This document shows, piece after piece, positions 1 to 64,000 of a DNA stretch of 64,000 bases. Made by a program: the position numbers and the translations under genes. The stretch comes from Candidatus Heimdallarchaeota archaeon (GTDB lineage Archaea; Asgardarchaeota; Heimdallarchaeia; Heimdallarchaeales; Kariarchaeaceae): assembly GCA_026702845.1 (NCBI GenBank), contig JADCLS010000001.1, positions 620,001 to 684,000 of the forward strand, read 5' to 3'. Under the pieces are notes generated by a model. The model did no database searches. It was not told where the DNA came from and saw only the letters and a list, made by a program, of their open reading frames with translations. Positions within the stretch are counted from its first letter, which is position 1. The number at the start of each line of letters is the position of its first letter.

Positions 1-50
1 TCTATGTACGTACCTAGACAAAATTTGAGAAAAATACAAAATTTACATTT

Positions 51-902
51 CTATGTTTGACTATCTGATTGAGATCGAGATTCAAGTATAGCAATCCTCT
101 CCTCGACATCTTGCAATAATTCTGGTTCTTCTAGCATTTTCAACAGCATTAGATTTTCAATTGAATTGATTTGATATATTGCTGTTCCTCTAACAAGTAA
201 ACTGGGATCTTTTCTTGCCACATCCATCAGAAAATCCTCATCATTGATTAACTCAAGGCATTTAATCTTAGTGTGCGCATATTCTGCATTGTTTAAGATA
301 TATTTTATTAATTCTTGATTTGAAACTCTTTCCAATATCTCCTCAATAATGTTATAGTCTCCCAAGACTGATGCTATTTGAACCAGCTTGTTATGGTCCT
401 CAATCATTCTAGCAGCTGCAGCTCTTACTTCCGTATCTTGAGCTTTAACTGCCAAGTTAAACAAGTTATCTTCATTTAAATTTACAAATTTGACTTTTGC
501 CATAATCACCTTACGGACCCTAAAATCTGTCTCTTTGACTAGTAATCCCGCAAAAAATTCATCATAGATGGCAGGAAGTCTCTCGACAGCTTTTCTCCTA
601 AGATGCCAAGAATCATCTTCAGATGCAATTTCTTTTAAAATCTGACGTTGCCAGTTTGCAAGTCTTTCGATTGCAGCTTGTCTAACATTACTATCATTAT
701 CATTTTTAGCTATAATTGCTAGTAACTCCTGATCATCAATTTTCCTCACTGCAACATGACGGATATCTGGATCTAACGCAGTTACAACAGCCTCTTTGAG
801 CAATCCTTGATCTTCAAGATTGCATATTGCGTTATATCTCTCCCCCCAATCTGCACCTTCGTTAATGGAAAGTTTGTATAATTCATCAGCTGTCGATACC
901 AT
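51..902 (-). CDS. HEAT-like repeat protein
   Basis: The 283-residue protein consists almost wholly of short helical repeats, each with an Asp followed by V-R-x-A-A, then E-R-L or I-D, then a run of hydrophobics ending in I-A (for example VRQAAIERLANW and VRAAAARMIED). This is the pattern of HEAT or leucine-rich-variant solenoids, which usually act as protein-binding scaffolds. There is no signal peptide, membrane segment or catalytic motif, so it is probably cytosolic. The ATG at 902 is used because the repeats begin soon after it. It is divergent from the pyrophosphatase gene across a 180-bp promoter region. The fold is fairly sure; the partner and job are unknown. Confidence 0.75.
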   Translation of the reverse strand: MVSTADELYKLSINEGADWGERYNAICNLEDQGLLKEAVVTALDPDIRHVAVRKIDDQELLAIIAKNDNDSNVRQAAIERLANWQRQILKEIASEDDSWHLRRKAVERLPAIYDEFFAGLLVKETDFRVRKVIMAKVKFVNLNEDNLFNLAVKAQDTEVRAAAARMIEDHNKLVQIASVLGDYNIIEEILERVSNQELIKYILNNAEYAHTKIKCLELINDEDFLMDVARKDPSLLVRGTAIYQINSIENLMLLKMLEEPELLQDVEERIAILESRSQSDSQT

Positions 903-1053
903 GCATACTCATTATAATTTGTAGTTTAAGATTAAAAAAATATCCCTTATTGAGATCTATAAAAGAGAGATAAAACATATTCTCTAATTCTAAAATTTCT
1001 TTTATTTTTGATACTCTCTGCTTTCTTACTTAATTAATTCCCATGATACACAA

Positions 1054-1063
1054 TTTATTTAAA
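1054..1063 (+). promoter_or_regulatory. TATA box of the pyrophosphatase gene
   Basis: TTTATTTAAA is centred about 27 bp before the ATG at 1085, the normal archaeal spacing from TATA box to transcription start. Transcription would begin at or next to that ATG, giving a leaderless mRNA. This also rules out the in-frame upstream ATG at 1043, which would lie ahead of the promoter. Confidence 0.6.
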
Positions 1064-1084
1064 CAGGATCATTTATTGATACTT

Positions 1085-1639
1085 ATGTTACTTTGGAAGA
1101 ATATTGTGCCTGGCATGAAACCTCCACAAAATGTATATGCACTCATTGAGTGTCCGAAAGGAACGAGAAATAAGTATGAAATATCCAAAAATGCCAATGT
1201 TATACTGTTAGATCGAGTACTACATTCATCAGTTAGTTATCCACATGATTACGGTTTAATTCCTGGAACATATGCTGATGATAATGATCCCCTCGATATT
1301 CTAGTACTTATTTCTCATCCTACTTTTCCCATGACATTAGTTGAGGCAAAACCGATTGGAATATTGCTTATGGAGGATGAAATGGGTTTGGATGAAAAAG
1401 TTCTTGCGGTTGCTACTCATGATCCAATATTCAAGGAGTATGAAGACATTGTGCAGATTCCCCATCATTTTCTCGATGAGATTCAGGAATTTTTCAGAAC
1501 GTATAAGAATCTTGAAGAAGAAAAATATGCTGAGGTCAAGGAATGGAGGGGTAGAGACTATGCATATATGGTAATTGAGAAATCGATAGAGAATTTCAAG
1601 AAGAAATTTGGCGATATAGCCACTATTAAGCCAGAATAA
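1085..1639 (+). CDS. ppa: Inorganic pyrophosphatase (family I)
   Basis: A soluble family I pyrophosphatase, hydrolysing PPi to two phosphates and so pulling biosynthetic reactions forward. The family signature is clear in DDNDPLDILVL, with the Asp residues that bind the catalytic Mg2+ ions, preceded by SYPHDYGLIPGTYAD and an N-terminal segment of the usual form LWKxIxxG..PP. The start chosen is ATG 1085 (MLLWKNIVPG), which gives 184 residues, typical of the family, and lies 27 bp after a TATA box; the in-frame ATG at 1043 would add 14 unlikely residues. The gene converges on the TPR gene, with the two stop codons one base apart. Identity is very secure. Confidence 0.95.
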   Translation: MLLWKNIVPGMKPPQNVYALIECPKGTRNKYEISKNANVILLDRVLHSSVSYPHDYGLIPGTYADDNDPLDILVLISHPTFPMTLVEAKPIGILLMEDEMGLDEKVLAVATHDPIFKEYEDIVQIPHHFLDEIQEFFRTYKNLEEEKYAEVKEWRGRDYAYMVIEKSIENFKKKFGDIATIKPE

Positions 1640-1640
1640 T

Positions 1641-2909
1641 TTATTTTTCACGAATTAGTTCAATAAGCTTTGCAGTTATATTGTACGGATCTAGTTCTAA
1701 CACCCGTTCTGCCAGCTCTAATGCTCTCTTATGATCTCCCATGTCATCATACAACGATGCTAATTCAGATAATGCATCTACAAAATCCGGATCAAGCATT
1801 AGAGCCATTTCAAAATGAGCCTTCGCCATTTCGAGATCATTTAACTCTACAAGTGCCATCGCCTTATAGGTGAGATAGGCTGGATGATCAGGTTTAATTT
1901 TTAGAGCCATATCATAATAAATGACTGCATCATGATATTTACCTAGGCAGATGCAACTTGCACCCATATTATTCAATGTTATTGTTCCCTGAGGCTCGAT
2001 TTCTAGTGCTCTGAGGTAATATCGCATTGCCTCCTCATAATCCTGTAGTTTGTGATATACTGTTCCCTTATTAGCAATACAAGTAGCATCCTCAGGATCA
2101 AGTTCCAGTGCACGATCAAAACATTTCAACGCTTCTTCTGTACGCTCTAATTCTTGAAGGGTGAGACCTCTATTATTCCAGGTTTGTTTAACTTCTTCTG
2201 ATAATGATAATACCTTGTCAAAATACTCTAATGCTTCTGTATACTTTCCCAAATTATGTAATGCTAGCCCTTTATTATTCAATGCTTGTAGATAATTCTC
2301 ATTGAATGAAAGTGCTTGATCATAGCAAAAAATCGCATCCTCTAAATATCCCTGTGAAGAGAGTACCAAGCCCTTATTCACCCATGCAAGTATGGATTCA
2401 GGATTCATTTGTAGAGCTTGATCAATGTGAATGAGAGCTAGATCCAACTCATCCATGTGATATAGAGCCCGGCCCTTTTGATTGTGAAAATCCTCGTCAT
2501 CAGAATCTAGTTTTAAACCTTTTTCTGCACAACGTAGAGCTTCACTATAGTCATCTAGATGTTCTATATAAATTTCTCCAAGATTATACCAGGTATAGGG
2601 ACTCGTGTCATCGATTTCCAGTGATTTTTTATAACAATGAATCGCTTTATCGTAATTCTTTATTTCAGAGTGGATGAGCCCCATCATATGCCAAGCATTA
2701 TCATCTTCCTCATTTATCTCAACAATCTCAGTATAACAATCTATTGCCTCTTCATTTTTATCTAATTGATACAGTGCATCTGCTTTCTTTCTCAATATTT
2801 CTCTATCAAATGGATTGAGCTCCAGGATTTTATCAAATAGTCGAACTGCTTCATCATAATTACCTTGCTCCACTGCAGAATTTGCTTGATCCAGTAGCTC
2901 ATCAATCAC
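1641..2909 (-). CDS. Twelve-repeat TPR protein
   Basis: The 422-residue protein is built from about twelve consecutive 34-residue tetratricopeptide repeats from residue 1 to the end, with the usual pattern W/Y..G..L...G....A...Y..AL...P (for example AWVNKGLVLSSQGYLEDAI). TPR arrays form superhelical scaffolds that bind peptides or partner proteins. There is no signal peptide, membrane segment or added enzyme domain, so it is probably cytosolic. The start is GTG at 2909, supported by a TATA box about 26 bp upstream, which implies a leaderless transcript. The fold is certain; the partner cannot be told from context, since the neighbours (pyrophosphatase, phosphate transport) are transcribed the other way. 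Confidence 0.9.
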   Translation of the reverse strand: MIDELLDQANSAVEQGNYDEAVRLFDKILELNPFDREILRKKADALYQLDKNEEAIDCYTEIVEINEEDDNAWHMMGLIHSEIKNYDKAIHCYKKSLEIDDTSPYTWYNLGEIYIEHLDDYSEALRCAEKGLKLDSDDEDFHNQKGRALYHMDELDLALIHIDQALQMNPESILAWVNKGLVLSSQGYLEDAIFCYDQALSFNENYLQALNNKGLALHNLGKYTEALEYFDKVLSLSEEVKQTWNNRGLTLQELERTEEALKCFDRALELDPEDATCIANKGTVYHKLQDYEEAMRYYLRALEIEPQGTITLNNMGASCICLGKYHDAVIYYDMALKIKPDHPAYLTYKAMALVELNDLEMAKAHFEMALMLDPDFVDALSELASLYDDMGDHKRALELAERVLELDPYNITAKLIELIREK

Positions 2910-2930
2910 AATAGAATAGAAGTGTCACAA

Positions 2931-2940
2931 GTATTTAAAT
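2931..2940 (-). promoter_or_regulatory. TATA box of the TPR gene
   Basis: On the minus strand this reads ATTTAAATAC and is centred 26 bp before the GTG at 2909, the spacing expected for a leaderless archaeal transcript. Confidence 0.55.
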
Positions 2941-2961
2941 GAAATTTAATTAACATCGTCA

Positions 2962-3020
2962 AACAGAGTATTTTCACTACTTGAAATGGGAACTATGAGA
3001 ACTCAGAGTATTCTGAATAC
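2962..3020 (+). promoter_or_regulatory. Putative Pho operator before pstCA
   Basis: AACTATGAG at 2991-2999 is followed at once by AACTCAGAGT at 3000-3009 and TTCTGAATAC, and a further CAGAGTA lies at 2964-2970. The AACTC-N-GAGT core recurs before the AbrB-PhoU regulator gene (7893-7920) and before pstS (9043-9170), but I did not notice it at other promoters of the window. It lies upstream of the likely TATA element (about 3032-3040), so it could serve activation or repression. The AbrB-PhoU protein is the natural candidate ligand (inference). Confidence 0.55.
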
Positions 3021-3076
3021 CCATAATTTATGCTTATATCTAAGATTAGTATGATTTAGAATCGGAGTAAAATCAA

Positions 3077-5041
3077 GTGACAAGTTCAAATGCAATTCAA
3101 GGTGGACAGATTGGATTCATAAGCAAAATTCGTAACGAATTGACAGATATGTCTTCTGGTTTACGCTTCCGAAAGATAAAACAGAAGTTGTGGGTACGTT
3201 CTCTCTTTGTCAGTGGAAATCTAACTATAGTGCTCTTACTAGGCACTATAGCCACAATGGTTAGTTATGGGTGGCCATTCTTCAAGGATATTCAGGGTTT
3301 TATTGAGATAATATCTACTAATAATTGGTATCCTGCTGATGAATGGGGAGCAGGGCATTATGGTGCTCTTGCTATGATTTATGGAACATTTTTTGTGGGT
3401 ATCCCAGCACTAATCATCTCGATAGTTCTTGGAATTTCCACAGCAGTTGTTCTTTCTGAATATGTTCCCCAGAAAATCTCACGCAAAATTCAACCAATAA
3501 TAGAGTATATAGCAGCTATACCATCCGTCATATTTGGAGTTATAGCTTTTATTTACATGGATAAAATTATTAAATTCGTTTTTGGTGTCTCATCGGGAAG
3601 AGGTCCATTGAATGCATCAATAACCTTGGCTATTATGGCCACACCTATCATAGTATCTATTAGCTATGATGCATTACAATCAACTCCTCCTATGCAGCGT
3701 CATGCAGCTAAGGCATTTGGAGCTACAAGGTATGAGGTTTTCAGAGCAGTAGTACTTCCTCATGCCTTCACATCAATCAGTGCATCCATTCTTCTTGCTT
3801 TTAGCAGAGTATTGGGAGAGACAATGGTAGTATTGATGATTCTGGGTAATTCTCCTGTAATAAAATGGTCTTTCTTTAAACCAGCATACACTCTGACCTC
3901 AGCAATTGCCAATGAGATTGGTGATGCAAGATTTGGATCTGCTGAATTCAGTGTTCTCTTTGTTCTTGCCCTAATCCTCCTAATATTCTCCTTTCTTATA
4001 ATTTTGATTTCAAACCTTATCACAACAAAGAATAAATATTTTTTCAGTTTCTTGAGTTTATTGTTCATTCCAATCAGATTATTAGGTGGAACTACAAGGG
4101 ATATTCTTCAATTATTTGCAAAACAGAAGGAAATGAACCAACAAATGATTGAATCTAGGATTAAGAAGAGGATGTTTATTGATTACTTGGTTCAGGCTAT
4201 TCTAAGCACTATTCTATTAACTTTGATCGGTATGGTTTTCACCTTCTTATTTCTTGTTCTGAAGGATGGTGTAGCAGAGGTTTCAATCCGATTTATTATG
4301 AGTTTTCCCACTTTTAGTTCTCTTTTCAGAGGAGAATACGGTATTTATGGTGCAATAATTGGTAGTGGTGGCTTAGTTCTACTATCTGCTTTGATTGCAT
4401 TTCCGATTGCTACTGCTACTGGAGTATATTTGAGTGAATTTGCCAAACCCAGTAGATTGAAGAACTTCATACAAATGGCTATCATTAATATCTCTGCCAT
4501 ACCAAGTATTGTGGTGGGATTATTTGTTTATGGTGCCTTTTCAGTGGCCCTTAAGTGGGAGTCAGGAATCCTACCGGGGTCGATTGCTTTGGGAATCATG
4601 ATGCTCCCTATCGTAACTACTAATACAATTGAGGCATTACGGAATGTCCCCCAATATCATAAATACTCTGCTCTTGCACTGGGAGCTTCACATTGGGAAG
4701 CTGTGTCAAAACATAGATTACCTTATGCTTTGCCCTCAATAATCACCGGATATGTATTAGCCATGGCCAGAGTAATAGGTGAGACTGCACCTTTACTTCT
4801 CACTGCAGCTGCTTTTACCTATGCTGAGTCTCCATACCCTTCACAACTTATCCAGGAACCGATTAGAGCACTACCCTTTGAAATATACTATAATTTGCTC
4901 TTCTCTACCTGGCAAGGGGCTGCTGGATGGGCATTGGGTACTGCAGTGGTATTGCTTATCTTAGTGGCATTATTGAACACCCTTGCATATGCATTGAGGA
5001 TACTTATTCGTAAAAAGTACGAATACAATGGGAATATTTAG
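3077..5041 (+). CDS. Fused phosphate ABC permease PstC-PstA
   Basis: One 654-residue polypeptide holds both membrane subunits of the high-affinity phosphate importer. Residues 1 to about 325 match PstC, with the ATPase-contacting loop HAAKAFGATRYEVFRAVVLP near residue 209. After a charged linker rich in Lys, Gln and Glu (about 340-370), residues 370-654 match PstA, with its own loop YSALALGASHWEAV near residue 531. Each half has about six membrane helices. There is no stop or frameshift between the halves, and PstB follows 11 bp later with its own Shine-Dalgarno site. The start is GTG 3077, with GGAG ten bases before. PstC and PstA are normally separate genes, so the fusion fixes a one-to-one heterodimer. 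Confidence 0.92.
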   Translation: MTSSNAIQGGQIGFISKIRNELTDMSSGLRFRKIKQKLWVRSLFVSGNLTIVLLLGTIATMVSYGWPFFKDIQGFIEIISTNNWYPADEWGAGHYGALAMIYGTFFVGIPALIISIVLGISTAVVLSEYVPQKISRKIQPIIEYIAAIPSVIFGVIAFIYMDKIIKFVFGVSSGRGPLNASITLAIMATPIIVSISYDALQSTPPMQRHAAKAFGATRYEVFRAVVLPHAFTSISASILLAFSRVLGETMVVLMILGNSPVIKWSFFKPAYTLTSAIANEIGDARFGSAEFSVLFVLALILLIFSFLIILISNLITTKNKYFFSFLSLLFIPIRLLGGTTRDILQLFAKQKEMNQQMIESRIKKRMFIDYLVQAILSTILLTLIGMVFTFLFLVLKDGVAEVSIRFIMSFPTFSSLFRGEYGIYGAIIGSGGLVLLSALIAFPIATATGVYLSEFAKPSRLKNFIQMAIINISAIPSIVVGLFVYGAFSVALKWESGILPGSIALGIMMLPIVTTNTIEALRNVPQYHKYSALALGASHWEAVSKHRLPYALPSIITGYVLAMARVIGETAPLLLTAAAFTYAESPYPSQLIQEPIRALPFEIYYNLLFSTWQGAAGWALGTAVVLLILVALLNTLAYALRILIRKKYEYNGNI

Positions 5042-5052
5042 GAGAAATTAAT

Positions 5053-5946
5053 ATGAATATAACATATAATGACAGTGGGGATCTACCCCAATCACTTTCC
5101 GCAACTGAATTCACTAAGGAATTCAATGCTTTGAAGGATATACAGGCAAAAAATAATGAGATTTACAAGAAGCAGACGTTTTCTGATGATGAAACGGCTG
5201 TGGAGATTAATAACTTTAGCTTCAGCTATGGTGAGGGCCCACTTGTGTTGAATGATATTTCCATCCGGATACCCAAGAATAAAATTGTGGCCATTATTGG
5301 TCCATCCGGTTGTGGAAAATCAACACTCTTGAGATCTATAAATCGGATGAATGACGAGATGGGAATTACTAAAGCAGTCGGAGAGATCGTCATTGATGGA
5401 GAAAATATCCTCTCAAAGGATACCGAATTGTTACAGCTGAGAACAAAGGTGGGGATGGTGTTTCAGAAACCCCAACCCTTCCCCAGATCCATTCGTAATA
5501 ATATCACATTCGGTCCCAAGCTCCATGGAATAAACGCTCAGGATCAATTGGATGAGATTGTAGAAAAATCACTGAAAGGGGCAGGTCTTTGGGATGAAGT
5601 CCACGATAGACTAGATGATCATGCTTATGGACTATCTGGAGGCCAACAGCAGAGATTATGTATTGCTCGAACCATTGCAGTTAAACCATCGATTATTCTC
5701 TTTGATGAGCCAGCGAGCGCACTTGATCCAAAGTCAACTTATCAGATCGAGGACTTGTTACTTGAATTGAAAGAGCAATATACAGTGTTGATAGTGACAC
5801 ACAATATGCAACAAGCTGCAAGAATTAGTGACTACTGTATATTCATGTATCATGGCAATGTGATCGAATATGGGTTAACTAGTGAGGTTTTTGAGAAACC
5901 ATTTTACACACTGACAGAGAATTATATCTCAGGTAGGTTTGGATAA
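5053..5946 (+). CDS. pstB: Phosphate ABC transporter ATPase PstB
   Basis: The ATPase subunit of the Pst phosphate importer, binding the cytoplasmic loops of the fused permease. Visible motifs are Walker A GPSGCGKST (residues 83-91), the Q-loop in VFQKPQPFP, the signature LSGGQQQRL near 194, Walker B IILFDEPASALDP and the H-loop VTHNMQQ. GMVFQKPQPFP and the RINRMND-like segment are typical of PstB. At 297 residues it is about 45 longer than usual because of an acidic, polar N-terminal tail; the ATG is preceded by GGAG, so the tail is probably real. It sits 11 bp after pstCA and 12 bp before phoU. Confidence 0.96.
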   Translation: MNITYNDSGDLPQSLSATEFTKEFNALKDIQAKNNEIYKKQTFSDDETAVEINNFSFSYGEGPLVLNDISIRIPKNKIVAIIGPSGCGKSTLLRSINRMNDEMGITKAVGEIVIDGENILSKDTELLQLRTKVGMVFQKPQPFPRSIRNNITFGPKLHGINAQDQLDEIVEKSLKGAGLWDEVHDRLDDHAYGLSGGQQQRLCIARTIAVKPSIILFDEPASALDPKSTYQIEDLLLELKEQYTVLIVTHNMQQAARISDYCIFMYHGNVIEYGLTSEVFEKPFYTLTENYISGRFG

Positions 5947-5958
5947 GGAGGTATTGGT

Positions 5959-6651
5959 ATGGTACGTGTATCATTAGAAGATAGTATTAACGAGATATTC
6001 ACAGGGATTCAGAAATTATTGGATACCGTTGAAATTAATTTGGAAGCATTTGAAGAAGCTTTTTCTTCTAGCAATAAGGATGAATTTGATGCTAAGATGG
6101 AATTTTCCAAGGCAAGAACAAATGATCTGACAATAAGATCTCTTGGAGAGGCATTGGAGGGAAAAACTGTGAAAACGCTATCATTACAAGCTCCAGTAGG
6201 CAGAGATTTACGATTGGTTATCTCAAGTTTTAGGATGATCTACGATATACAACGCATCTCAAGAGATGCTCTAAACGCATTCAAGGATATTCTGGATATA
6301 AAGGGAGAGGATCTTAATGAATTTGAGCTGAAACAGATCAATATATTCTCTGAAGTAGTAAATAAAGGGAAACAATTGATAGAGATATTCAAACAAATCT
6401 ATGGAGCAAATATGCGTGAACATCAAAACTTCAATGAATTGATCATACAATCAATAAATCTCGATAATGAGATAGATGATATATTTGATCAAATCATGAA
6501 CGACATCATGAACAACAAAGATATCAACCTTCGTACAGGTGTGCTTATCCTATCTGCAAATCGAAGTCTCGAGAGATATGGTGATCATGCTTGTAATATG
6601 ATCGAACGAGCTATCTATATCCAAACAGGTGAAAAGGTAGAGATAAAGTAA
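5959..6651 (+). CDS. phoU: Phosphate signalling protein PhoU
   Basis: A classical two-bundle PhoU of 230 residues, the cytosolic protein that restrains the Pst transporter when phosphate is plentiful. The conserved helices are seen in LQAPVGRDLRLVISSFRM and IQRISRDALN of the first bundle and in SLERYGDHACNMIERAIY of the second, which carry the acidic metal-binding E/D-x-x-x-D motifs. The gene follows pstB with a strong Shine-Dalgarno site (AAGGAGGT), as third gene of the pstCA-pstB-phoU operon. A separate AbrB-PhoU protein lies downstream, so the locus has two PhoU forms, probably one for transporter control and one for transcription. Confidence 0.93.
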   Translation: MVRVSLEDSINEIFTGIQKLLDTVEINLEAFEEAFSSSNKDEFDAKMEFSKARTNDLTIRSLGEALEGKTVKTLSLQAPVGRDLRLVISSFRMIYDIQRISRDALNAFKDILDIKGEDLNEFELKQINIFSEVVNKGKQLIEIFKQIYGANMREHQNFNELIIQSINLDNEIDDIFDQIMNDIMNNKDINLRTGVLILSANRSLERYGDHACNMIERAIYIQTGEKVEIK

Positions 6652-6712
6652 ATTCATTTCATTTTTTTCTTAAATCTCAAATTAATTTATTACCGTCCAA
6701 TTATTTGACTTA

Positions 6713-7849
6713 ATGATGCGTAAGCTATTATTACTAACTCTCCTAGCAATGATATTTTCTTGTTCAATTGGTACTGCAATGATCGATGATGAAATGTCAC
6801 AAAATGGGATTCTGAGCGATAAGGAAATGAGTGTAGGCATAACTTTTGTTGGTACTTCTAGTTTGACTAGTGATGAGGTCCATAAAAATGAACTAGGTAC
6901 TTATGATATTATCTCAAAAGATTTTATGACCTTGATCGTGATTAAGGTAAATTTTTCTGGTTATACTGAATGGCGAGATATAAAACAGATATATGGGAGT
7001 GCTGATACCACTAGACCAACTGTTGGTCAGCTGGACCTCTTGGTTGATGGCCAGGTTTCAACTATAGGTTCAGGATATACTAGTTGGGCTGGAGGTTTTG
7101 TCGTGCTGATAGATGAAGGAGATCATCAAATTACTGCAATATATTCAAATATGGGCGAGGATGGAACTTTTATGTATGCCATGGACTCGATCACTATCAG
7201 GGTAAGATCTAGCGAATCAGCATTTGATGATTTTATATACAAATTAATTGATTTAGATTTATCTATTGCTGATGAGGCACAAGATGGTCTGAATATTAGC
7301 AGATTAAATACCTTTTATGAGTTTAATTGGGAGATGTACATCAAGAATTCATCATTGGGTATCAACAAACTGAACATTGATGTTGATTATGATGAGATTA
7401 TAATAATTGATGGCTTGGTAGATACAACTGGATCTATGGGGGATGCTACTGTTGAGTGGCAATCTTCAACTATCGGCCACCTATTCCTTGTCGATGCCAA
7501 AGGTGTTCATCTTATTGATCCAGCAAATCCACCTCAAGGAATCTATTTACGGACTGGATCTGATAACTATGTTGGAATACTTGCTTTTTGTGATGCTGGT
7601 ATTGGTTATGATTATGAAGATTTTCAGGGATTTTATTGGAGTTCAGATGCGTTAGTAGAATTTAAGTTCAATTTTGATTTCTTCAATGATGTTGTATGTG
7701 AACACATCTATTTGGAGCCTGAAACAGATATGGTATTAATTACAACTCTATCCTCTTGGGGTAACCTTGGATATTCCTCTTCATTGTGTATCAATATGCT
7801 TGTCATAGTTGTGCTGTATAAAAGAAATTTCCGAAAAACAGAAATCTAA
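6713..7849 (+). CDS. Secreted or surface protein of unknown function
   Basis: The 378-residue product begins with a clear signal peptide (MMRKLLLLTLLAMIFSCSIG, likely cleaved near TAM) and ends with a hydrophobic stretch and a basic tail (MLVIVVLYKRNFRK), so it is probably exported and held at the C-terminus. The body is rich in Asp, Tyr, Gly and Trp and reads like beta-sandwich extracellular domains, for example around LDLLVDGQVSTIGSG. I recognise no family. The start at ATG 6713 fits a TATA element near 6681-6692. It lies between phoU and the AbrB-PhoU gene and has its own promoter without the Pho motif, so a role in phosphate uptake is only a guess from position. Confidence 0.6.
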   Translation: MMRKLLLLTLLAMIFSCSIGTAMIDDEMSQNGILSDKEMSVGITFVGTSSLTSDEVHKNELGTYDIISKDFMTLIVIKVNFSGYTEWRDIKQIYGSADTTRPTVGQLDLLVDGQVSTIGSGYTSWAGGFVVLIDEGDHQITAIYSNMGEDGTFMYAMDSITIRVRSSESAFDDFIYKLIDLDLSIADEAQDGLNISRLNTFYEFNWEMYIKNSSLGINKLNIDVDYDEIIIIDGLVDTTGSMGDATVEWQSSTIGHLFLVDAKGVHLIDPANPPQGIYLRTGSDNYVGILAFCDAGIGYDYEDFQGFYWSSDALVEFKFNFDFFNDVVCEHIYLEPETDMVLITTLSSWGNLGYSSSLCINMLVIVVLYKRNFRKTEI

Positions 7850-7892
7850 CAAGTTAAAACACTATCGGATGGAGTATCATATATCATGGTTA

Positions 7893-7920
7893 AACTCGGA
7901 GTAACTCAGAGTTACTGAGC
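7893..7920 (+). promoter_or_regulatory. Pho operator before the AbrB-PhoU gene
   Basis: AACTCGGAGT (7893-7902) and AACTCAGAGT (7903-7912) abut exactly, giving a 10-bp helical repeat, followed by TTACTGAG. Within it GTAACTCAGAGTTAC (7901-7915) is a perfect 15-bp palindrome. The same core recurs before pstCA and pstS. The site lies upstream of the likely TATA element (about 7947-7957) of the gene that starts at 7992, so autoregulation is likely (inference). Confidence 0.6.
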
Positions 7921-7991
7921 TATCCATTATTTATCAATAGATAGAATAAAAAATATAGATTAGTTGGAGAACTAATAGGAATTAGAGTACA

Positions 7992-9023
7992 ATGAGTAAA
8001 AAAGTAACTCGGAGAAAATTACAATTTGCAGGTAATTCATCCTATGTTCTTACCATTCCAAAAGCGTGGATTAAGTCTGCCAAACTTGATAAGAAGGATA
8101 GTGAGGTGATGATAGAAGAATTGGCTGATGGATCTTTGAGAATATACCCTGAATCAATAACTGATGTGTCGAATGAAATTAATGATTTGTCCATTCAAGT
8201 GGGTAATAAGACATCATCTGAAGAGGTTATACGTTTCATTCTTGCTGGGTATCTCAATTCAAAATCTAAGATCTCAATCAATTCTAAAAAGAATGAGACA
8301 CTACCAGCTAATTTGACAATGAAAATCGAGGATCTTACCCAAAAACTATGGGGCAGCGAGATTATCACTCAATCAGCTGAATCTGTTGTACTTCACGATG
8401 CCTTAGATCCAACCCAATTAACCCTCCTTGATATTATTCAACGAGCATTTAATACTGCATCTCACATGCTTACCATGGCTTTAGAGGCAATAGAAGAAAA
8501 AGATAATGATAAGTTATTGCAGATTCAGAGATCAGAAAATACTCTGGATAAGCTATATTATTTTGCTCTACGTCAGCTTTACCAGGCATCTAATAGTATT
8601 TTATTTGCTAATAGTATAGGTATTAATCCAAGTGATGTAATCGATTATCATTTATTAATTAAGAATATCGAGAGAATTGGTGATCATGCAAATAACATTA
8701 GTAAGGCTATTCAGAGCGAGAAAGATGCAGCTTTTAATAATGAATTGATAATCTACGGGCAAGAAGCACTTGAAGCATGTAAGTTAGCAGTGAATTCATT
8801 TCTTATGAATACCCAGGTTGAAAAGCGATACGCAAAGGCAAATGAGGCTATTATACTTAAAGAGAATATTGTAAAACAAATCGGAAATCTTGATCTCAGT
8901 CCTAGTGATTTTAGCATTTCAAAATCGATTTTAAGGATTGCAGACTACGCATCCGATATTGCAGAGTTGCAGATAAACAGGTTTATCATCTCTGCAAATA
9001 ATGTTATCGTGCATCAACTATAA
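7992..9023 (+). CDS. AbrB-PhoU phosphate uptake regulator
   Basis: The 343-residue protein joins an N-terminal SpoVT/AbrB swapped-hairpin DNA-binding domain (residues 1 to about 55; RKLQFAGNSSYVLTIPKAW is the family hallmark) to two PhoU-type helical bundles (about 140-330), with RIGDHANNISKAI as the typical PhoU metal-helix motif. Proteins of this layout are widespread in archaea beside pst genes and are regarded as transcriptional regulators of phosphate uptake. An abutting 10-bp direct repeat with a perfect palindrome lies about 75 bp upstream, and similar sites precede pstCA and pstS, so it probably controls the whole module and itself. Family assignment is firm; the operator link is inference. 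Confidence 0.9.
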   Translation: MSKKVTRRKLQFAGNSSYVLTIPKAWIKSAKLDKKDSEVMIEELADGSLRIYPESITDVSNEINDLSIQVGNKTSSEEVIRFILAGYLNSKSKISINSKKNETLPANLTMKIEDLTQKLWGSEIITQSAESVVLHDALDPTQLTLLDIIQRAFNTASHMLTMALEAIEEKDNDKLLQIQRSENTLDKLYYFALRQLYQASNSILFANSIGINPSDVIDYHLLIKNIERIGDHANNISKAIQSEKDAAFNNELIIYGQEALEACKLAVNSFLMNTQVEKRYAKANEAIILKENIVKQIGNLDLSPSDFSISKSILRIADYASDIAELQINRFIISANNVIVHQL

Positions 9024-9042
9024 ATTTAGAGAATTTTTATGT

Positions 9043-9216
9043 AACTCATAGTTTTTGCTGTTTTATCAAACTATGATATTGAATAACAAAATTCAACATC
9101 CCTGATTTATAAGATTTTGATGTTTTTTCATTTACTCTTAGTTTCAGAGTAGTTCATAGTACTCCTTAGTAACAATAGCTAGACTTGATATGATATTCCA
9201 ACTATTGGTAACTCAC
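9043..9216 (+). promoter_or_regulatory. Pho operator cluster before pstS
   Basis: AACTCATAGT (9043-9052) matches the motif of the other two Pho sites. Between 9133 and 9173 four related units end in AGT at 9140, 9148, 9158 and 9168, that is every 8-10 bp, and GTAACTCAC lies at 9208-9216. No coding sequence fits in this 219-bp gap, so it appears to be a dedicated control region for pstS. Confidence 0.55.
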
Positions 9217-9242
9217 GGGAAAATACCCTATAGTGATTAACA

Positions 9243-10184
9243 ATGAAGAAATTACTAACAATTCTTATTCTAGGGCTCTTTTTGATGAGCTCTCATACAC
9301 ATGGAGCTGAAACAATCCGTGTTGTCGGTTCAAATACCGTTTATCCCATAATGGATGCTGTTGGAGCACGTTTCTCTGAAGTTAAGGGTGGAGAAGTAAC
9401 CCTAACAATTGAGGGTCCAGGTTCTGGAGCTGGAATAACAGCACTAATTGAACAACAAACAGATATTGCTCCTATGTCCCGTGCACCAAAGGATTCGGAG
9501 AAAGCGGAGGCAGTTGTAGCTGGTATTGAGTTGAATATTACTACTATTGCTTTAGATGCTCTCGTTATCATTGTAAATAAAGCAAACCCCATTAATGGTC
9601 TCACAAAAGCTCAGATCACAGACATCTATGATGGTACAAAGACAAGTTGGTCAGAGTTCGGATGGTCAGCTGGAGGGGATATCAGTGTTATAGAGCGTGA
9701 TGAGAACTCCGGTACACATGATTATTTTAATGAATTCTTCCTGGATGGAGAGGAGGTTGATCCAACTAAGGTAGCTGAGCACAAGCAAGAAGCATCTACC
9801 TCTACTTTATTCGAGTTAGTAGCCTCTGACGAGAGTGCTATTGGCTACGGTGGTCTTGCCTATATGGAAGATACAGTAAAGGCTCTTGAGGTCGATGGTG
9901 TAGCACCTTCAAAAGCTGCAGCTGCTGATGAAACCTACTCAGTAGCCAGACCTCTCTTTGTAGTCTTTGATGAGAAGACCATTTCTGACATGGCAAGAGA
10001 ATTTGTTAACTATGTATTGGGCCCTGAAGGACAGTACCTCTGTGATTATGTTGGGTATGTTGCTCTATATGATGTCGCAACTGGATTGTCAGACACTGCA
10101 ACTGGTGATAATATCCCTGGTTTTGAGTTCTTCTTAGCATTTTTTGCTATTGCATTCCCTATAGTTCTCAGAAGAAGAGTTTAG
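9243..10184 (+). CDS. pstS: Phosphate-binding protein PstS
   Basis: The extracellular phosphate receptor for the Pst importer. It has a signal peptide (residues 1-21, ending SSHTHGA), then the class II binding-protein fold with the phosphate-contacting segments GSNTVYPIMDAVGARF, GPGSGAGITAL, IAPMSR and RDENSGTHDYFNEF. The C-terminus (PGFEFFLAFFAIAFPIVLRR) is a hydrophobic helix followed by three Arg, like the archaeal PGF-CTERM type of surface anchor, so the protein is probably tethered to the membrane from its C-terminal end. The gene stands apart from pstCA-pstB-phoU, behind its own cluster of Pho motifs, which suits a receptor made in excess over the transporter. Confidence 0.94.
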   Translation: MKKLLTILILGLFLMSSHTHGAETIRVVGSNTVYPIMDAVGARFSEVKGGEVTLTIEGPGSGAGITALIEQQTDIAPMSRAPKDSEKAEAVVAGIELNITTIALDALVIIVNKANPINGLTKAQITDIYDGTKTSWSEFGWSAGGDISVIERDENSGTHDYFNEFFLDGEEVDPTKVAEHKQEASTSTLFELVASDESAIGYGGLAYMEDTVKALEVDGVAPSKAAAADETYSVARPLFVVFDEKTISDMAREFVNYVLGPEGQYLCDYVGYVALYDVATGLSDTATGDNIPGFEFFLAFFAIAFPIVLRRRV

Positions 10185-10304
10185 GAAATTATTAACTAAT
10201 AAAATAAAATCAATATTTTCGTTTAGGTAACCCTATACGCAAAAACCTGCATACCCGTATAATAATAAGTATCTTACTTTCAATTGGAATGAAATTGGAT
10301 TAAA

Positions 10305-10811
10305 ATGGATTTGACAGAACTTTTTTATTCCATCGCGGAATTTACAAGTATGGCTATAGAAAACAAAAAAGATGCCAAAGATTTTTTCTTAAATCTATAT
10401 GATATCAGCTCTATGAGCTTACAAGGTACTTCGGTATCACAGGAGATCATATTTGAGATTGCTTTTCTTGGAACTATCGTAGAAATCGCAAAAACTCATC
10501 CAATTGATCCTGGATTTCCACTTCAAGGTCTTGATTTTGGTTCAGAAGGAATGCTAGGGAATCCTACCTCTATTGCTGAGATGGCACGTAGGATCATGGA
10601 TCAATTCTCTCTGGTGTTCAGAAGAAATGCTTTTCGCAACTGGTATACAGGAGGTAATAATGCTGTTCTGTATTCAAGAGACAACAAGAATATCATAGCA
10701 TATATCCTTGGATTGAATGAAGAAGCTTGGTCTGAATTCATAGAACAGGTAGGAATTGATGCTGATGTATCCTTAGTTATTAAAAAATTAAGTAAGCTCT
10801 ATCATGCATAA
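10305..10811 (+). CDS. Uncharacterised 168-residue protein
   Basis: I do not recognise the family. The product is a soluble, mostly helical protein without signal peptide, Cys-rich motif or membrane segment. A Gly-rich central part (GSEGMLGNPTS) is followed by a helix with several Arg and aromatic residues (RRNAFRNWYTGG). The ATG at 10305 is the first start after an AT-rich promoter region and codon use resembles the neighbours, so it looks like a real gene. It follows pstS by 120 bp on the same strand, but no Pho motif lies directly before it; a link to phosphate is unproven. Confidence 0.55.
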   Translation: MDLTELFYSIAEFTSMAIENKKDAKDFFLNLYDISSMSLQGTSVSQEIIFEIAFLGTIVEIAKTHPIDPGFPLQGLDFGSEGMLGNPTSIAEMARRIMDQFSLVFRRNAFRNWYTGGNNAVLYSRDNKNIIAYILGLNEEAWSEFIEQVGIDADVSLVIKKLSKLYHA

Positions 10812-10870
10812 TTTTTCAGATTCTTTCATCGATTTTAGAAATTGATTAAAAATATATTAACATAAACAGA

Positions 10871-11233
10871 TTATAATTTTTCTCCACAGTCTTCACAAAA
10901 ACTAGCAGAACTTGGGTTTTCAGCTCCGCAAGCACAAGATACTTTTTTGAGGTGAGGAGAGACATAGTTTTCGTCATAATAATCAGGTTTCATAGATGGT
11001 GCCTTCAATCGCCATCCACTAGTCATAATGGCAAATCCCACAAATATTACAACTAGAGAAAACAAGGCTAAACCAGTATTGGTATAAAGCAAGTAGATTT
11101 CAATGAGAGATACAAATATAACAGCAAAGTATGTTGTTTTAATAAATTCCAAGATCAAAGGTTCATCTTTGTATTCTGTTTCGGATTCACCATAACTTGT
11201 GATACTTTTGAAATGACGATCGCTCATCAACAT
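10871..11233 (-). CDS. Two-TM protein with C-terminal zinc ribbon
   Basis: The 120-residue protein has a polar N-terminus, two membrane helices at about residues 30-75 (FAVIFVSLIEIYLLYTN and LALFSLVVIFVGFAIM), and a C-terminal single zinc ribbon with two Cys pairs (CACGAENPSSASFCEDCG). Small archaeal membrane proteins with such a ribbon are common and mostly unstudied; the ribbon probably faces the cytosol and binds a partner. ATG at 11233 and the in-frame ATG at 11227 are both possible; a TATA-like element centred near 11253 fits 11227 slightly better. No function can be given. Confidence 0.7.
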   Translation of the reverse strand: MLMSDRHFKSITSYGESETEYKDEPLILEFIKTTYFAVIFVSLIEIYLLYTNTGLALFSLVVIFVGFAIMTSGWRLKAPSMKPDYYDENYVSPHLKKVSCACGAENPSSASFCEDCGEKL

Positions 11234-11447
11234 ATCGTGGAAAGAGAAATTAATAAGTGTATACCTTTAATTATTATGATTTTACTAAAAAGTATCTTTC
11301 AGTCTAATTTCTCTTAGACTAATCCTTAATTATCCAAATACTTCTGGCTATAATCAACATCAATCAGATGTACAGTTTTTGTGAATTCGATGGTGTTCAT
11401 CAATTAAATTAACTCACGTTTTTTATTATGCTCACAAATTATCTCTC

Positions 11448-12626
11448 ATGGATGACATAATACGCACCCTGCAACCTTATTTTGATGAGATTGACCAGAT
11501 GAAAGAGTATTATATCAATGATACAATTGAGATAACTAAAATTGCTGCTCCACCCTTTAATGAGTGGGCCAGAGGTAAATATATCCAATCAAGATTTGAG
11601 AAATTGGGCTATATAACCAAAATCGATAAAATAGGAAATGTCATTGCATATATGGATGAATCAAAGATACAATTTCCCAATGAACCCGGAGTAATGATTG
11701 CTGCTCATCTTGATACAGTATTTGATGAGAATGTGAATATTGCTATTAGAAGAGAAGGAGATATTATTCATGGACCTGGAATAGGAGATGATGGTCGGGG
11801 ATTGACCAATCTATTAGCTCTAGCATCCTACTGTATCAAGCATCAGGTGAAAAGACCGATTTACTTTATTGCTGATGTTGGAGAAGAAGGTCTTGGTGAT
11901 CTACGAGGGATGAAATATCTATTCTCGGATGCAGAAAATAAATTCATTTTTCCAATTTCTGCTTTCATTACCATCGATGGTACAGGAAATACAAAAATAG
12001 TAAATCAATCGATTGGATCAAAACGCTATCGCATTCATTTCAAGGCAGATGGGGGTCACAGCTATGGAGCATTTGGGATAGTCAACCCAGGATTTGCCCT
12101 TGCTAATTTTCTCAATGAAATGGGAAAGCTAACAGTTCCTGATCATCCAAAGACTACTTATTCAGTAGGAGTTATCCAAGGTGGCACTTCTGTCAACTCT
12201 ATACCCTTTCATGTATCTGCGGATATTGATATGCGATCTGAGGATGTCGATGAACTCAATACACTGGAAACGAAAGTAAAGGGGTTAGCCTTTGATGCTT
12301 GTGAGCACGAAGAAAATTTGCGACAGGGAAAAATCTCTCTTGAATTCGAGAAAATCGGTGATAGACCCGCTGGAAAAACCGAGGCAGAATCAGATCTGGT
12401 TAAATTAATGATCAAGGTAAATAGCCATTTCAAATTAGATTCACAATTAGTGGCTAGTAGTACAGATGCTAATATCCCCCATCAGCTAGGCATTCCTGCC
12501 TTGAGTGTTTCAGGAGTCGATATTTCAGCAAAGGCTCATTCCTTGCAGGAATGGATTGATGCAGGATCTAGTTCTTTACTCACTATTAAACGAAACTTAT
12601 TATTAATGGCTATGTTAGTGTTTTAA
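11448..12626 (+). CDS. M20-family metallopeptidase (peptidase T-like)
   Basis: The 392-residue cytosolic enzyme belongs to the M20 di-zinc exopeptidase/amidase group. Metal-site motifs are in order: AAHLDTVFD (His, and Asp two residues on), GPGIGDDGRG (bridging Asp), DVGEEGLGDLRG (catalytic Glu pair) and a C-terminal KAHSLQEW (His ligand). The central dimerisation domain appears between GGHSYG and DIDMRSED. It probably removes residues from di- or tripeptides or deacylates small amides; the exact substrate cannot be told. Its TAA stop directly abuts the stop of the convergent coiled-coil gene, so no intergenic terminator exists between them. Confidence 0.85.
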   Translation: MDDIIRTLQPYFDEIDQMKEYYINDTIEITKIAAPPFNEWARGKYIQSRFEKLGYITKIDKIGNVIAYMDESKIQFPNEPGVMIAAHLDTVFDENVNIAIRREGDIIHGPGIGDDGRGLTNLLALASYCIKHQVKRPIYFIADVGEEGLGDLRGMKYLFSDAENKFIFPISAFITIDGTGNTKIVNQSIGSKRYRIHFKADGGHSYGAFGIVNPGFALANFLNEMGKLTVPDHPKTTYSVGVIQGGTSVNSIPFHVSADIDMRSEDVDELNTLETKVKGLAFDACEHEENLRQGKISLEFEKIGDRPAGKTEAESDLVKLMIKVNSHFKLDSQLVASSTDANIPHQLGIPALSVSGVDISAKAHSLQEWIDAGSSSLLTIKRNLLLMAMLVF

Positions 12627-13346
12627 TTACAATTTTTCAAGTAATGCGGGTGAGAAATCCCATTTATCCTCGGCATTGAGGATGATTTTACCATCTGCCT
12701 CAAGTTTAGTTATCGCTCTGCTGACCATAATTGGTAAAACGCTCTTTGCCTGAGCTTTGATCTTTTCTTGTGAAACAGGTCTATTCGCTGAGATGATTGC
12801 CAATATTTCTATTTCAGGCGTATCAATTATCTCAAATAAATAATCAAATGAAACATATTTTTCCACCAACTGATCATATACAGTTCTAGCCTCATTCAAC
12901 CCTTTCTTATTCTCTTCAACTTTCACATCGATAGATGCAAGTAGTTCATCTTTTGCTTTGCTTTTCTCAGCAACTTCTGATTCTAGGCCTGATAGTTTAC
13001 TTTCTGCCTCAGCAACTGAGTTTCTTAGCTCATCAAGATTCTTCTCTAGAGAAGAGATAGTAGTCTTCAAATCAGCTTTTAAGGTGTCCTGATCCTTAAT
13101 CTTGGGATTCAATTCCTCTATTGTGGAGGATAGGGTCTTGACTAAATCTTCTTTTTCTTTAATATTCCCCTCAAGCAAGGTAATTTCATTATTTTTAGAA
13201 GCTACTTTTTGATCTAGATTTGCCTTCTCATCATTTGCTTTTTCAATTGCCTTATCCAGTACATCGGTTATAGAGTTGAGTAAATCATTATGAGATTTGA
13301 TCTCGCCCATGAGGTTTTCCATTTCTTTCTTAATATCTGCTAACAT
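12627..13346 (-). CDS. Coiled-coil protein with C-terminal winged helix (second of pair)
   Basis: About 150 residues of Lys/Glu-rich heptads form a long coiled coil, followed by a C-terminal region of about 75 residues that looks like a winged helix (IEILAIISANRPVSQEKIKA, then AITKLEADGKIIL). The start is taken at ATG 13346 because AGGTGAT lies just before it and overlaps the stop codon of the preceding gene; a GTG at 13355 would sit inside that site. The layout matches the gene just upstream (13356-14087), so the two look like diverged tandem paralogues that may form a heterodimer. Not SMC, as no ATPase motif is present. Function unknown. Confidence 0.75.
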   Translation of the reverse strand: MLADIKKEMENLMGEIKSHNDLLNSITDVLDKAIEKANDEKANLDQKVASKNNEITLLEGNIKEKEDLVKTLSSTIEELNPKIKDQDTLKADLKTTISSLEKNLDELRNSVAEAESKLSGLESEVAEKSKAKDELLASIDVKVEENKKGLNEARTVYDQLVEKYVSFDYLFEIIDTPEIEILAIISANRPVSQEKIKAQAKSVLPIMVSRAITKLEADGKIILNAEDKWDFSPALLEKL

Positions 13347-13355
13347 AATGATCAC

Positions 13356-14087
13356 CTAAATTATAAACTCCTTTTTCATGGTATATTTACCACTTGCTTG
13401 ATCAAAATCGATAACACCTCTAGCACTCATTGCTTTGAGTACAGCTGTCACCTCATCACCACCAACTGCAGATGCTTGTTTCAATTTCACAAGAGAATTA
13501 ACACCAGATTGCTTCATGGCCTTTAAAACAAAGTAGTAATTTGTTTTGACATATTCCTCCTCAAGCATAAGTTTTAACATTTTATACTGGATTTCCTTGT
13601 TTTTGGTTTGTTCCAATACTCCGTTCTTTTCATCCTCTATTGTTTTAACCTTCTGAGCATAGATGTCCTCAGCACTTACCAAATCCTTCTTCAATCCATC
13701 TAATTTAGTTTCATGTTGTGCAATACTCGTAGTGAGCTCCTTTAGTCGTAATTCAGCCTTACTAATCTCTGTCTCTAGCCCCATCTTTGTGTGTTTCAGA
13801 TCAGATATCTTCTCTTCATTATCATCATAGAGTTTTTTCTTCTCATCACGATCATTAGTTAATGTATCTCCCTTTTCGGTAAGATCTTTAAGAGTGGTTT
13901 GTAAGTTACTCACCTTTGTACCTAGTTCTGTATCTTTCTCGGTAATATCCTTGACAGAGGTGCTGAGAGTGGTAATCTCTCCTTCAATCTGTTCTAGAGA
14001 ATTTTTCAGTTTAGAGATCTTCTCTGTCAATGTATTCTCTATTGAAGTTACCTCCATTTTCAATTTTTCGAAATTTGTTTGCGGCAT
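13356..14087 (-). CDS. Coiled-coil protein with C-terminal winged helix (first of pair)
   Basis: The 243-residue protein is a nearly continuous coiled coil from residue 5 to about 170 (TEKISKLKNSLEQIEGEIT and similar heptads), with a C-terminal winged-helix-like segment (NYYFVLKAMKQSGVNSLVKL, then LKAMSARGVIDFD). It has no ATPase, membrane or metal motif. Its TAG stop overlaps the Shine-Dalgarno site of the next gene, which has the same layout, so the products are probably made together and may pair through their coils. A structural or DNA-linked role is possible but cannot be shown from sequence alone. Confidence 0.75.
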   Translation of the reverse strand: MPQTNFEKLKMEVTSIENTLTEKISKLKNSLEQIEGEITTLSTSVKDITEKDTELGTKVSNLQTTLKDLTEKGDTLTNDRDEKKKLYDDNEEKISDLKHTKMGLETEISKAELRLKELTTSIAQHETKLDGLKKDLVSAEDIYAQKVKTIEDEKNGVLEQTKNKEIQYKMLKLMLEEEYVKTNYYFVLKAMKQSGVNSLVKLKQASAVGGDEVTAVLKAMSARGVIDFDQASGKYTMKKEFII

Positions 14088-14278
14088 TTATTTCAAATTG
14101 TGATGAGGTCAATTTGTTATTATTTTTATTCCTTCAGTCTAGAATTATCTCTTAATTTTGGTATATGCTATTATAAAGCTAGACGATTGTGATAAAATTC
14201 ATAATTTTCAGAGTATCTATTTGCCATTACTAATTCATTTTTACGAATCATTATATTTGAGAAAATTACCTATCTATT

Positions 14279-14866
14279 ATGCCTAGGTGGCAGTCTGAAT
14301 CACAAGAATTCCGGCCGAGTATACTCATTCCGGCTACACTTTTCCTGCTTACAATTTATTTCCTTCTTGCTACAATAGAAGCATTTGATGTAGCAAGGTT
14401 CTCCTCAATTTTCAATTTTGTATTGAGTATTAGCCTGCTTGTTTACTTTGCAGGTAGGTTATATGGAGAGTTTACCATCAACAAGGATTACATTGAAGTC
14501 ACAAGTGAAGGAATACGATTCAGAGAGACACCCGGAGTATCATTTGGCTGGATACCAAAAAATGTTTTCCTCTCATTTGATTCCATAGAAAGAGTCGATC
14601 TAATAGAAATCAAATTTTTCTTTCAACCTGAAAGAAAATTCCCAGCACTGCTAATCATCAGCAAAGCAGGTAAAGAATTCATTTTAGGTTCCAAGTTATC
14701 TCGTGAGCAGCAGGTAAATGTACTTATTGCATTGCGAGGAAGTGTGACTTTCTCAAGTGCAATTCATAAACTACTTGAGATCTCACCTGAAATGGGTGAT
14801 ACTTTAAAATCAGCGGTAAATTTGGCTAAAGGTATCTGGAAGAATTACAAAGGTGAGAGGAACTAA
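14279..14866 (+). CDS. Two-TM protein with PH-like domain
   Basis: The 195-residue protein starts with two membrane helices at about residues 15-62 ([19 protein letters not shown] and [15 protein letters not shown]) and continues with a beta-rich region ([42 protein letters not shown]) that resembles bacterial and archaeal PH-like domains, ending in a helical tail. It probably sits in the membrane with the beta domain in the cytosol. Its last base overlaps the ATG of the AN1-finger gene (TAATG), so the two are translationally coupled and may act together. I assign no function. Confidence 0.65.
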
Positions 14867-15693
14867 TGGGAATTTGCTCATTCTGTGAAGAATCAGTTGC
14901 AATGCCTTATACCTGTAGGTTATGTGGGCATAAATTCTGTTCAAAACATCGTCTACCTGAGAATCATTCCTGTATAAACTTGGATCACTACAAAACCCGA
15001 GCTTATCAAGAACAAAAGGTTGAGAAGCAATATGAACTTGGCAAGGCAAAAAGAGGAACAATGACTACTAGCAGTAATTTCAGAGGAAGAGGTGGATCTG
15101 ATGTCTGGACTTTGACCTGGTCTACAGGATCCAAACACAAGGATATACTTATTCTTGCAGCAGTTATTTCCATTTTCTCGATTTTTACACTTAATGTACT
15201 CGCCATCTTGACTACGTATATTGTTGCTGTTGTTGCAAGTTACTTTATTTATTTTACACGGAGTTATGCAGCAAAGAAATTTGGTGGTTATACCTCATTT
15301 GAGATATTCCCTCTCGGTGTTGCATTAGCGTTAATTCCATTCTTCTGGACTGCCTTATTTATCGTCAAGTTTAGAGATTATGTAAATGAAGGAAGAGATA
15401 GAGCCATGTTAAGCTTCGTTACTATATCCTCACTCCTTTTTGTTGGTTTAATTCCAAATATTCTTCTGCTTTTTTCAGGAGGATTAATACAATCGGGTTT
15501 CTTTTTGATTCTACTGTATGCATTCTCTTTTGTGGGTAGCTTGTTTGGAATAACGGCGATTTTTCTCTTTCTCCCATTTTATAATTTTGAGGGTCAATTC
15601 ATCTTCCAGTATGATTTGAAATTGTACTTTCTTGGTTTAATTTCCGCTTTAATCATTTATTTTGGGATAATTGGTTCAATTTCTCCATTTTAG
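14866..15693 (+). CDS. AN1-type zinc finger integral membrane protein
   Basis: Residues 4-36 carry a complete AN1 zinc finger with ligands C4, C7, C17, C20, C25, H28, H34 and C36 ([19 protein letters not shown]). After a polar linker, about residues 90-275 hold five or six membrane helices (for example [20 protein letters not shown]). AN1 fingers fused to membrane domains related to site-2 proteases occur in archaea; here I see no HExxH metalloprotease motif, so it may be inactive or of another family. AN1 fingers in eukaryotes bind ubiquitin-pathway or proteasome partners. Coupled by one overlapping base to the preceding PH-like gene. Confidence 0.75.
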
Positions 15694-15710
15694 GCTAGAA
15701 TAGTTGATTA

Positions 15711-16736
15711 TTAATCAGAAATTTGCTCGATAACATACTCTTCTTCTTCATCCTCAACTTGGATGACGTAACGATAGAAAATTCTTCCGTGAACTTTCAC
15801 ATTGGGGCCGAGTTTAACATTATCTGCAGTGATATCTCCTACAACAATGCAATGCTCAAGAATAACGGTAGTTCCCTCAATATTACCCCCTATAGTCATA
15901 CCTGAAATCATTAGATTGGTTAGATTAGATAATCCTGCACTGATATTATCTGCAATCTCATTAATTCCTTCCATGACAGATGGTAATAAATTATCAATGG
16001 TTTTACCTAAGAAGTTATCCAATTCTTTTATCCCTGAATTTGGGATTTTTTTCTTCAATTCCCTTACCTTGGATACATCTATTTTGATTGATTTCAAAGG
16101 TGCTGAGATATCAATTTCATTTGCTCTTACATCTCCATCTATATCTGATTTTTCAGCTTTAGATAAATTGGATTTGAATGTGAAACTCTCAGCAAGAATG
16201 CTTTCAGCCTTAATCGAGCCATTGATTGTCACATGTGAAGAAGATTTCAGATTAGAACATAATAATTTGCCAACCACATGGCATTTATCTCCTAAGGTAA
16301 TATCATTAGTTGCTAAAGTGCCAGTTACAGACATTCTACTTGCACTAATAATTTTGTCATTTGTTCTCAGAGATCCAGTAACTGTTACAGGACCAACAAA
16401 TTTTGCCCCCTCATCGATATAAATTTCACCTGAAATCCCAGATTGTCCTTTTACTATCAAATTCCCAACAATATTGACTGACCCAGATGTGGAGAGAGAA
16501 TTGCACTCTACAGGTCCATTAACGACTACTCCACCCGAAAGCAGAACAGGGCCATCAATTTTTATTTCATCCACTGCTTTTGAGCCTTCAACTTGAATTT
16601 TTCTTGATTTGACTGGTTTAGTATCTAACATACCTAAGTTTCTGAATTTTTCCAATAGTTGATCATATTCTTCCTTGGAAATTTGTCCAGACCTATACTT
16701 TAGGTTTAATTTATACTCTAGGGATTCCTTTTCCAT
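15711..16736 (-). CDS. Bactofilin-like polymer-forming protein with SHOCT-like N-terminus
   Basis: The 341-residue protein begins with a short SHOCT-like helical segment (residues 1-35, KYRSGQISKEEYDQLLEKF). Residues about 45-215 are a right-handed beta-helix of short repeats ending in small residues and Gly (VLLSGGVVVNGPVECNSLST, GNLIVKGQSGISGEIYIDEG), and a second repeat run near 280-325 (MTIGGNIEGTTVILEHCIVV) flanks a helical insertion at about 215-280. This is the repeat form of bactofilins, which self-assemble without nucleotide, and of related DUF583 proteins. It ends in an acidic tail. A cytoskeletal or scaffold role is inference; a plain beta-helix surface-independent scaffold is the alternative. 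Confidence 0.7.
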   Translation of the reverse strand: MEKESLEYKLNLKYRSGQISKEEYDQLLEKFRNLGMLDTKPVKSRKIQVEGSKAVDEIKIDGPVLLSGGVVVNGPVECNSLSTSGSVNIVGNLIVKGQSGISGEIYIDEGAKFVGPVTVTGSLRTNDKIISASRMSVTGTLATNDITLGDKCHVVGKLLCSNLKSSSHVTINGSIKAESILAESFTFKSNLSKAEKSDIDGDVRANEIDISAPLKSIKIDVSKVRELKKKIPNSGIKELDNFLGKTIDNLLPSVMEGINEIADNISAGLSNLTNLMISGMTIGGNIEGTTVILEHCIVVGDITADNVKLGPNVKVHGRIFYRYVIQVEDEEEEYVIEQISD

Positions 16737-16904
16737 AGTATCAAGCTCTAATGTACAATATTGTATGGATATATTAAAGGTAATTTAAACTCGTGGGTGT
16801 AAGCTTGTGTTTGACAGGAAAATGTTGATAGATTCTTAATTTTTCTATCCTCCAAAGGTAAAATAATAAATACTGATGTGACAGTTATTCATTGAGGTTA
16901 GCCA

Positions 16905-17333
16905 TTGCTAAATAAAACGCAGCGTTCTCTACTCTCAATCCTTCAGGATGATACAAGATGTAGGATATTAGATTCTCTTAATGCTTCTCCTAGTCATCCT
17001 GATGTGCTTGTAGAAGCCATTGGAGTATCAAGAACAGCCATTGAGAAGCATCTAAAACAATTATTGCAATTCGGGATTTTAGAACGCAGAACACAAACCT
17101 TCCCCCGCCTGCGATATGTCTACTCGTTGACACTTGCAGCACAAAATCTAGTTGATGCCATATCCATCTCATCAGATCAATTTATTGATTCAACTAGAAG
17201 TGATTTCGAAGAACGATTAACTCAGGCTGAGCAGGCTTTCATTTTCAATGTGATTGAAAAATCTGAATATGATCAGATAAAGAAAGATTTGCAAAGTAAA
17301 ATCGATAATTTGACAAGCGATGATGAGGATTAA
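16905..17333 (+). CDS. ArsR-type winged-helix regulator
   Basis: The 142-residue protein has an N-terminal winged helix-turn-helix (residues about 5-75: LQDDTRCRILDSLNASP, then VLVEAIGVSRTAIEKHLKQL and a wing before YSLT) as in ArsR-family regulators, followed by helices that could dimerise (FEERLTQAEQAFIFNVIEKS). No metal-binding Cys cluster is seen, so the signal is unknown. Start is TTG 16905, chosen because GAGGT lies six bases upstream and no better start exists. It lies 53 bp before the isoprenoid gene idi2 on the same strand and could be cotranscribed with it. Confidence 0.75.
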   Translation: MLNKTQRSLLSILQDDTRCRILDSLNASPSHPDVLVEAIGVSRTAIEKHLKQLLQFGILERRTQTFPRLRYVYSLTLAAQNLVDAISISSDQFIDSTRSDFEERLTQAEQAFIFNVIEKSEYDQIKKDLQSKIDNLTSDDED

Positions 17334-17386
17334 CACTCCTTCTTAATAATCTAAATATATGCAGAAATAAAATCAACAATTAGATA

Positions 17387-18469
17387 ATGTCTGAGGATAA
17401 ATTTGTTCTTCATAGCAGAAAAGCCGAACACGTCAAACTGACAATCGATAAGGATGTTGGTGTTGAAGGATCAACTAATGGCTTTGAGTATTTTGAAGTA
17501 ATCCCACGATCAATACCAAATATTAATTATTCTGATATTAGTACTGAGACTGAATTTCTTGGTAAAACCTTCAATGCTCCTGTTTTAGTTGCTGGAATGA
17601 CCGGAGGTTATCCAGAGGCTGAAAAAATTAACAATGGAATTGCTAAAATATGTGAGAAATTGAACATTCCCATGGGTATTGGATCTCAGCGTGCCATGAT
17701 TGTAAATCCTGAGACCCGAAATACTTTTGCTGTCAAAGACAATCATCCTGAGTTATTTTTAATTGGGAATCTTGGATTGGTGCAGTTTTGTATGGATTTC
17801 GGCATGGTTGAATATAATGCTGCTCTTGAAGGAGTACAAGCAGATGCCATGGCCATTCATATAAACGCATTTCAAGAACTGTGTCAACCAGAAGGAGATT
17901 TGAATTTTGCAGATGCATGGAGTAAATTCAATGGATTAATCAAAGAGTCAAAAGTACCTGTGATTGCTAAAGAGGTGGGAAGTGGTATGCCATTTGAAGA
18001 AGTTGTGAAAATGGAAAAAATTGGATGCGCAGCAGTTGATATAGGTGGATCAGGTGGAACATCTTGGCCGAAGCTAGAATTGATGAGACATGAGGGAGGT
18101 AATGTTCCCTTTGAGATTACTGATCCTGTATTGAAATGGGGTATCCCAACTGCTTTTTCTACATATGAGGCAGTTTCAAAGGCTACCTTACCAATAATAT
18201 CTACAGGTGGTATGTATGATGGTACTTTGGCTAGTAAAGCATTGATGATGGGAGCTTCTATGGTTGGAATTGCTCGTCCAGTTATAAAAGCGTACATCAA
18301 CCATGGAGAGGATGGAGTGGAAAAATGGTTAACTCATTATATCGAGACAATTAAAAGAATGATGTTCCTATTAGGCATTGATAACATTGCTCAGCTTAAA
18401 ACTCAAAGATCACGTTTGGTACCTCGTGATCGAGCAAGAGAATGGTTACTACATCGAAAAATAATCTGA
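17387..18469 (+). CDS. fni: Isopentenyl-diphosphate delta-isomerase type 2
   Basis: The FMN- and NADPH-dependent enzyme that converts isopentenyl to dimethylallyl diphosphate, feeding synthesis of archaeal ether lipids and of the menaquinone side chain. Conserved segments are VAGMTGGYPEAEKINNGIA, IGSQRAM, GNLGLVQF, the HINAFQELCQPEGD active-site loop with the conserved Gln and Glu, AKEVGSGM, DIGGSGGTSW and STGGMYDGTLASKALMMGA (FMN phosphate site). Length 360 residues is normal for the family. The fold is a TIM barrel and the enzyme is cytosolic. Preceded by the ArsR-type regulator gene and convergent with the zinc-ribbon gene, four bases apart. Confidence 0.95.
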   Translation: MSEDKFVLHSRKAEHVKLTIDKDVGVEGSTNGFEYFEVIPRSIPNINYSDISTETEFLGKTFNAPVLVAGMTGGYPEAEKINNGIAKICEKLNIPMGIGSQRAMIVNPETRNTFAVKDNHPELFLIGNLGLVQFCMDFGMVEYNAALEGVQADAMAIHINAFQELCQPEGDLNFADAWSKFNGLIKESKVPVIAKEVGSGMPFEEVVKMEKIGCAAVDIGGSGGTSWPKLELMRHEGGNVPFEITDPVLKWGIPTAFSTYEAVSKATLPIISTGGMYDGTLASKALMMGASMVGIARPVIKAYINHGEDGVEKWLTHYIETIKRMMFLLGIDNIAQLKTQRSRLVPRDRAREWLLHRKII

Positions 18470-18473
18470 TAGT

Positions 18474-18737
18474 CTAGTCAATTGATGACATAGCTTCTCT
18501 ATATTGCTCACGTAATTCTTCTCGTATATCTTGTGGAATACCATCAATACTTGGTACTTCCACTACTTCAATTTTTGTTTTCTCATCACGCATGATCTGC
18601 TCTGAGACTACAAAGGTATTTGTGATTTGCTCGCTTTTCTCTTCAACATACCCACAATCGGGGCAAGTAAAAATCACTTGATTATTTTCATCATTTCTAT
18701 ATACTAACAGTGAGTCACATTCTGGACAATAGGTCAT
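18474..18737 (-). CDS. Zinc-ribbon protein resembling the N-terminal half of TFS/Rpb9
   Basis: The 87-residue protein starts with a four-Cys ribbon (YCPECDSLLVYRN, then VIFTCPDCGYVEE) closely resembling the N-terminal ribbon of RNA polymerase subunit Rpb9 and archaeal TFS, followed by about 55 acidic residues. The C-terminal TFIIS-type ribbon with the catalytic Asp-Glu pair, needed for transcript cleavage, is missing, so it cannot be a working TFS. It may be an Rpb9-like half protein or an unrelated ribbon. ATG 18737 has a GGAGTGA Shine-Dalgarno site, and an 8-bp dyad lies about 29-55 bases upstream of the start. Confidence 0.7.
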   Translation of the reverse strand: MTYCPECDSLLVYRNDENNQVIFTCPDCGYVEEKSEQITNTFVVSEQIMRDEKTKIEVVEVPSIDGIPQDIREELREQYREAMSSID

Positions 18738-18765
18738 TTTTTTATCACTCCTTTTTTTTCCTTAG

Positions 18766-18792
18766 TACTCAACCGATTTGATTAGTTGAGTA
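18766..18792 (-). promoter_or_regulatory. Perfect 8-bp dyad before the zinc-ribbon gene
   Basis: TACTCAAC (18766-18773) and GTTGAGTA (18785-18792) are exact inverted repeats separated by 11 bases, 29-55 bases before the ATG at 18737. Depending on where transcription starts, this is either an operator near the promoter or a hairpin in the mRNA leader. Confidence 0.45.
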
Positions 18793-19155
18793 TTGGTGCA
18801 AAGTATTTTTACTAAAACCATATTGTTCTATCTACATATAAGTCTATTCATTGGAAATGAATTTTCAGCAAATTAATCATTACACAGTTCACAAATACAT
18901 TTCAACTTAGTTTTCAAATAAAAGTGTAAGGATCGTACCAGTCGAGGGGAATAGATCAAATTTAATCTCCGACCATCTGAACATTGAATATTTTGAATAA
19001 TAAAATATAGGAAGAGATTTTCTATATGTGGCTTGAAATAAAGCATTGAGCGCTACTATAAAGTAAAAATGATCATCCATAACCGCCAAATTCGACTATT
19101 GATAAAATAATCATTAAAATTAACCGATTTCTCCAAATATTGGAGTAATAGCCAA
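18793..19155. other. Non-coding stretch between zinc-ribbon and NFACT genes
   Basis: Together with the dyad region before it, this is the largest gap of the window, 418 bp from 18738 to 19155. A 60-codon open frame on the minus strand (18907-19089) starts with TTG, has no clear ribosome site and resembles nothing I know, so I do not call it a gene. No tRNA, terminator stem or repeat is visible. It could hold a small RNA or be decayed sequence. Confidence 0.4.
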
Positions 19156-21252
19156 TTATTCACCTATTATACTGATATTTGCAATTTTCGATGGACCTGG
19201 AATAATTTTGGCTATTTCACTCAATTCTATAGTTTTAATTTTATTTAGATCTTGATCTTCAGCATTCTTCAGCATGGCTCGTTTAACCTGTTTTGCAATT
19301 GACCCTCTTTGCTCATCACCCGGAATGAGTTCTAAAATTAATGATGCCTTATCAATTTGATTTGTTGTACTCATTACTACTCTTGCCCAGTGCTTTTCAA
19401 TAATCATTCCAATATAAATCTTGAGAGACACATCCTTGATATAGGTTCTATTACCATAAATCATGAACCCACCCTTTGGAAGGAATTGACCTGAAGGTGC
19501 TGACATGCTTACTTGTTCTTTAGTTACAGCATAAGCATCCGCCATTGGTCTTTTCAGTTTCCAAGCAGAGGAATATGACACAGAGAGGACAGAAGCAGTT
19601 CTAAGGGTATCCTCAGATACCTCTCTTCCATTTGTTTTGATAATAGTTGCAGCTGCACCTTGAATATCTGCATGTAGAAACATATCATCATCCTCCAGGT
19701 ATGTTTTCACAATTCTCTCATTTGTTGAGGCATCAAGACCAGCAATGATAAGCATACCATTACTAGCATGGGTCCAATGGAATTTCTCATACCAAGATTT
19801 CCGTCTCTTTAGAACAGTATCCATATCAACAACTTTTTGCTTCAATTTCTCACTATCTTCTTGGGCTGCTTTTAGTTTTTCGCGAGTACGTTCTATTGCG
19901 ATATCTGCATTTTTCGCCTTCTTCTCATTCTTTTTTGCCTTTTCATAGAACAGATTCGCATTTTCATTTAGTGATTTTCTGAAGTCAACCTTTACCACTC
20001 GTTGAGCTCCCATATTTGGAAGATCTAACATCATAGCTGCCTCTTTGATGAGTAGCTCCTTAAACAACAAAGCTGAAGCTATACCTTTCTCTTTACCGAT
20101 TTGTAACCTATTTTCAATTTCTTCCCAAGCCATTTTGTTCCGTCTAGCATTATAGACTGTTGAAATTAAATCAGTCGCTGGTTGGAAATTCTCATACAGG
20201 GCATCAGCATCTCCGCGATACTGTTCAGCCTCTAATCGCAATTTTTGTTGATGTGCAAGTTGTTGGGTGAGTTGATTTGTTAATCGATCATTAACTGTAG
20301 ATAATTCTTCTGTCTCTCCTGATATATCTTCTTCAGTCTCCTGAGAGGAATAAAATATATCCAATGCTTCATTCAGGGAATCAGGTTCATAATACTCTTC
20401 ATCCTTTTGATGCCAAGGTAGAATTGTAATTACATCTTCTGGATTAAATGGTAACTCGCTCCATTGATCGTCAAATTCTGTTTCAATACCATCCTCATCC
20501 TCAAGATCTTCATCTAATTCGACCCTTTCCTTATCTAGATAGACCACTGGTTGAAAATCATTATTTCTTAATCTAAGCTCAATATTCTCTGCAGCCTCAA
20601 TGATTTTGATAATCTCATCAGCATCTAGATCTTCAGATTTCTTTTTATCAATTCCACACTGTTTAAGGATATATCTGGAATAATATGGCCCCAAACCTAA
20701 CCATGTGTTTAAGGCTGGAACAAGTTTATCAACTGATTGGAGTATTGGTTCAAGATCATCACATCCATTGCGTAAAATGTCTCTATCCACAGGAGGCATA
20801 TGCCTAAATTCCCTACCTGGATGGATATCTCGATCCTTCATTTTTCTGTAATGAAGAGCATTTATTATCTTCTTCTCTGGAGATACCGTGATCACATTCC
20901 CATGACCAAATAACTCAATAACCACATCAAAACCCTGATCTGGTCCGATATTGAGGATAACAATTCTATCAAGATCTCGTTGCTCGACACTATTGATTCT
21001 CCTGTCTCTCAAATGCTTTCTGAGTGTTTTACAGAAATTTGAGGGTTCACTAGGCATTACTCTGTTAAACTGGCTTAGGTGAATTCGTTTGCCTGGTTCA
21101 ATGAGAAGAAATTGTAAACCTTCCTGCGATCTGCGTAACTTGAACAGGAAAATCCCAGAGGGTAAATGATATATATTCACGATCCACGATCCAACGATTT
21201 TTTCCTGTAGCTCATGTACGATTGCTTTAACGTCTACACCTGATAAACTCAT
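19156..21252 (-). CDS. NFACT protein, Rqc2/NEMF/RqcH homologue
   Basis: A ribosome-associated quality-control factor that binds stalled 50S subunits carrying peptidyl-tRNA. Domains in order: NFACT-N (about 1-180), helix-hairpin-helix region (180-240), acidic linker (about 240-320), long coiled coils with NFACT-C-like helices (about 320-510), and NFACT-R (about 520-640: WYEKFHWTHASNGMLIIAG, HADIQGAAATII). The Asp-Arg pair (LDRIV) that RqcH and Rqc2 need for alanine or CAT tailing is present at about residues 95-97, so tailing may be intact. ATG 21252 is preferred over TTG 21255 as start, with a TATA box about 27 bp upstream. The 698-residue length is normal for archaeal members. Confidence 0.92.
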   Translation of the reverse strand: MSLSGVDVKAIVHELQEKIVGSWIVNIYHLPSGIFLFKLRRSQEGLQFLLIEPGKRIHLSQFNRVMPSEPSNFCKTLRKHLRDRRINSVEQRDLDRIVILNIGPDQGFDVVIELFGHGNVITVSPEKKIINALHYRKMKDRDIHPGREFRHMPPVDRDILRNGCDDLEPILQSVDKLVPALNTWLGLGPYYSRYILKQCGIDKKKSEDLDADEIIKIIEAAENIELRLRNNDFQPVVYLDKERVELDEDLEDEDGIETEFDDQWSELPFNPEDVITILPWHQKDEEYYEPDSLNEALDIFYSSQETEEDISGETEELSTVNDRLTNQLTQQLAHQQKLRLEAEQYRGDADALYENFQPATDLISTVYNARRNKMAWEEIENRLQIGKEKGIASALLFKELLIKEAAMMLDLPNMGAQRVVKVDFRKSLNENANLFYEKAKKNEKKAKNADIAIERTREKLKAAQEDSEKLKQKVVDMDTVLKRRKSWYEKFHWTHASNGMLIIAGLDASTNERIVKTYLEDDDMFLHADIQGAAATIIKTNGREVSEDTLRTASVLSVSYSSAWKLKRPMADAYAVTKEQVSMSAPSGQFLPKGGFMIYGNRTYIKDVSLKIYIGMIIEKHWARVVMSTTNQIDKASLILELIPGDEQRGSIAKQVKRAMLKNAEDQDLNKIKTIELSEIAKIIPGPSKIANISIIGE

Positions 21253-21273
21253 CAATTCAATTAACCAGTAGTA

Positions 21274-21285
21274 GTATTTAATATA
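21274..21285 (-). promoter_or_regulatory. TATA box of the NFACT gene
   Basis: On the minus strand TATATTAAATAC is centred about 27 bp before ATG 21252, consistent with a leaderless mRNA. Confidence 0.5.
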
Positions 21286-21301
21286 TTGTCATTGCATACA
21301 A

Positions 21302-22096
21302 TTATTCCAACTTAACTTTACTATCAAAGACAAATACTTCTTTTTGTGCACAAACAGGACATCCTTTTTCCATCAAACTCAGAATGTTCTCACACTGAAT
21401 GATCTCACCACATTTGCATTTGTAGTGTTTAATATTATCAAATTCTTCATGCTCATAAAACGCCTCTAGAAAATGGCCTTTCAAACTAATTTTAGTATGC
21501 TCATTTGCCTTTAAGTGGATTACATCAGAGATGTATTTGGAATAAGTGTAGTGATTAATCCCCTCATGAACAGAAATTAGATCTAGATTAATGCTTTTGA
21601 TGTACTCATTGAAGAATTCTCTTATTGGTCCAGTGCTAGGTACACTGATGATAATATCCCCATTTGGAACCAAACATTCCAGAGCACGTGATATCCATAA
21701 TTCTATTCCAGCTTTAGTGAAAGGAGGTTCAAAAACAACTAGCTCATACTGGTTCATTAAAATTTCAAGAATTCTCAAACGCATATCATGATAAAGGTAT
21801 CTTACTTCTAAATCATACTCAATATGTGCTTCAAAGAGAATTTCACTTAACCGTCTATCAATATCTGTAATTACAACCTCACTTGGATTACCAAAAATAC
21901 TCATGGCAACACCGGTCATATTATGATCACCGATACAGAGAATGCGTTTATTTAACAAACCTTTGTCATGTAACAGGTTAATGCGGTTGATTATGGATGC
22001 TTCATCTATAGATCTTTGATCAAGCAGTTCAAGATCTTCTCCTCTCTTCTCTATCAATTTTCTTAGGATTTGGAGTTTATCTTGATCAACTTCCAT
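21302..22096 (-). CDS. BpsA-like aminopropyltransferase/methyltransferase-fold protein
   Basis: The layout resembles the branched-chain polyamine synthase BpsA (DUF43) family: a short N-terminal winged-helix-like part, then a Rossmann nucleotide-binding domain with ILCIGDHNMTGVAMSIFG, VVITDIDRRL, a VVFEPPFTKAGIELWISRAL segment matching the family's D-PP-Y-T motif, and a C-terminal zinc-ribbon-like part (CKCGEII and CPVC). Two active-site motifs differ from BpsA: the acidic Gly-Asp-Asp-Asp is GDHN, and the Asp before the two Pro is Glu. It may therefore use another donor or acceptor. Start is ATG 22096; a TTG at 22105 is possible. Family moderately sure, substrate unknown. Confidence 0.6.
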   Translation of the reverse strand: MEVDQDKLQILRKLIEKRGEDLELLDQRSIDEASIINRINLLHDKGLLNKRILCIGDHNMTGVAMSIFGNPSEVVITDIDRRLSEILFEAHIEYDLEVRYLYHDMRLRILEILMNQYELVVFEPPFTKAGIELWISRALECLVPNGDIIISVPSTGPIREFFNEYIKSINLDLISVHEGINHYTYSKYISDVIHLKANEHTKISLKGHFLEAFYEHEEFDNIKHYKCKCGEIIQCENILSLMEKGCPVCAQKEVFVFDSKVKLE

Positions 22097-22138
22097 AACA
22101 TACAATATATTACAACCTACCTAAAGATTGTTATCGAT

Positions 22139-22570
22139 TCATGACTTTTGTTTTTCTTCCAACTTCATGATTGTATACCATGGTTTATAGCCCCAAGATT
22201 CCCAAAAATTTTTTCCCGCAGAAGTATATGCTCTGGTAAGTACTTTTTCACCCTTAGTACAGAATTTTGCCTTCACCATGTCAAGAATCTTACCCCCAAT
22301 ACCCTGTCGTCTAAATCCCCGATCGACATAAACACCTTGGATAAATACACCACCTAAATGTTGTCGAGTCAAATCAATTTCTGCATATGCAACTACTTGC
22401 TCGCCTGATAATGCAATAATTATAGTAGTTTCTCCTTTTGCGAGTCTATCCTGTAATGCTTCACCTACATCTTCTGCGAATTCTGGAATTTTAGCATCAG
22501 AGGTTGCATGTAGTGCAAAATCATAGATAGCTTCATGATCATCTTTGGTAGCAATTCTATAATCTATCAT
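22139..22570 (-). CDS. GNAT-family N-acetyltransferase
   Basis: A small single-domain GNAT enzyme of about 143 residues that transfers an acetyl group from acetyl-CoA to an amine. The fold markers are the N-terminal IDYRIATKDDHEAIYDFA, the strand-4 GVFIQGVYVDRGFRRQGIGG (motif A, the R/Q-x-x-G-x-G/A pyrophosphate loop) and the following helix KILDMVKAKF, then FWESWGYKPWYTIMKLE near the end. ATG 22570 is chosen because homologues start just before the first strand; a TTG at 22594 lies nearer to the TATA-like element at about 22610-22622 and remains possible. Substrate unknown. Confidence 0.8.
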   Translation of the reverse strand: MIDYRIATKDDHEAIYDFALHATSDAKIPEFAEDVGEALQDRLAKGETTIIIALSGEQVVAYAEIDLTRQHLGGVFIQGVYVDRGFRRQGIGGKILDMVKAKFCTKGEKVLTRAYTSAGKNFWESWGYKPWYTIMKLEEKQKS

Positions 22571-22643
22571 TACATGAAAAGAATATCTTTGCAATATTAA
22601 GTTTTCATAATTTAAATAAATTTAGGATAAAAACTGATTCTAA

Positions 22644-23015
22644 TTAATCCAACAATTCTAATTCTACTTTACAAATTGGGCAGTTCTTATTGCTAATGAT
22701 CCAATTGGCAATATGGTTGAAATGAAAGGTATTGAGGCAGGAGGGACAAACAACAAGGTCAAAATCGATAATCTGCAAACAAATGTTGCATTTATGCTTC
22801 TCACCATCAATGGCTCTAATTTGCTTCATCTTTATCTTTGCATCTTTTTTCAATTTCTTACCACAGCGGGGACAGAAATTGCTTTCTTTTTTTGGTAGTG
22901 GTTTTTTACAGGATGGACAATTTTCTGATGATTCAAATGATGTTCCCCTACATTGGTTACAAAACCTTGCATTCACTGGAATTTCTGCACTACAAGAGGA
23001 ACAAATTTTAGTCAT
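22644..23015 (-). CDS. RING-like zinc protein with N-terminal zinc ribbons
   Basis: Residues 5-22 and 33-51 form two Cys4 ribbons (C5, C8, C19, C22; C33, C36, C48, C51). Residues 76-115 hold a RING-like pattern C76, C79, C90, C93, H98, H101, C112, C115, with the FHFNHIANWI and NCPIC signature seen in RING-H2 ubiquitin ligases. Asgard archaea possess ubiquitin systems with small RING proteins, so this may be an E3 ligase or recruit an E2 enzyme, but no ubiquitin, E1 or E2 gene lies in the window. The gene follows the Cys-rich gene by 13 bp, with AAGGTTGAT as ribosome site. Zinc binding is near certain; ligase activity is inference. Confidence 0.75.
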   Translation of the reverse strand: MTKICSSCSAEIPVNARFCNQCRGTSFESSENCPSCKKPLPKKESNFCPRCGKKLKKDAKIKMKQIRAIDGEKHKCNICLQIIDFDLVVCPSCLNTFHFNHIANWIISNKNCPICKVELELLD

Positions 23016-23028
23016 AAAGTATCAACCT

Positions 23029-23226
23029 TTAGCAGGAGCCACTACAGCTACTAGCGGAGCTACAGCTACCACACGCAGAAGGAGTATTGGTTGTACTCTC
23101 AATGTATTTGTTGAGGCATCGCTGATGCGTCATTACCTTCTCACCAGTAGTTAAATCGACTGGTACCATATTATCATACTTATCCTCGTCACCACATAGA
23201 TAACATATTGTTTTCAGCAAATTCAT
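23029..23226 (-). CDS. Small Cys-rich protein with Ser/Cys tail
   Basis: The 65-residue product has one probable zinc site (C8, C11, H34, C37: CYLCG then HQRC) followed by a low-complexity tail whose four Cys (C52, C55, C61, C65) sit in a Ser/Gly/Ala background (ACGSCSSASSCSGSC). The tail could bind a second metal or serve as a redox or modification site. A Shine-Dalgarno site (GGAGTA) lies ten bases before ATG 23226. It is followed 13 bp later by the RING-like gene and preceded by the receiver-domain gene, so the three may be one operon. I do not recognise the family. Confidence 0.7.
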   Translation of the reverse strand: MNLLKTICYLCGDEDKYDNMVPVDLTTGEKVMTHQRCLNKYIESTTNTPSACGSCSSASSCSGSC

Positions 23227-23285
23227 GTGTTTAATACTCCTTGCTCAAATTAAAATTGATTGGTCACATACAGAAAAAATGATTT

Positions 23286-23645
23286 TCAGTTTATATTAAT
23301 ATCATCAAGTATGGGTTTCAATTTAGATTCATCAATTGGCTTGATGATGAATCCGTCAGCTCCTAAACTCATCGCTTTGTTAACAATTGGTTCATGTCCC
23401 ATCCCTGATATGATGAATATTTTTTCATGTTTCTTAACTTTCATAAAATTTTCTAATAACTCAATTCCATTCTTTGTAGGGAGGATAATATCAAGGAAGA
23501 TTACGTCAGGTTTCTCTTTCTCTATAGTTGTACATAATTGATTGCCATCGACCAGTTCAACAATATTGGTAAAATTATTTTTGAGCAACAATTTCTTAAG
23601 CATTAACCTAACTATTTTAGAATCATCACATATTAAGGCCTTCAT
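23286..23645 (-). CDS. Stand-alone CheY-like receiver domain
   Basis: The 119-residue protein is a single response-regulator receiver domain without output domain: acidic pair in ICDDSK, phosphoacceptor Asp in VIFLDIILPTKNG, Thr/Ser switch region IFIISGMG and conserved Lys in GFIIKPI. It would accept phosphate from a histidine kinase and act by protein contact. No kinase, chemotaxis or motility gene is near, so the partner is elsewhere. It lies 59 bp upstream of the Cys-rich and RING-like genes on the same strand. Family assignment is very secure. Confidence 0.93.
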   Translation of the reverse strand: MKALICDDSKIVRLMLKKLLLKNNFTNIVELVDGNQLCTTIEKEKPDVIFLDIILPTKNGIELLENFMKVKKHEKIFIISGMGHEPIVNKAMSLGADGFIIKPIDESKLKPILDDININ

Positions 23646-23783
23646 TAATTAGCTATATAGTTATAATTTACTACTTGTACCTTCCGCCAAGTCAATAAAA
23701 AAATATCAAAAATCATTTTCTGACCATTTATACTCACCTCCATCATAGAAAATCTTCTTAATATTCATATCATAGTATGGAAT

Positions 23784-24728
23784 ATGGAAGATATCTCAGT
23801 ATTTGATGAAGAAAATGATCCCTATTCACAAGAAGACTTAGGATCAGATAAATTTCTAGATCCAAATACATGGAGAAGGTATTTTGATGACAGTGCCAAT
23901 ATAACCTTAACATATATTGAAGTGGAAGAAGGGGTAAAAACAATGTTGATCAAATCTACTCCTCAGGTCAATGAATCTAAACGTGCAGTTTTAATAATAC
24001 CAGGTTGGTTTTCCATGATTGTTGGATGGAATGATGTCCTTCTTAATCTAAGTAAAAATACGATTATCTACTTCTGGGATACCAGAGAGCATACTACATC
24101 TCCTCATGAACGCAAAGATATAGATTACTCTATACCGCGAATAGCAGATGATTTCTCAGTACTTATTCAATACTTAGAGCATAAAATAGAAGATATGATA
24201 GTAGTATCATCCTCACTTAGTGGAACAATATTATTTAATTATTTAGCACGATACGAACGTTGGCCATATCAAACATTGATGATTGGCCCAAATCCAAGGA
24301 TTTCTACTCCACCGATACTTCCTTTTATTTTTTTACATGTTCCTCTTATTTTTTTCAAATTAGCCATCAAGTATATTAAATGGCATATAATGAAATTTCT
24401 TATAGATTCAAATCAACCCGGCCAGGGATATAAATTCCTTCAAGTGATGCGATTGGCTCAACCAGCTAGGATACGTGCCAGTGCAAGAAAAGTGCTAAAG
24501 TACAATGCTTGGGAAGGGGATATAGCAAAAATAGATGCTCCAATTATCTTGATTGCCAGTAGGATCGACAAAATGCATGGAGCAGAACGAACAATGAAAA
24601 TACATAATGCTCTCAAGAACTCGTGTATAAAATACTTTGAGAGCAATCTCGATGCTCATTCTGCAAAAATGGGAGAATTTATTTTTCAAGTAGCTAATGA
24701 TCAAACCACAGAGTTGATTTGGGATTAG
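23784..24728 (+). CDS. Alpha/beta hydrolase
   Basis: The 314-residue soluble protein has the alpha/beta hydrolase core: oxyanion strand AVLIIPGWFSMIVGW, nucleophile elbow with Ser in VVSSSLSGTILFNYL (the elbow is S-x-S-x-S rather than strict G-x-S-x-G), an acidic residue in IILIASRIDKMHG and a likely catalytic His in NLDAHSAKMG. An inserted helical lid (about residues 175-215, rich in Leu, Ile, Phe and Lys) suggests a hydrophobic substrate, possibly a lipid ester. ATG 23784 is the start. The gene stands alone between the receiver gene and the YyaL-like gene. Confidence 0.8.
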   Translation: MEDISVFDEENDPYSQEDLGSDKFLDPNTWRRYFDDSANITLTYIEVEEGVKTMLIKSTPQVNESKRAVLIIPGWFSMIVGWNDVLLNLSKNTIIYFWDTREHTTSPHERKDIDYSIPRIADDFSVLIQYLEHKIEDMIVVSSSLSGTILFNYLARYERWPYQTLMIGPNPRISTPPILPFIFLHVPLIFFKLAIKYIKWHIMKFLIDSNQPGQGYKFLQVMRLAQPARIRASARKVLKYNAWEGDIAKIDAPIILIASRIDKMHGAERTMKIHNALKNSCIKYFESNLDAHSAKMGEFIFQVANDQTTELIWD

Positions 24729-24765
24729 CGAATTCAAAAATCTCTATCTCAATTATCTAACGATT

Positions 24766-24777
24766 TTTATTTAATAC
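24766..24777 (+). promoter_or_regulatory. TATA box of the YyaL-like gene
   Basis: TTTATTTAATAC is centred about 25 bp before GTG 24796, supporting that GTG as the start of a leaderless mRNA. Confidence 0.5.
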
Positions 24778-24795
24778 TTCAATCAAACTGTTATT

Positions 24796-26889
24796 GTGAA
24801 TTTACTATACAAAGAAACAAGCCCCTATCTTCAACAGCATAAGGATAACCCCATACATTGGTTCCCCTATGGCGATGAGGCTTTTGATAAGGCAAAACTA
24901 GAGGATAAGCCTATATTCATTTCTATTGGCTACAGTTCTTGTCATTGGTGTCATGTAATGGCTCGAGAGTCTTTCTCTGACGAGAAAACGGCTTTGTATC
25001 TCAATGAACATTTCATCTGCATAAAAATTGATCGTGAGGAACATCCAGCTGTGGATAAGGCCTATCAAGAAATGTATCAATTATTAAACAAACGAGGAGG
25101 GGGGTGGCCATTGAGTACTTTTACACTTCCTGATGGGTCTCCATTTGTGCTTGCAACATATATTCCAAATGAGAGTAAATATGGCATGAAATCATTTTTG
25201 GAGATATGTGAACAAGTAGTTGAAATTTGGGGATCTCAACGTGAATTAGCTGAGCAGCAAGCAGATGCAATTCAAAATGGTCTACAACAGTACAATGAGT
25301 ATCTCTTAACAGATGAAGATAATGTAGATCTCTCTGAAGATATTTATTCTACCGAGGTGACGAAACTTTTGCAGCGTGGAGATAGAAAGTATGGTGGATT
25401 TGGTGGTGCTCCAAAATTTCCCAGAGTTTCATCCTTACGTTTCTTGCTCAGAGAAGGGTACAGGTCCCAAGATCAAGATGCTTTAGAGTTTACCCGTTTC
25501 TCATTCCACAAAATGGCACTAGGCGGTATTTATGATCAGCTAGGAGGAGGATTTGCGAGGTATAGTGTTGACATTAAATGGCTTGTTCCTCATTTTGAGA
25601 AGATGCTTTATGATAATGCAGGATTACTGTTACTAGGATCAGAGTTGCATAAGGCTTTGAATGATAAATTCTCAGAATGGGTTGTATATGATACAATGCT
25701 ATGGGTCTCTCGGGAGATGAGATCAAAGTATGGAGCATTCTATTCTACCTTGAACGCTGAATCTGAAGGAAGGGAAGGAAAATTTTATGTTTGGACAAGA
25801 CAAGAGCTTAAAAGTATCCTAGAAGATGATTTTCAACTTGCTGAATACAGATATGGAATCACGGAACAGGGTAATTTCAAAGATCCACATCATCCAGAAA
25901 TCAATGGAATGAATATTCTTAGTGTGGTTCGGAGCATCAAGGAAGTATCGGAGAATTTCTCGAAATCTGAAGAGGAGATAATTAAGAAATTGTCTGACAT
26001 TAGACAAACCTTATTTGCTGAGAGAGCTAAGAGAATTCCACCTTCTAGGGATACTAAGATTATAACTTCCTGGAACTCCTTGATGATCATCGCCCTCTTG
26101 GAAGTAGCTGAAACATTTGATCTTCAAGAAGCTGAGACTCTTGCTATCAATGCGCTAGATTTTCTGGAAGAAACTATGATAAAAGAAGATAAAATCCTTC
26201 ATTCATATCACACTGTGGAAGAAGATCAAGTGTGGAGAGAGATAGATGGATATCTTGATGATTATAGCTTTACCATAGCTGCTATGATTAAGGCATTTGA
26301 AACTTTTGATGATTGGAAATATATCAAACTGGCAGCCAAATTGGAAAAAATTGTAACATCAAAGTTTTATTCTGATAAGGATAAAGTATATTTCCTCAAA
26401 GATATTCACAGTCATCGATTTAACCGAATTATGCAAACTGCTGATGAATCCATGATCTCTGGATTTGCAGTCATGGTTCAAAATCTATTCAAACTAGGGC
26501 ATTACCTAGAAGATAAACACTTAGTGAAACGAGGAGAACAGATTGCTAACAAGTTCGCCAAAGAATTTTCTGGTTTCCCTGGGGCAATGAATGGATTCAT
26601 GATTAGTAGCAGCGATTATCTTAGATTTCCTACTGAAATTGTATTGATTAACTGCGAGGATAGTGAATTAGATCATATTCATAGAAAACTGTTTATCCCT
26701 AGCAAATTGATTTATCGTTATAATAATAAAAATAAAGATGATGGTAGACCATTTTGGGAAAATGTAAAAGCAAGAGGTTTTGTGGAGCAAGCAACAGCTT
26801 TTATTTGCCAAGGTATGACCTGTAGCCTTCCTATTATAAATCCAAAAGATCTTGAAGAAGTGTTACATGGTGGAATAGAGCCAACTTAA
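24796..26889 (+). CDS. YyaL/SPATA20-like thioredoxin-domain protein
   Basis: The 697-residue protein belongs to the conserved YyaL/SPATA20 (DUF255) family: an N-terminal thioredoxin-fold domain with [15 protein letters not shown] (C-x-x-C pair) and [14 protein letters not shown], followed by an alpha/alpha-barrel domain resembling N-acylglucosamine 2-epimerases ([54 protein letters not shown]). Members occur from bacteria to human and no reaction is settled; sugar or redox roles are proposed. Start is GTG 24796, with a TATA box 25 bp upstream. Its 3' end overlaps the convergent 26863-28662 gene by 27 bp. Confidence 0.92.
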
Positions 26890-28662
26890 TCTGCTCATCA
26901 ATCTTTCATCATTCAACGCATCAATTGCCTTATTAAAGCCTAGTTGTGATAAATTAGTAAGTATTGTAAAAACTGACTGACCGATCATTTGATCATTTGT
27001 TGTCAGGATTTTATTTTTTAGCAAGTCTATCGTACCATCAATTCCATACTTATTCATGTAAAGATTATGGTGAATTCTAATCCAACGATTGAAACCAATA
27101 AATGTTTCATCCTTTCCCTTAGCTCGTTTAAATACAATCTGATAATCATCCACATGAGAGAATTCAGAAAATCGAACTTTGTACTCGACATTCCAATCAT
27201 TCAAAACACCAGGTAGATCCAATTTCTGATCAAAATCCTCCTTCCAAGTTATCTCTGGATCCTTACAGAGAAGTGTAGCAGGAGTATAGGCATCACCATA
27301 AGGTAATAGAACCCTAATCCCCCAAATATTTGAATCCTTTGGCTTTTTCTTTAGATTTTCTTGACTATATCGTGGTATCTTCTTGGATTTAGTCAATAAA
27401 AGTGTTTGTTCAATTATGTTTGATACTTCATTAATCTCATTATTATGTATTGAATCATGTAGATCCTCTGAGGGTAATTTGGATAGGCTGAACATCAATC
27501 TTTCATCTCCTCTCTGTAGAGTTTTTCTTGTCCAGTACTCTAGATCAAAGGTAATACCTGATTTAATATTAAATGCAGATGGGGTACCTATCATTATTCT
27601 CCCAAGTATAGAAGGATCACCTTGTACAAAATCCTCTGAAAGTAACCCCGTAATTCTCCAATTGGTCAATGAATCTCTGAAAATATCTTGAAAAATATCA
27701 ATCATGATTCGGGTGATTTTGCCTTCCTCTCTCTTGATATGATGATAAAGATTGTCTATACGTTCAAATATCTTATGGATTTTATCACCATAGCCTTCAA
27801 TAGCTAAGTGATCAAACTTAGCGGTTATAGACATAACCGCTGTTGCCTCATCATCATCTTCTATAGCTACTTCAGTTATCTCTGAACCATCGAGTGTAGT
27901 ATCTAATTCCAGAGCAGCTCCAAGAGAATCCAGAAGGAAGGAATCATCGAATCCTTCTGTAGGTTGTTGCACTTCTGGTTCAGGAGCATCCATATCAAGA
28001 GCACTAGAGAAGTCATCCATTAATGCTGCAAAGGGATTATCATCAAGCATCATATCTGTATCCATATTTGGTTCTGATGCAGAGGATTCTGATTTACCCT
28101 TTGGTTGACTGGGTTCATCTAATCCTAAGTTAGCTAGATTTGTTAGATCCTCAATGGAGAGATCCATTAGGTCTGCGTCAGATTTAATATCATCCTTCAA
28201 CTTAACTTGTGAATCAATGACATCTGGATGATAGGATTGCATAATCGGAGTTGCCTCCTCGATATTATGTTCTGCTATACGGTTAATTTGGAACTCTAGA
28301 TGCTCTTCTAATATATCAATAACTCTAAAATAACTCCAGAAATAAGGGAGTTCTTTGAATAATTCTTTAAATTTATGTAGTCTTTCTTGGGCCTTTGGAA
28401 TAGTAGTCTCGAAAGCTACTGGCTCATTCATAAAATCACTGAATTTAAATTCAAAACCTAAATCATTCTCAAATTCTTGAAAGGTAGAGATGCTCTCTGG
28501 CATGACCTGTTGACGTGTACGTATATCTGATGCCTCAAAAAGCAGAAACCATGAAATTGGAATCAGATCATCCGATCGTAATTCTGGATAATTATCTTCT
28601 GTTATATTGGCTAGGTTTAATCCAACATACAGAGAGGCTTCTCTTGCTACTGGTTCAACCAT
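26863..28662 (-). CDS. Large uncharacterised protein with acidic central linker
   Basis: I do not recognise this protein of about 600 residues. The N-terminal third (to about 165) is a folded, mostly helical region; about 165-275 is an acidic low-complexity linker rich in Asp, Glu, Ser, Pro and Met; the rest is a mixed fold with many aromatic and charged residues (for example [20 protein letters not shown]). No signal peptide, membrane segment or nucleotide motif is present, so it is probably cytosolic. ATG 28662 is preferred over a TTG at 28689. The last 27 bp overlap the end of the YyaL-like gene on the other strand. Function cannot be given. Confidence 0.65.
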
Positions 28663-28851
28663 AATTATCCAAGTATACTTAGCTTTCAATGTTATTTAAT
28701 CTCTTCTAATAGCGTGTTGATTTGTGGTATTTGTACATTTATTATATTATCACCTAACCGGGTTTGTCAATTCAAGTAAACCTTGATGATTACATCTTTT
28801 ACTCAAACATTACATCTCCTACTTGGAGCATATAGATATGTTAGTAATTTA

Positions 28852-28861
28852 TTGTTTAAAC
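28852..28861 (+). promoter_or_regulatory. TATA box of the HEAT protein gene
   Basis: TTGTTTAAAC is centred about 24 bp before ATG 28881, so that ATG is probably the first base of a leaderless mRNA rather than one of the two later in-frame ATGs. Confidence 0.5.
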
Positions 28862-28880
28862 AACACAATCCTTTTTTATT

Positions 28881-29846
28881 ATGGTAATGATAGTTTATAT
28901 ATCAATGAAAGAAGTCATAGACTTTGATGTTTCTGATGAGAATTCTCTTAAAATCAAGGAAAAATTGCCTAGTGAAGAAATAAATCTTATGCACAAATAT
29001 ATTCGAGAGGAGGATATAGATCGGTTTAAATTGTTAATAAACAATTGGGATTTGAATTACAAATCTATAAATCAAGTCAAACAGGGGCTTTCAAGAATTA
29101 CTCCATCAAAAGCCTTTGTTTGGGCAAATGCCTTATTTGAAGAAGAAGTTGATGCTTATAGAATTGTTGGTGGCCTTCTTTACATACGAGCTGAAATCTG
29201 GAACCGAGATTATGATTTAGCAGTTCATCGAATAGTAGAACTCTCAGAATGCGAGGAATGGAAGATCCGGGGAGTGGGTATTAATCTTCTCACCAGTTCA
29301 CTTCTCAAACAATATGATGATTTTAAGGAACTTTATCTTCAATTCATTGATTCTGATTCTGAAAAATTGCGACGAGTAGCTATCTCGTCAGCACATCAAA
29401 TTGCAGTATATAAAGGAAAAGTCAATTTTATGGATCAAGATTTCCTAAATCATTTGACTCCATTTTTAACAGAAGAGAACTCTTATGTCAATTCTGTTTC
29501 AAATGAGGCTTTTGGTTCATTTTTAAAGAATTATCCCGATTTATTTTTTAATTGGATAGAAACTAAATCCTCAGAGTTGAATGATAGTAGAAGTAAGGCA
29601 TCAATCCTTTACATACTCTCCAACATCAATGCAACCAATTATGTCAAGGAATCATGTGATGTGATTGATAAATTCATAAGAGATGATGATATCAAAGTTA
29701 AACATGCAAGATCTGCAGCATTGAGAAATTTAGCAAAATACCATTCAAAGGAAATCTCTCTTTGGCTTGAAAAACGTATGAATATACCTCAAGCTGTGGA
29801 ACATTGGTCAGAATTAAGTGTTGATGGGATAATCCCAATGGTTTAG
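28881..29846 (+). CDS. HEAT-like solenoid protein beside the PPP phosphatase
   Basis: The 321-residue protein is all helical, with HEAT-like units containing Trp or Arg at repeat turns (EEWKIRGVGINLLTSS, EKLRRVAISSAHQIAV, DIKVKHARSAALRNLA). Parts recall the AlkD-type DNA alkylation repair solenoids, but the catalytic Trp/Asp arrangement cannot be confirmed by eye, so I call it only HEAT-like. It converges on and overlaps by four bases the gene of a PPP-family phosphatase; in eukaryotes PP2A works with a HEAT scaffold, but convergent orientation alone is weak support for such a pair. Start ATG 28881 is supported by a TATA box. Confidence 0.65.
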   Translation: MVMIVYISMKEVIDFDVSDENSLKIKEKLPSEEINLMHKYIREEDIDRFKLLINNWDLNYKSINQVKQGLSRITPSKAFVWANALFEEEVDAYRIVGGLLYIRAEIWNRDYDLAVHRIVELSECEEWKIRGVGINLLTSSLLKQYDDFKELYLQFIDSDSEKLRRVAISSAHQIAVYKGKVNFMDQDFLNHLTPFLTEENSYVNSVSNEAFGSFLKNYPDLFFNWIETKSSELNDSRSKASILYILSNINATNYVKESCDVIDKFIRDDDIKVKHARSAALRNLAKYHSKEISLWLEKRMNIPQAVEHWSELSVDGIIPMV

Positions 29847-30733
29847 AGCTTGTTAATCTCAAAAACTTCTGTTGTCCCTGCATCTAACACTGCAAAATGT
29901 GGATTTACGAACTCATAAGGTTCTATTCCTGAGGAAAAGATAGACAAAAGTTTTTTATCAAAGAACCAGCGATATCCCTCTTCAAATGCCTCATGGGCCC
30001 TTAATATTAGTTTGAGGTTGTGTAATTGTAGAAATTTGTCAACCACTTCTTTACCAAAGAAATAGATATTTTCACCACGATAACTCTTCGTCCAAGTTGT
30101 CAATTCTTCACGTGGATCGTTCCATAGAATTTGGCCGTAAACACCTTCTATTAGAGGGTATCTAGGTTTGGGTAGTAATCTCATTAGATGGAAGAAAATT
30201 GGCTCTATAGGGATTCCTCCATGACAAATAAATGCCCAATCTCCCAACTTTACAGCCATAGGTAGTATGGCGAACGCATCATTGAATTTAATATAAATAT
30301 CTTCATTATAGGTTTGCATACAAGTTTCCTTAAAGCCATAAAAGGAATTAATAGATTGATCCTCATGGTTACCGCGTATTAGATACACCCTTTCAGGGAA
30401 CTTGATTTGCATGGTAATGATTAAGAGTAATGATTTGATTTGATATTTTCCCCTATCCACCACATCTCCATTAATAATAAGATAATGAAAATCTTCATGG
30501 GATTCAAAGTAATTCACTACTTTCTTAAGACTCTCATAATCGCCATGAATATCTCCGGTTACAAGGGTTTTTCTATCTTTAAGATCAACTAGTAACCGTT
30601 GTTTAATTAGTATGGGTTTCCAATGCTCTAATAATGCAATAAGAATAGTGTCATGCAAGAGTTCTGGTGTTTCTATTCCTATCTGGCAGTATTCTAATAC
30701 AAGTTCTTTAGAATATTCACTACCAGATGACAT
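29843..30733 (-). CDS. PPP-family serine/threonine protein phosphatase
   Basis: A eukaryote-type metallophosphatase of 296 residues. The three signature motifs of the PPP family are intact: GDIHGDY (60-66), GDVVDRG (89-95) and GNHE (121-124), followed by the His ligand in FICHGGIP and RAHEAFEEGY. It would dephosphorylate Ser/Thr in proteins with a two-metal centre. The C-terminal SAPNY motif of PP1/PP2A is replaced by SSGIEPY, so regulation by the eukaryotic toxins and tail binding is probably absent. The N-terminal 50 residues are a helical extension. Start ATG 30733; the 3' end overlaps the HEAT gene by four bases. Confidence 0.93.
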   Translation of the reverse strand: MSSGSEYSKELVLEYCQIGIETPELLHDTILIALLEHWKPILIKQRLLVDLKDRKTLVTGDIHGDYESLKKVVNYFESHEDFHYLIINGDVVDRGKYQIKSLLLIITMQIKFPERVYLIRGNHEDQSINSFYGFKETCMQTYNEDIYIKFNDAFAILPMAVKLGDWAFICHGGIPIEPIFFHLMRLLPKPRYPLIEGVYGQILWNDPREELTTWTKSYRGENIYFFGKEVVDKFLQLHNLKLILRAHEAFEEGYRWFFDKKLLSIFSSGIEPYEFVNPHFAVLDAGTTEVFEINKL

Positions 30734-30798
30734 TTAAAATCACTACAAAATTACCCCATGAATAACGCTTTATTAAACTGATGTTCATTAAACATACA

Positions 30799-31500
30799 TT
30801 ATTCACCAATTCCAGCTTGGTCTGGTTGAATTTCTTCTAAAATCATCTCTCCTACAATCCTCATACCTAAATTTCGAAACATGGTGAGAGAAGCTACATT
30901 CTTCTCATATACTTCACAAATCATTTTCGTGATATTTTGAGGTTGTTTTTCGAAGAAACAGATTGCATGTTCAAGGAGCTTGGCACCGATTTTCATTCCT
31001 CTTTTGTTGGATAGAACTCCAATCCCAGCAACAGCTCCACATATTTCTCCAGTTTCTAGAGGATCTTCTTCTATTGTGAGGTAGATAAAACCAACCATTT
31101 TATTATATAGCCAAGCTATTGTGGTTCTCTCACTAGGAAATCCCCCTGCTTCATCTAGGGTTATCTCTCTTGTGGGATCTGGTGATGTCATGAAAATTGT
31201 ATTATATAGCTCCTGAAATTGATTTACTTCTTCACTAGGACTATATTTTCTTAATTTGATATCTTTCGCGATAGGTGTTTCATTTATCTTGGATCTAAGT
31301 CCTTCAAGCTTAGCCTTTGCTTCTGCTAGAGTCATCTCTAATCGGAAAAAACGGTGTTCTCCCTCTCGTCTGAAACCTCGAGAGATATCCTGTCTTGATG
31401 TCCGTACTAGGTATTTTCCTGACTTAACTCGAAGATATTCAACACTCTTGTCAATTATGGTATGCTCTTCGTTATCTTTATGCGAACTAATGATGATCAT
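30799..31500 (-). CDS. GNAT acetyltransferase with N-terminal extension
   Basis: The C-terminal 150 residues form a GNAT domain: AGIGVLSNKRGMKIGAKLLE is motif A with the R-G-x-x-I-G-x-x-L acetyl-CoA loop, followed by MICEVYEKNVASLTMFRNLGM as motif B. The N-terminal about 75 residues (basic, VKSGKYLVRTSRQDISRGFR) do not resemble a GNAT and may bind a partner or nucleic acid. It is probably cytosolic and acetylates a protein or amine; substrate unknown. The start is ATG 31500. It is divergent from the aIF1A gene. Confidence 0.82.
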   Translation of the reverse strand: MIIISSHKDNEEHTIIDKSVEYLRVKSGKYLVRTSRQDISRGFRREGEHRFFRLEMTLAEAKAKLEGLRSKINETPIAKDIKLRKYSPSEEVNQFQELYNTIFMTSPDPTREITLDEAGGFPSERTTIAWLYNKMVGFIYLTIEEDPLETGEICGAVAGIGVLSNKRGMKIGAKLLEHAICFFEKQPQNITKMICEVYEKNVASLTMFRNLGMRIVGEMILEEIQPDQAGIGE

Positions 31501-31645
31501 AGTAGAGATGGAATCTTAAACTATTTGGATTATAAATTGATTTTCTCTCCGTTAAATAAAATAAATTATCTTTTTTCATCTCATATCTAGGTGAATTTAC
31601 ATAATTGTGGCGTGGATATTGATGGACTATACAATAATTATGCTA

Positions 31646-31729
31646 ATATATTTAATACAAATTGAAATTTCTTTCATAACACTTATTTTAAATGAGGTAA
31701 ATCATGATATAATTGAGGTGCAATAAAGC
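31646..31729 (+). promoter_or_regulatory. aIF1A promoter and leader with three mini-ORFs
   Basis: A TATA-like element (ATATATTTAATAC, 31646-31658) should start transcription near 31677. The leader then holds three start-one codon-stop triplets: ATG AGG TAA (31692-31700), ATG ATA TAA (31704-31712) and GTG CAA TAA (31718-31726). GAGGTG at 31715-31720 is a good Shine-Dalgarno site nine bases before ATA 31730. The third mini-ORF is in frame with aIF1A and its stop prevents any longer upstream start. Confidence 0.5.
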
Positions 31730-32086
31730 ATAGCTAAGAAAAAAACCACTAAAAAACAAAAAGGGAAAAACAAGACGCAAATAGACGATGAAGTAATTCG
31801 AGTTAGGTTACCAAATTCTGAGGACGGCGAAGTCCTAGGGCAAGTGATACAAACTTTGGGAGGTGGGCTCCTCCTTGTCAAATGTATGGATGGATATACA
31901 AGAAAAATCAATATACCTGGAAAATACAGAAAGAGATTATGGGTACGCCTTGGTGATATTGTAATTATTATTCCACAGTATGGTCTAGATGAAGAAGGAA
32001 AGGGACAGTTAGAACATAGATATAGAAAGAATGGAGCACAAATTCTCTACGAAAGAGGTTTAATTCCAGAAGAGTATATCCTATAA
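31730..32086 (+). CDS. eif1A: Translation initiation factor aIF1A, apparent AUA start
   Basis: The archaeal homologue of eIF1A/IF1, an OB-fold protein that binds the A site of the small subunit and helps choose the start codon. The core matches well (EVLGQVIQTLGGGLLLVKC, MDGYTRKINIPGKYRKRLWV, DIVIIIPQYG), preceded by a Lys-rich tail like that of eukaryotic eIF1A. Read in frame, the expected N-terminus AKKKTTKKQKGKNK begins after ATA at 31730, exactly where ATG is normal, with GAGGTG nine bases upstream; an in-frame TAA lies at 31724 and no NTG codon exists until GTG 31844, which would remove the tail and first strands. So the start is either a true AUA or a base error. Length would be 118 residues. 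Confidence 0.85.
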   Translation: MAKKKTTKKQKGKNKTQIDDEVIRVRLPNSEDGEVLGQVIQTLGGGLLLVKCMDGYTRKINIPGKYRKRLWVRLGDIVIIIPQYGLDEEGKGQLEHRYRKNGAQILYERGLIPEEYIL

Positions 32087-32166
32087 AAAATCCCTAAGAG
32101 AACATCTGAAATTATGATTATGCTTCCGTCAATGAGGAATGCAATTTGTCTTGTTTATCGATTTAA

Positions 32167-33072
32167 TTACAAATAAAAATCATCTCGTGGTCGTTTCTTC
32201 AACGACATTCGCATAATTGATTGATTAGAATTAGAGGAAATTCCGAATTTTAATAATGTTGGCCCATTTATTGCACTAGTGCGAAGAATTCGTAATTGCT
32301 CAGCTTTTTTCATCTTCCAGTGTGTGAGAAACTCAGATAGCATATATTCTTGGATTCTCTCATCATCCGAATGAGGGCCATAAAGCACAGGGAACGTGGA
32401 GTTGGAAGGATTACTCATGGATGCTCCAAATCCTTTATAATTACCCTGTTCATCCAAAACCAATAACCAATTGTCAAGTTGGTCTCCAAGCGTTTTGGAG
32501 AACTGAATAAATTGTTGTTTAGTAACATAAATGGGGGAGTCTAAATCTAGATCTCGTTGGATTAATTCATCGTAAATTTTACCAAAATCCTCCCCTTCAG
32601 GTGTTTTAAGAATCAAATATCCTGGAATTTCTACATTTGTAAATTCTGGTTTCACCTCATACACATTTAGCAATGTTTTATCAATTTTGAAGGAATAACC
32701 GAGGAGGAATTCATAAAGATAAGAATTATGAGAAATATCTGCTATATATTCTTCTTTTTTATCCTGAGAAAGCCACCTGCTTATCATAGCATTAATGACC
32801 TTCTCGAATACATCACTATCATCTATATCTGTCCAAGTATGAAGGAGATTTGAAGACGTTCTCTGATTTAGTGCACTGATTAAGGCAATTGGATAGTCAT
32901 CGTGAAGACATATCCAGTAGATCACATCGAGTCCAATACTATTTCTCAACTCATCCATATTATCAAGAAAGGGACGTAGACGTTCATTTAGATCTGCATT
33001 TGTTGCCATGATCGTTTCTAAGTGCATTCTTGACTCATCGGTTCCAAGTAATATCTGGATGTCCATGTCCAT
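32167..33072 (-). CDS. Possible divergent GNAT-like protein
   Basis: The protein of about 300 residues has two similar-sized halves; each reads like a diverged GNAT fold (for example IYWICLHDDYPIALISALNQ and WLLVLDEQGNYKGFGASMS, with a later ILRTSAINGPTLLKFGISSN like the closing strand of GNATs), but a clear acetyl-CoA loop is not visible. It is soluble and has no Cys cluster. The start is uncertain: ATG 33072 (MDMDIQILLG) is preferred because the text before it is AT-rich and promoter-like, while ATG 33132 would add 20 residues. Function unknown. Confidence 0.5.
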   Translation of the reverse strand: MDMDIQILLGTDESRMHLETIMATNADLNERLRPFLDNMDELRNSIGLDVIYWICLHDDYPIALISALNQRTSSNLLHTWTDIDDSDVFEKVINAMISRWLSQDKKEEYIADISHNSYLYEFLLGYSFKIDKTLLNVYEVKPEFTNVEIPGYLILKTPEGEDFGKIYDELIQRDLDLDSPIYVTKQQFIQFSKTLGDQLDNWLLVLDEQGNYKGFGASMSNPSNSTFPVLYGPHSDDERIQEYMLSEFLTHWKMKKAEQLRILRTSAINGPTLLKFGISSNSNQSIMRMSLKKRPRDDFYL

Positions 33073-33232
33073 AAATATAGATTTAATGATTACAATATGA
33101 AGGTTATTATTTCTGAACTTAGTTTGGAACATTTAGAAATATCAAGAAATTGATATTTTTTACGTTCAGTCAATATAGGAAAGTAAACGACTTCAAAGTG
33201 GGAAATAGTTGTTAATATATGGATTCTTATCA

Positions 33233-33994
33233 TTATCTCTTCCTAAAAAGAAAATAACCAGAATCCGGTTGTAATACCCAGTCATCCTCCTTTTTAAAAT
33301 CAAGATGAGGCTTATACAGGTCATAACCATCAAGCAACTCTCTGATTTTCCTTTCATTCTCTTTGGGAGTTGACATTCTATCTAACCACTCACGTATCTT
33401 CCAGACTTTCTTAGTAATGTGCTTATATTCCAACTCACATTCATTTTCCCTAAATTTTTCTACCCATTGAGAAGGAGAGAGGTCCCAAATATGGGATGGA
33501 TCTCGTAATTTCTCTATTTTGTTAAGATAGATTGCTGAATCTTGATCTTCTGGCGATAAAGTATCTTGAATAAATATGTACCCTCCAACTCGTGTTACTC
33601 GAACCATTTCTTCTATAGCCAATGAGATATCATAGAAGTGGTGTGGTGCAATACGTGATGTAGTGAGATCAAAAGTATCATCATCAAAGGGAATTTGATG
33701 AACATTCACTTGAAGTGTTGAGATATTATCCACTAATTCTTTTTCCTTACGTTTCTTGACTTGATTTAGCATTTCAGAGGTAATATCTGTGGCATGAATT
33801 TCTTTTACATGCGGTGCTAAGGCAAAGGCTAGATTACCGGTTCCTGTTGCAATATCAAGTACTTTCCAATGGCTTAGTGGCTTGATGAATTTTAAGATGA
33901 AGACGAAATCAGAATGATCTGTGTGAATTTTCGAAATTGCATATTTCTCAGCTTCTCTACCAAATTGTTCCTCCACAAGATCCTTATTACTCAT
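33233..33994 (-). CDS. SAM-dependent methyltransferase (class I)
   Basis: The 253-residue protein has the class I methyltransferase fold of the UbiE/Methyltransf_11 type: motif I VLDIATGTGNLAFALA, the acidic end of strand 2 in IHATDITSEML, motif II region FDLTTSRIAPHHFYD and motif III TRVGGYIFIQDTL. The C-terminal third is helical and would hold the acceptor. Small-molecule substrates such as quinone precursors or lipids are common in this group; the true menaquinone methyltransferase is more likely the gene at 50739-51461. ATG 33994 has GGAG close before it. Divergent from the ABC ATPase gene. Confidence 0.85.
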   Translation of the reverse strand: MSNKDLVEEQFGREAEKYAISKIHTDHSDFVFILKFIKPLSHWKVLDIATGTGNLAFALAPHVKEIHATDITSEMLNQVKKRKEKELVDNISTLQVNVHQIPFDDDTFDLTTSRIAPHHFYDISLAIEEMVRVTRVGGYIFIQDTLSPEDQDSAIYLNKIEKLRDPSHIWDLSPSQWVEKFRENECELEYKHITKKVWKIREWLDRMSTPKENERKIRELLDGYDLYKPHLDFKKEDDWVLQPDSGYFLFRKR

Positions 33995-34096
33995 ATCTCC
34001 ATTTGATCATACAAATAATAAAACCTTAACCTTTCGATGGGTAATATTTGGTATAAATATCAAAATCGCTTTATTATTCTACAAATTTGATAGAGT

Positions 34097-34828
34097 ATGA
34101 AAGTTCCAGAAATCACTCTTAACGATGTAAGTTTTAGTTTCAACGAAGATGAAGTGATTTCTGGTATCAATATGACAATTAAACCTGGAATTCACTGTAT
34201 TTTAGGCCCTAATGGAGCAGGTAAGACAGTTACGAATAAGATTATTGCACTATTGAAAAAGGTGAACCATGGTTCTGTTAAATGGGATGATGAAATAGTT
34301 AATCCATGGATTGACGATAAACACCGTGAACAGAAGATAAAGTCAATTGGTTACTTATGGCAAAATCCTTACTTTTTAGATATGAGTGTCTTAGATAATA
34401 TCGCCTACCCCTTGAAATTGAGAGGTTATCCTAAAGATGATCGAAAGAAAAAGGCTCGAGAATGGCTAAAAACTATATCTCTTGAAGAAAAAGAGAATGT
34501 TCACCCCAGTGAGTTGAGTATTGGACAGAGACACAAAATTGCTCTGGGTCGTATGTTAATTAGTAATCCATTGATTCTAATTCTTGATGAACCAACTGCA
34601 TCTCTTGATCAAACAACAACCAAATGGTTTGAGCAATTTATTAAAGATCTTCAGAGTAGAGAAAAGAAATTGATTATCTGGATCACACATGATTTTTTTC
34701 AAATGAGACGGGTAGCTGATTTTGTTACCTTGATAATGCAGGGAAAAGTAGTTGAAAGCTGTGAAGTAGGTCGATTTTTAACCCATAAGAACCCAATCGT
34801 ACAGAAATTCATCTCTGGGGAACTATAA
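34097..34828 (+). CDS. Orphan ABC-type ATPase
   Basis: The 243-residue ATPase has Walker A GPNGAGKT near residue 40, a Q-loop in GYLWQNPYFLDM, the signature LSIGQRHKIALGRM (second position changed from the usual Gly-Gly), Walker B LILILDEPTASLD and an H-loop His in WITHDFFQMR. Layout and size suit an importer or simple exporter subunit. No permease or binding-protein gene is beside it on the same strand, so its partner is unknown. Its stop codon abuts that of the convergent longin-like gene. Confidence 0.9.
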   Translation: MKVPEITLNDVSFSFNEDEVISGINMTIKPGIHCILGPNGAGKTVTNKIIALLKKVNHGSVKWDDEIVNPWIDDKHREQKIKSIGYLWQNPYFLDMSVLDNIAYPLKLRGYPKDDRKKKAREWLKTISLEEKENVHPSELSIGQRHKIALGRMLISNPLILILDEPTASLDQTTTKWFEQFIKDLQSREKKLIIWITHDFFQMRRVADFVTLIMQGKVVESCEVGRFLTHKNPIVQKFISGEL

Positions 34829-36064
34829 TTAGATATTATATTTCTCAAATAAGTACAATAAATCGCTATCTGCCTCGTTTATATCTCCTACATCATTATA
34901 AAAATCAAGTATCAAATCATGAGCTTGTTCCATGAGCTGCTCAATTATTAATTCACGTTTAATCTCATCTAATCTTGAAAGAATTTTAGATATGAATTGA
35001 ATCCAAGCAGATCTATATTTAGCAATTACCCCAGATCCTAGTTTTAGATAGCTATGAATGCTGGATTCAATGAAAAAATAGTTATTTATGATTTTCAACT
35101 CATATTGAATACCTAAATATTCCAAATCATTAACGCAATTGGTTACAATTGTCTCATCAAATCCAAAATTCGCATGATGGATATCAAGTAAATGCTGAGT
35201 AATATCTTTAATGAGCTTTAGTTGTTTTATATTCACAGGAAGAACATTAATTCGATTTTTTTGGAATAAACAGTTGAGGAGAGGCATGATATCATCTCCA
35301 TGAGAGTCCATAAGATTTCGAATTTTCACAGGTTCATAGATCTCCCTTAGTAAATCATTAGAATCCACTCTCATTTCGAAATCTGAACAAACTATATCTC
35401 TTTTATCTTTATCCGCAAAAAGATCAACCATCAAGGTTTTAGATAAGGCATTCATGTAAATATAATCTTCTTCTTTCAATGTATCATCAAAATCAAGTAT
35501 TCCTTGTAGCCAAAGATTAAAAAATTCCTTTCTTAAACTTTCAATATTTGTTGATGTATGCATTGCGAATTGTCTAACTGTCATTTTCCCATCAATCCAT
35601 TTTAGAAAATCATATCCTGATATGGACTGACCCTGCTTGATTTTCGGTACCCAACTCAATTTAATTTGATATTGAGCAAAAGATTGGATAACAAGAGATT
35701 GAAATAGAAAATATAGACTCTCATCAATAGTAACAAATTTTGCATCTAGATTTACCAAATCTGCGAATTGAGTAGCTATTTCTGATAATGTTAATCTCAA
35801 ATCATCAGTAACCTCGTTGATCATTCCACCAATAAAAAAATCACCTTCCTTTGCCTTTAGAATAACAAGAAATTGATCTTCGACCTTTATTTCCAGAAAA
35901 TCACTATCTCCACTTATGAATTGACTAAAGAAAGAGTGTATTGCTGATAGAAAGCCAGAAATTAATGCTGGTTCTGGGATATCCTTTTGTGGTGAAATAA
36001 GCTGAGTAACTAGAGGAGTACCGCTTTGAGAAAGAATGATCACGAATTCTGGATTTTGCTTCAT
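34829..36064 (-). CDS. Longin-like domain protein
   Basis: The N-terminal about 110 residues look like a longin/roadblock-type fold: FVIILSQSGTPLVTQLIS, then LISGFLSAIHSFFSQF and FLVILKAKEGDFFIGGM, an order seen in Asgard longin proteins thought to bind small GTPases. The rest of the 411 residues is helical, with a winged-helix-like part (SGYDFLKWIDGKMTVRQFAM) near 160-215. It is third in an operon with the flavodiiron-like gene (36393) and a small helical gene (36070), separated by five bases each. No GTPase gene is nearby. Longin assignment is by pattern only. Confidence 0.5.
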   Translation of the reverse strand: MKQNPEFVIILSQSGTPLVTQLISPQKDIPEPALISGFLSAIHSFFSQFISGDSDFLEIKVEDQFLVILKAKEGDFFIGGMINEVTDDLRLTLSEIATQFADLVNLDAKFVTIDESLYFLFQSLVIQSFAQYQIKLSWVPKIKQGQSISGYDFLKWIDGKMTVRQFAMHTSTNIESLRKEFFNLWLQGILDFDDTLKEEDYIYMNALSKTLMVDLFADKDKRDIVCSDFEMRVDSNDLLREIYEPVKIRNLMDSHGDDIMPLLNCLFQKNRINVLPVNIKQLKLIKDITQHLLDIHHANFGFDETIVTNCVNDLEYLGIQYELKIINNYFFIESSIHSYLKLGSGVIAKYRSAWIQFISKILSRLDEIKRELIIEQLMEQAHDLILDFYNDVGDINEADSDLLYLFEKYNI

Positions 36065-36069
36065 TCACT

Positions 36070-36387
36070 CTACTTCCTTATTATTCGCCTGAAAGAAGTT
36101 CCCTCTCTTTTTGCTTTACGTACTTCTGAAGGAACAGGGATCTCGTACTGTTTAGCAAGAGCAATCACTGTCATTCTAGCAACTATATTGAATTTAGAAT
36201 AATTAATCATAAACAATCTTAAGGTCTCAGCATAATCATCTGATAAATAACGTAAATTCTCTTGAGAAATCAATTCTATGTGGGATTCTTTACAGATGGA
36301 TTGCATACGATTGAGACCATAGATTCCCAATCCTCTTGAAATTAAAAGATTGATAAAATTCTTAATTTTATTCTGTTCTATTTCCAT
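36070..36387 (-). CDS. Small helical protein in the longin/flavodiiron operon
   Basis: The 105-residue protein is mostly helical with a basic C-terminal tail (KAKREGTSFRRIIRK) and no recognisable motif. Its start ATG 36387 lies five bases after the stop of the flavodiiron-like gene and its stop six bases before the longin-like gene, so it is surely cotranscribed. It may be an adaptor between the other two products. I do not recognise the family. Confidence 0.65.
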   Translation of the reverse strand: MEIEQNKIKNFINLLISRGLGIYGLNRMQSICKESHIELISQENLRYLSDDYAETLRLFMINYSKFNIVARMTVIALAKQYEIPVPSEVRKAKREGTSFRRIIRK

Positions 36388-36392
36388 ATTAT

Positions 36393-37124
36393 CTATCTCC
36401 AGATGCCTACATCCAAATCACGTAAGGTTTTCTTTGCCTTATTAATCAAATCACCTTGTATTAAACTTCCATGTTGCGGGCAGATCATATCAATATCAAA
36501 TCGATCTATTTTATCTAGAAAATTATTTACATGACGTTTATCTGGAAAATATGGCTGTGCAAATGCTTTCATTGATTCTAAGTAATATTCATTTGCATAC
36601 AATGACCAGTCTACACTAAAACCCCCAAATATATCAGAACTAAACAAAAGTTTCTCTTTGTGATCGTAGATGACCATGGCTCCTGGAAAATGCAAATAAG
36701 GACTAGTTATCACTTCAAGAATTCGACCAGAGCTTCCAATCTGAATTTTGTCACCGTCATCAACATGAAGAATTTTGCTTTCAATCCCGTAATAAGGTAA
36801 AAAAAGAGATGTTCGATCAGTTGCTATTAAATCAAAATTATTCACACCAACTATCTCTTCGATGAGGGGGATACAAGCTACAAGATCTGGATCCTGATGA
36901 TTCACAATGATAATTGAGATCTTTTCTAGTGGAATTATACTCTCAATTTTCTTCTTAACCCAGTTCCAATGTCTAGCAGCCCTAGATCCAGGATCAATTA
37001 AAATGGCATCATCATCCTCTAGAATTAGGTAGGGATTATTGCTGAAACCTGCATCATTATCTGGCCATCCAAGCCAATAAACATTTTTCCTAATTTCAAT
37101 AGCTTCTTCTGGGTTAATAGACAT
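36393..37124 (-). CDS. Flavodiiron-like metallo-beta-lactamase protein (ODP type)
   Basis: The 243-residue metallo-beta-lactamase fold protein matches the diiron domain of flavodiiron proteins: metal ligands H76, D78, D80 (NHQDPDL), H145 (SPYLHFPGAM), D164 (FSSDIFGGF) and H218 (CPQHGSL) have the spacing of His79, Glu81, Asp83, His146, Asp165 and His226 in that family. The flavodoxin domain that supplies electrons is absent, as in the oxygen-binding diiron proteins (ODP) that act as O2/iron sensors in bacterial chemotaxis. So sensing rather than O2 reduction is likely, unless a separate flavodoxin serves. First gene of a three-gene operon. Confidence 0.8.
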   Translation of the reverse strand: MSINPEEAIEIRKNVYWLGWPDNDAGFSNNPYLILEDDDAILIDPGSRAARHWNWVKKKIESIIPLEKISIIIVNHQDPDLVACIPLIEEIVGVNNFDLIATDRTSLFLPYYGIESKILHVDDGDKIQIGSSGRILEVITSPYLHFPGAMVIYDHKEKLLFSSDIFGGFSVDWSLYANEYYLESMKAFAQPYFPDKRHVNNFLDKIDRFDIDMICPQHGSLIQGDLINKAKKTLRDLDVGIWR

Positions 37125-37206
37125 GATTTCTCGTACTTTAAGCTATCGATTACAAATATAAAAATAATATGCTCATAGAGTTCAATCTTCCATAATAGAA
37201 AAAAAA

Positions 37207-38319
37207 TTACTGATAACAGGTAACTACTGTGCCTTTTTTATTTGATACTACATTTCTGAAGCGTTTCTTTAGAACCTCTATGAAATCTTTGTGTCTTAGG
37301 AAGCCTTGAAAATTGGTATCTAGGCTGTAGATTACAGCGAGTATTTTCTCTAACTCATCATCCCTTCTGTGTTGGCCAAATATTATTCTCCCAGTTTCAG
37401 AGAAACGGTTTATAATACCCTCAAGAAGGACAAATCGTTCTTCCATTTTAAAATGCTGAAGAGTATGATTTGCAAAGATGAGATCAAAATTAATACCCTC
37501 AAAATCAGGATTGGTCCAAAGATCATTTATGAGGTCTTCCTGGAGATAATTAACCATCATTAACATCTCTGCTTCAGGATTTTTATGCAACCATGCATCA
37601 ATTTTATCTCTGGCAATTTTTAATAATACAGGGCAACTCTCTACAATATACAATTCCAATTCAATATTCTTCTTTAATGCCTCCATCAAGATTGTTAATG
37701 CACCAGTTCCATTACCTGCTGCTCCATCGAGGATTGTATAGGATCTATCCGGAATTAGTTGTTGAATTCCGGATAAAATTGCTTCTTTACGAATGGAATC
37801 AACGATTTTATCATCTAAAAGAGAATTCCATACAATAGAGGTTTCAATATTATCAAAACTTGCAACCCCATATCCCTTTTCGAGTGACTCATGAGCAAAT
37901 TCTAGCAGATCCTCAGCAGCATATCGCATTCTTTTGTTATATTGATCAACTTCTTTTAACTCTTCAGTTGTAAGGGGAAATAGAATTCCCTTTATTTGGA
38001 AATGCTCAATGTTATCTTTAAGTGTTCGAGTAGTAATTTCCTTTAATCCCTTGAATACTCCTCGGATGAACTGTTGAACATATTGATTATTGGTCCACTG
38101 CATATGATCGATAATCTCATCAATTGATCTTGGTATATCTGATACAAAACGTTTGAGTTTTAATCCTTTATCCCCACCAAAAAAGGTTTCAAAGGTAATA
38201 TATTGCAGGTATGAGTAGATTTTAGTTGATTTGAGCTCAATATCTGTTGTATCAACAACAAAATCGTCTCTAAAGATGCTATCTTTCTTATTTCTTGAGA
38301 AAATCCTATTAAACACCAT
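37207..38319 (-). CDS. SAM-dependent methyltransferase with N-terminal helical domain
   Basis: Of about 370 residues, the C-terminal half is a class I methyltransferase: motif I ILDGAAGNGTGALTILM, acidic strand 2 end LYIVESCPVLLKIA, motif II INFDLIFANHTLQHFKMEER and motif III FSETGRIIFGQHR. The N-terminal 170 residues are helical and unrecognised. Start is ATG 38319, because GAGGTGAGT stands just before it and overlaps the stop of the preceding gene; the longer frame to 38406 would run into that gene. The two genes are coupled. Substrate unknown. Confidence 0.8.
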   Translation of the reverse strand: MVFNRIFSRNKKDSIFRDDFVVDTTDIELKSTKIYSYLQYITFETFFGGDKGLKLKRFVSDIPRSIDEIIDHMQWTNNQYVQQFIRGVFKGLKEITTRTLKDNIEHFQIKGILFPLTTEELKEVDQYNKRMRYAAEDLLEFAHESLEKGYGVASFDNIETSIVWNSLLDDKIVDSIRKEAILSGIQQLIPDRSYTILDGAAGNGTGALTILMEALKKNIELELYIVESCPVLLKIARDKIDAWLHKNPEAEMLMMVNYLQEDLINDLWTNPDFEGINFDLIFANHTLQHFKMEERFVLLEGIINRFSETGRIIFGQHRRDDELEKILAVIYSLDTNFQGFLRHKDFIEVLKKRFRNVVSNKKGTVVTCYQ

Positions 38320-38326
38320 ACTCACC

Positions 38327-39193
38327 TCAAACCTGTATTGGGCTCTGATCTCGATACTCATACTTGAGTATACCCCAAAGTTCCAATAGAAATGCAATGG
38401 ATACAACAGAACTCAAATATAATCCTGTACTCTCTGCAATCATCTCCAGAGAGTTCTTTCCATCCTTCATTAAGGGAAGCATTTTATCCGCAATTTCCAG
38501 ACCTGTATCACTCAGTAAAAAAGAAGCATGTCTTTTTAGATATTTGTAGCTATTTTTTCCCTGCCAAGACAACCAAACAGTTGAGGCTGAAGTCATTTCT
38601 ATCATAACCTGCTTATCCACATATGTCGGTTGTAAATCGGGCCTCTCAACAATAAACAAGATAAGAGACTTGATGACATCGATATTAACATTTCTTCCTA
38701 TTTCTAAGGCAATTAACATATCCAAAAACCGTTGCTGAACGATATCATCAAATTGCTTAATGTTATCTTGGAGTTCATATGTGACTTTGAATAGTCCAGT
38801 ACTAGATTCTAATACAGTTACCATCGAATCATCCTTATCACCAAAATGATAATTGGATAGGGTTATTAAATTCAGTACTTCCACATACTTGAATACCACT
38901 TTTACCTCATCATCAAAATCAAAAAAATAAGTTTCTATTTTTGGTTTAGGAGAAGGAATGATGGATTTTGCATGGATTTCTATCGCATTCCCTCGCTTCT
39001 GTCCTCGTACATCATAATTGGCATCTACACTGATGATTGTAGGTTCCAGTTTATCACCACAGAGATGGAAGTCATTATAATTTGTTAAACCACCATGTGC
39101 TTTCCTTAAGTGATATGACTGACTGATATTGATGTACCGTTTGCTTTTACATACTGAGCAAACATAGAAAATTCTTCTGATTTCGCCTTTCAA
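38327..39193 (-). CDS. Zinc-finger protein with C-terminal helix-turn-helix-like domain
   Basis: The 288-residue protein begins with a C2-H-type motif (VCSVCKSKRYINI, then SYHLRKAHGG and HLCGD) that probably binds zinc, continues with a mixed fold, and ends with a region resembling a PqqD or winged-helix module (SLEMIAESTGLYLSSVVSIA, then LLELWGILKY). The only start is TTG 39193, about 28 bp after a TATA-like element (39217-39227). Its stop overlaps the ribosome site of the methyltransferase gene, so the two form an operon and may act on the same target. Family not recognised. Confidence 0.6.
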   Translation of the reverse strand: MKGEIRRIFYVCSVCKSKRYINISQSYHLRKAHGGLTNYNDFHLCGDKLEPTIISVDANYDVRGQKRGNAIEIHAKSIIPSPKPKIETYFFDFDDEVKVVFKYVEVLNLITLSNYHFGDKDDSMVTVLESSTGLFKVTYELQDNIKQFDDIVQQRFLDMLIALEIGRNVNIDVIKSLILFIVERPDLQPTYVDKQVMIEMTSASTVWLSWQGKNSYKYLKRHASFLLSDTGLEIADKMLPLMKDGKNSLEMIAESTGLYLSSVVSIAFLLELWGILKYEYRDQSPIQV

Positions 39194-39420
39194 CTATAAT
39201 TATCAATTCTGTAACATCATTTAATAATTCTCTTCTGACAATAAACAAAGTAGTCAACAATTAAATCAATTAACCTTCTTTTATTCATTTCCAATTATTA
39301 ACTCATGAAGGTGTTTTAAGAAAAAAATCTTCTCTCAATATTTGGATGCAAAACAATAAATGCTTTTATTTTGCAGAATTACATCGAAACATCCATATAT
39401 CCTCTGAATAAAGGAAATTC

Positions 39421-40662
39421 ATGCATTCGGAGCCTGTACGATGCTACTATTGTGATATGTATCATAAATTATCAGAAGAAGTTCCAATTAATGAAGCCAA
39501 GTATGATCCTGATTCTTTGACTCCACGATGTGAAGTTCATTTTCAGTTTATGTGTGATTATTGTCATGGGGATTATCATTTCAACGGTATCTCTTTCTGC
39601 GCTTCATGTAAAACAATGACATGCATAAAATGTGGTCATGAAGCTATAATCAAGAAGGATTTCCTCATCTACAACTATTATTATGAAATCAAATGTAAGA
39701 ATTGTGACTCTGCTAATCCAGCCCTTGATTATGCCGAATTTGCACTTATACATCCCTATCAGCTGGGCTTCAGAAAGCCAAAAGACATATTACAAGTCTG
39801 GTTACCATTTAATACGGATATTGTGAAATGTAATGTGGTATCAGGACATGATAGATTACTGGCCTTCAATCCGGTAATCAAGGTCAGTACAGGTGATGAT
39901 ACTGATTCACGTAAAACATGGAACCAAAATGCAGATAAAGCCTTGGAAAATGATTTTGATGTTCATCATGAGATGATCATTATTCCTAATGTTCTTGAAT
40001 TGCTAGAATTAAACAAAAATGATATAGTTCTTGATCTTGGATGTGGTGGTGGAAATGTGGCAAGAAAAGTTGCTGGAAGGGTATCTGAAATTACTGGGAT
40101 AGATTATTCTGAGAATATGCTTGTTTATGCAACCAAAAGAGAAGAAGAACATCCTCTCGGTATCATTTACCATCATCTTGATGCCACCAACCTTACCTCT
40201 CTCTTTTCTGAGGGTCAGTTCACCAAGATTTTCGCTAATATGTCAATAATGGATATGGATAACCTTTCAAAGATACTCTCCCAAATATACCTTCATCTCA
40301 CACCAGGGGGAATCTTCGTGTTTTCCATAACTCATCCATGTTTTACTTGGCCAATAACAAGAAGTGTAAAATTACCAAAAGATAGCCAAAGAAATGAGGA
40401 TAAAACAGTAATTGTAGAGAATTACCTCAATGAGGGTCCAACTAAGGTAGAAATAAAATACTACCCAGCACCAATGCTCTACTACACTCGTACAGTAAGC
40501 ACGTATGTCAATACACTTTTAAAAACTGGATTTCAACTAATCGAAATCCGGGAGCCTAAAGTTGATCAAAATTTGATTGAAAAATACCCTCGAGATTTTT
40601 ATAATGACCAAGATAAAATTCCAATGTTTATGATTTTTAAGCTTAAAAAACCTGAAATATGA
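39421..40662 (+). CDS. SAM methyltransferase with N-terminal zinc-finger region
   Basis: The first about 110 residues hold four or five Cys pairs (CYYCDMYH, CDYCHGDYHF, CASCKTMTCIKCGHE, CKNCDSA), probably two or three zinc sites. Residues about 180-400 are a class I methyltransferase: IVLDLGCGGGNVARKVA (motif I), ITGIDYSENMLVYA, FTKIFANMSIMDMDN and TPGGIFVFSITHPCF. The zinc part may hold a protein or nucleic-acid substrate. ATG 39421 is the start. The gene diverges from the zinc-finger/methyltransferase operon on the other strand; both pairs join zinc fingers to methyltransferases, which may not be chance. Confidence 0.82.
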   Translation: MHSEPVRCYYCDMYHKLSEEVPINEAKYDPDSLTPRCEVHFQFMCDYCHGDYHFNGISFCASCKTMTCIKCGHEAIIKKDFLIYNYYYEIKCKNCDSANPALDYAEFALIHPYQLGFRKPKDILQVWLPFNTDIVKCNVVSGHDRLLAFNPVIKVSTGDDTDSRKTWNQNADKALENDFDVHHEMIIIPNVLELLELNKNDIVLDLGCGGGNVARKVAGRVSEITGIDYSENMLVYATKREEEHPLGIIYHHLDATNLTSLFSEGQFTKIFANMSIMDMDNLSKILSQIYLHLTPGGIFVFSITHPCFTWPITRSVKLPKDSQRNEDKTVIVENYLNEGPTKVEIKYYPAPMLYYTRTVSTYVNTLLKTGFQLIEIREPKVDQNLIEKYPRDFYNDQDKIPMFMIFKLKKPEI

Positions 40663-40674
40663 TGACAATCAATA

Positions 40675-40691
40675 TGTAATAGAATATTACA
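40675..40691 (+). promoter_or_regulatory. Metal-repressor operator 1
   Basis: TGTAATA-GAA-TATTACA is a perfect dyad with 7-bp arms. It lies about 50 bp upstream of the TATA box of the metal importer operon. Form and context suit a DtxR/MntR-type repressor; the gene for one ends the same operon. Confidence 0.6.
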
Positions 40692-40697
40692 AAAATT

Positions 40698-40714
40698 TGT
40701 AACAGGATATTACA
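40698..40714 (+). promoter_or_regulatory. Metal-repressor operator 2
   Basis: TGTAACA-GGA-TATTACA matches operator 1 with one arm mismatch. The two centres are 23 bp apart, about two helical turns, so two repressor dimers could bind the same DNA face. It ends 12 bp before the TATA box at 40727-40735. Confidence 0.6.
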
Positions 40715-40726
40715 CTTAATCATACA

Positions 40727-40735
40727 TTTATATAC
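40727..40735 (+). promoter_or_regulatory. TATA box of the metal importer operon
   Basis: TTTATATAC is centred 26 bp before ATG 40757, giving a leaderless mRNA; a repressor on the operators just upstream would block TFB or TBP binding. Confidence 0.55.
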
Positions 40736-40756
40736 TACAGAATCACTGCCTATTTC

Positions 40757-41755
40757 ATGAAATCTAAGTTGATACTTATTCTCTTGCTAGTATCTATGTT
40801 ACCAATGACTCAGACCTCAGCTGAGAAAATTAATGTTGTTACTAGTACTACTATACTCGCAGATGTCGCTAAAAATGTAGGAGGAGACTTATTAGAAGTT
40901 AATAGCATTATAGGAATTGGAGTCAATCCCCATAGCTATCAAGCTACTCCTTCAGATACTGTTTTATTAAGTTCTGCTGATGTGATTTTCTTCAATGGTG
41001 GTGGAGTAGAAGAAGGAATGGAGGAAACTCTACATGATCTCGAAACCGCTGGTAAAGCTTTTGCAGTGAATGAGTTTATTCCTGAAGAAAAGCATCTGAC
41101 CGCAAATTCGAATGATGATCATGATCATGATTATGATCCTCATTACTGGGAAGATCCAACCCTTATGATTTTTGGTGTGGAAATGATGCGAGATCAACTC
41201 ATATCTTTGGATGCAAATAATGCACTCACCTATACAGAAAATGCTGCAAATTACATTAATCAATTGAATGATGTGGATAGTCGATTACAAGCAAAAATTG
41301 ATGAATTACCAGAAAACCAGAAGTTCTTGGTTACTCAACATAATGGTTTTCAGTATCTAGGAAATCGTTATGGTTTAACCACCCAAGCACTTGAAGGTAT
41401 CAGTACAAATGATGAAGCAGGAGTATCGGAAGTGGATGCTCTGGCTAAGTATTTAAAGGATAATCAGATTAAAGTTGTGTTCATAGAGGAAACAGTACCT
41501 GAAGATCAAATGCAAGCCGTTATTGAAGCTGCTGGGGCAATTGGTTGGACAGTTGTTATAGGTGGATCACTTGTAACAGGATCCCTTAGTACAGGTGAGG
41601 CTTCCACATATATCGGAAAACTTGAAACTAATATTAACCTAATTGTATCTAATACACTTAATCCTCCAGAGGCTGAGGATGTACCACTTCAGCCATTTTG
41701 GATATTCCTATCCTTGGCTGTGTTGAGTTCAGTAAGGAGAAAGAGGAATCTATAA
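40757..41755 (+). CDS. Metal-binding protein of Zn/Mn-type ABC importer
   Basis: A cluster A-I solute-binding protein (ZnuA/TroA/MntA family) of 332 residues. It has a signal peptide (residues 1-22), the family start INVVTSTTILADVAKNVGG, GVNPHSYQATPSD (first His ligand), a short acidic His-rich loop (DDHDHDYDPHYWEDP), the second His in VTQHNGFQYL and Glu/Asp ligands in IKVVFIEETVPE. The C-terminus (FWIFLSLAVLSSVRRKR) is a hydrophobic helix with a basic tail, probably a membrane anchor. The His loop favours zinc, while a DtxR/MntR-like regulator favours manganese or iron, so the metal stays open. First gene of a five-gene operon. Confidence 0.9.
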   Translation: MKSKLILILLLVSMLPMTQTSAEKINVVTSTTILADVAKNVGGDLLEVNSIIGIGVNPHSYQATPSDTVLLSSADVIFFNGGGVEEGMEETLHDLETAGKAFAVNEFIPEEKHLTANSNDDHDHDYDPHYWEDPTLMIFGVEMMRDQLISLDANNALTYTENAANYINQLNDVDSRLQAKIDELPENQKFLVTQHNGFQYLGNRYGLTTQALEGISTNDEAGVSEVDALAKYLKDNQIKVVFIEETVPEDQMQAVIEAAGAIGWTVVIGGSLVTGSLSTGEASTYIGKLETNINLIVSNTLNPPEAEDVPLQPFWIFLSLAVLSSVRRKRNL

Positions 41756-42490
41756 ATGAACAAAATAATATCAGTTCAAAACGTCACAGTTTCATTTCAT
41801 CAGATACCTGCACTTTGGAATATTTCATTCGAAGTTGAAAGAGGAGAGATGATTGCAATAATAGGACCTAATGGAGCAGGTAAATCCACATTACTCAAAT
41901 CGATGCTCAATCTGAATCCAATAAAGAAGGGGAGTATATTGATTAAGGGAGAAGCACATCACAAATTGAACAATCGTCATAAAATATTGACATATATGCC
42001 ACAACGTTCCTCTTTAGACTGGGATTTCCCAATCAATGTGCTTGATGTGGTTGTAATGGGTAGGTATGGCCATATAGGCTGGTTCAGAAGACCCGGAAAG
42101 AAGGATAAGGAAGATGCATACAAAGCTCTCGAAAAATTTGGGATGGAAAAGTATGCAGATAAGCAAATTGGAGAATTATCTGGAGGACAAAAACAGAGGG
42201 TATTACTTGCAAGAGCTTATATACAGGATGCTGATATTTATTTTCTTGATGAACCATTTGGTGGAGTAGATACTATAACTGAAGAAACTACATTAAACCT
42301 TCTCAGAGAACTTAAAAGTAATAATAAAACCATTTTAGTGGTTACTCATGATCTTCATAGCTTAAAAGAGTATTTTGACAAGGTGTTGCTTCTTAATACA
42401 CAGAAAGTTGCATTTGGTAATACCGATGATATCCTCACTGAAGATAATCTCAAACAAGCTTATGGTGGCTTAATGCATATGGCACACTAG
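41756..42490 (+). CDS. ATPase of Zn/Mn-type ABC importer
   Basis: The 244-residue ATPase of the ZnuC/MntB group: Walker A GPNGAGKST, Q-loop MPQRSSLDWDFP (typical of this metal group), signature LSGGQKQRVLLARA, Walker B IYFLDEPFGGVDT and H-loop VTHDLHSL. Its ATG directly follows the stop of the binding-protein gene with no gap, so translation is coupled. It energises the two permeases encoded next. Confidence 0.95.
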   Translation: MNKIISVQNVTVSFHQIPALWNISFEVERGEMIAIIGPNGAGKSTLLKSMLNLNPIKKGSILIKGEAHHKLNNRHKILTYMPQRSSLDWDFPINVLDVVVMGRYGHIGWFRRPGKKDKEDAYKALEKFGMEKYADKQIGELSGGQKQRVLLARAYIQDADIYFLDEPFGGVDTITEETTLNLLRELKSNNKTILVVTHDLHSLKEYFDKVLLLNTQKVAFGNTDDILTEDNLKQAYGGLMHMAH

Positions 42491-42501
42491 GAGGATATAC
42501 T

Positions 42502-43626
42502 ATGACTATTTGGGAAATACTCGCAAATTTTGGAATTAGTTACACGCTAGCTGTTGTGTCAATAGGTGCATTAATTATCGGTTTTATCTCAGGATTACTC
42601 AGTGTGCTGTTCGTATTACAAAGAAGAAGCATTATTGGTGATGCAATTGCTCATTCCAGCTTACCAGGGATTGGTTTAGCATTTCTCATTATTCTTGAGA
42701 AAAACAGAGCTATGATGGTTATTGGTGCAATCATCACTGCATTTTTAGCAGTCATGCTAATTGTTTTAGTATCTGAATGGACCACTCTCAAGGAGGATAC
42801 TGCAATAGCCATTGTTCTGTCACTATTCTTTGCTGCAGGGATCACATTACTCACTTATATCCAGAATCTCTCAGTGAGTGCTCAAGCAGGACTAGAGCAT
42901 TACCTTTTCGGCAATATTTCCTACTTATTAAGAAAAGATCTTAGAACTATTGCATTATTGAGTTTAGTAGTTATTCTAGTGATTCTGACCTATTGGAAGG
43001 AATACAAATTAATTTTATTCAATAGAGAACAAGCCATAACCCTTGGTATTCCTGTACGTAAGCTTGAGGCCCTTTTAATGATGATAATTACACTTGCAGT
43101 TGTGCTGGCAATAGAGATGATAGGAGTGGTACTCATTGCTGGTCTCCTGATATCCCCTGCAGTTGCCAGTAGGCAATGGACACATAATTATGGTAAAATG
43201 ATGCTGTTATCGGGATCATTGGCTGCCATATCTGGGGTTTTAGGTGCTGTGACCAGTAGCAGAGTAGAGAATGTATCTCCAGGGCCTATTATTATTGTGT
43301 ATCTTACCTTGCTAGTAGTAATTTCAATCTTATTTGGATCGAAAAATGGCTATTTTGTCAATTGGATGCATCGAAATATCTTCCATAGAAAGGTGAATCA
43401 TCATGATTTAATTGATGAATTCATCAAAAATACACCAGGTTTATTAAACTCAGATGTTTTATCTACTTTGGAATTCAATAGGCAGGATTACCCTGATTTG
43501 AGTGATGATCTGCTGGAATTGATGAGACAATGCGGATTTTGCAAAAAACTATCTGCTGATAAATGTGCCCTCACCTATAAGGGAATAGAAGAAACAGAAA
43601 AATTCATCAAAGAGGTGGAGTTATGA
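42502..43626 (+). CDS. Metal ABC permease with C-terminal winged-helix-like extension
   Basis: A ZnuB/TroC-type permease: residues 1 to about 285 hold eight or so membrane helices with the family features RRSIIGDAIAHSSLPGIGLA and LLISPAVASRQW. Unlike most members, about 90 further residues follow (HHDLIDEFIKNTPG, then LLELMRQCGFCKKLSADKCA and LTYKGIEETEKFI), which read like a winged helix of the DtxR N-terminal type and could bind the operon's repressor or sense metal through its Cys pair. GGAGG lies nine bases before ATG 42502. The end overlaps the next permease by ATGA. Confidence 0.9.
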   Translation: MTIWEILANFGISYTLAVVSIGALIIGFISGLLSVLFVLQRRSIIGDAIAHSSLPGIGLAFLIILEKNRAMMVIGAIITAFLAVMLIVLVSEWTTLKEDTAIAIVLSLFFAAGITLLTYIQNLSVSAQAGLEHYLFGNISYLLRKDLRTIALLSLVVILVILTYWKEYKLILFNREQAITLGIPVRKLEALLMMIITLAVVLAIEMIGVVLIAGLLISPAVASRQWTHNYGKMMLLSGSLAAISGVLGAVTSSRVENVSPGPIIIVYLTLLVVISILFGSKNGYFVNWMHRNIFHRKVNHHDLIDEFIKNTPGLLNSDVLSTLEFNRQDYPDLSDDLLELMRQCGFCKKLSADKCALTYKGIEETEKFIKEVEL

Positions 43627-44510
43627 TCTTCTTTGAATTACTAATGATTTCCGTCCTTGTTTCTGTTATGTGTTCCATGGTAGGTGTGTTCCTTATACTG
43701 AGAAATGGATCTCTAATAGCATTTGCATTATCTCACTCAATACTGCTGGGCATAGTAATCGTCTACTTCATTACCAAAGATCTGAATTCGCCATTTATGG
43801 TATTAGGGGCCACAATCACAGGATTGATCATCGTGACACTAGTAGAATTTCTCATCAAATCCCAATTCATTAAACAAGATGCTGCATTGGGAATAATCTA
43901 CCTCTTTGTATTTTCTGTGGGATTGATCTTAATTTCTCGATATCTGGCTAATACAACATTGAGTACACAATCTGTAGTTACTGGAAATATCGCTCTTGTT
44001 CCTTTTGACCGATTAATCTGGTTAGGAATTGACTTCGGTCCTAGTTTGATGTGGATTACAATACTGACACTAAGTATTAATATAATATATTTGGTAATTT
44101 TCTATAAGGAGCTCAAAATAACATCCCTTGATGCAGAATTTGCAATGTCAATTGGATTGAACCCTTCTATTATCAACTTAAGTTTTATGTTCATAGTTAG
44201 CCTTACGGTTGTGGCATCCTTCAAAGTTGCAGGGATTGTTGTTGTGGTTGGTTTATTAGTAATTCCTCCTTCAACAGCATATCTTCTAACAAAACAACTT
44301 CATAAAATGATGGCTCTAAGCATTTTATTTGGAATTCTATCTGCAGTGATTGGATTTATGATCTCATGGAACATTGGTGATATAGAGATTTCATCCGTAA
44401 TTACCTTGGTAAGTGGTAGTATTTTTATTCTTGTATTATTCTTTGCCCCTGAAAAGGGAGTGATTAAGCAGTATAAGGATAGAACGAGGAGTGTACAGGG
44501 ATATGAGTAA
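43623..44510 (+). CDS. Second metal ABC permease
   Basis: A ZnuB/TroD-type permease of 295 residues with about eight membrane helices and the conserved loop RNGSLIAFALSHSILLGIVI and AGIVVVVGLLVIPPSTAYLL. It lacks the C-terminal extension of the first permease, so the importer is a heterodimer, as in the TroCD and SitCD systems. It overlaps the first permease by four bases (ATGA) and the regulator gene by eight bases. Confidence 0.92.
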   Translation: MIFFELLMISVLVSVMCSMVGVFLILRNGSLIAFALSHSILLGIVIVYFITKDLNSPFMVLGATITGLIIVTLVEFLIKSQFIKQDAALGIIYLFVFSVGLILISRYLANTTLSTQSVVTGNIALVPFDRLIWLGIDFGPSLMWITILTLSINIIYLVIFYKELKITSLDAEFAMSIGLNPSIINLSFMFIVSLTVVASFKVAGIVVVVGLLVIPPSTAYLLTKQLHKMMALSILFGILSAVIGFMISWNIGDIEISSVITLVSGSIFILVLFFAPEKGVIKQYKDRTRSVQGYE

Positions 44511-44937
44511 TTTCAAGGAGACACTAGAACTCACCTTTAATGAGAAGGAAACCATGAGATATTTTTTGCAGCTTGAATATGAGAAAAAAAATAAAATCAT
44601 CAAGGCAACTGAATTAACTGATATAATTGATTTCAGTAGGCCTAGAGCGTATGCAGTACTATCCAAATTAGAAGAGAAGAAAATAGTTGACAAAGTTGGT
44701 AGAAAGGGATTTCAACTGACAGAATTTGGTAATGAAGTCCTAATGGAATTTGAACACCGATTCAAAATTCTGGAAACATATTTCCACGATGAACTTAATA
44801 TGGAGCTGGAAATGGCCATGCATGAGGCATCTGCTCTTGTACTTCATGTGAGTTATGATTTCATAAAGATATTGTGCAATAAAATGGATAGACCCAAATT
44901 TTGCCCACACAACCTTGAGATCCATCATCCCACGTGA
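44503..44937 (+). CDS. DtxR/MntR-family metal-dependent repressor
   Basis: The 144-residue protein has an N-terminal winged helix (residues about 5-75: KATELTDIIDFSRPRAYAVL, then KIVDKVGRKGFQLTEFGNEV) and a C-terminal metal-binding dimerisation domain (MEMAMHEASA-like helix, HVSYDFIKILCNK and the closing FCPHN typical of the family). It has no SH3-like third domain, as in MntR. It should repress the importer operon when Mn, Fe or Zn is plentiful, by binding the two palindromes at 40675-40714. ATG 44503 is chosen over GTG 44491 because GAGGAG lies about 12 bases before it and the overlap with the permease is short. Confidence 0.88.
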   Translation: MSNFKETLELTFNEKETMRYFLQLEYEKKNKIIKATELTDIIDFSRPRAYAVLSKLEEKKIVDKVGRKGFQLTEFGNEVLMEFEHRFKILETYFHDELNMELEMAMHEASALVLHVSYDFIKILCNKMDRPKFCPHNLEIHHPT

Positions 44938-45028
44938 TGTCACACTAAAGATCACAAAAGGAGATATTTTTATGTTGAGTACGATTTTTTACTTAAATAA
45001 TTAATAGTCAACAAAAAAATGGAAAATT

Positions 45029-45469
45029 ATGAAAACTATTCAAGTAGAAATTAAATTATTATCATCAACAGCTCAACCACCTGAATTTGCACATCAAGGA
45101 GATGCTTGTGCAGACATTCGATCTGATGAGACAACAACAATAGGCCCTGGTGAAACTAAATTAATTGGTACTGGTGTAGCAATGAGTATACCTGAGGGTT
45201 TTGAGGCTCAAATAAGACCAAGATCAGGTTTAGCAGCAAAACATTCCATTTCTATTGTGAATAGTCCCGGAACAATAGACTCTGGATATCGAGGTGAGGT
45301 GAAGATCATCTTAGTCAATCTTGGACACAAGGATTTTGAAGTATCAAAAGGAGATCGAATTGCTCAGGTAGCCATTCGAGAAGTTCCTGCTATTAATTAT
45401 ATCACTGTTGAAGAATTATCTGAAACTAACCGAGGAGAAGGTGGATTTGGATCAACTGGTATTCATTAA
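45029..45469 (+). CDS. dut: dUTP diphosphatase (trimeric dUTPase)
   Basis: Hydrolyses dUTP to dUMP and PPi, keeping uracil out of DNA and supplying thymidylate synthesis. All five motifs of the trimeric family are visible in 146 residues: GDACADIRSDE (I, slightly altered), RPRSGLAAKH (II), GTIDSGYRGEVKI (III), GDRIAQVAI (IV) and RGEGGFGSTG (V, closing the active site). Monofunctional dUTPase is likelier than dCTP deaminase because motif III has the Tyr and Asp of dUTPases. The gene stands alone, with an AT-rich promoter upstream. Confidence 0.94.
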   Translation: MKTIQVEIKLLSSTAQPPEFAHQGDACADIRSDETTTIGPGETKLIGTGVAMSIPEGFEAQIRPRSGLAAKHSISIVNSPGTIDSGYRGEVKIILVNLGHKDFEVSKGDRIAQVAIREVPAINYITVEELSETNRGEGGFGSTGIH

Positions 45470-45553
45470 CTTTTAGTCAGGTGTCATTTTTACTTATAAA
45501 GGCAACAGTATCTCTAGATTTGTATCACAATTGTTTTTGAATACAAGGTATGA

Positions 45554-47524
45554 TTGAAGTTGAGTCACGTAAGAATGCAGGATTATACTTGGGAAGATTT
45601 CTTTCCCTACGAACCCCGTCAGATGCAAATGGGCATGATTAGGGTGATCAATGCGTTTATTCAGAAGAATACCCACATGGTCCTTGAAGCTAGTACAGGG
45701 ATAGGAAAAACTATTGTAAATCTTGCAACCGTATTGCCTTATGCAAAGAAATATGGATATAAGGTAATTTATACATCTAGGACCCATGCACAGATGGATA
45801 GGGTTGTTGAGGAACTTCAAGCAATAGCTGAGAAGACACCTGTTAGTGGAGTTGCCATGAGAGGTAGAGAGGCATTCTGTTTACATGAGATGGTTCAGAA
45901 ATTTGCTACCTCTAGCAGAGCAGTACAGATAATGTGCAAACACCTCAAAACATCTAAGAAATGCACATATTTCAACAATTTCAAGAACGAGTCCCTGATC
46001 GAACCAGTTCTTCGTAATCTGTATAAACAACCAGCTACTTCTGAGTATATTTTTGATATTGCTGAATCAGCTCAAGTATGTCCTGCAGAGACGGTTCGGA
46101 AATTATTACCTGAAGTTGATGTTATTGCATGTTCCTATCTTTATCTATTTGATCCAGAAATTCGCAAATCTTTTCTTGAATCATTGAATATTGAGTTAAA
46201 GGATGTCATCCTTATTGTGGATGAAGCCCATAACTTACCAGATATGGTGAATAATGTTACTTCAGATAATTTAAACTCATTCTCACTAAATCGGGCGAAA
46301 CGAGAAGCACAAAGACATGGGCGTGACGATTTCATCAAATTTTATGACTCAGTTGATGAATATTTGAGTGAAATGAATAAAAAACTCAAATTGTATGAAG
46401 AGAAAGAACTTGATGCAGGAATTGTTCTTGAAGAATTGGAACTAGACTGTGGAATTGAGCTAGATGATGAATTTTTCTCTGATATGATCATCCTTGGAGA
46501 AACAATACGGTTCAATGCTGCAAAATCGGGAAAGGATCCACGATCCTCAGTGGGTAGAGTGGGAGAATTCTTCTTTAAGTGGTATGATTCCATCGGAAGT
46601 AATGATTTTTCATACAGTATGGAAAAAAAGATGTTTGGAGAGGCTAGTAACAAGAGGGATACTTTCACAACACTCAATCTCAATGCCCTTGATCCTTCTC
46701 GCGGGATTTTCCCCGTCCTATCCAATATTGAGACTTCTCTATCAGTTACTGGTACTCTAGGAGATCCTTCTGCATTCACCATGGTCACAGGACTTTCTCG
46801 ATTGTCGCATATGACAAATATATTTCCATCCCCCTATGATCGAAAAAATATCTTAACTCTGGTTCCAGATACACTGACTACCTTATACAAGATGCGTACT
46901 GGTGATATGTATACAAAAATGGCTCAGGCGATTAATGCTATAGCTACAGAAACTCCAGCTAACGTGGGATTGTTCACTCCTAGCTATGCAATTCTAGAGG
47001 AAATCTTAATTCACGGCCTCCGTGATTATTCACCCAAAGAGATAATGGTAGCAAAGAGTGGAATGAAATCTAAAGAAAATGATGAATTGGTTGAGAGATT
47101 TAAAAAACGTGCTGATAGAGGCGGAGCCATACTTTGCACAGTTCTTGGTGGAAGAAGCTCTGAGGGTGCAGATTTTCCAGGAGATACAATGAACACTGTG
47201 ATTATAGTTGGTATCCCCTACGCCCCACCCACTGTTAATGTCAATGCTCAGATCAAATACATGGATGCTAAGTTTCCTGGAAAGGGTAGAATATTGAGTT
47301 ACCAGATTCCAGCAATTAATCGAGCTGCTCAGGCAGCTGGAAGACCTGTCAGAAGTCTTGAAGACAAAGCCCTCATTGTTCTTATGGATTATCGTTATGC
47401 TCAACCTCAAGTTGCAGATAAATTACCAAACTGGATACGCTCAGCTATTGTAAAAAGTCCTGCTGATCCATCTGTACTGGCAAGTAAAACACGAGATTTC
47501 TACAAAGCCCATGGAATGTATTAG
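45554..47524 (+). CDS. XPD/Rad3-like DNA helicase
   Basis: A superfamily 2 iron-sulphur helicase of about 656 residues. Walker A is ASTGIGKTI, the DEAH box is VDEAHNLP, and motif VI-like text is INRAAQAAGRPVRS near the end. Four Cys between Walker A and the DEAH box (about residues 109, 127, 135 and 176) fit the 4Fe-4S site of XPD. Archaeal XPD unwinds 5' to 3' and may serve in repair. Start is uncertain: TTG 45554 gives a short leader, while ATG 45575 (MQDYTWEDFFPYEP) begins where the family's Q-rich start lies and is equally likely. Confidence 0.9.
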   Translation: MKLSHVRMQDYTWEDFFPYEPRQMQMGMIRVINAFIQKNTHMVLEASTGIGKTIVNLATVLPYAKKYGYKVIYTSRTHAQMDRVVEELQAIAEKTPVSGVAMRGREAFCLHEMVQKFATSSRAVQIMCKHLKTSKKCTYFNNFKNESLIEPVLRNLYKQPATSEYIFDIAESAQVCPAETVRKLLPEVDVIACSYLYLFDPEIRKSFLESLNIELKDVILIVDEAHNLPDMVNNVTSDNLNSFSLNRAKREAQRHGRDDFIKFYDSVDEYLSEMNKKLKLYEEKELDAGIVLEELELDCGIELDDEFFSDMIILGETIRFNAAKSGKDPRSSVGRVGEFFFKWYDSIGSNDFSYSMEKKMFGEASNKRDTFTTLNLNALDPSRGIFPVLSNIETSLSVTGTLGDPSAFTMVTGLSRLSHMTNIFPSPYDRKNILTLVPDTLTTLYKMRTGDMYTKMAQAINAIATETPANVGLFTPSYAILEEILIHGLRDYSPKEIMVAKSGMKSKENDELVERFKKRADRGGAILCTVLGGRSSEGADFPGDTMNTVIIVGIPYAPPTVNVNAQIKYMDAKFPGKGRILSYQIPAINRAAQAAGRPVRSLEDKALIVLMDYRYAQPQVADKLPNWIRSAIVKSPADPSVLASKTRDFYKAHGMY

Positions 47525-47533
47525 ATTTGATCT

Positions 47534-48433
47534 CTACTTGAGGAATAGATTTTCTAATTCATCTTCATCATGATGCTTGAATCTGAGCAATTTATAATCA
47601 TTGGTTAACCATAAATCTAATAGATTCATGATCAGATCCATCTTCTTGAGGAGTATTAGATGCTTCATCTTTGGGATCGTTACCATTGTTGATATGGGAA
47701 GCTGATTATTTAATTCATAGCTATCTGAATAAGGAACGGTCGTATCATTGAGACCAGCAATAATTAGTGTCTTTTTCCTAATATCATACACATCTATGTG
47801 ATAATTGAGTGTAGTCTCCTCGAAAATCTTTCTATGAGTGGCTATATCGATATTTTTTATTCTATTAAATCCATCAACCACTAATTCTCTTTCCTTTTCA
47901 TTAAAAACAAATAAAGGCATGACTACATTGAAAACATCCACAAGAGTATTCATCACAAAATCTGGTGCGATTTTGCCTACATTGATCAAGAATTGTTTAA
48001 GGAAATTACGTGAGAATTTATTTGTTGGGGAGATAAGTATTAATGAGTTGACCAAATCGGGATAATCCTTAGTGAATTGAAGAGCAATTGCTGTGGCTAA
48101 TGATGATGCAACAATATCAACTTTATGATTAGTTGGAATGAAAGATGATATGACTTGATAAACCTCAAATGTAAAATCTTCTATCCTCCAGCTAATTTCA
48201 GTGGGTGAATCCGATTCTCCATGACCTCGTAAGTCAAGAGCTAGGATATTATAATCCTTCTTGTATTTATTCATCAATGGAAAAAAATCATCATTGGTTC
48301 CCAAATAACCATGGATAAGTGCCAGGGTTCGTTTGGTGGGATCAAATTCAGTATGTTCTACATGTATATGATAGAACATTTCCTGATTGTTTGCAGGATG
48401 TACTTGTATGGTAGTGTCGTGTAGTATTGACAT
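47534..48433 (-). CDS. Alpha/beta hydrolase, possible MenH
   Basis: The 299-residue hydrolase has the oxyanion strand ALIHGYLGTNDDFFPL, LALDLRGHGESDSP, nucleophile elbow IVASSLATAIALQF (Ser, though not strict G-x-S-x-G), acid near LIIAGLNDTTVPYSD and His in MKHLILL. The D-L-R-G-H-G-x-S motif is shared by MenH (SHCHC synthase) and many other hydrolases. It lies beside the menG-split barrel-UbiA operon and no other MenH candidate is in the window, so that role is possible but unproven. ATG 48433 is the start, behind GAGGTG and a leader with strong hairpins. Confidence 0.75.
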   Translation of the reverse strand: MSILHDTTIQVHPANNQEMFYHIHVEHTEFDPTKRTLALIHGYLGTNDDFFPLMNKYKKDYNILALDLRGHGESDSPTEISWRIEDFTFEVYQVISSFIPTNHKVDIVASSLATAIALQFTKDYPDLVNSLILISPTNKFSRNFLKQFLINVGKIAPDFVMNTLVDVFNVVMPLFVFNEKERELVVDGFNRIKNIDIATHRKIFEETTLNYHIDVYDIRKKTLIIAGLNDTTVPYSDSYELNNQLPISTMVTIPKMKHLILLKKMDLIMNLLDLWLTNDYKLLRFKHHDEDELENLFLK

Positions 48434-48439
48434 AGATGG

Positions 48440-48445
48440 CACCTC
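48440..48445 (-). promoter_or_regulatory. Shine-Dalgarno site of the hydrolase, can be masked
   Basis: GAGGTG stands six bases before ATG 48433. Just upstream CCTC (48449-48452 on the plus strand) can pair with its GAGG across a three-base loop and hide it. The CCT of that segment can instead pair with the hairpin arm upstream. Confidence 0.5.
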
Positions 48446-48448
48446 GTT

Positions 48449-48515
48449 GAGGAATAGATGATTCCTATCAATTCTGATAGGAATGTATTGTGAGTTGATG
48501 ACAACTCACTATTCA
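48449..48515 (-). ncRNA. Structured mRNA leader with competing hairpins
   Basis: After the TATA box at 48536-48545 the leader of about 80 bases forms two perfect stems: GTGAGTTG-TCAT-CAACTCAC (48490-48509) and a 10-bp stem of ATTCCTATCA with TGATAGGAAT and loop GAAT (48461-48484). The 3' arm AGGAAT of the second stem can also pair with ATTCCT at 48450-48455, excluding the 10-bp stem and freeing the ribosome site. This three-part exchange is the layout of a riboregulator. DNA operators remain the alternative. Confidence 0.45.
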
Positions 48516-48535
48516 CTAGATTATTGGCGTCAAGA

Positions 48536-48545
48536 GTATTTAAAT
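48536..48545 (-). promoter_or_regulatory. TATA box of the hydrolase gene
   Basis: On the minus strand ATTTAAATAC, predicting transcription from about 48515, so about 80 bases of leader precede ATG 48433, unlike the leaderless genes of this window. Confidence 0.5.
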
Positions 48546-48709
48546 GTTCTTTATCCGGAAATGCACATACAGCGGTGTAATTTATGAAATTCGATGGAAA
48601 AAAATTATTAAAAAGCATGATTTTATTCAGTTCTATACACATATAATAATCAAAATCACCTCAATGATGGATAAATGCATTTTTTATTGACTAACCAAAT
48701 TAATTCATA

Positions 48710-50308
48710 TCATTTGAGCAAAATTAGAGATAAAACCACGATTAACATGAAGGAGATATGATATACAAGAAGATAAGTTGCAGTATTCTTTTCTAGTTGT
48801 TTTGTTGATAAGGATTGGATAAACTTGTATACAACAGGAATTGTGAGCATTGAGATCAATAATATCGGTGAATTGATTTGTGTAATCACCAAGATGATAA
48901 TAAGAGCAAGTGGGGATAATGCAGATAGTCTGGCCAATTTCACAGCACCACCTCGACCTAGCATCTCAACCAACGTATTCTTTCCTATTCGGACATCAGC
49001 TTCTAGGTCTGCAATATTATTCAAAGTAACATAAATGGCAGAAAAGATGCCCGGTATAAGCCCAAGTAGGAGACTTATGTTCCACACAAAAGACTTTGAT
49101 TGGAGAAACCAAGCTGCAAATGTTGGTAAAGGTCCAAAAATGATGAGGATCAGGATTTCCCCTAGACCCTTATATGATAATTGTAATGGATAACCTGAAT
49201 ATGAGTACGCTATTAAACCACCCAAAATTGATAGACCGATGATTACATTACCTGAAACAACAGAATTGAGATACAGACCAATACTTGCTGCAAGTATTAT
49301 TAATACTATTGCTTGGATGAGGACAGATTCAGGAGAATGTAAGCCATAGAAAATGTATCTACCTCCAGAGAGAGGAGTATCTATTAGTTTGTAAGTATCT
49401 TTGCGTTGTTTGTTATCAAAATACTCGGTTACTCTATTCAAACCAACTTGCACCAAAGCGAAACCTAGAAGAGTTAGCAAAGCAACTGATTTTGATATTG
49501 AATAACCTTCAAAGAAAGCAATTGATATTCCTAAAAGGATAGGAAGCAGACTGGTGAGTAAAAATGTCCAGCGAACTGATTCCTTAGTATAATGCAATCT
49601 ACTTGAAAAAAATATCCTAATATCTTCTACAACACTTCCCTTTTTATCAAAGTAATAAGTTTCAAGTTCAGTTTGATCACCATAGGTCATTCTTATCGGT
49701 TTCAGTCGAAGCTTGGCGATATTATTCTGAGTTCTTTCAGTTTGAACAATACAGTCAATGTTTATATTGTTATATTCTTGTGTACTGATGAGTAAACGTA
49801 TTCTAGGGTTTGCTTTTAGTTGGCGATAAACAAAATCGGTTTGTGCTACAGGTACAATAAATGTACCATCTTCAAAGCTGTATGTACTAGGTTTTGAATG
49901 TATCACACCACCTACTGCACTGATGATATGACACGCTCCCTCAAGTTTTACAAGCTGACGGAATATATTTTCATTATAAGATTCCATGAATCCCTGATCT
50001 GCAGAAAGGGTACTCTGAACATAACCAATAAAATCAGAATTATGGACTTGCCATCCCTTTTGTGAATGAATAATAAATGAATTTTCTTTTATTTCACCTT
50101 CTAGAAGAATGGATTCGTAAACACTTTGAGGTTGTGAGTTACGAAATAGCAGAGATGCTCGACCCTCTGGATGAGTGTTATTCAATTCAATACTCATTTC
50201 ACCGATACTTCTAGGAGATACAAGCATTGGTCGAGTAAAATCTTTTGATGTGCTCAATATTACAGTATCGCATTCTCTTAATTTTCTGATTAACTGAGAA
50301 TTGATCAT
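48710..50308 (-). CDS. Fusion of FMN split-barrel domain with UbiA prenyltransferase
   Basis: Residues 1 to about 215 resemble a pyridoxamine-phosphate-oxidase-like FMN split barrel, possibly doubled (MLVSPRSIGEMS, GGVIHSKPSTYSFEDGTFIV, KANPRIRLLI). Residues 240-532 are a UbiA-type membrane prenyltransferase with nine or so helices, motif NRVTEYFDNKQRKDT (291-305; the first Asp of the usual N-D-x-x-D is Glu), the YPLQLSYKGLGEILI loop and the second site NNIADLEADVRIGKNT. It would prenylate an aromatic or lipid acceptor; the window also holds a canonical MenA, so the acceptor may differ. It overlaps the stand-alone split-barrel gene by four bases, after menG. Confidence 0.85.
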   Translation of the reverse strand: MINSQLIRKLRECDTVILSTSKDFTRPMLVSPRSIGEMSIELNNTHPEGRASLLFRNSQPQSVYESILLEGEIKENSFIIHSQKGWQVHNSDFIGYVQSTLSADQGFMESYNENIFRQLVKLEGACHIISAVGGVIHSKPSTYSFEDGTFIVPVAQTDFVYRQLKANPRIRLLISTQEYNNINIDCIVQTERTQNNIAKLRLKPIRMTYGDQTELETYYFDKKGSVVEDIRIFFSSRLHYTKESVRWTFLLTSLLPILLGISIAFFEGYSISKSVALLTLLGFALVQVGLNRVTEYFDNKQRKDTYKLIDTPLSGGRYIFYGLHSPESVLIQAIVLIILAASIGLYLNSVVSGNVIIGLSILGGLIAYSYSGYPLQLSYKGLGEILILIIFGPLPTFAAWFLQSKSFVWNISLLLGLIPGIFSAIYVTLNNIADLEADVRIGKNTLVEMLGRGGAVKLARLSALSPLALIIILVITQINSPILLISMLTIPVVYKFIQSLSTKQLEKNTATYLLVYHISFMLIVVLSLILLK

Positions 50309-50742
50309 AGAGTCACCTCCAATTCAAATGTGGTAGTTTCTTCGGAATCACGGTACCTAATAACCTCGGGAAGGATATGAATGACCACTCGTTTCCAGAA
50401 AATAGGGATATGAGTTTCCTCACGCAATTTTGATGAGAAAACATCCTTTGCAAACCAATCATTTTCAAATTTCTTCCAACCTTCCTCTAACGATGAATCC
50501 AGAATTTGGGCCTTTCCCTGAATAGAGATTTGTTTTCCTTCTTTTGAGATTAATAATCCGATATCAGAACAGTTTTTAATATTTTGAAGACGTTCACTGA
50601 ACATAATTGAGCTCGTGAGCAATATTACTCCATCATGAAAAAAATAATGTACTGTTGATATATTTGGAAATTCTGTACCTTTTGTAACAAGATCTGCAAG
50701 ATGATGAGATTGAATAATATCTCGCACATCTTGTAGGTTCAT
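50305..50742 (-). CDS. Pyridoxamine-phosphate-oxidase-like flavoprotein
   Basis: The 145-residue protein has the FMN split-barrel fold of the PNPOx-like group: ISTVHYFFHDGVILLTSSIM, SERLQNIKNCSDIGLLIS, KQISIQGKAQILDS, and a closing strand with VVIHILPEVIRY. Such proteins bind FMN or F420 and reduce or oxidise small substrates. It overlaps MenG upstream and the split-barrel-UbiA gene downstream by four bases each (ATGA), so three proteins are made together; it probably pairs with or resembles the fused domain of the next gene. Substrate unknown, quinone-related by context. Confidence 0.78.
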   Translation of the reverse strand: MNLQDVRDIIQSHHLADLVTKGTEFPNISTVHYFFHDGVILLTSSIMFSERLQNIKNCSDIGLLISKEGKQISIQGKAQILDSSLEEGWKKFENDWFAKDVFSSKLREETHIPIFWKRVVIHILPEVIRYRDSEETTTFELEVTL

Positions 50743-51461
50743 TTTTTCAACCCCATAACTATGACGATCGAACCCATGAATCCTATTTTATATTTGGTTA
50801 GGAATCCAGCATTCTCGTACAATTCTTTCAATTCCTTGGGTGAGTGAAATCTCGCATAGGTTTCTTCCAGTAATCTGAATGGAGCTTTACCCAGAGTAAC
50901 TATGAAAACGGCTAGTCTTCCAAGGAGGCTCATCATTTGACCCACATAAACATCAATAATCGGTGCAAATGGAGTAGCTCTTCTCCCCATTTCGAGCATC
51001 ATAATTCTACCTTTTGAGCGTAAAACTCGATAATGTTCTCTTAAAGTGACTGGATAGTTAACGAAATGTCTACCCACAAAACCTGACATGATGGAATCCG
51101 ATGCCCCTCTTCTGAAAGGTGTTTTTGCAACATCTCCCAGCACTAAATTCATATTTCCATCTTTATAGATCTCTCGTTCCCTACAATACTTAATCATGGA
51201 ATGGGAGAGGTCCATCCCAACAACACTTACTCCGGGTTTCTGTCTATGCAACTCATTTGCTAGATGTCCTGTTCCAGTTCCAAAATCTAGTACAACACTT
51301 AGAGGGCTATTTTTTTCAGGAATAAGATTTTTTATGGCTAGGTATCTGAATTGTTTATCTGTTCCCATAGACATGAAATTATTCAGTAGATCATAAGCCT
51401 TGGATAATTTATCGAAATCATGCTTTACAAGATTTGCATATTCCAGATTCGTAGTAGCCAC
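50739..51461 (-). CDS. menG: Demethylmenaquinone methyltransferase, MenG/UbiE
   Basis: The 240-residue class I methyltransferase shows UbiE/MenG marks: FDKLSKAYDLLNNFMSMGTD (like the family's YDxxNxxMSxGxxxxW), VVLDFGTGTGHLANEL, VVGMDLSHSMI, LVLGDVAKTPFRR and SDSIMSGFVGRHFVNY, then GRIMMLEMGRR and ETYARFHSPKEL. It would add the final methyl of menaquinone. GTG 51461 is the start, 25 bp after a TATA box. First gene of an operon with the split-barrel flavoprotein and the split-barrel-UbiA fusion. Confidence 0.85.
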   Translation of the reverse strand: MATTNLEYANLVKHDFDKLSKAYDLLNNFMSMGTDKQFRYLAIKNLIPEKNSPLSVVLDFGTGTGHLANELHRQKPGVSVVGMDLSHSMIKYCREREIYKDGNMNLVLGDVAKTPFRRGASDSIMSGFVGRHFVNYPVTLREHYRVLRSKGRIMMLEMGRRATPFAPIIDVYVGQMMSLLGRLAVFIVTLGKAPFRLLEETYARFHSPKELKELYENAGFLTKYKIGFMGSIVIVMGLKK

Positions 51462-51480
51462 AGGCGTTTGAGAAACTCAA

Positions 51481-51490
51481 TATATTAATA
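51481..51490 (-). promoter_or_regulatory. TATA box of the menG operon
   Basis: On the minus strand TATTAATATA is centred about 25 bp before GTG 51461, so the mRNA is probably leaderless. Confidence 0.5.
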
Positions 51491-51565
51491 CTTATTATTA
51501 CGGGAATCATCCAAATCTTATTCAGCCTCAAAGTTTATGCATTATTCAAATAACCTAAATATATG

Positions 51566-51574
51566 CCTTTAAAC
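51566..51574 (+). promoter_or_regulatory. TATA box of the TPR gene at 51595
   Basis: CCTTTAAAC is centred about 25 bp before GTG 51595 and supports that GTG as a leaderless start. Confidence 0.5.
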
Positions 51575-51594
51575 TTTATACTGAATAAAAGGAT

Positions 51595-52401
51595 GTGGAT
51601 GACCTGCTATATCTAATGGATCTAATCCATAGAGGAGAATATCATCAAGCTGTTGAAGAGTCGAATTGTGATTGTAAGTCATTCATTGGTTCTAGAGTCG
51701 CAGAATTACTTGGCAATTTTCAAAGAGCAAAAGAAATTGCTGAAAAATCTAGTAGAGCTCATTCGCAATTGTTGAATTCTATTGCCCTAACTTATGCCTT
51801 ATGGCGATTAAATGAGTTTGATTCAGCAAAAATGATAATCAGTGGCATTTATTCACACATCCAAGATAATTATACCAAGGCTATGGCACTCAACATAGAG
51901 GGATTGGTGTTTTGGACGGAGAATTTAGACATCAAGTATTCCCTTGATTTATTTCAAAAAGCATACAATTTACGTGTGAAGCTAGACGTTCCATCTGATA
52001 TTGGATATGCCTTGAACAATATAGGAAATGCATATTTTAAGCTTCAGGATATAGATCTTGCAGAGAAATTTTTTCAACAATCGTTTGAATTACGTCAAGA
52101 GATTGAATATCTTCCAGGTATTGCGGCATCATACAATAGCATAGGTAGAATCCACGAATACAAAAATGAATATGATCCTGCTCTAGAGTCATATCTCACA
52201 AGTCTAAAATTGTGGAAAAAAGTGGGAAATAACCAATTCATTGCAAAATCACATCGATTCCTAGGGTCACTCTATGGCAAAATGGAAGAAAAGGACCTTT
52301 CGGTAACACATCTAAAGCTTGCGATGAATATATTTGAGCAAATTCCAAACCCTATGGACTTCACCATTACATCTGATTTATTGGATAAAATGTTACTATA
52401 A
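51595..52401 (+). CDS. TPR-repeat protein
   Basis: The 268-residue protein is composed of six or seven tetratricopeptide-type repeats (IGYALNNIGNAYFKLQDIDL, IAASYNSIGRIHEYKNEYDP, IAKSHRFLGSLYGKMEEKDL), of the form found in TPR_12 regulatory proteins. No DNA-binding or enzyme domain is fused. It is a probable adaptor. GTG 51595 is the start. The gene stands 46 bp before menF on the same strand and might be cotranscribed, but a role in quinone synthesis is not evident. Confidence 0.8.
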   Translation: MDDLLYLMDLIHRGEYHQAVEESNCDCKSFIGSRVAELLGNFQRAKEIAEKSSRAHSQLLNSIALTYALWRLNEFDSAKMIISGIYSHIQDNYTKAMALNIEGLVFWTENLDIKYSLDLFQKAYNLRVKLDVPSDIGYALNNIGNAYFKLQDIDLAEKFFQQSFELRQEIEYLPGIAASYNSIGRIHEYKNEYDPALESYLTSLKLWKKVGNNQFIAKSHRFLGSLYGKMEEKDLSVTHLKLAMNIFEQIPNPMDFTITSDLLDKMLL

Positions 52402-52447
52402 TTAAACCAGAAATAATTTCGGCTTAAATAATATTGATAATACTAAT

Positions 52448-53776
52448 TTGTACAAACTAATTGTGGAAAGAAATGAGATTAATCAGGTAAAGGAGAGAAT
52501 AGCTGATCTAATATCGATATTATCCATGAGTAACTCACCTAATTCGGGATCAATCACACTTAAAATACCATTTAATACTCTGGTAAATTGGATTCATCTC
52601 TTTCCAACAATGATATTTACTCATTCTGAATTCCAATACGCTTCATTTGGGAGATTTGCAACTATTCTTGGTGAAACTAAAACGAGATTTTCAGATACAG
52701 AAATTGAGATAAATAATTTGTACAACTCTTTGGAAATTACTGGTTCTAATCCATTTCTCATAGGAGGTTTCTCGTTTTTTAATGGTAAAAACTCTGAGAA
52801 TTGGGAGGGTTTTGATAGTAGAATGTTCATCATGGGGAATATCCAGTTAATCGGTGACAAACATAAGACAGAAATTATTATTAATCATGATAGTAACCAG
52901 ATTCAGCCAGATTTAGATGATATATTTGCCGAAAGAGCCTTGGAGAAGATGATTATTACAGGTCCAATTATGGAAGAGATGGATTATCACACCTGGGAAG
53001 AAAACATCAATAGATGTAAAGATCAAATAAGTAAGAGAGCACTTGAAAAGGTAGTAATGGCACGATCAGTATCTATTTCAAGCCAAATAGATGCATATAC
53101 CTTATTTACTCGATTGCAGAATAGATATTCATCATCATATTGTTTTCTTTTCATGCTTGATCCATTTAATGCATTTTTAGGAGCTAGCCCTGAATTACTC
53201 GTTGATAAAACTGGCTTAGAAATCAAAACAGTTGCTCTAGCAGGAAGTATTGCTAGGGGAAATACTCAGGATGAGGATAAGAAATTCGCATCTCTTTTAC
53301 TCAACGACCCCAAGGAGAGATCAGAACATCAAATTGTAGTTGAACGAATTCTCTCAAATTTCAGAGAATTAGGTATCGAATTGAATACAGACGAGGAACC
53401 TAGAATTCTCAAATTGCCTAATATACAGCATTTGAAAACCATTATTACTGGGAGACTAGAGAGTGATCAATCATTGATATCAATTGTAGAAAAACTTCAC
53501 CCTACTCCAGCAGTTGGTGGCAAACCACTGGAAACTGCACTCAAATTAATTCAAACATTGGAACCTGATCGAGGTTGGTATGCTTCACCCATAGGAATTA
53601 TAAAGTCAGTACATGAGGGTAATTTTGTGGTAGCTTTACGTTCTGCTAAGATAACTGGTTCAAAAATGACAATATTTGCAGGTGCAGGTATAGTTGAAGA
53701 ATCCAAACCAGAAAGAGAATGGCATGAAACAAAAATGAAGTTAAATCCTATTCTGGAGGTTTTAAATCTTGAATGA
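52448..53776 (+). CDS. menF: Isochorismate synthase MenF
   Basis: Converts chorismate to isochorismate, first committed step of menaquinone synthesis, with Mg2+. The chorismate-binding fold of 442 residues is clear in its C-terminal 260: LEKVVMARSV with the catalytic Lys, FLGASPELLV with the general-acid Glu, ALAGSIARGN, HQIVVERIL, KLHPTPAVGGKP and DRGWYASPIG. The N-terminal 170 residues are less conserved, as in MenF. Start is TTG 52448 (no better start before the conserved part), with a TATA-like element near 52424-52434. It overlaps menD by eight bases. Confidence 0.93.
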   Translation: MYKLIVERNEINQVKERIADLISILSMSNSPNSGSITLKIPFNTLVNWIHLFPTMIFTHSEFQYASFGRFATILGETKTRFSDTEIEINNLYNSLEITGSNPFLIGGFSFFNGKNSENWEGFDSRMFIMGNIQLIGDKHKTEIIINHDSNQIQPDLDDIFAERALEKMIITGPIMEEMDYHTWEENINRCKDQISKRALEKVVMARSVSISSQIDAYTLFTRLQNRYSSSYCFLFMLDPFNAFLGASPELLVDKTGLEIKTVALAGSIARGNTQDEDKKFASLLLNDPKERSEHQIVVERILSNFRELGIELNTDEEPRILKLPNIQHLKTIITGRLESDQSLISIVEKLHPTPAVGGKPLETALKLIQTLEPDRGWYASPIGIIKSVHEGNFVVALRSAKITGSKMTIFAGAGIVEESKPEREWHETKMKLNPILEVLNLE

Positions 53777-55415
53777 AAACACATTATGGGCAGAAATCAC
53801 TGTAGATGAATTAGTTAAACTTGGAGTTCGTTATGCTTGCATTGGTGGCGGATCGAGATCAACACCATTAACCCTTGCACTGGCGAGTAGTAGCATTACT
53901 ACTCTACCCTTCGTGGATGAGAGAAATGCAGGATTTTTTGCATTAGGATTGGCTATGTATACAAAAATTCCATCAGTTATCGTATGTACTTCAGGAACAG
54001 CTTTAGCCAATTTCCACCCGGCCGTTTTAGAAGCTCAATATTCTGAGATCCCATTGCTCATATTAAGTGCAGATCGACCTCAAGAACTAAGAAAAAGTGG
54101 GGCTAACCAGACCATGGATCAAGTAAAATTCTTCAGTAATGTATATTTTGAAGAGATTAGTTTACCTGAACCTGAACCACTTCCACGGACGATAAGAGCA
54201 CTTCGAACGAGTATTGACAAGGCCTACTACCATTGTACTCTTGGAATTCAAGGTCCAGCTCATCTTAATTTCCCATTTAGAAAACCACTTGAGCCAATAA
54301 AAAGTGTTAGACCACTCAATACAAAGTATTTGGGTGATCTGGAACGTATTGGTAGAGATGGCCCCTTCCTAAAAATAATACGACTGATGGAAGGCTTGGA
54401 TCATGATGTTATGAAGTCTCTAGTATCGAAAATTAACAAATCTGAACGTGGAATAATTATTGCAGGTTCAACACCTGCACCAATCATTTTTGCAGATCAA
54501 GTCTATCAATTTTCCAAGGTGACCGGATATCCAATACTCGCAGATGCTGCGTCAGGTTTGAGATTCAATACATCATCAATCAATGTATTCGATAGCTACA
54601 ATGCAATACTCAAGATGGAGGAATTTGAGCCCGATTTACTCATTATCTTCAATCAATCCATAACATCCAACTCATTAATGCAATTTGTTGAAGAAACTGC
54701 ATGTGAAAAAATACTTATCTCGAGTAATTCTATAAAAGATTCTAGTCTGACCTACTCACTCTATATTCAAGCTAATCCCCAAATTGTTTTGGATAGTATA
54801 ATCGATGAGATACAGAATAAAGAGAATACTTGGTTGAAGAAGTGGAAAAAATTGCATCAAAAGGTAAATATCTCATCAGTGAAATTTAATGAATCTGAGG
54901 TTGTGAGGAGTATATTTTCAAATATAAAAAATAACTCAGATGTGTACCTATCAAATTCACTTACTATAAGGCTGGTTGATGAGATGATTTTTGAGGATAA
55001 GAAAAATCTTCATATCTATAGTAATAGGGGCCTGAGTGGTATTGATGGACTTATATCTATAGCTTCTGGATTAGCTAAAGCAAAAGGTGGCAAGATATCA
55101 TTGATTATTGGTGACCAATCCTTTATTCATAACAGTAATGCATTACTTGAAATTATGAAATTTCAATTATATCTGAACATCTTCATAATCAATAATAATG
55201 GTGGTGGCATTTTTCAAAGATTACCAATTGCACAATTCGAACCCGAATTTCAGAACTATTTTGTGATGCCTCATGGAATGGAATTCAAAGATCTAGCTAA
55301 AGCTTACAAATTTAATTACTTAAAGGCGAATTCTATGGATACTATGCAAGTTATGTTTGAAAAGAATTTACATAATAAAGATGAAACAACTATTTTTGAG
55401 TTCATTATTACATAA
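53769..55415 (+). CDS. menD: SEPHCHC synthase MenD
   Basis: The thiamine-diphosphate enzyme that joins isochorismate and 2-oxoglutarate to SEPHCHC. Seen are GGGSRSTPLTLALAS, DERNAGFFALGLA (cofactor-activating Glu/Asp region), TSGTALANFHPAVLEA, ILSADRPQELRKSGANQTMDQ-type text near residue 110, IGDQSFIHNSNAL and INNNGGGIFQRLP (ThDP/Mg site). 548 residues is normal. The start is TTG 53769, nine bases after GGAGG, overlapping the menF stop by eight bases, so the two are coupled. It converges on the PRC-barrel gene with an eight-base overlap. Confidence 0.93.
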   Translation: MNENTLWAEITVDELVKLGVRYACIGGGSRSTPLTLALASSSITTLPFVDERNAGFFALGLAMYTKIPSVIVCTSGTALANFHPAVLEAQYSEIPLLILSADRPQELRKSGANQTMDQVKFFSNVYFEEISLPEPEPLPRTIRALRTSIDKAYYHCTLGIQGPAHLNFPFRKPLEPIKSVRPLNTKYLGDLERIGRDGPFLKIIRLMEGLDHDVMKSLVSKINKSERGIIIAGSTPAPIIFADQVYQFSKVTGYPILADAASGLRFNTSSINVFDSYNAILKMEEFEPDLLIIFNQSITSNSLMQFVEETACEKILISSNSIKDSSLTYSLYIQANPQIVLDSIIDEIQNKENTWLKKWKKLHQKVNISSVKFNESEVVRSIFSNIKNNSDVYLSNSLTIRLVDEMIFEDKKNLHIYSNRGLSGIDGLISIASGLAKAKGGKISLIIGDQSFIHNSNALLEIMKFQLYLNIFIINNNGGGIFQRLPIAQFEPEFQNYFVMPHGMEFKDLAKAYKFNYLKANSMDTMQVMFEKNLHNKDETTIFEFIIT

Positions 55416-55998
55416 TTCTGGTATAAATCCTGGGATCTTTTATCTCATTTGATGGAATTTCATGAGGTGATGCTTTCTCCATCACCTGAGAGGTAAGGTT
55501 TTTCTGCAATTCAGATTTAGTCCTGTTGATCTTGATCCGATCTTTCTCAATATCTGAAATAAGGGGGGTAGGCAGAATGAATTCATCCTTCTCTTGTAAC
55601 CCTAGCCTCTGAAACACATTACCTATGGGTCCAACAATGAAGCTGATTCGATTATCAGTATGAAATACAGCATCAGTGATCTTGCCTATTAGCTCTTTAT
55701 CGCTATCTACCACATCAAAATCACGGAATTTTCTGAAGAATTCCTCTTCTTCAAGTGTATACGCATACTTCAGATGATCCGAACCTTGTTTCAAGGTGAT
55801 TCTACCGGGTATAAACTCGTTAATTTCATCTATAGAAAAGGCAAGTTCAGTGTTACCTGCCGTCTTAACTATGAAATGCTTTAGTTTATATTCCTCGGGA
55901 TGGAAGCTGAAATTGATAATCTTACCCAATAATACACCATTTGGGCTGTAACAATCAACATTCTCTAAATTTACTAGGAAAAATTCTTTTTCTTTCAT
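55408..55998 (-). CDS. PRC-barrel domain protein
   Basis: The 196-residue protein holds two PRC-barrel-like units (about 8-70: DCYSPNGVLLGKIINFSFHP; about 95-150: DVVDSDKELIGKITDAVFHT) and a polar C-terminal tail. PRC barrels are small beta barrels found in photosynthetic reaction centre H subunits, RimM and many archaeal proteins that bind RNA or partners. The start is ATG 55998, since GAGGTT stands seven bases before it and a TATA box (CTATATAAG) lies at about 56041-56049; a longer frame to 56064 would run across that TATA box. It sits between menD and menB, but link to the pathway is only positional. Confidence 0.7.
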   Translation of the reverse strand: MKEKEFFLVNLENVDCYSPNGVLLGKIINFSFHPEEYKLKHFIVKTAGNTELAFSIDEINEFIPGRITLKQGSDHLKYAYTLEEEEFFRKFRDFDVVDSDKELIGKITDAVFHTDNRISFIVGPIGNVFQRLGLQEKDEFILPTPLISDIEKDRIKINRTKSELQKNLTSQVMEKASPHEIPSNEIKDPRIYTRIM

Positions 55999-56107
55999 AT
56001 TTTTAACCTCTAGAATAGTGTGATTATATTGGTGTTCTCTCTTATATAGTTTATCCGAGTACAATGTGGAAAATGATAGTATTGTTATATGATTATATAG
56101 TATATTC

Positions 56108-56944
56108 TTAAGAAATCCACTTTATATCCTTGAAATTTGGTTTTCTTTTTTCTAAAAATGCATTTCTCCCCTCTTTTGCCTCTTCAGTCATATAAGCAAG
56201 TCGAGTGGCCTCACCTGCAAATACTTGCTGGCCAACCATGCCATCATCAGTCAAATTAAAGGCAAATTTTAACATTTTAATAGATGTGGGAGACTTAGCT
56301 AGTATCTCTTGTGCCCATTGAAAAGCGGTATCTTCTAATTCATCGTGAGGGATTACTGCATTTACCATACCCATTTCATATGCTTCTTGTGCCGTATATG
56401 TCCTGCCTAGGAAAAAGATCTCACGAGCACGTTTCTGACCAACCATTTTGGCTAGATATGCAGATCCATATCCACCATCGAAACTGGTAACATCAGCATC
56501 CGTTTGCTTAAATAAACCGTGTTCTTTGCTGGCCAATGTCAAATCAGCAACAACATGTAAAGAATGTCCACCACCAACTGCCCAACCCGGAACAACAGCA
56601 ATTACTACTTTAGGCATGAATCTCATTAGCCTCTGTACCTCAAGTATATTCAATCTTGGTACACCATCATCATCAACATATCCCTGATGTCCTCGAGCAT
56701 TTTGATCTCCCCCACTGCAAAAGGCCCACTTTCCATCCTTGCTTGATGGTCCCTCACCACTTAATAATACTATTCCAATGTTATGGTCTTCTCTTGCATC
56801 AAGAAAGGCATCGTATAATTCAAAAACTGTACGTGGTCTGAACGCATTTCTTACATCAGGTCTATTGAATGCAATTCTTGCAACCCCCTCACATTTCTTA
56901 TAGGTGATATCTTGATATTCCTTGACTGTATTCCACTTTATCAT
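56108..56944 (-). CDS. menB: 1,4-Dihydroxy-2-naphthoyl-CoA synthase MenB
   Basis: A crotonase-fold enzyme that cyclises o-succinylbenzoyl-CoA to the naphthoate ring. The MenB-specific marks are all present: the long FCSGGDQNARGHQGYVDDDG loop, VPGWAVGGGHSLHVV with the oxyanion-hole Gly pair, KQTDADVTSFDGGYGSAYLA with the catalytic Asp and Tyr, and the C-terminal NAFLEKRKPNFKDIKW. 278 residues is normal. It is read opposite to menD and menA-menE, so the men genes are spread over at least four transcripts here. Confidence 0.96.
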   Translation of the reverse strand: MIKWNTVKEYQDITYKKCEGVARIAFNRPDVRNAFRPRTVFELYDAFLDAREDHNIGIVLLSGEGPSSKDGKWAFCSGGDQNARGHQGYVDDDGVPRLNILEVQRLMRFMPKVVIAVVPGWAVGGGHSLHVVADLTLASKEHGLFKQTDADVTSFDGGYGSAYLAKMVGQKRAREIFFLGRTYTAQEAYEMGMVNAVIPHDELEDTAFQWAQEILAKSPTSIKMLKFAFNLTDDGMVGQQVFAGEATRLAYMTEEAKEGRNAFLEKRKPNFKDIKWIS

Positions 56945-57086
56945 TCTAGTTCACAGCCTTAGTATGGAATTAAGTAGATTACTACTGATGAACGAGTACA
57001 TTTCATAAAATACCTCGATCAATTTGATAATCATTTTATCAGAGATTTCGAGAAGAATTTAACTGGTACTCTTGTTATAGTATATT

Positions 57087-57659
57087 GTGAATACAAAAGC
57101 ATATATTGGTCTCATCATCATTCATATTGGACTATTAGCTGTACTCGCAATTGATACTATTCTATTTGGATTCACTCCTGCACCCTCAAATTATGATGGT
57201 GATTCTCGAATTATACTGGCCAGTAGTTTATTCTGGGTACAATGGATAAGTCATTGTATGCACTATGATCTTAACCTTGCAGGTAGGATAATCTGGTGTA
57301 CTTCAGGTCTCATTGGAGGATTACTCAGTTCAAAATTACTAGTAAAACATGGTGAACGAGCTAAGAAACCAATTTTCTTGTACTATGTTCTTCTAATCAT
57401 CTTACTTGGAACAACTTACATTAAATATGAATGGAGGTTTCCAAATAGGATACTCAATGGCTCTAACATTGTTGATACCTTACAGGCAGGGATTTTTTCA
57501 TACTTTCCCTATCTGATAACCTTTGCAGGAGTGATCTTAACCAAAGTACCAGAGGTGAAGAAGAGTAAATTTCATTTCTTGCTTCCGATTCTTCTATTTC
57601 TATCAATTTTTATCTCAGCAATGCATTTTCTGTTCATGAATCTACTTTTGTGTGCCTAG
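57087..57659 (+). CDS. Polytopic membrane protein of unknown function
   Basis: The 190-residue protein has about five or six membrane helices (residues about 5-30, 40-62, 66-85, 95-115, 130-150 and 165-188) with short loops, and a polar extracellular or cytosolic piece (PAPSNYDGDSRI). I recognise no family or catalytic motif. GTG 57087 is the start. It lies between menB (opposite strand) and menA (same strand, 83 bp downstream); a link to quinone synthesis is a guess from place only. Confidence 0.6.
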   Translation: MNTKAYIGLIIIHIGLLAVLAIDTILFGFTPAPSNYDGDSRIILASSLFWVQWISHCMHYDLNLAGRIIWCTSGLIGGLLSSKLLVKHGERAKKPIFLYYVLLIILLGTTYIKYEWRFPNRILNGSNIVDTLQAGIFSYFPYLITFAGVILTKVPEVKKSKFHFLLPILLFLSIFISAMHFLFMNLLLCA

Positions 57660-57742
57660 ATTTCTAATTCATAATCAATTTTCTTTGATAATATCAATTC
57701 AAGTATCGTATTCTTCTTAATATACAACTAAAAGGGAGAATT

Positions 57743-58639
57743 GTGAGTGAAGAGATACAACTCTCCAAATTCCAAATCTGGTTACTCGCCATCAGACCGA
57801 AAACACTACCTGCTGCAGTCTCACCTGTATTGGTTGGTACAGCCATGGCTATTCGTGATGATGCATTTCTTTTTCTTCCAGCAATAGCTGCAATACTCGG
57901 TTCTTTATTGATCCAGATACTATCCAATCTTGCCAATGATTATTATGATTATCTCAAGGGTTATGATACAGAAGAACGCAAAGGTCCCACTAGGGTGGCT
58001 GCATCAGGTCTGGTGAGTTTGAAGGAGTTGAAGAATGGTATCATTATCAACATTCTTTTAGCAATGATCATCGGTCTCTATCTCATTTATGTAGGAGGTT
58101 TGGTTATTCTCTTGATAGGTGTATTCTCTCTTATCTTTGCAGTACTATATTCCGGTGGGCCTTTTCCTCTATCAACTATTGGGCTTGGAGACCTCTTTGT
58201 TTTCATCTTTTTTGGTTTAGCTGCAGTTGGAGGTACATATTATGTTCAGGCAAAAGCAATTAGTTTATTGGTATTTCTTTCAGCAGTTCCACCAGGATTA
58301 CTCATCACAGCCATTTTAGTCGTTAATAATTACCGAGATATTGAAACAGACAAGGAAGTAGGTAAGTTTACCCTCGCAGTATTAATGGGACATACGCTTT
58401 CCAAGTACTATTATTTGCTGCTATTGATTGTTTCTTTTGCCATTCCTCTGCTTTTCTTCTTAGAATACGATTTTTCGGGTTGGATCTTTCTTCCATTATT
58501 ATCTATAATTAAGGCAGTTCCTCTTGTGAAAAATATATGGAAAAGCAATGAGGGTAAGATAATGAACATGACATTAGCAGGTACTGCCCAGTTGAGTATG
58601 ATCTACTCTTTACTCTTTTTCATAGGTATAGTGATTTAG
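57743..58639 (+). CDS. menA: 1,4-Dihydroxy-2-naphthoate prenyltransferase MenA
   Basis: A UbiA-family membrane enzyme that attaches the polyprenyl chain to dihydroxynaphthoate. It has eight or nine helices and both Asp-rich sites: SNLANDYYDYLKGYDTEE (first, with the MenA-type Gly-Tyr-Asp spacing) and VVNNYRDIETDKEVGKFTL (second), plus RPKTLPAAVSPVLVG at the N-terminus, which is typical of MenA. 298 residues is normal. Start is GTG 57743, with AGGGAGAA four bases upstream. The stop directly abuts the start of menE, so the two form an operon. Confidence 0.94.
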   Translation: MSEEIQLSKFQIWLLAIRPKTLPAAVSPVLVGTAMAIRDDAFLFLPAIAAILGSLLIQILSNLANDYYDYLKGYDTEERKGPTRVAASGLVSLKELKNGIIINILLAMIIGLYLIYVGGLVILLIGVFSLIFAVLYSGGPFPLSTIGLGDLFVFIFFGLAAVGGTYYVQAKAISLLVFLSAVPPGLLITAILVVNNYRDIETDKEVGKFTLAVLMGHTLSKYYYLLLLIVSFAIPLLFFLEYDFSGWIFLPLLSIIKAVPLVKNIWKSNEGKIMNMTLAGTAQLSMIYSLLFFIGIVI

Positions 58640-60052
58640 ATGAAAAATTGGTTACATCATTCTGCTTCAAAGTACTCCGATCGTATCGCAGTATACTACA
58701 AGGATAAATCCATTACCTATAGTCAGCTTCTTCAAAGAAGTCAGATGTATGCAGATAAATTGCATACTGCAGGAATTAGGAGAGGAGATCACGTTGGAGT
58801 TTTTTTACGTAATTCCATTCTCTACGTATATATCATCTATGCACTTATAGAACTAGGGGCTGTCTTCATACCATTGAATACTCGATTATCCAACAAGGAG
58901 TTAGTTCCAAGGATGAAATATGCTGATGTTCAATATTTACTTGCAGATCAGGATATGGGTGAATTAAGTTCCATATCTGTATATGAATTGAAGGAGATGG
59001 AAAGAACAGATTTTCCAAGGGAAGATATAGATCCAAAGGCTCTGCATAGTATAATCTTCACATCAGGAACAACAAGCCATCCAAAAGCTGTGATGCTAAG
59101 CTATGAAAATCATTATTCCAGTGCCAGAAGTTCAGCAGAATTATTAGGTATACGAGATGATGATGCCTGGCTTAATTGTATTCCACTTTATCATGTAGGA
59201 GGACTTGAGATTGTTTTCCGAAGCTGTATCAATGGAACAAGTATGATCTTGATGCCATCTTTCAATGAGGATGTAATCAGAGAGAAAATCGTAAACAATG
59301 AAGTAAGCATGATTTCTGTCGTTCCTACCATGTTCAAACGGTTATATACTCAACCCATCATCTCATCTAGAATGAGGTGTATATTGATCGGTGGTGCCCA
59401 TACTCCAGGATCTATGGTACAATGGGCACTTCAACATGAGCTTCCCATAGCAATTACATATGGTATGACTGAAACCTGTTCACAAGCAGCAACAGCAACA
59501 ACTGAAATTTTGGAAAAATTTCCACAATCAGTTGGTTTTCCATTGAAAGGGATGGAGATAAAGATTAACCTCATTGCTGGAGAGACATACGGTGAGATCT
59601 TGGTTAAGGGTGAAATGGTAACCTCTGGGTATTACAAGGCGGATGAGTTGAATAGGGTAAGTTTTGTTGATGGATACTTCAAAACAGGAGACTTGGGGTA
59701 TTTTGATGGAAAGCATCTTGTAGTATTACAGAGAAGAACAGATTTGATCATATCCGGTGGAGAGAATATAGTGCCTTCTGAGGTCGAGCAAGTTTTAATC
59801 TCCCATAATGCGATTAAGGATGCTATAGTTTTTGGAATGCATGATGATCTCTGGGGTCAGAGGGTAGTAGCCGCAATAATCATCGATTCTGACATATCTT
59901 TTGAAGAATTGGAGAAGTACTGTAGGTTGTATTTAGCTGGGTACAAGGTTCCAAGAGAATATCGTAGCTATACTACATTTCCTCAGAATGCCTCGGGGAA
60001 AATAATTAGAGATGAAGTGAAAAAGCAATTTAAGGATGTTCCAAAAATATAA
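58640..60052 (+). CDS. menE: o-Succinylbenzoate-CoA ligase MenE
   Basis: An ANL-superfamily adenylating enzyme of 470 residues, probably activating o-succinylbenzoate to its CoA ester before MenB. Motifs: SIIFTSGTTSHPKAVML (ATP loop, with Ser-His where Gly-x is usual), LNCIPLYHVGGLEIV, AITYGMTETCSQ, YFKTGDLGYFDG (hinge Asp) and NASGKIIRDEV with the catalytic Lys. Substrate is judged from the place directly after menA and from MenE-like length; another acyl-CoA ligase cannot be excluded by sequence alone. Confidence 0.88.
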   Translation: MKNWLHHSASKYSDRIAVYYKDKSITYSQLLQRSQMYADKLHTAGIRRGDHVGVFLRNSILYVYIIYALIELGAVFIPLNTRLSNKELVPRMKYADVQYLLADQDMGELSSISVYELKEMERTDFPREDIDPKALHSIIFTSGTTSHPKAVMLSYENHYSSARSSAELLGIRDDDAWLNCIPLYHVGGLEIVFRSCINGTSMILMPSFNEDVIREKIVNNEVSMISVVPTMFKRLYTQPIISSRMRCILIGGAHTPGSMVQWALQHELPIAITYGMTETCSQAATATTEILEKFPQSVGFPLKGMEIKINLIAGETYGEILVKGEMVTSGYYKADELNRVSFVDGYFKTGDLGYFDGKHLVVLQRRTDLIISGGENIVPSEVEQVLISHNAIKDAIVFGMHDDLWGQRVVAAIIIDSDISFEELEKYCRLYLAGYKVPREYRSYTTFPQNASGKIIRDEVKKQFKDVPKI

Positions 60053-60089
60053 TAATAAAACTGATAACTTTATTGTAAGAACTTAGATT

Positions 60090-61115
60090 TTATATTAATA
60101 CTGCTGCGTTTGAACCTTTTTTAGGTAACGACCAGAAACCATCGATAATTAGACTTGAAATTGCAAAAGCTAAAGCAAGATCCTCTTCTCTTCTTAATTC
60201 AAGATAGATGCGAGGATTGTATCCGACAGAAAAAGTGGAAAGGGGCCCAATACCTAGTTTATCCTTTACGTACTCGTGCTCCAGAAAAAATATCTCATCA
60301 CCAAACTCGTGAACTCTAATTATATGTGAATACTTTTGTTTCTGTTTCTGATTGTTATTGATGTCTATCTCAGTGTACTCTTGTTTTGGAGTAAGTTCTA
60401 AACTGCACTCAAACATCCTTTCGGGATGAATTATGTGTACTTTCGATTTATGTTCTCTTAGTGCCTTGCGAACCTTCACCGTAACAGTACCTGTTGGATG
60501 AAATCCAAGGTCTTTGGCTACACATTTTTTTATTTTAAAAGAGGTTGTTCTCCTTTTCACATCATAATACCCTTCAATTGTCTCAGGATTTGTAATTTGA
60601 AGATACTTCACCCCAAAGAAAATTATGAAAATAGGAATACTCATCATTAACATTGTTCCCAACATGGCAGGTACAACCATCATGCTGTCGCCAAGGCTTG
60701 CAGTGAAGATTATTGCTCCTATCCAAATGATAAACCCTATCACAATCAGAAAAACATTTCTGAAAATAGTTTTCATGGCCAGACTAGGACCATAACTTGT
60801 TAACACTGGTTTTGAATTCTGTATATCGATATTTTCACCTTCAAAAAGAGACATTTTTGCGTTCATATAAATCCAATTTCGAAGTATGGTATACTTTCCC
60901 CTCCCCTTGAGTTCTTGCATAGCTGGCAATCTCGGCATAATATCCATTCTTTCATATTCAGGAAATAATGCAGGATTTTTATTCATTTTTTGGGGGTTGA
61001 TATTATCAACAGAGTGTTCTAGTATTGATGGTGTTTGTACTGATGATCCACATTCACCACACACATCTGCTTTTTTTTTCAGTGGTGAACCACATGAATA
61101 ACAAAACGAATTCAT
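60090..61115 (-). CDS. Zinc-ribbon membrane protein
   Basis: The 341-residue protein starts with a double-Cys ribbon (SFCYSCGSPLKKKADVCGEC), continues with a polar stretch, has two membrane helices at about residues 112-175 (FLIVIGFIIWIGAIIFTASL and LGTMLMMSIPIFIIFFGV), and ends with about 160 residues of beta-rich fold (VKRRTTSFKIKKCVAKDLGF, then RIYLELRREEDLALAFAISS). The C-terminal part faintly recalls LURP-one/scramblase folds; that is weak. The start ATG 61115 is supported by a TATA box (CTTAAATAT, about 61136-61144). Function unknown. Confidence 0.65.
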   Translation of the reverse strand: MNSFCYSCGSPLKKKADVCGECGSSVQTPSILEHSVDNINPQKMNKNPALFPEYERMDIMPRLPAMQELKGRGKYTILRNWIYMNAKMSLFEGENIDIQNSKPVLTSYGPSLAMKTIFRNVFLIVIGFIIWIGAIIFTASLGDSMMVVPAMLGTMLMMSIPIFIIFFGVKYLQITNPETIEGYYDVKRRTTSFKIKKCVAKDLGFHPTGTVTVKVRKALREHKSKVHIIHPERMFECSLELTPKQEYTEIDINNNQKQKQKYSHIIRVHEFGDEIFFLEHEYVKDKLGIGPLSTFSVGYNPRIYLELRREEDLALAFAISSLIIDGFWSLPKKGSNAAVLI

Positions 61116-61363
61116 AATGAAGACGGTAAAGTCGAATATTTAAGATATTCCACGTAAATTAGGTTTACTTTGTAAAATAATTTATCTCGCTTCAATATTT
61201 AAAAATAAGATCACAGCTGTTCATTTTTACTAAAACTCCAACTGAAATCTGAATATTTAGAACTGATGATTCGGAAACCTAATTTTCATTATTTTTTACA
61301 TAATAAAACAGTTTAAAGACTATTTATGAATAGTGTTGATAGTATTAAAATTACATATGATAA

Positions 61364-62032
61364 TCAATTGACATAAAATTCTTTACGAGTGATCCATGCC
61401 ACGTACATGTACGCAATTGTTTTTGGGATCATCAGCATTCCTACCATGGGCCAAATCTGCACAAATAAGATAACTGGCAGGTAGAATGCATAGGAGGCAA
61501 ACACTCCATATGAGCTCTTGCGAGCATAAGTTCCTGGTTCTGAATATTTGAAATATAGGATTGCAACAGATACTCCAAGAATGGTCAGTGGTGCGTTCCT
61601 TAGCCATCCCCATTCCTGTGGTGGTACAGAGCTACTCCACTCATTCTGTGGAAACATCATGATAATCAATCTCAAGATCCCTACTCCTTGTAAAATCCAG
61701 TATTTCGTATCCTTTTCCTGTTGAGCAAATCTTCTCCAGGCTTCAAGGAAAAGCATATAGAAGAATGTCACCGTTGTAGCAGTGGCAAAAGCACCATAGC
61801 CAACAAGATTAGTTTCTGATTCAATTACACCAAAAATTTCCAAAGTCCTGAAACCCACATGACCAAAATCTCCCAAACCTAGGAGTACAAATGCCCACAT
61901 AAGCAAGTGAGCATAATTAGTAGATTTAGCCTTTTCATGATCACGTTTTATTAACATGAGTATTGCTATTATAGCAATAAATGAGAGGTAGAATATGTTG
62001 AAGCTAGCTTCCATGAGTTCTACTGAATCCAT
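61364..62032 (-). CDS. Seven-helix membrane protein
   Basis: The 222-residue protein has seven predicted membrane helices with short loops, at about residues 10-28, 41-63, 76-98, 110-128, 145-163, 174-190 and 193-214. A Lys lies in the last helix (MIPKTIAYMYVAW), but the bordering residues and the Trp/Asp pattern of microbial rhodopsins are not seen, so a retinal protein is unlikely. Loop features include GDFGHVGFRT and NEWSSSVPPQEWG. I do not recognise the family. A TATA-like element (TATTTAAG) lies about 22 bp before ATG 62032. Neighbours give no clue. Confidence 0.65.
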   Translation of the reverse strand: MDSVELMEASFNIFYLSFIAIIAILMLIKRDHEKAKSTNYAHLLMWAFVLLGLGDFGHVGFRTLEIFGVIESETNLVGYGAFATATTVTFFYMLFLEAWRRFAQQEKDTKYWILQGVGILRLIIMMFPQNEWSSSVPPQEWGWLRNAPLTILGVSVAILYFKYSEPGTYARKSSYGVFASYAFYLPVILFVQIWPMVGMLMIPKTIAYMYVAWITRKEFYVN

Positions 62033-62308
62033 ATTTGCTCGTAGTATTTTCTTAAATAATAGTTTATGGAGTAAACAAAAAGGAATGCGAAATTACTTCC
62101 AAAAATCAAGTATTAGTTCAACATAGTAGATTAATTAGTTCTTTAGCCTGTTAATAAAATTCAATTTTTGTTGATATGATCCACCAATAATTCTTCATAT
62201 TTTTATTTTTAAGTTCTTCAGAATAGTTTCTGTTATTTGATAAAATAATCAAGCTTCTATAGCATTTGAATCAAATTTTTATAATCTGCTTATAATCTGA
62301 TTACTAGG

Positions 62309-63172
62309 ATGGCCATCTACATTCGTTGTTACAGGAACAACTGTATGGAATTGATTTTCACCGAGGGTAGAAAAAACAAGAAGAGAATACACATTCTAAT
62401 CAATCCAAGTGAAGATATTAGACTTCCAACTACTGCATCTGAGGATGAAGCAGAACTCAATCCACAAAGTATTACACATATTCTGGCCATGCAGACTTCG
62501 ATTATCCATCCAGAAATGCTTACTAGAACAACAAGAATTGCAGAACAAACCAACCTCCCTATTATCACCAACAAGAAATCTGCCGTTTTCTTCAAAGAAG
62601 CAGGGTTATCTGTTAAGCAACTTAGAATCCTAGGCTTTACTGAGGAGGTGATTGATGGTCTGAGCATCGATCCAGTCTATAAAGAGGAACTTCCAGAAGA
62701 GACCTTGGATCTGGAGAAAACAGAAGAGGAGGAGGAAGAGATAAAAGAAAAAGAAAAACCATTGAAGAAATTCTCCAAAATTGGCAAGAAATTGGGTCAA
62801 CAACTTAATCCAATTCATCTAGCCAAGAATCTACCTAAAAAAGAGGAGAAGCAGGAAGAGGTTGTCATTGATGCAACAAATCCACTTGCAATTATTATAG
62901 GTCTCAGTCAAAAGAAAAGCATACTTTTCCCACTAGATAAAAGAGGATTGAAGTATCTCGATAAAACCATTGCTGCTGTTAAACCATATTTGGTTGTAAT
63001 ACCTGAGGTTAATCCCTCAAGAAGTTTCTCGCTATCTGAGATTGAAAAAGTTGTATTCATTGACCCAAATTATACTGCTGAAGAGAAAATGGTAATTCCT
63101 ACTTCACATAATCAGTCTATGCTACATACTACCATTCTTGGTGGGTATCACAAATGGTATGAAGTAGATTAA
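62309..63172 (+). CDS. Degenerate metallo-beta-lactamase-like protein
   Basis: The 287-residue protein follows the outline of UPF0173-type metallo-beta-lactamases: N-terminal strand pair IRCYRNNCMELIF then HILINPSED (like the family's C-x-x-I...I-L-I-D-P), SITHILAMQTSIIHPEM in place of the H-x-H-x-D-H site, then LPIITNKKSAVFFKEAGL and VIDGLSIDPVY. The zinc ligands are lost, so it is not expected to be catalytic. A Lys/Glu-rich insertion lies at about 130-190 (KTEEEEEEIKEKEKPLKKF). It may have become a structural or binding protein. ATG 62309 is kept because it gives the family's first strand. Confidence 0.55.
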   Translation: MAIYIRCYRNNCMELIFTEGRKNKKRIHILINPSEDIRLPTTASEDEAELNPQSITHILAMQTSIIHPEMLTRTTRIAEQTNLPIITNKKSAVFFKEAGLSVKQLRILGFTEEVIDGLSIDPVYKEELPEETLDLEKTEEEEEEIKEKEKPLKKFSKIGKKLGQQLNPIHLAKNLPKKEEKQEEVVIDATNPLAIIIGLSQKKSILFPLDKRGLKYLDKTIAAVKPYLVVIPEVNPSRSFSLSEIEKVVFIDPNYTAEEKMVIPTSHNQSMLHTTILGGYHKWYEVD

Positions 63173-63220
63173 TCACTCCCTTATACCTAAGTTTATGAAT
63201 CACCTTTTACTTTGTATATT

Positions 63221-63613
63221 ATGCCATTTAAAGTAGAGATAAAGCCTCGTTTTAGGGATACTGATGGACTTGGGCATGTGAACAATGCGGTTTTCTCGAC
63301 TTATCTTGAGGTAGCAAGAAGTGATTGGTATTTAACTATCTTTTCTGATAGTCGACCCCAAGACTTCAATTTTATACTTGCTAGAATTGAGATTAATTTC
63401 AAGAAGCCAATTTTGCTTAGATCCATGGTAACTGTTGAGATGTCAATAGGTCGTATCGGTACTTCTAGCTGGGAATTTGAATATATCATGTATGATAGTA
63501 TATCCAAAGATGTATATGCAGAGGCTAAATCTGTCCAAGTACTTTATGATTATGAAAATCACTCAAAAATATCATTGAAAGAAGAGCATCGAAATATGTT
63601 AGAAAACCTGTAG
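63221..63613 (+). CDS. Hotdog-fold acyl-CoA thioesterase
   Basis: The 130-residue protein is a 4HBT-type thioesterase: FRDTDGLGHVNNAVFSTYLE holds the active-site Asp and the Gly-His-Val-Asn-Asn signature, followed by FILARIEINFKKPILLRSMV and ASSWEFEY-like strands. Such enzymes hydrolyse acyl- or aryl-CoA. Since the window encodes menaquinone synthesis and the DHNA-CoA thioesterase (MenI) is of this fold, this is a candidate, but it lies 3 kb from menE and general thioesterases look alike. ATG 63221 is preferred over TTG 63212. Confidence 0.82.
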   Translation: MPFKVEIKPRFRDTDGLGHVNNAVFSTYLEVARSDWYLTIFSDSRPQDFNFILARIEINFKKPILLRSMVTVEMSIGRIGTSSWEFEYIMYDSISKDVYAEAKSVQVLYDYENHSKISLKEEHRNMLENL

Positions 63614-63615
63614 AC

Positions 63616-63729
63616 CTATTTTCTTCTGATGTATAAACGTTTTGCTACTAGAAATAAAGGTAACCAGATGGATCCACCAGGTAATAACCATATTAATGCA
63701 TAGATTGATGATTCTTTTGCAAAAGACAT
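63616..63729 (-). CDS. Possible 37-residue membrane miniprotein
   Basis: An ATG-started frame encodes a short product with one hydrophobic helix (IYALIWLLPGGSIWLPLF) and a basic end (KRLYIRRK). It resembles the C-terminal anchors of PstS and the metal-binding protein, so it may be the remnant of a surface-protein gene rather than an independent gene. An in-frame stop lies about 45 bases before the ATG and no ribosome site is obvious. Confidence 0.3.
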   Translation of the reverse strand: MSFAKESSIYALIWLLPGGSIWLPLFLVAKRLYIRRK

Positions 63730-63837
63730 CTCTGAAGGAAGGTTAGAAGCGACCTTAATAAATCCTTTTTAATCAAAATAAAGAAATCCAAAATACAATA
63801 ATAGATAATTTATTAATTAAACATGGGAGATGAAAAT

Positions 63838-64000
63838 ATGATGAAGCTCAATCAGTACAGAGATATCATAAGTACCCATCAAAATAAGATCATATTTATC
63901 ACCTTAATACTCAATATAATCTATATTTTGATGACCGATACTACTTCGATGCATAAAATTGTTTTACCCTCAGTGGAAATCTGGTCACTTATTCTTTTGA
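63838..64000 (+). CDS. Partial membrane protein, cut by window end
   Basis: An open frame runs off the window end. GGAGATGA (63825-63832) is a ribosome site for ATG 63838 or 63841; an in-frame ATG at 63823 also exists. The visible 54 residues have a polar start (KLNQYRDIISTHQNK), a probable membrane helix (IIFITLILNIIYILMT) and the beginning of another hydrophobic segment. Nothing more can be said about function. Confidence 0.6.
   Translation, partial: MMKLNQYRDIISTHQNKIIFITLILNIIYILMTDTTSMHKIVLPSVEIWSLILL

Follow-up and report, generated by a model that had tools for sequence, protein, structure and literature searches.

The gene for initiation factor aIF1A in this Heimdallarchaeota genome appears to start at AUA, behind a Shine-Dalgarno (SD) sequence. 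The explanation that we favour takes three things together: AUA is the genuine start of aIF1A, the lineage tolerates AUH starts (AUA, AUU or AUC), and the levels of aIF1A and its partner factor aIF1 are held in a way that depends on the stringency of initiation. We give this combined reading a probability of roughly 0.45. Positions below are those of the window, the whole 64,000-nucleotide stretch of DNA that was analysed.

A putative AUA start codon on aIF1A

The protein encoded in the window matches the Pfam family eIF-1a (PF01176) with an E-value of 1e-15, scoring 57.6 bits against a curated cut-off of 30.2. Six eIF-1A/aIF-1A models of NCBIfam also match, the best with an E-value of 1.9e-24, and all of them fall under their curated cut-offs (85.5 versus 91 bits and 74.8 versus 102.9 bits). 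From the Pfam domain and its close homologs we place the protein as a divergent aIF1A. Its RVRLP core is preceded by a basic N-terminal tail, and its start aligns with the Met of relatives.

According to the original prediction, the frame is closed upstream by a TAA at 31724, GAGGTG lies nine bases before an ATA at 31730, and no canonical codon occurs before 31844. Direct reading confirmed all of this (Table 1). The start region reads ...AATTGAGGTGCAATAAAGC-ATA-GCTAAGAAAAAAACC..., and no ATG, GTG or TTG is present in the aIF1A frame between the TAA and 31844. When we considered the 64 non-overlapping frames of the window with at least 90 codons each, the first canonical codon was found at a median index of 5. 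In aIF1A it is found at index 39, and no other frame of this set has its first canonical codon 39 or more codons in. We also compared the 16 codons 5' of 31844 with those of two relatives. Against locus L001 of genome G001, 3 are identical, 9 synonymous and 4 non-synonymous; against L002 of G002, the numbers are 4, 8 and 4. This stretch looks coding.

Table 1. Features of the aIF1A locus in the window
Feature	Position	Strand	Basis
aIF1A coding sequence, AUA start to TAA stop (32084-32086)	31730..32086	+	sequence, Pfam, relatives
AUA start codon of aIF1A, kept in L001 and L002	31730..31732	+	conservation
GAGGTG, Shine-Dalgarno-like, 9 bases 5' of AUA	31715..31720	+	sequence
TAA in frame, closing the aIF1A frame upstream	31724..31726	+	sequence
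GTG, first canonical in-frame codon of aIF1A, within the conserved core; not the start	31844..31846	+	
CTTATTTTAAAT, putative TATA-box-like element	31682..31693	+	by eye

If the TATA-box-like element is used, transcription is predicted to start about 20 bases 5' of the AUA. Two tiny ATG frames lie 5' of the SD sequence, at 31692-31700 (ATG AGG TAA) and 31704-31712 (ATG ATA TAA). In addition, GUGC at 31718-31721 can pair over a spacer with GCAU at 31728-31731, which links the end of the SD sequence to the first two bases of the AUA. This hairpin is present in the minimum free energy structures of the window and L001. The L002 structure differs, and by eye GUGU and GCAU are possible partners there with G-U pairs. 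The hairpin could conceivably affect access to the start.

The SD sequence and ATA are conserved in two relatives

We aligned the region with those of close relatives. ATA is found at the homologous codon in both L001 and L002, whose aIF1A proteins are 77% and 74% identical to that of the window, and the SD sequence is kept as well. The start region reads GAGGTGCAATAGC-ATA-GCAAAGAAG in L001 (with a longer leader, TTTGAGGTGCAATAGC-ATA-GCAAAGAAG) and AAGGTGTTATTGC-ATA-GCAAAAAAG in L002 (with a longer leader, CGAAGGTGTTATTGC-ATA-GCAAAAAAG), while the upstream DNA has otherwise diverged among the three loci. Because the SD sequence and ATA are common to three genomes, a base error in the window is very unlikely, and we rejected an error at 31730. 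The sequence tests support AUA as the start of aIF1A, as had been proposed.

A protein search with aIF1A returned 12 homologs. Ile is found where others carry Met in P0001 (MQSSIAKKK), P0002 (MRCNSIAKKK) and P0004 (MFLIARKNK). P0002 is encoded on the contig of L001, and its annotated start is a TTG that overlaps the SD sequence. Judged from its protein sequence alone, P0001 would fit a GTGCAA...ATA arrangement. For P0003, P0005 and P0006, the deposited protein begins within the core. The ATA codons in the DNA of L001 and L002 explain such annotations. A start within the core might also be expected if the true start of aIF1A were elsewhere or the explanation lay in an intron, a frameshift, a product truncated from 31844 or a sequence error. 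The TAA at 31724, the coding pattern 5' of 31844 and the SD sequence with ATA in three genomes all argue against such explanations, as do the two upstream ATGs, which open frames of two sense codons only. We regard them as very improbable.

AUA codes for isoleucine and the initiator tRNA appears ordinary

In the window, G001, G002, G004 and G008, ATA behaves like ATT and ATC, with Ile, Val and Leu at the aligned positions. Met makes up 2-4% of the residues aligned with ATA, a share like that at ATT and ATC. A code variant in which AUA is Met was therefore rejected.

We searched eight genomes for GGGCTNATAACCC. Five of them carry GGGCTCATAACCC, which we take to be the initiator tRNA sequence motif, once each, and ARAGORN calls a tRNA-Met(CAU) in all five. 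One GGGCTGATAACCC is also present in G003 and has no ARAGORN tRNA call. No UAU-anticodon form of the initiator tRNA was seen in this search, in which G009, G010 and G011 gave no match to GGGCTNATAACCC. With the usual CAU form in five of the eight relatives and no UAU form, a special initiator tRNA for AUA was also rejected, as far as sequences matching GGGCTNATAACCC are concerned. An ordinary CAU initiator tRNA would have to read AUA with a mismatch at the third position.

Weak aIF1A starts are common in the phylum

We use family, class and phylum for the groupings of our genome searches around G001, with no tree built, and the start assignments are our own reading from the SD sequence and alignment. 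Within the family, aIF1A starts with ATA in G001 and G002, with ATG in G003, G008 and G010, and with TTG in G004 and G009. Two aIF1A copies each are present in G003 (L003, L008) and G008 (L012, L009). When the 58 genomes of the class were searched, 53 matched and 49 were readable, and 39 of these 49 have a non-ATG start (ATA 2, ATG 10, TTG 25, GTG 4, GTG or TTA 8; the counts omit L045, which is at a contig end, G037, G040, G042 and the second copies in G003 and G008). In one clade (L043, L046-L051, L053), the start may be either GTG or a constant TTA nine bases later, at the position where other genomes have their TTG start. UUA may be the aIF1A start in this clade, which would be another oddity.

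Outside the class, 152 genomes gave an aIF1A match and 70 loci were read, two of which (L281, L313) were not assignable. Among the 68 assignable loci, TTG is the start in 33, ATG in 28 and GTG in 7. Non-ATG starts are thus found in 40 of 68 aIF1A loci, compared with 31 of 150 ortholog-consistent starts in the family set (ATG 119, TTG 16, GTG 15; P = 6e-8, kinship ignored). As a control we used uS19 in the other classes of the phylum, which starts with ATG in 28 and TTG in 2 of the best-scoring 30 of 204 genomes with uS19. These data indicate that a weak aIF1A start is widespread in the phylum, though not universal. ATA on aIF1A was seen in the family of the window only, plus one uncertain case, L313. 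This locus, from the distant Asgard genome G083, has ATA at the aIF1A Met position and an in-frame ATG nine codons upstream; it is possibly an independent ATA case.

One could argue that the weak codon is a fixed setting that keeps aIF1A low without feedback, as TTG may do in many Asgard genomes. That aIF1A starts with TTG or GTG across much of the phylum fits this, and a set dose may suit a small basic factor. However, many genomes have ATG on aIF1A, and the choice of the near-cognate AUA over UUG or GUG is left unexplained. We consider fixed tuning of this kind improbable.

The partner factor aIF1 carries ATA in three family genomes

The original prediction tied the near-cognate start to the inspection of start codons. 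If this is so, then aIF1, the second codon-checking factor, is expected to have a weak start too. The aIF1/SUI1 domain (PF01253) was found in 51 of the 58 class genomes. In the family, aIF1 is readable in six of eight genomes (it is cut in G009, and G011 has no match), and three of the six have ATA and no canonical start: G002 (AAGGTAAATAAT-ATA-TTC), G004 (GAGGTTGAACAACA-ATA-TTC) and G010 (GAGGTAGTGATTAATT-ATA-TTT). The G001 gene reads GAGGTAAGTTAATAG-TTG-TTT, and those of G003 and G008 read GAGGTTGA-ATG-ACA-ATA-TTC. Because the TTG of G001 is at the exact position of the ATA of the others, this codon is the likely aIF1 start. Elsewhere in the class aIF1 starts with GTG or ATG, with ATG in many genomes, so ATA on aIF1 is a feature of the family. 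To this extent the link to codon inspection gained support.

Other genes of the family also lack a canonical start

We screened the family and the window for further genes of this kind. We took the stop-to-stop frames for which other genomes had homologs and looked for sequence conserved ahead of the first canonical codon, with 369 genes evaluated. The window, G001, G002, G004 and G008 gave 34 flagged rows with frames of at least 75 residues, and the flagged rows of the other family genomes were also inspected. After sorting by one analyst, who was not blind, 10 of the 369 genes were left without a canonical start. The remaining rows were judged by eye to be antisense shadows, short frames or alignments extending some codons beyond a real ATG, GTG or TTG, and G001 C259+9456 was left out as a likely broken gene. 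The screen misses any gene in which a canonical codon happens to lie upstream, as in aIF1A of G001.

The ten genes are aIF1A (window, G002), aIF1 (G002, G004), uL1 (G004, G008) and four found once each: in G002, uS19, a CDC48-like ATPase and a methyltransferase-like protein, and in G004 a zinc-ribbon protein. The names of the last three were assigned by the analyst. For uL1, the start reads GGAGGTGATGACAG-ATA in G004 (L250) and GGAGGTGACAT-ATA in G008 (L243). To these a further search added a third uL1 gene, that of G003 (L246), where ATG, GTG, TTG and ATA are all absent and ATC is the probable start. These three apparent starts come just after GGAGGTGA, which overlaps a stop codon, and uL1 has ATG in the other five family genomes. 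Two apparent ATT starts are found on L179 of G002, one on uS19 (+ frame 3159-3602), which has ATG in seven of the eight family genomes, and one on the CDC48-like ATPase (- frame; GGTGAATTAAAA-ATT). Less certain are the methyltransferase-like gene (GGAGGAAGAAAA-ATA) and the zinc-ribbon gene (AGGTATGTAACT-ATT), each with a single homolog (36% and 31% identical, respectively). In aIF2-beta and aIF6 of the family genomes, ATG, GTG or other canonical codons are in place.

Upstream of nine AUH starts and two others, the SD match is 4-8 bases long. The methyltransferase-like and zinc-ribbon genes have at least 4 SD bases upstream, read by eye. In the family set, an SD sequence with at least 5 matched bases precedes 46 of the 150 ortholog-consistent starts.

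When comparing the two factors to the other genes, 4 of 10 aIF1A and aIF1 genes were without a canonical start versus 6 of 359 (Fisher P = 5e-5), a count that takes in the window aIF1A, the case that prompted the study, and comes from related genomes, so that the counts are not independent. Excluding G002, the comparison is 2 of 8 versus 3 of about 303 (P = 0.005, computed with a denominator of 313 and with kinship ignored). G002 has the most such genes in the family, 5 of 58 evaluated, and G001 shows no other clear case among 90 evaluated genes. We evaluated 179 genes in a control clade with TTG on aIF1A (three genomes, 60 kb each), and none was without a canonical start after inspection, again not blind, of 26 flagged rows. 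The difference from the family (10 of 369) has a P of 0.035. The family tolerates AUH starts, and the two codon-checking factors are over-represented among them.

Since AUH starts are also found on uL1, uS19, the CDC48-like ATPase and others, they are not confined to fidelity factors. It may be that start selection is relaxed throughout the lineage, and that AUA, AUU and AUC have arisen by drift, without regulation, on genes with a good SD sequence, aIF1A and aIF1 among them. The range of these genes, their high number in G002 and the 4 or more SD bases upstream of each AUH start agree with this, yet aIF1A and aIF1 are affected far out of proportion (4 of 10 versus 6 of 359), and G001 has ATA on aIF1A with no other clear case in its 90 genes. 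We consider tolerance without regulation possible but somewhat doubtful.

Discussion

In the combined explanation that we favour, a Shine-Dalgarno helix would set the AUA at 31730 as the start, the ordinary CAU initiator tRNA would read it weakly, and initiation there would be weak and dependent on stringency. The most likely use would be to hold the levels of aIF1A and aIF1 according to the stringency of initiation. More aIF1, and perhaps more aIF1A, would lower the rate at which their own AUA codons are used for initiation, which would make a negative loop like those of bacterial infC and eukaryotic eIF1. The poor start signal on aIF1A and aIF1 may keep both proteins in check. Feedback of this sort was part of the original prediction. 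The weak starts on both factors favour it, but AUH starts on other genes and the ATG or TTG of sister aIF1A genes do not support it as the only explanation, and the regulation is a proposed one.

Published work on related factors gives some background. In S. solfataricus, aIF1 was reported to destabilise the complex on a non-AUG mRNA (PMC6237735), and the same paper cites the finding that eIF1 restrains its own synthesis by way of an AUG in poor context. In yeast, residues of the eIF1A tail are described as bearing on the use of suboptimal sites, so the feedback through aIF1A could have another sign (PMC5756025). The C-terminal tail of uS19 is reported to adjoin aIF1A at the P and A codons (PMC7005279). 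Given this position, the apparent ATT start of uS19 in G002 is noteworthy, and it proves nothing.

The closest known case is bacterial infC, which starts at AUU and whose product, IF3, discriminates against AUU (PMC9410913). There, as here, the gene of a factor that tells start codons apart itself begins at a near-cognate AUH codon; here that codon is conserved. The infC start serves self-regulation. Unlike infC, the present case is archaeal, involves the proteins aIF1A and aIF1 and the codon AUA, and has a putative regulation. In addition, such starts are described as near-exclusive in E. coli, with two genes (PMC9410913), whereas six other screened genes and uL1 of G003 have them here. As with eukaryotic eIF1, its homolog aIF1 (SUI1) has a weak start site; in eIF1 this is an AUG in poor context, and here an SD sequence precedes ATA or TTG. 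Archaeal genes with UUG or GUG have weak but canonical starts, which are frequent on Asgard aIF1A, and AUA lies outside that set. One review names AUG, GUG and UUG as starts and not AUA, a term that occurs 0 times in its main text (PMC7531240). Among the titles and abstract openings listed from a mostly open-access body of literature, we found none reporting that an archaeal initiation factor starts at AUA.

Gene callers miss AUA, AUU and AUC starts on core translation genes, as P0002, P0003, P0005 and P0006 illustrate. Therefore, both the annotated N-termini and the statistics of start codons in such genomes should be checked.

A stronger version of our explanation would place both aIF1A and aIF1 under AUA, with each factor reading out and limiting stringency. 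This would be an archaeal infC loop, derived from older weak (UUG) aIF1A starts in Asgard archaea and possibly a forerunner of eukaryotic eIF1 autoregulation. We think this version unlikely. If it is true, bacteria, eukaryotes and archaea would each have a factor that inspects start codons and is itself translated from a poor start site, and the archaeal example would come from a phylum that is held to be close to eukaryotes.
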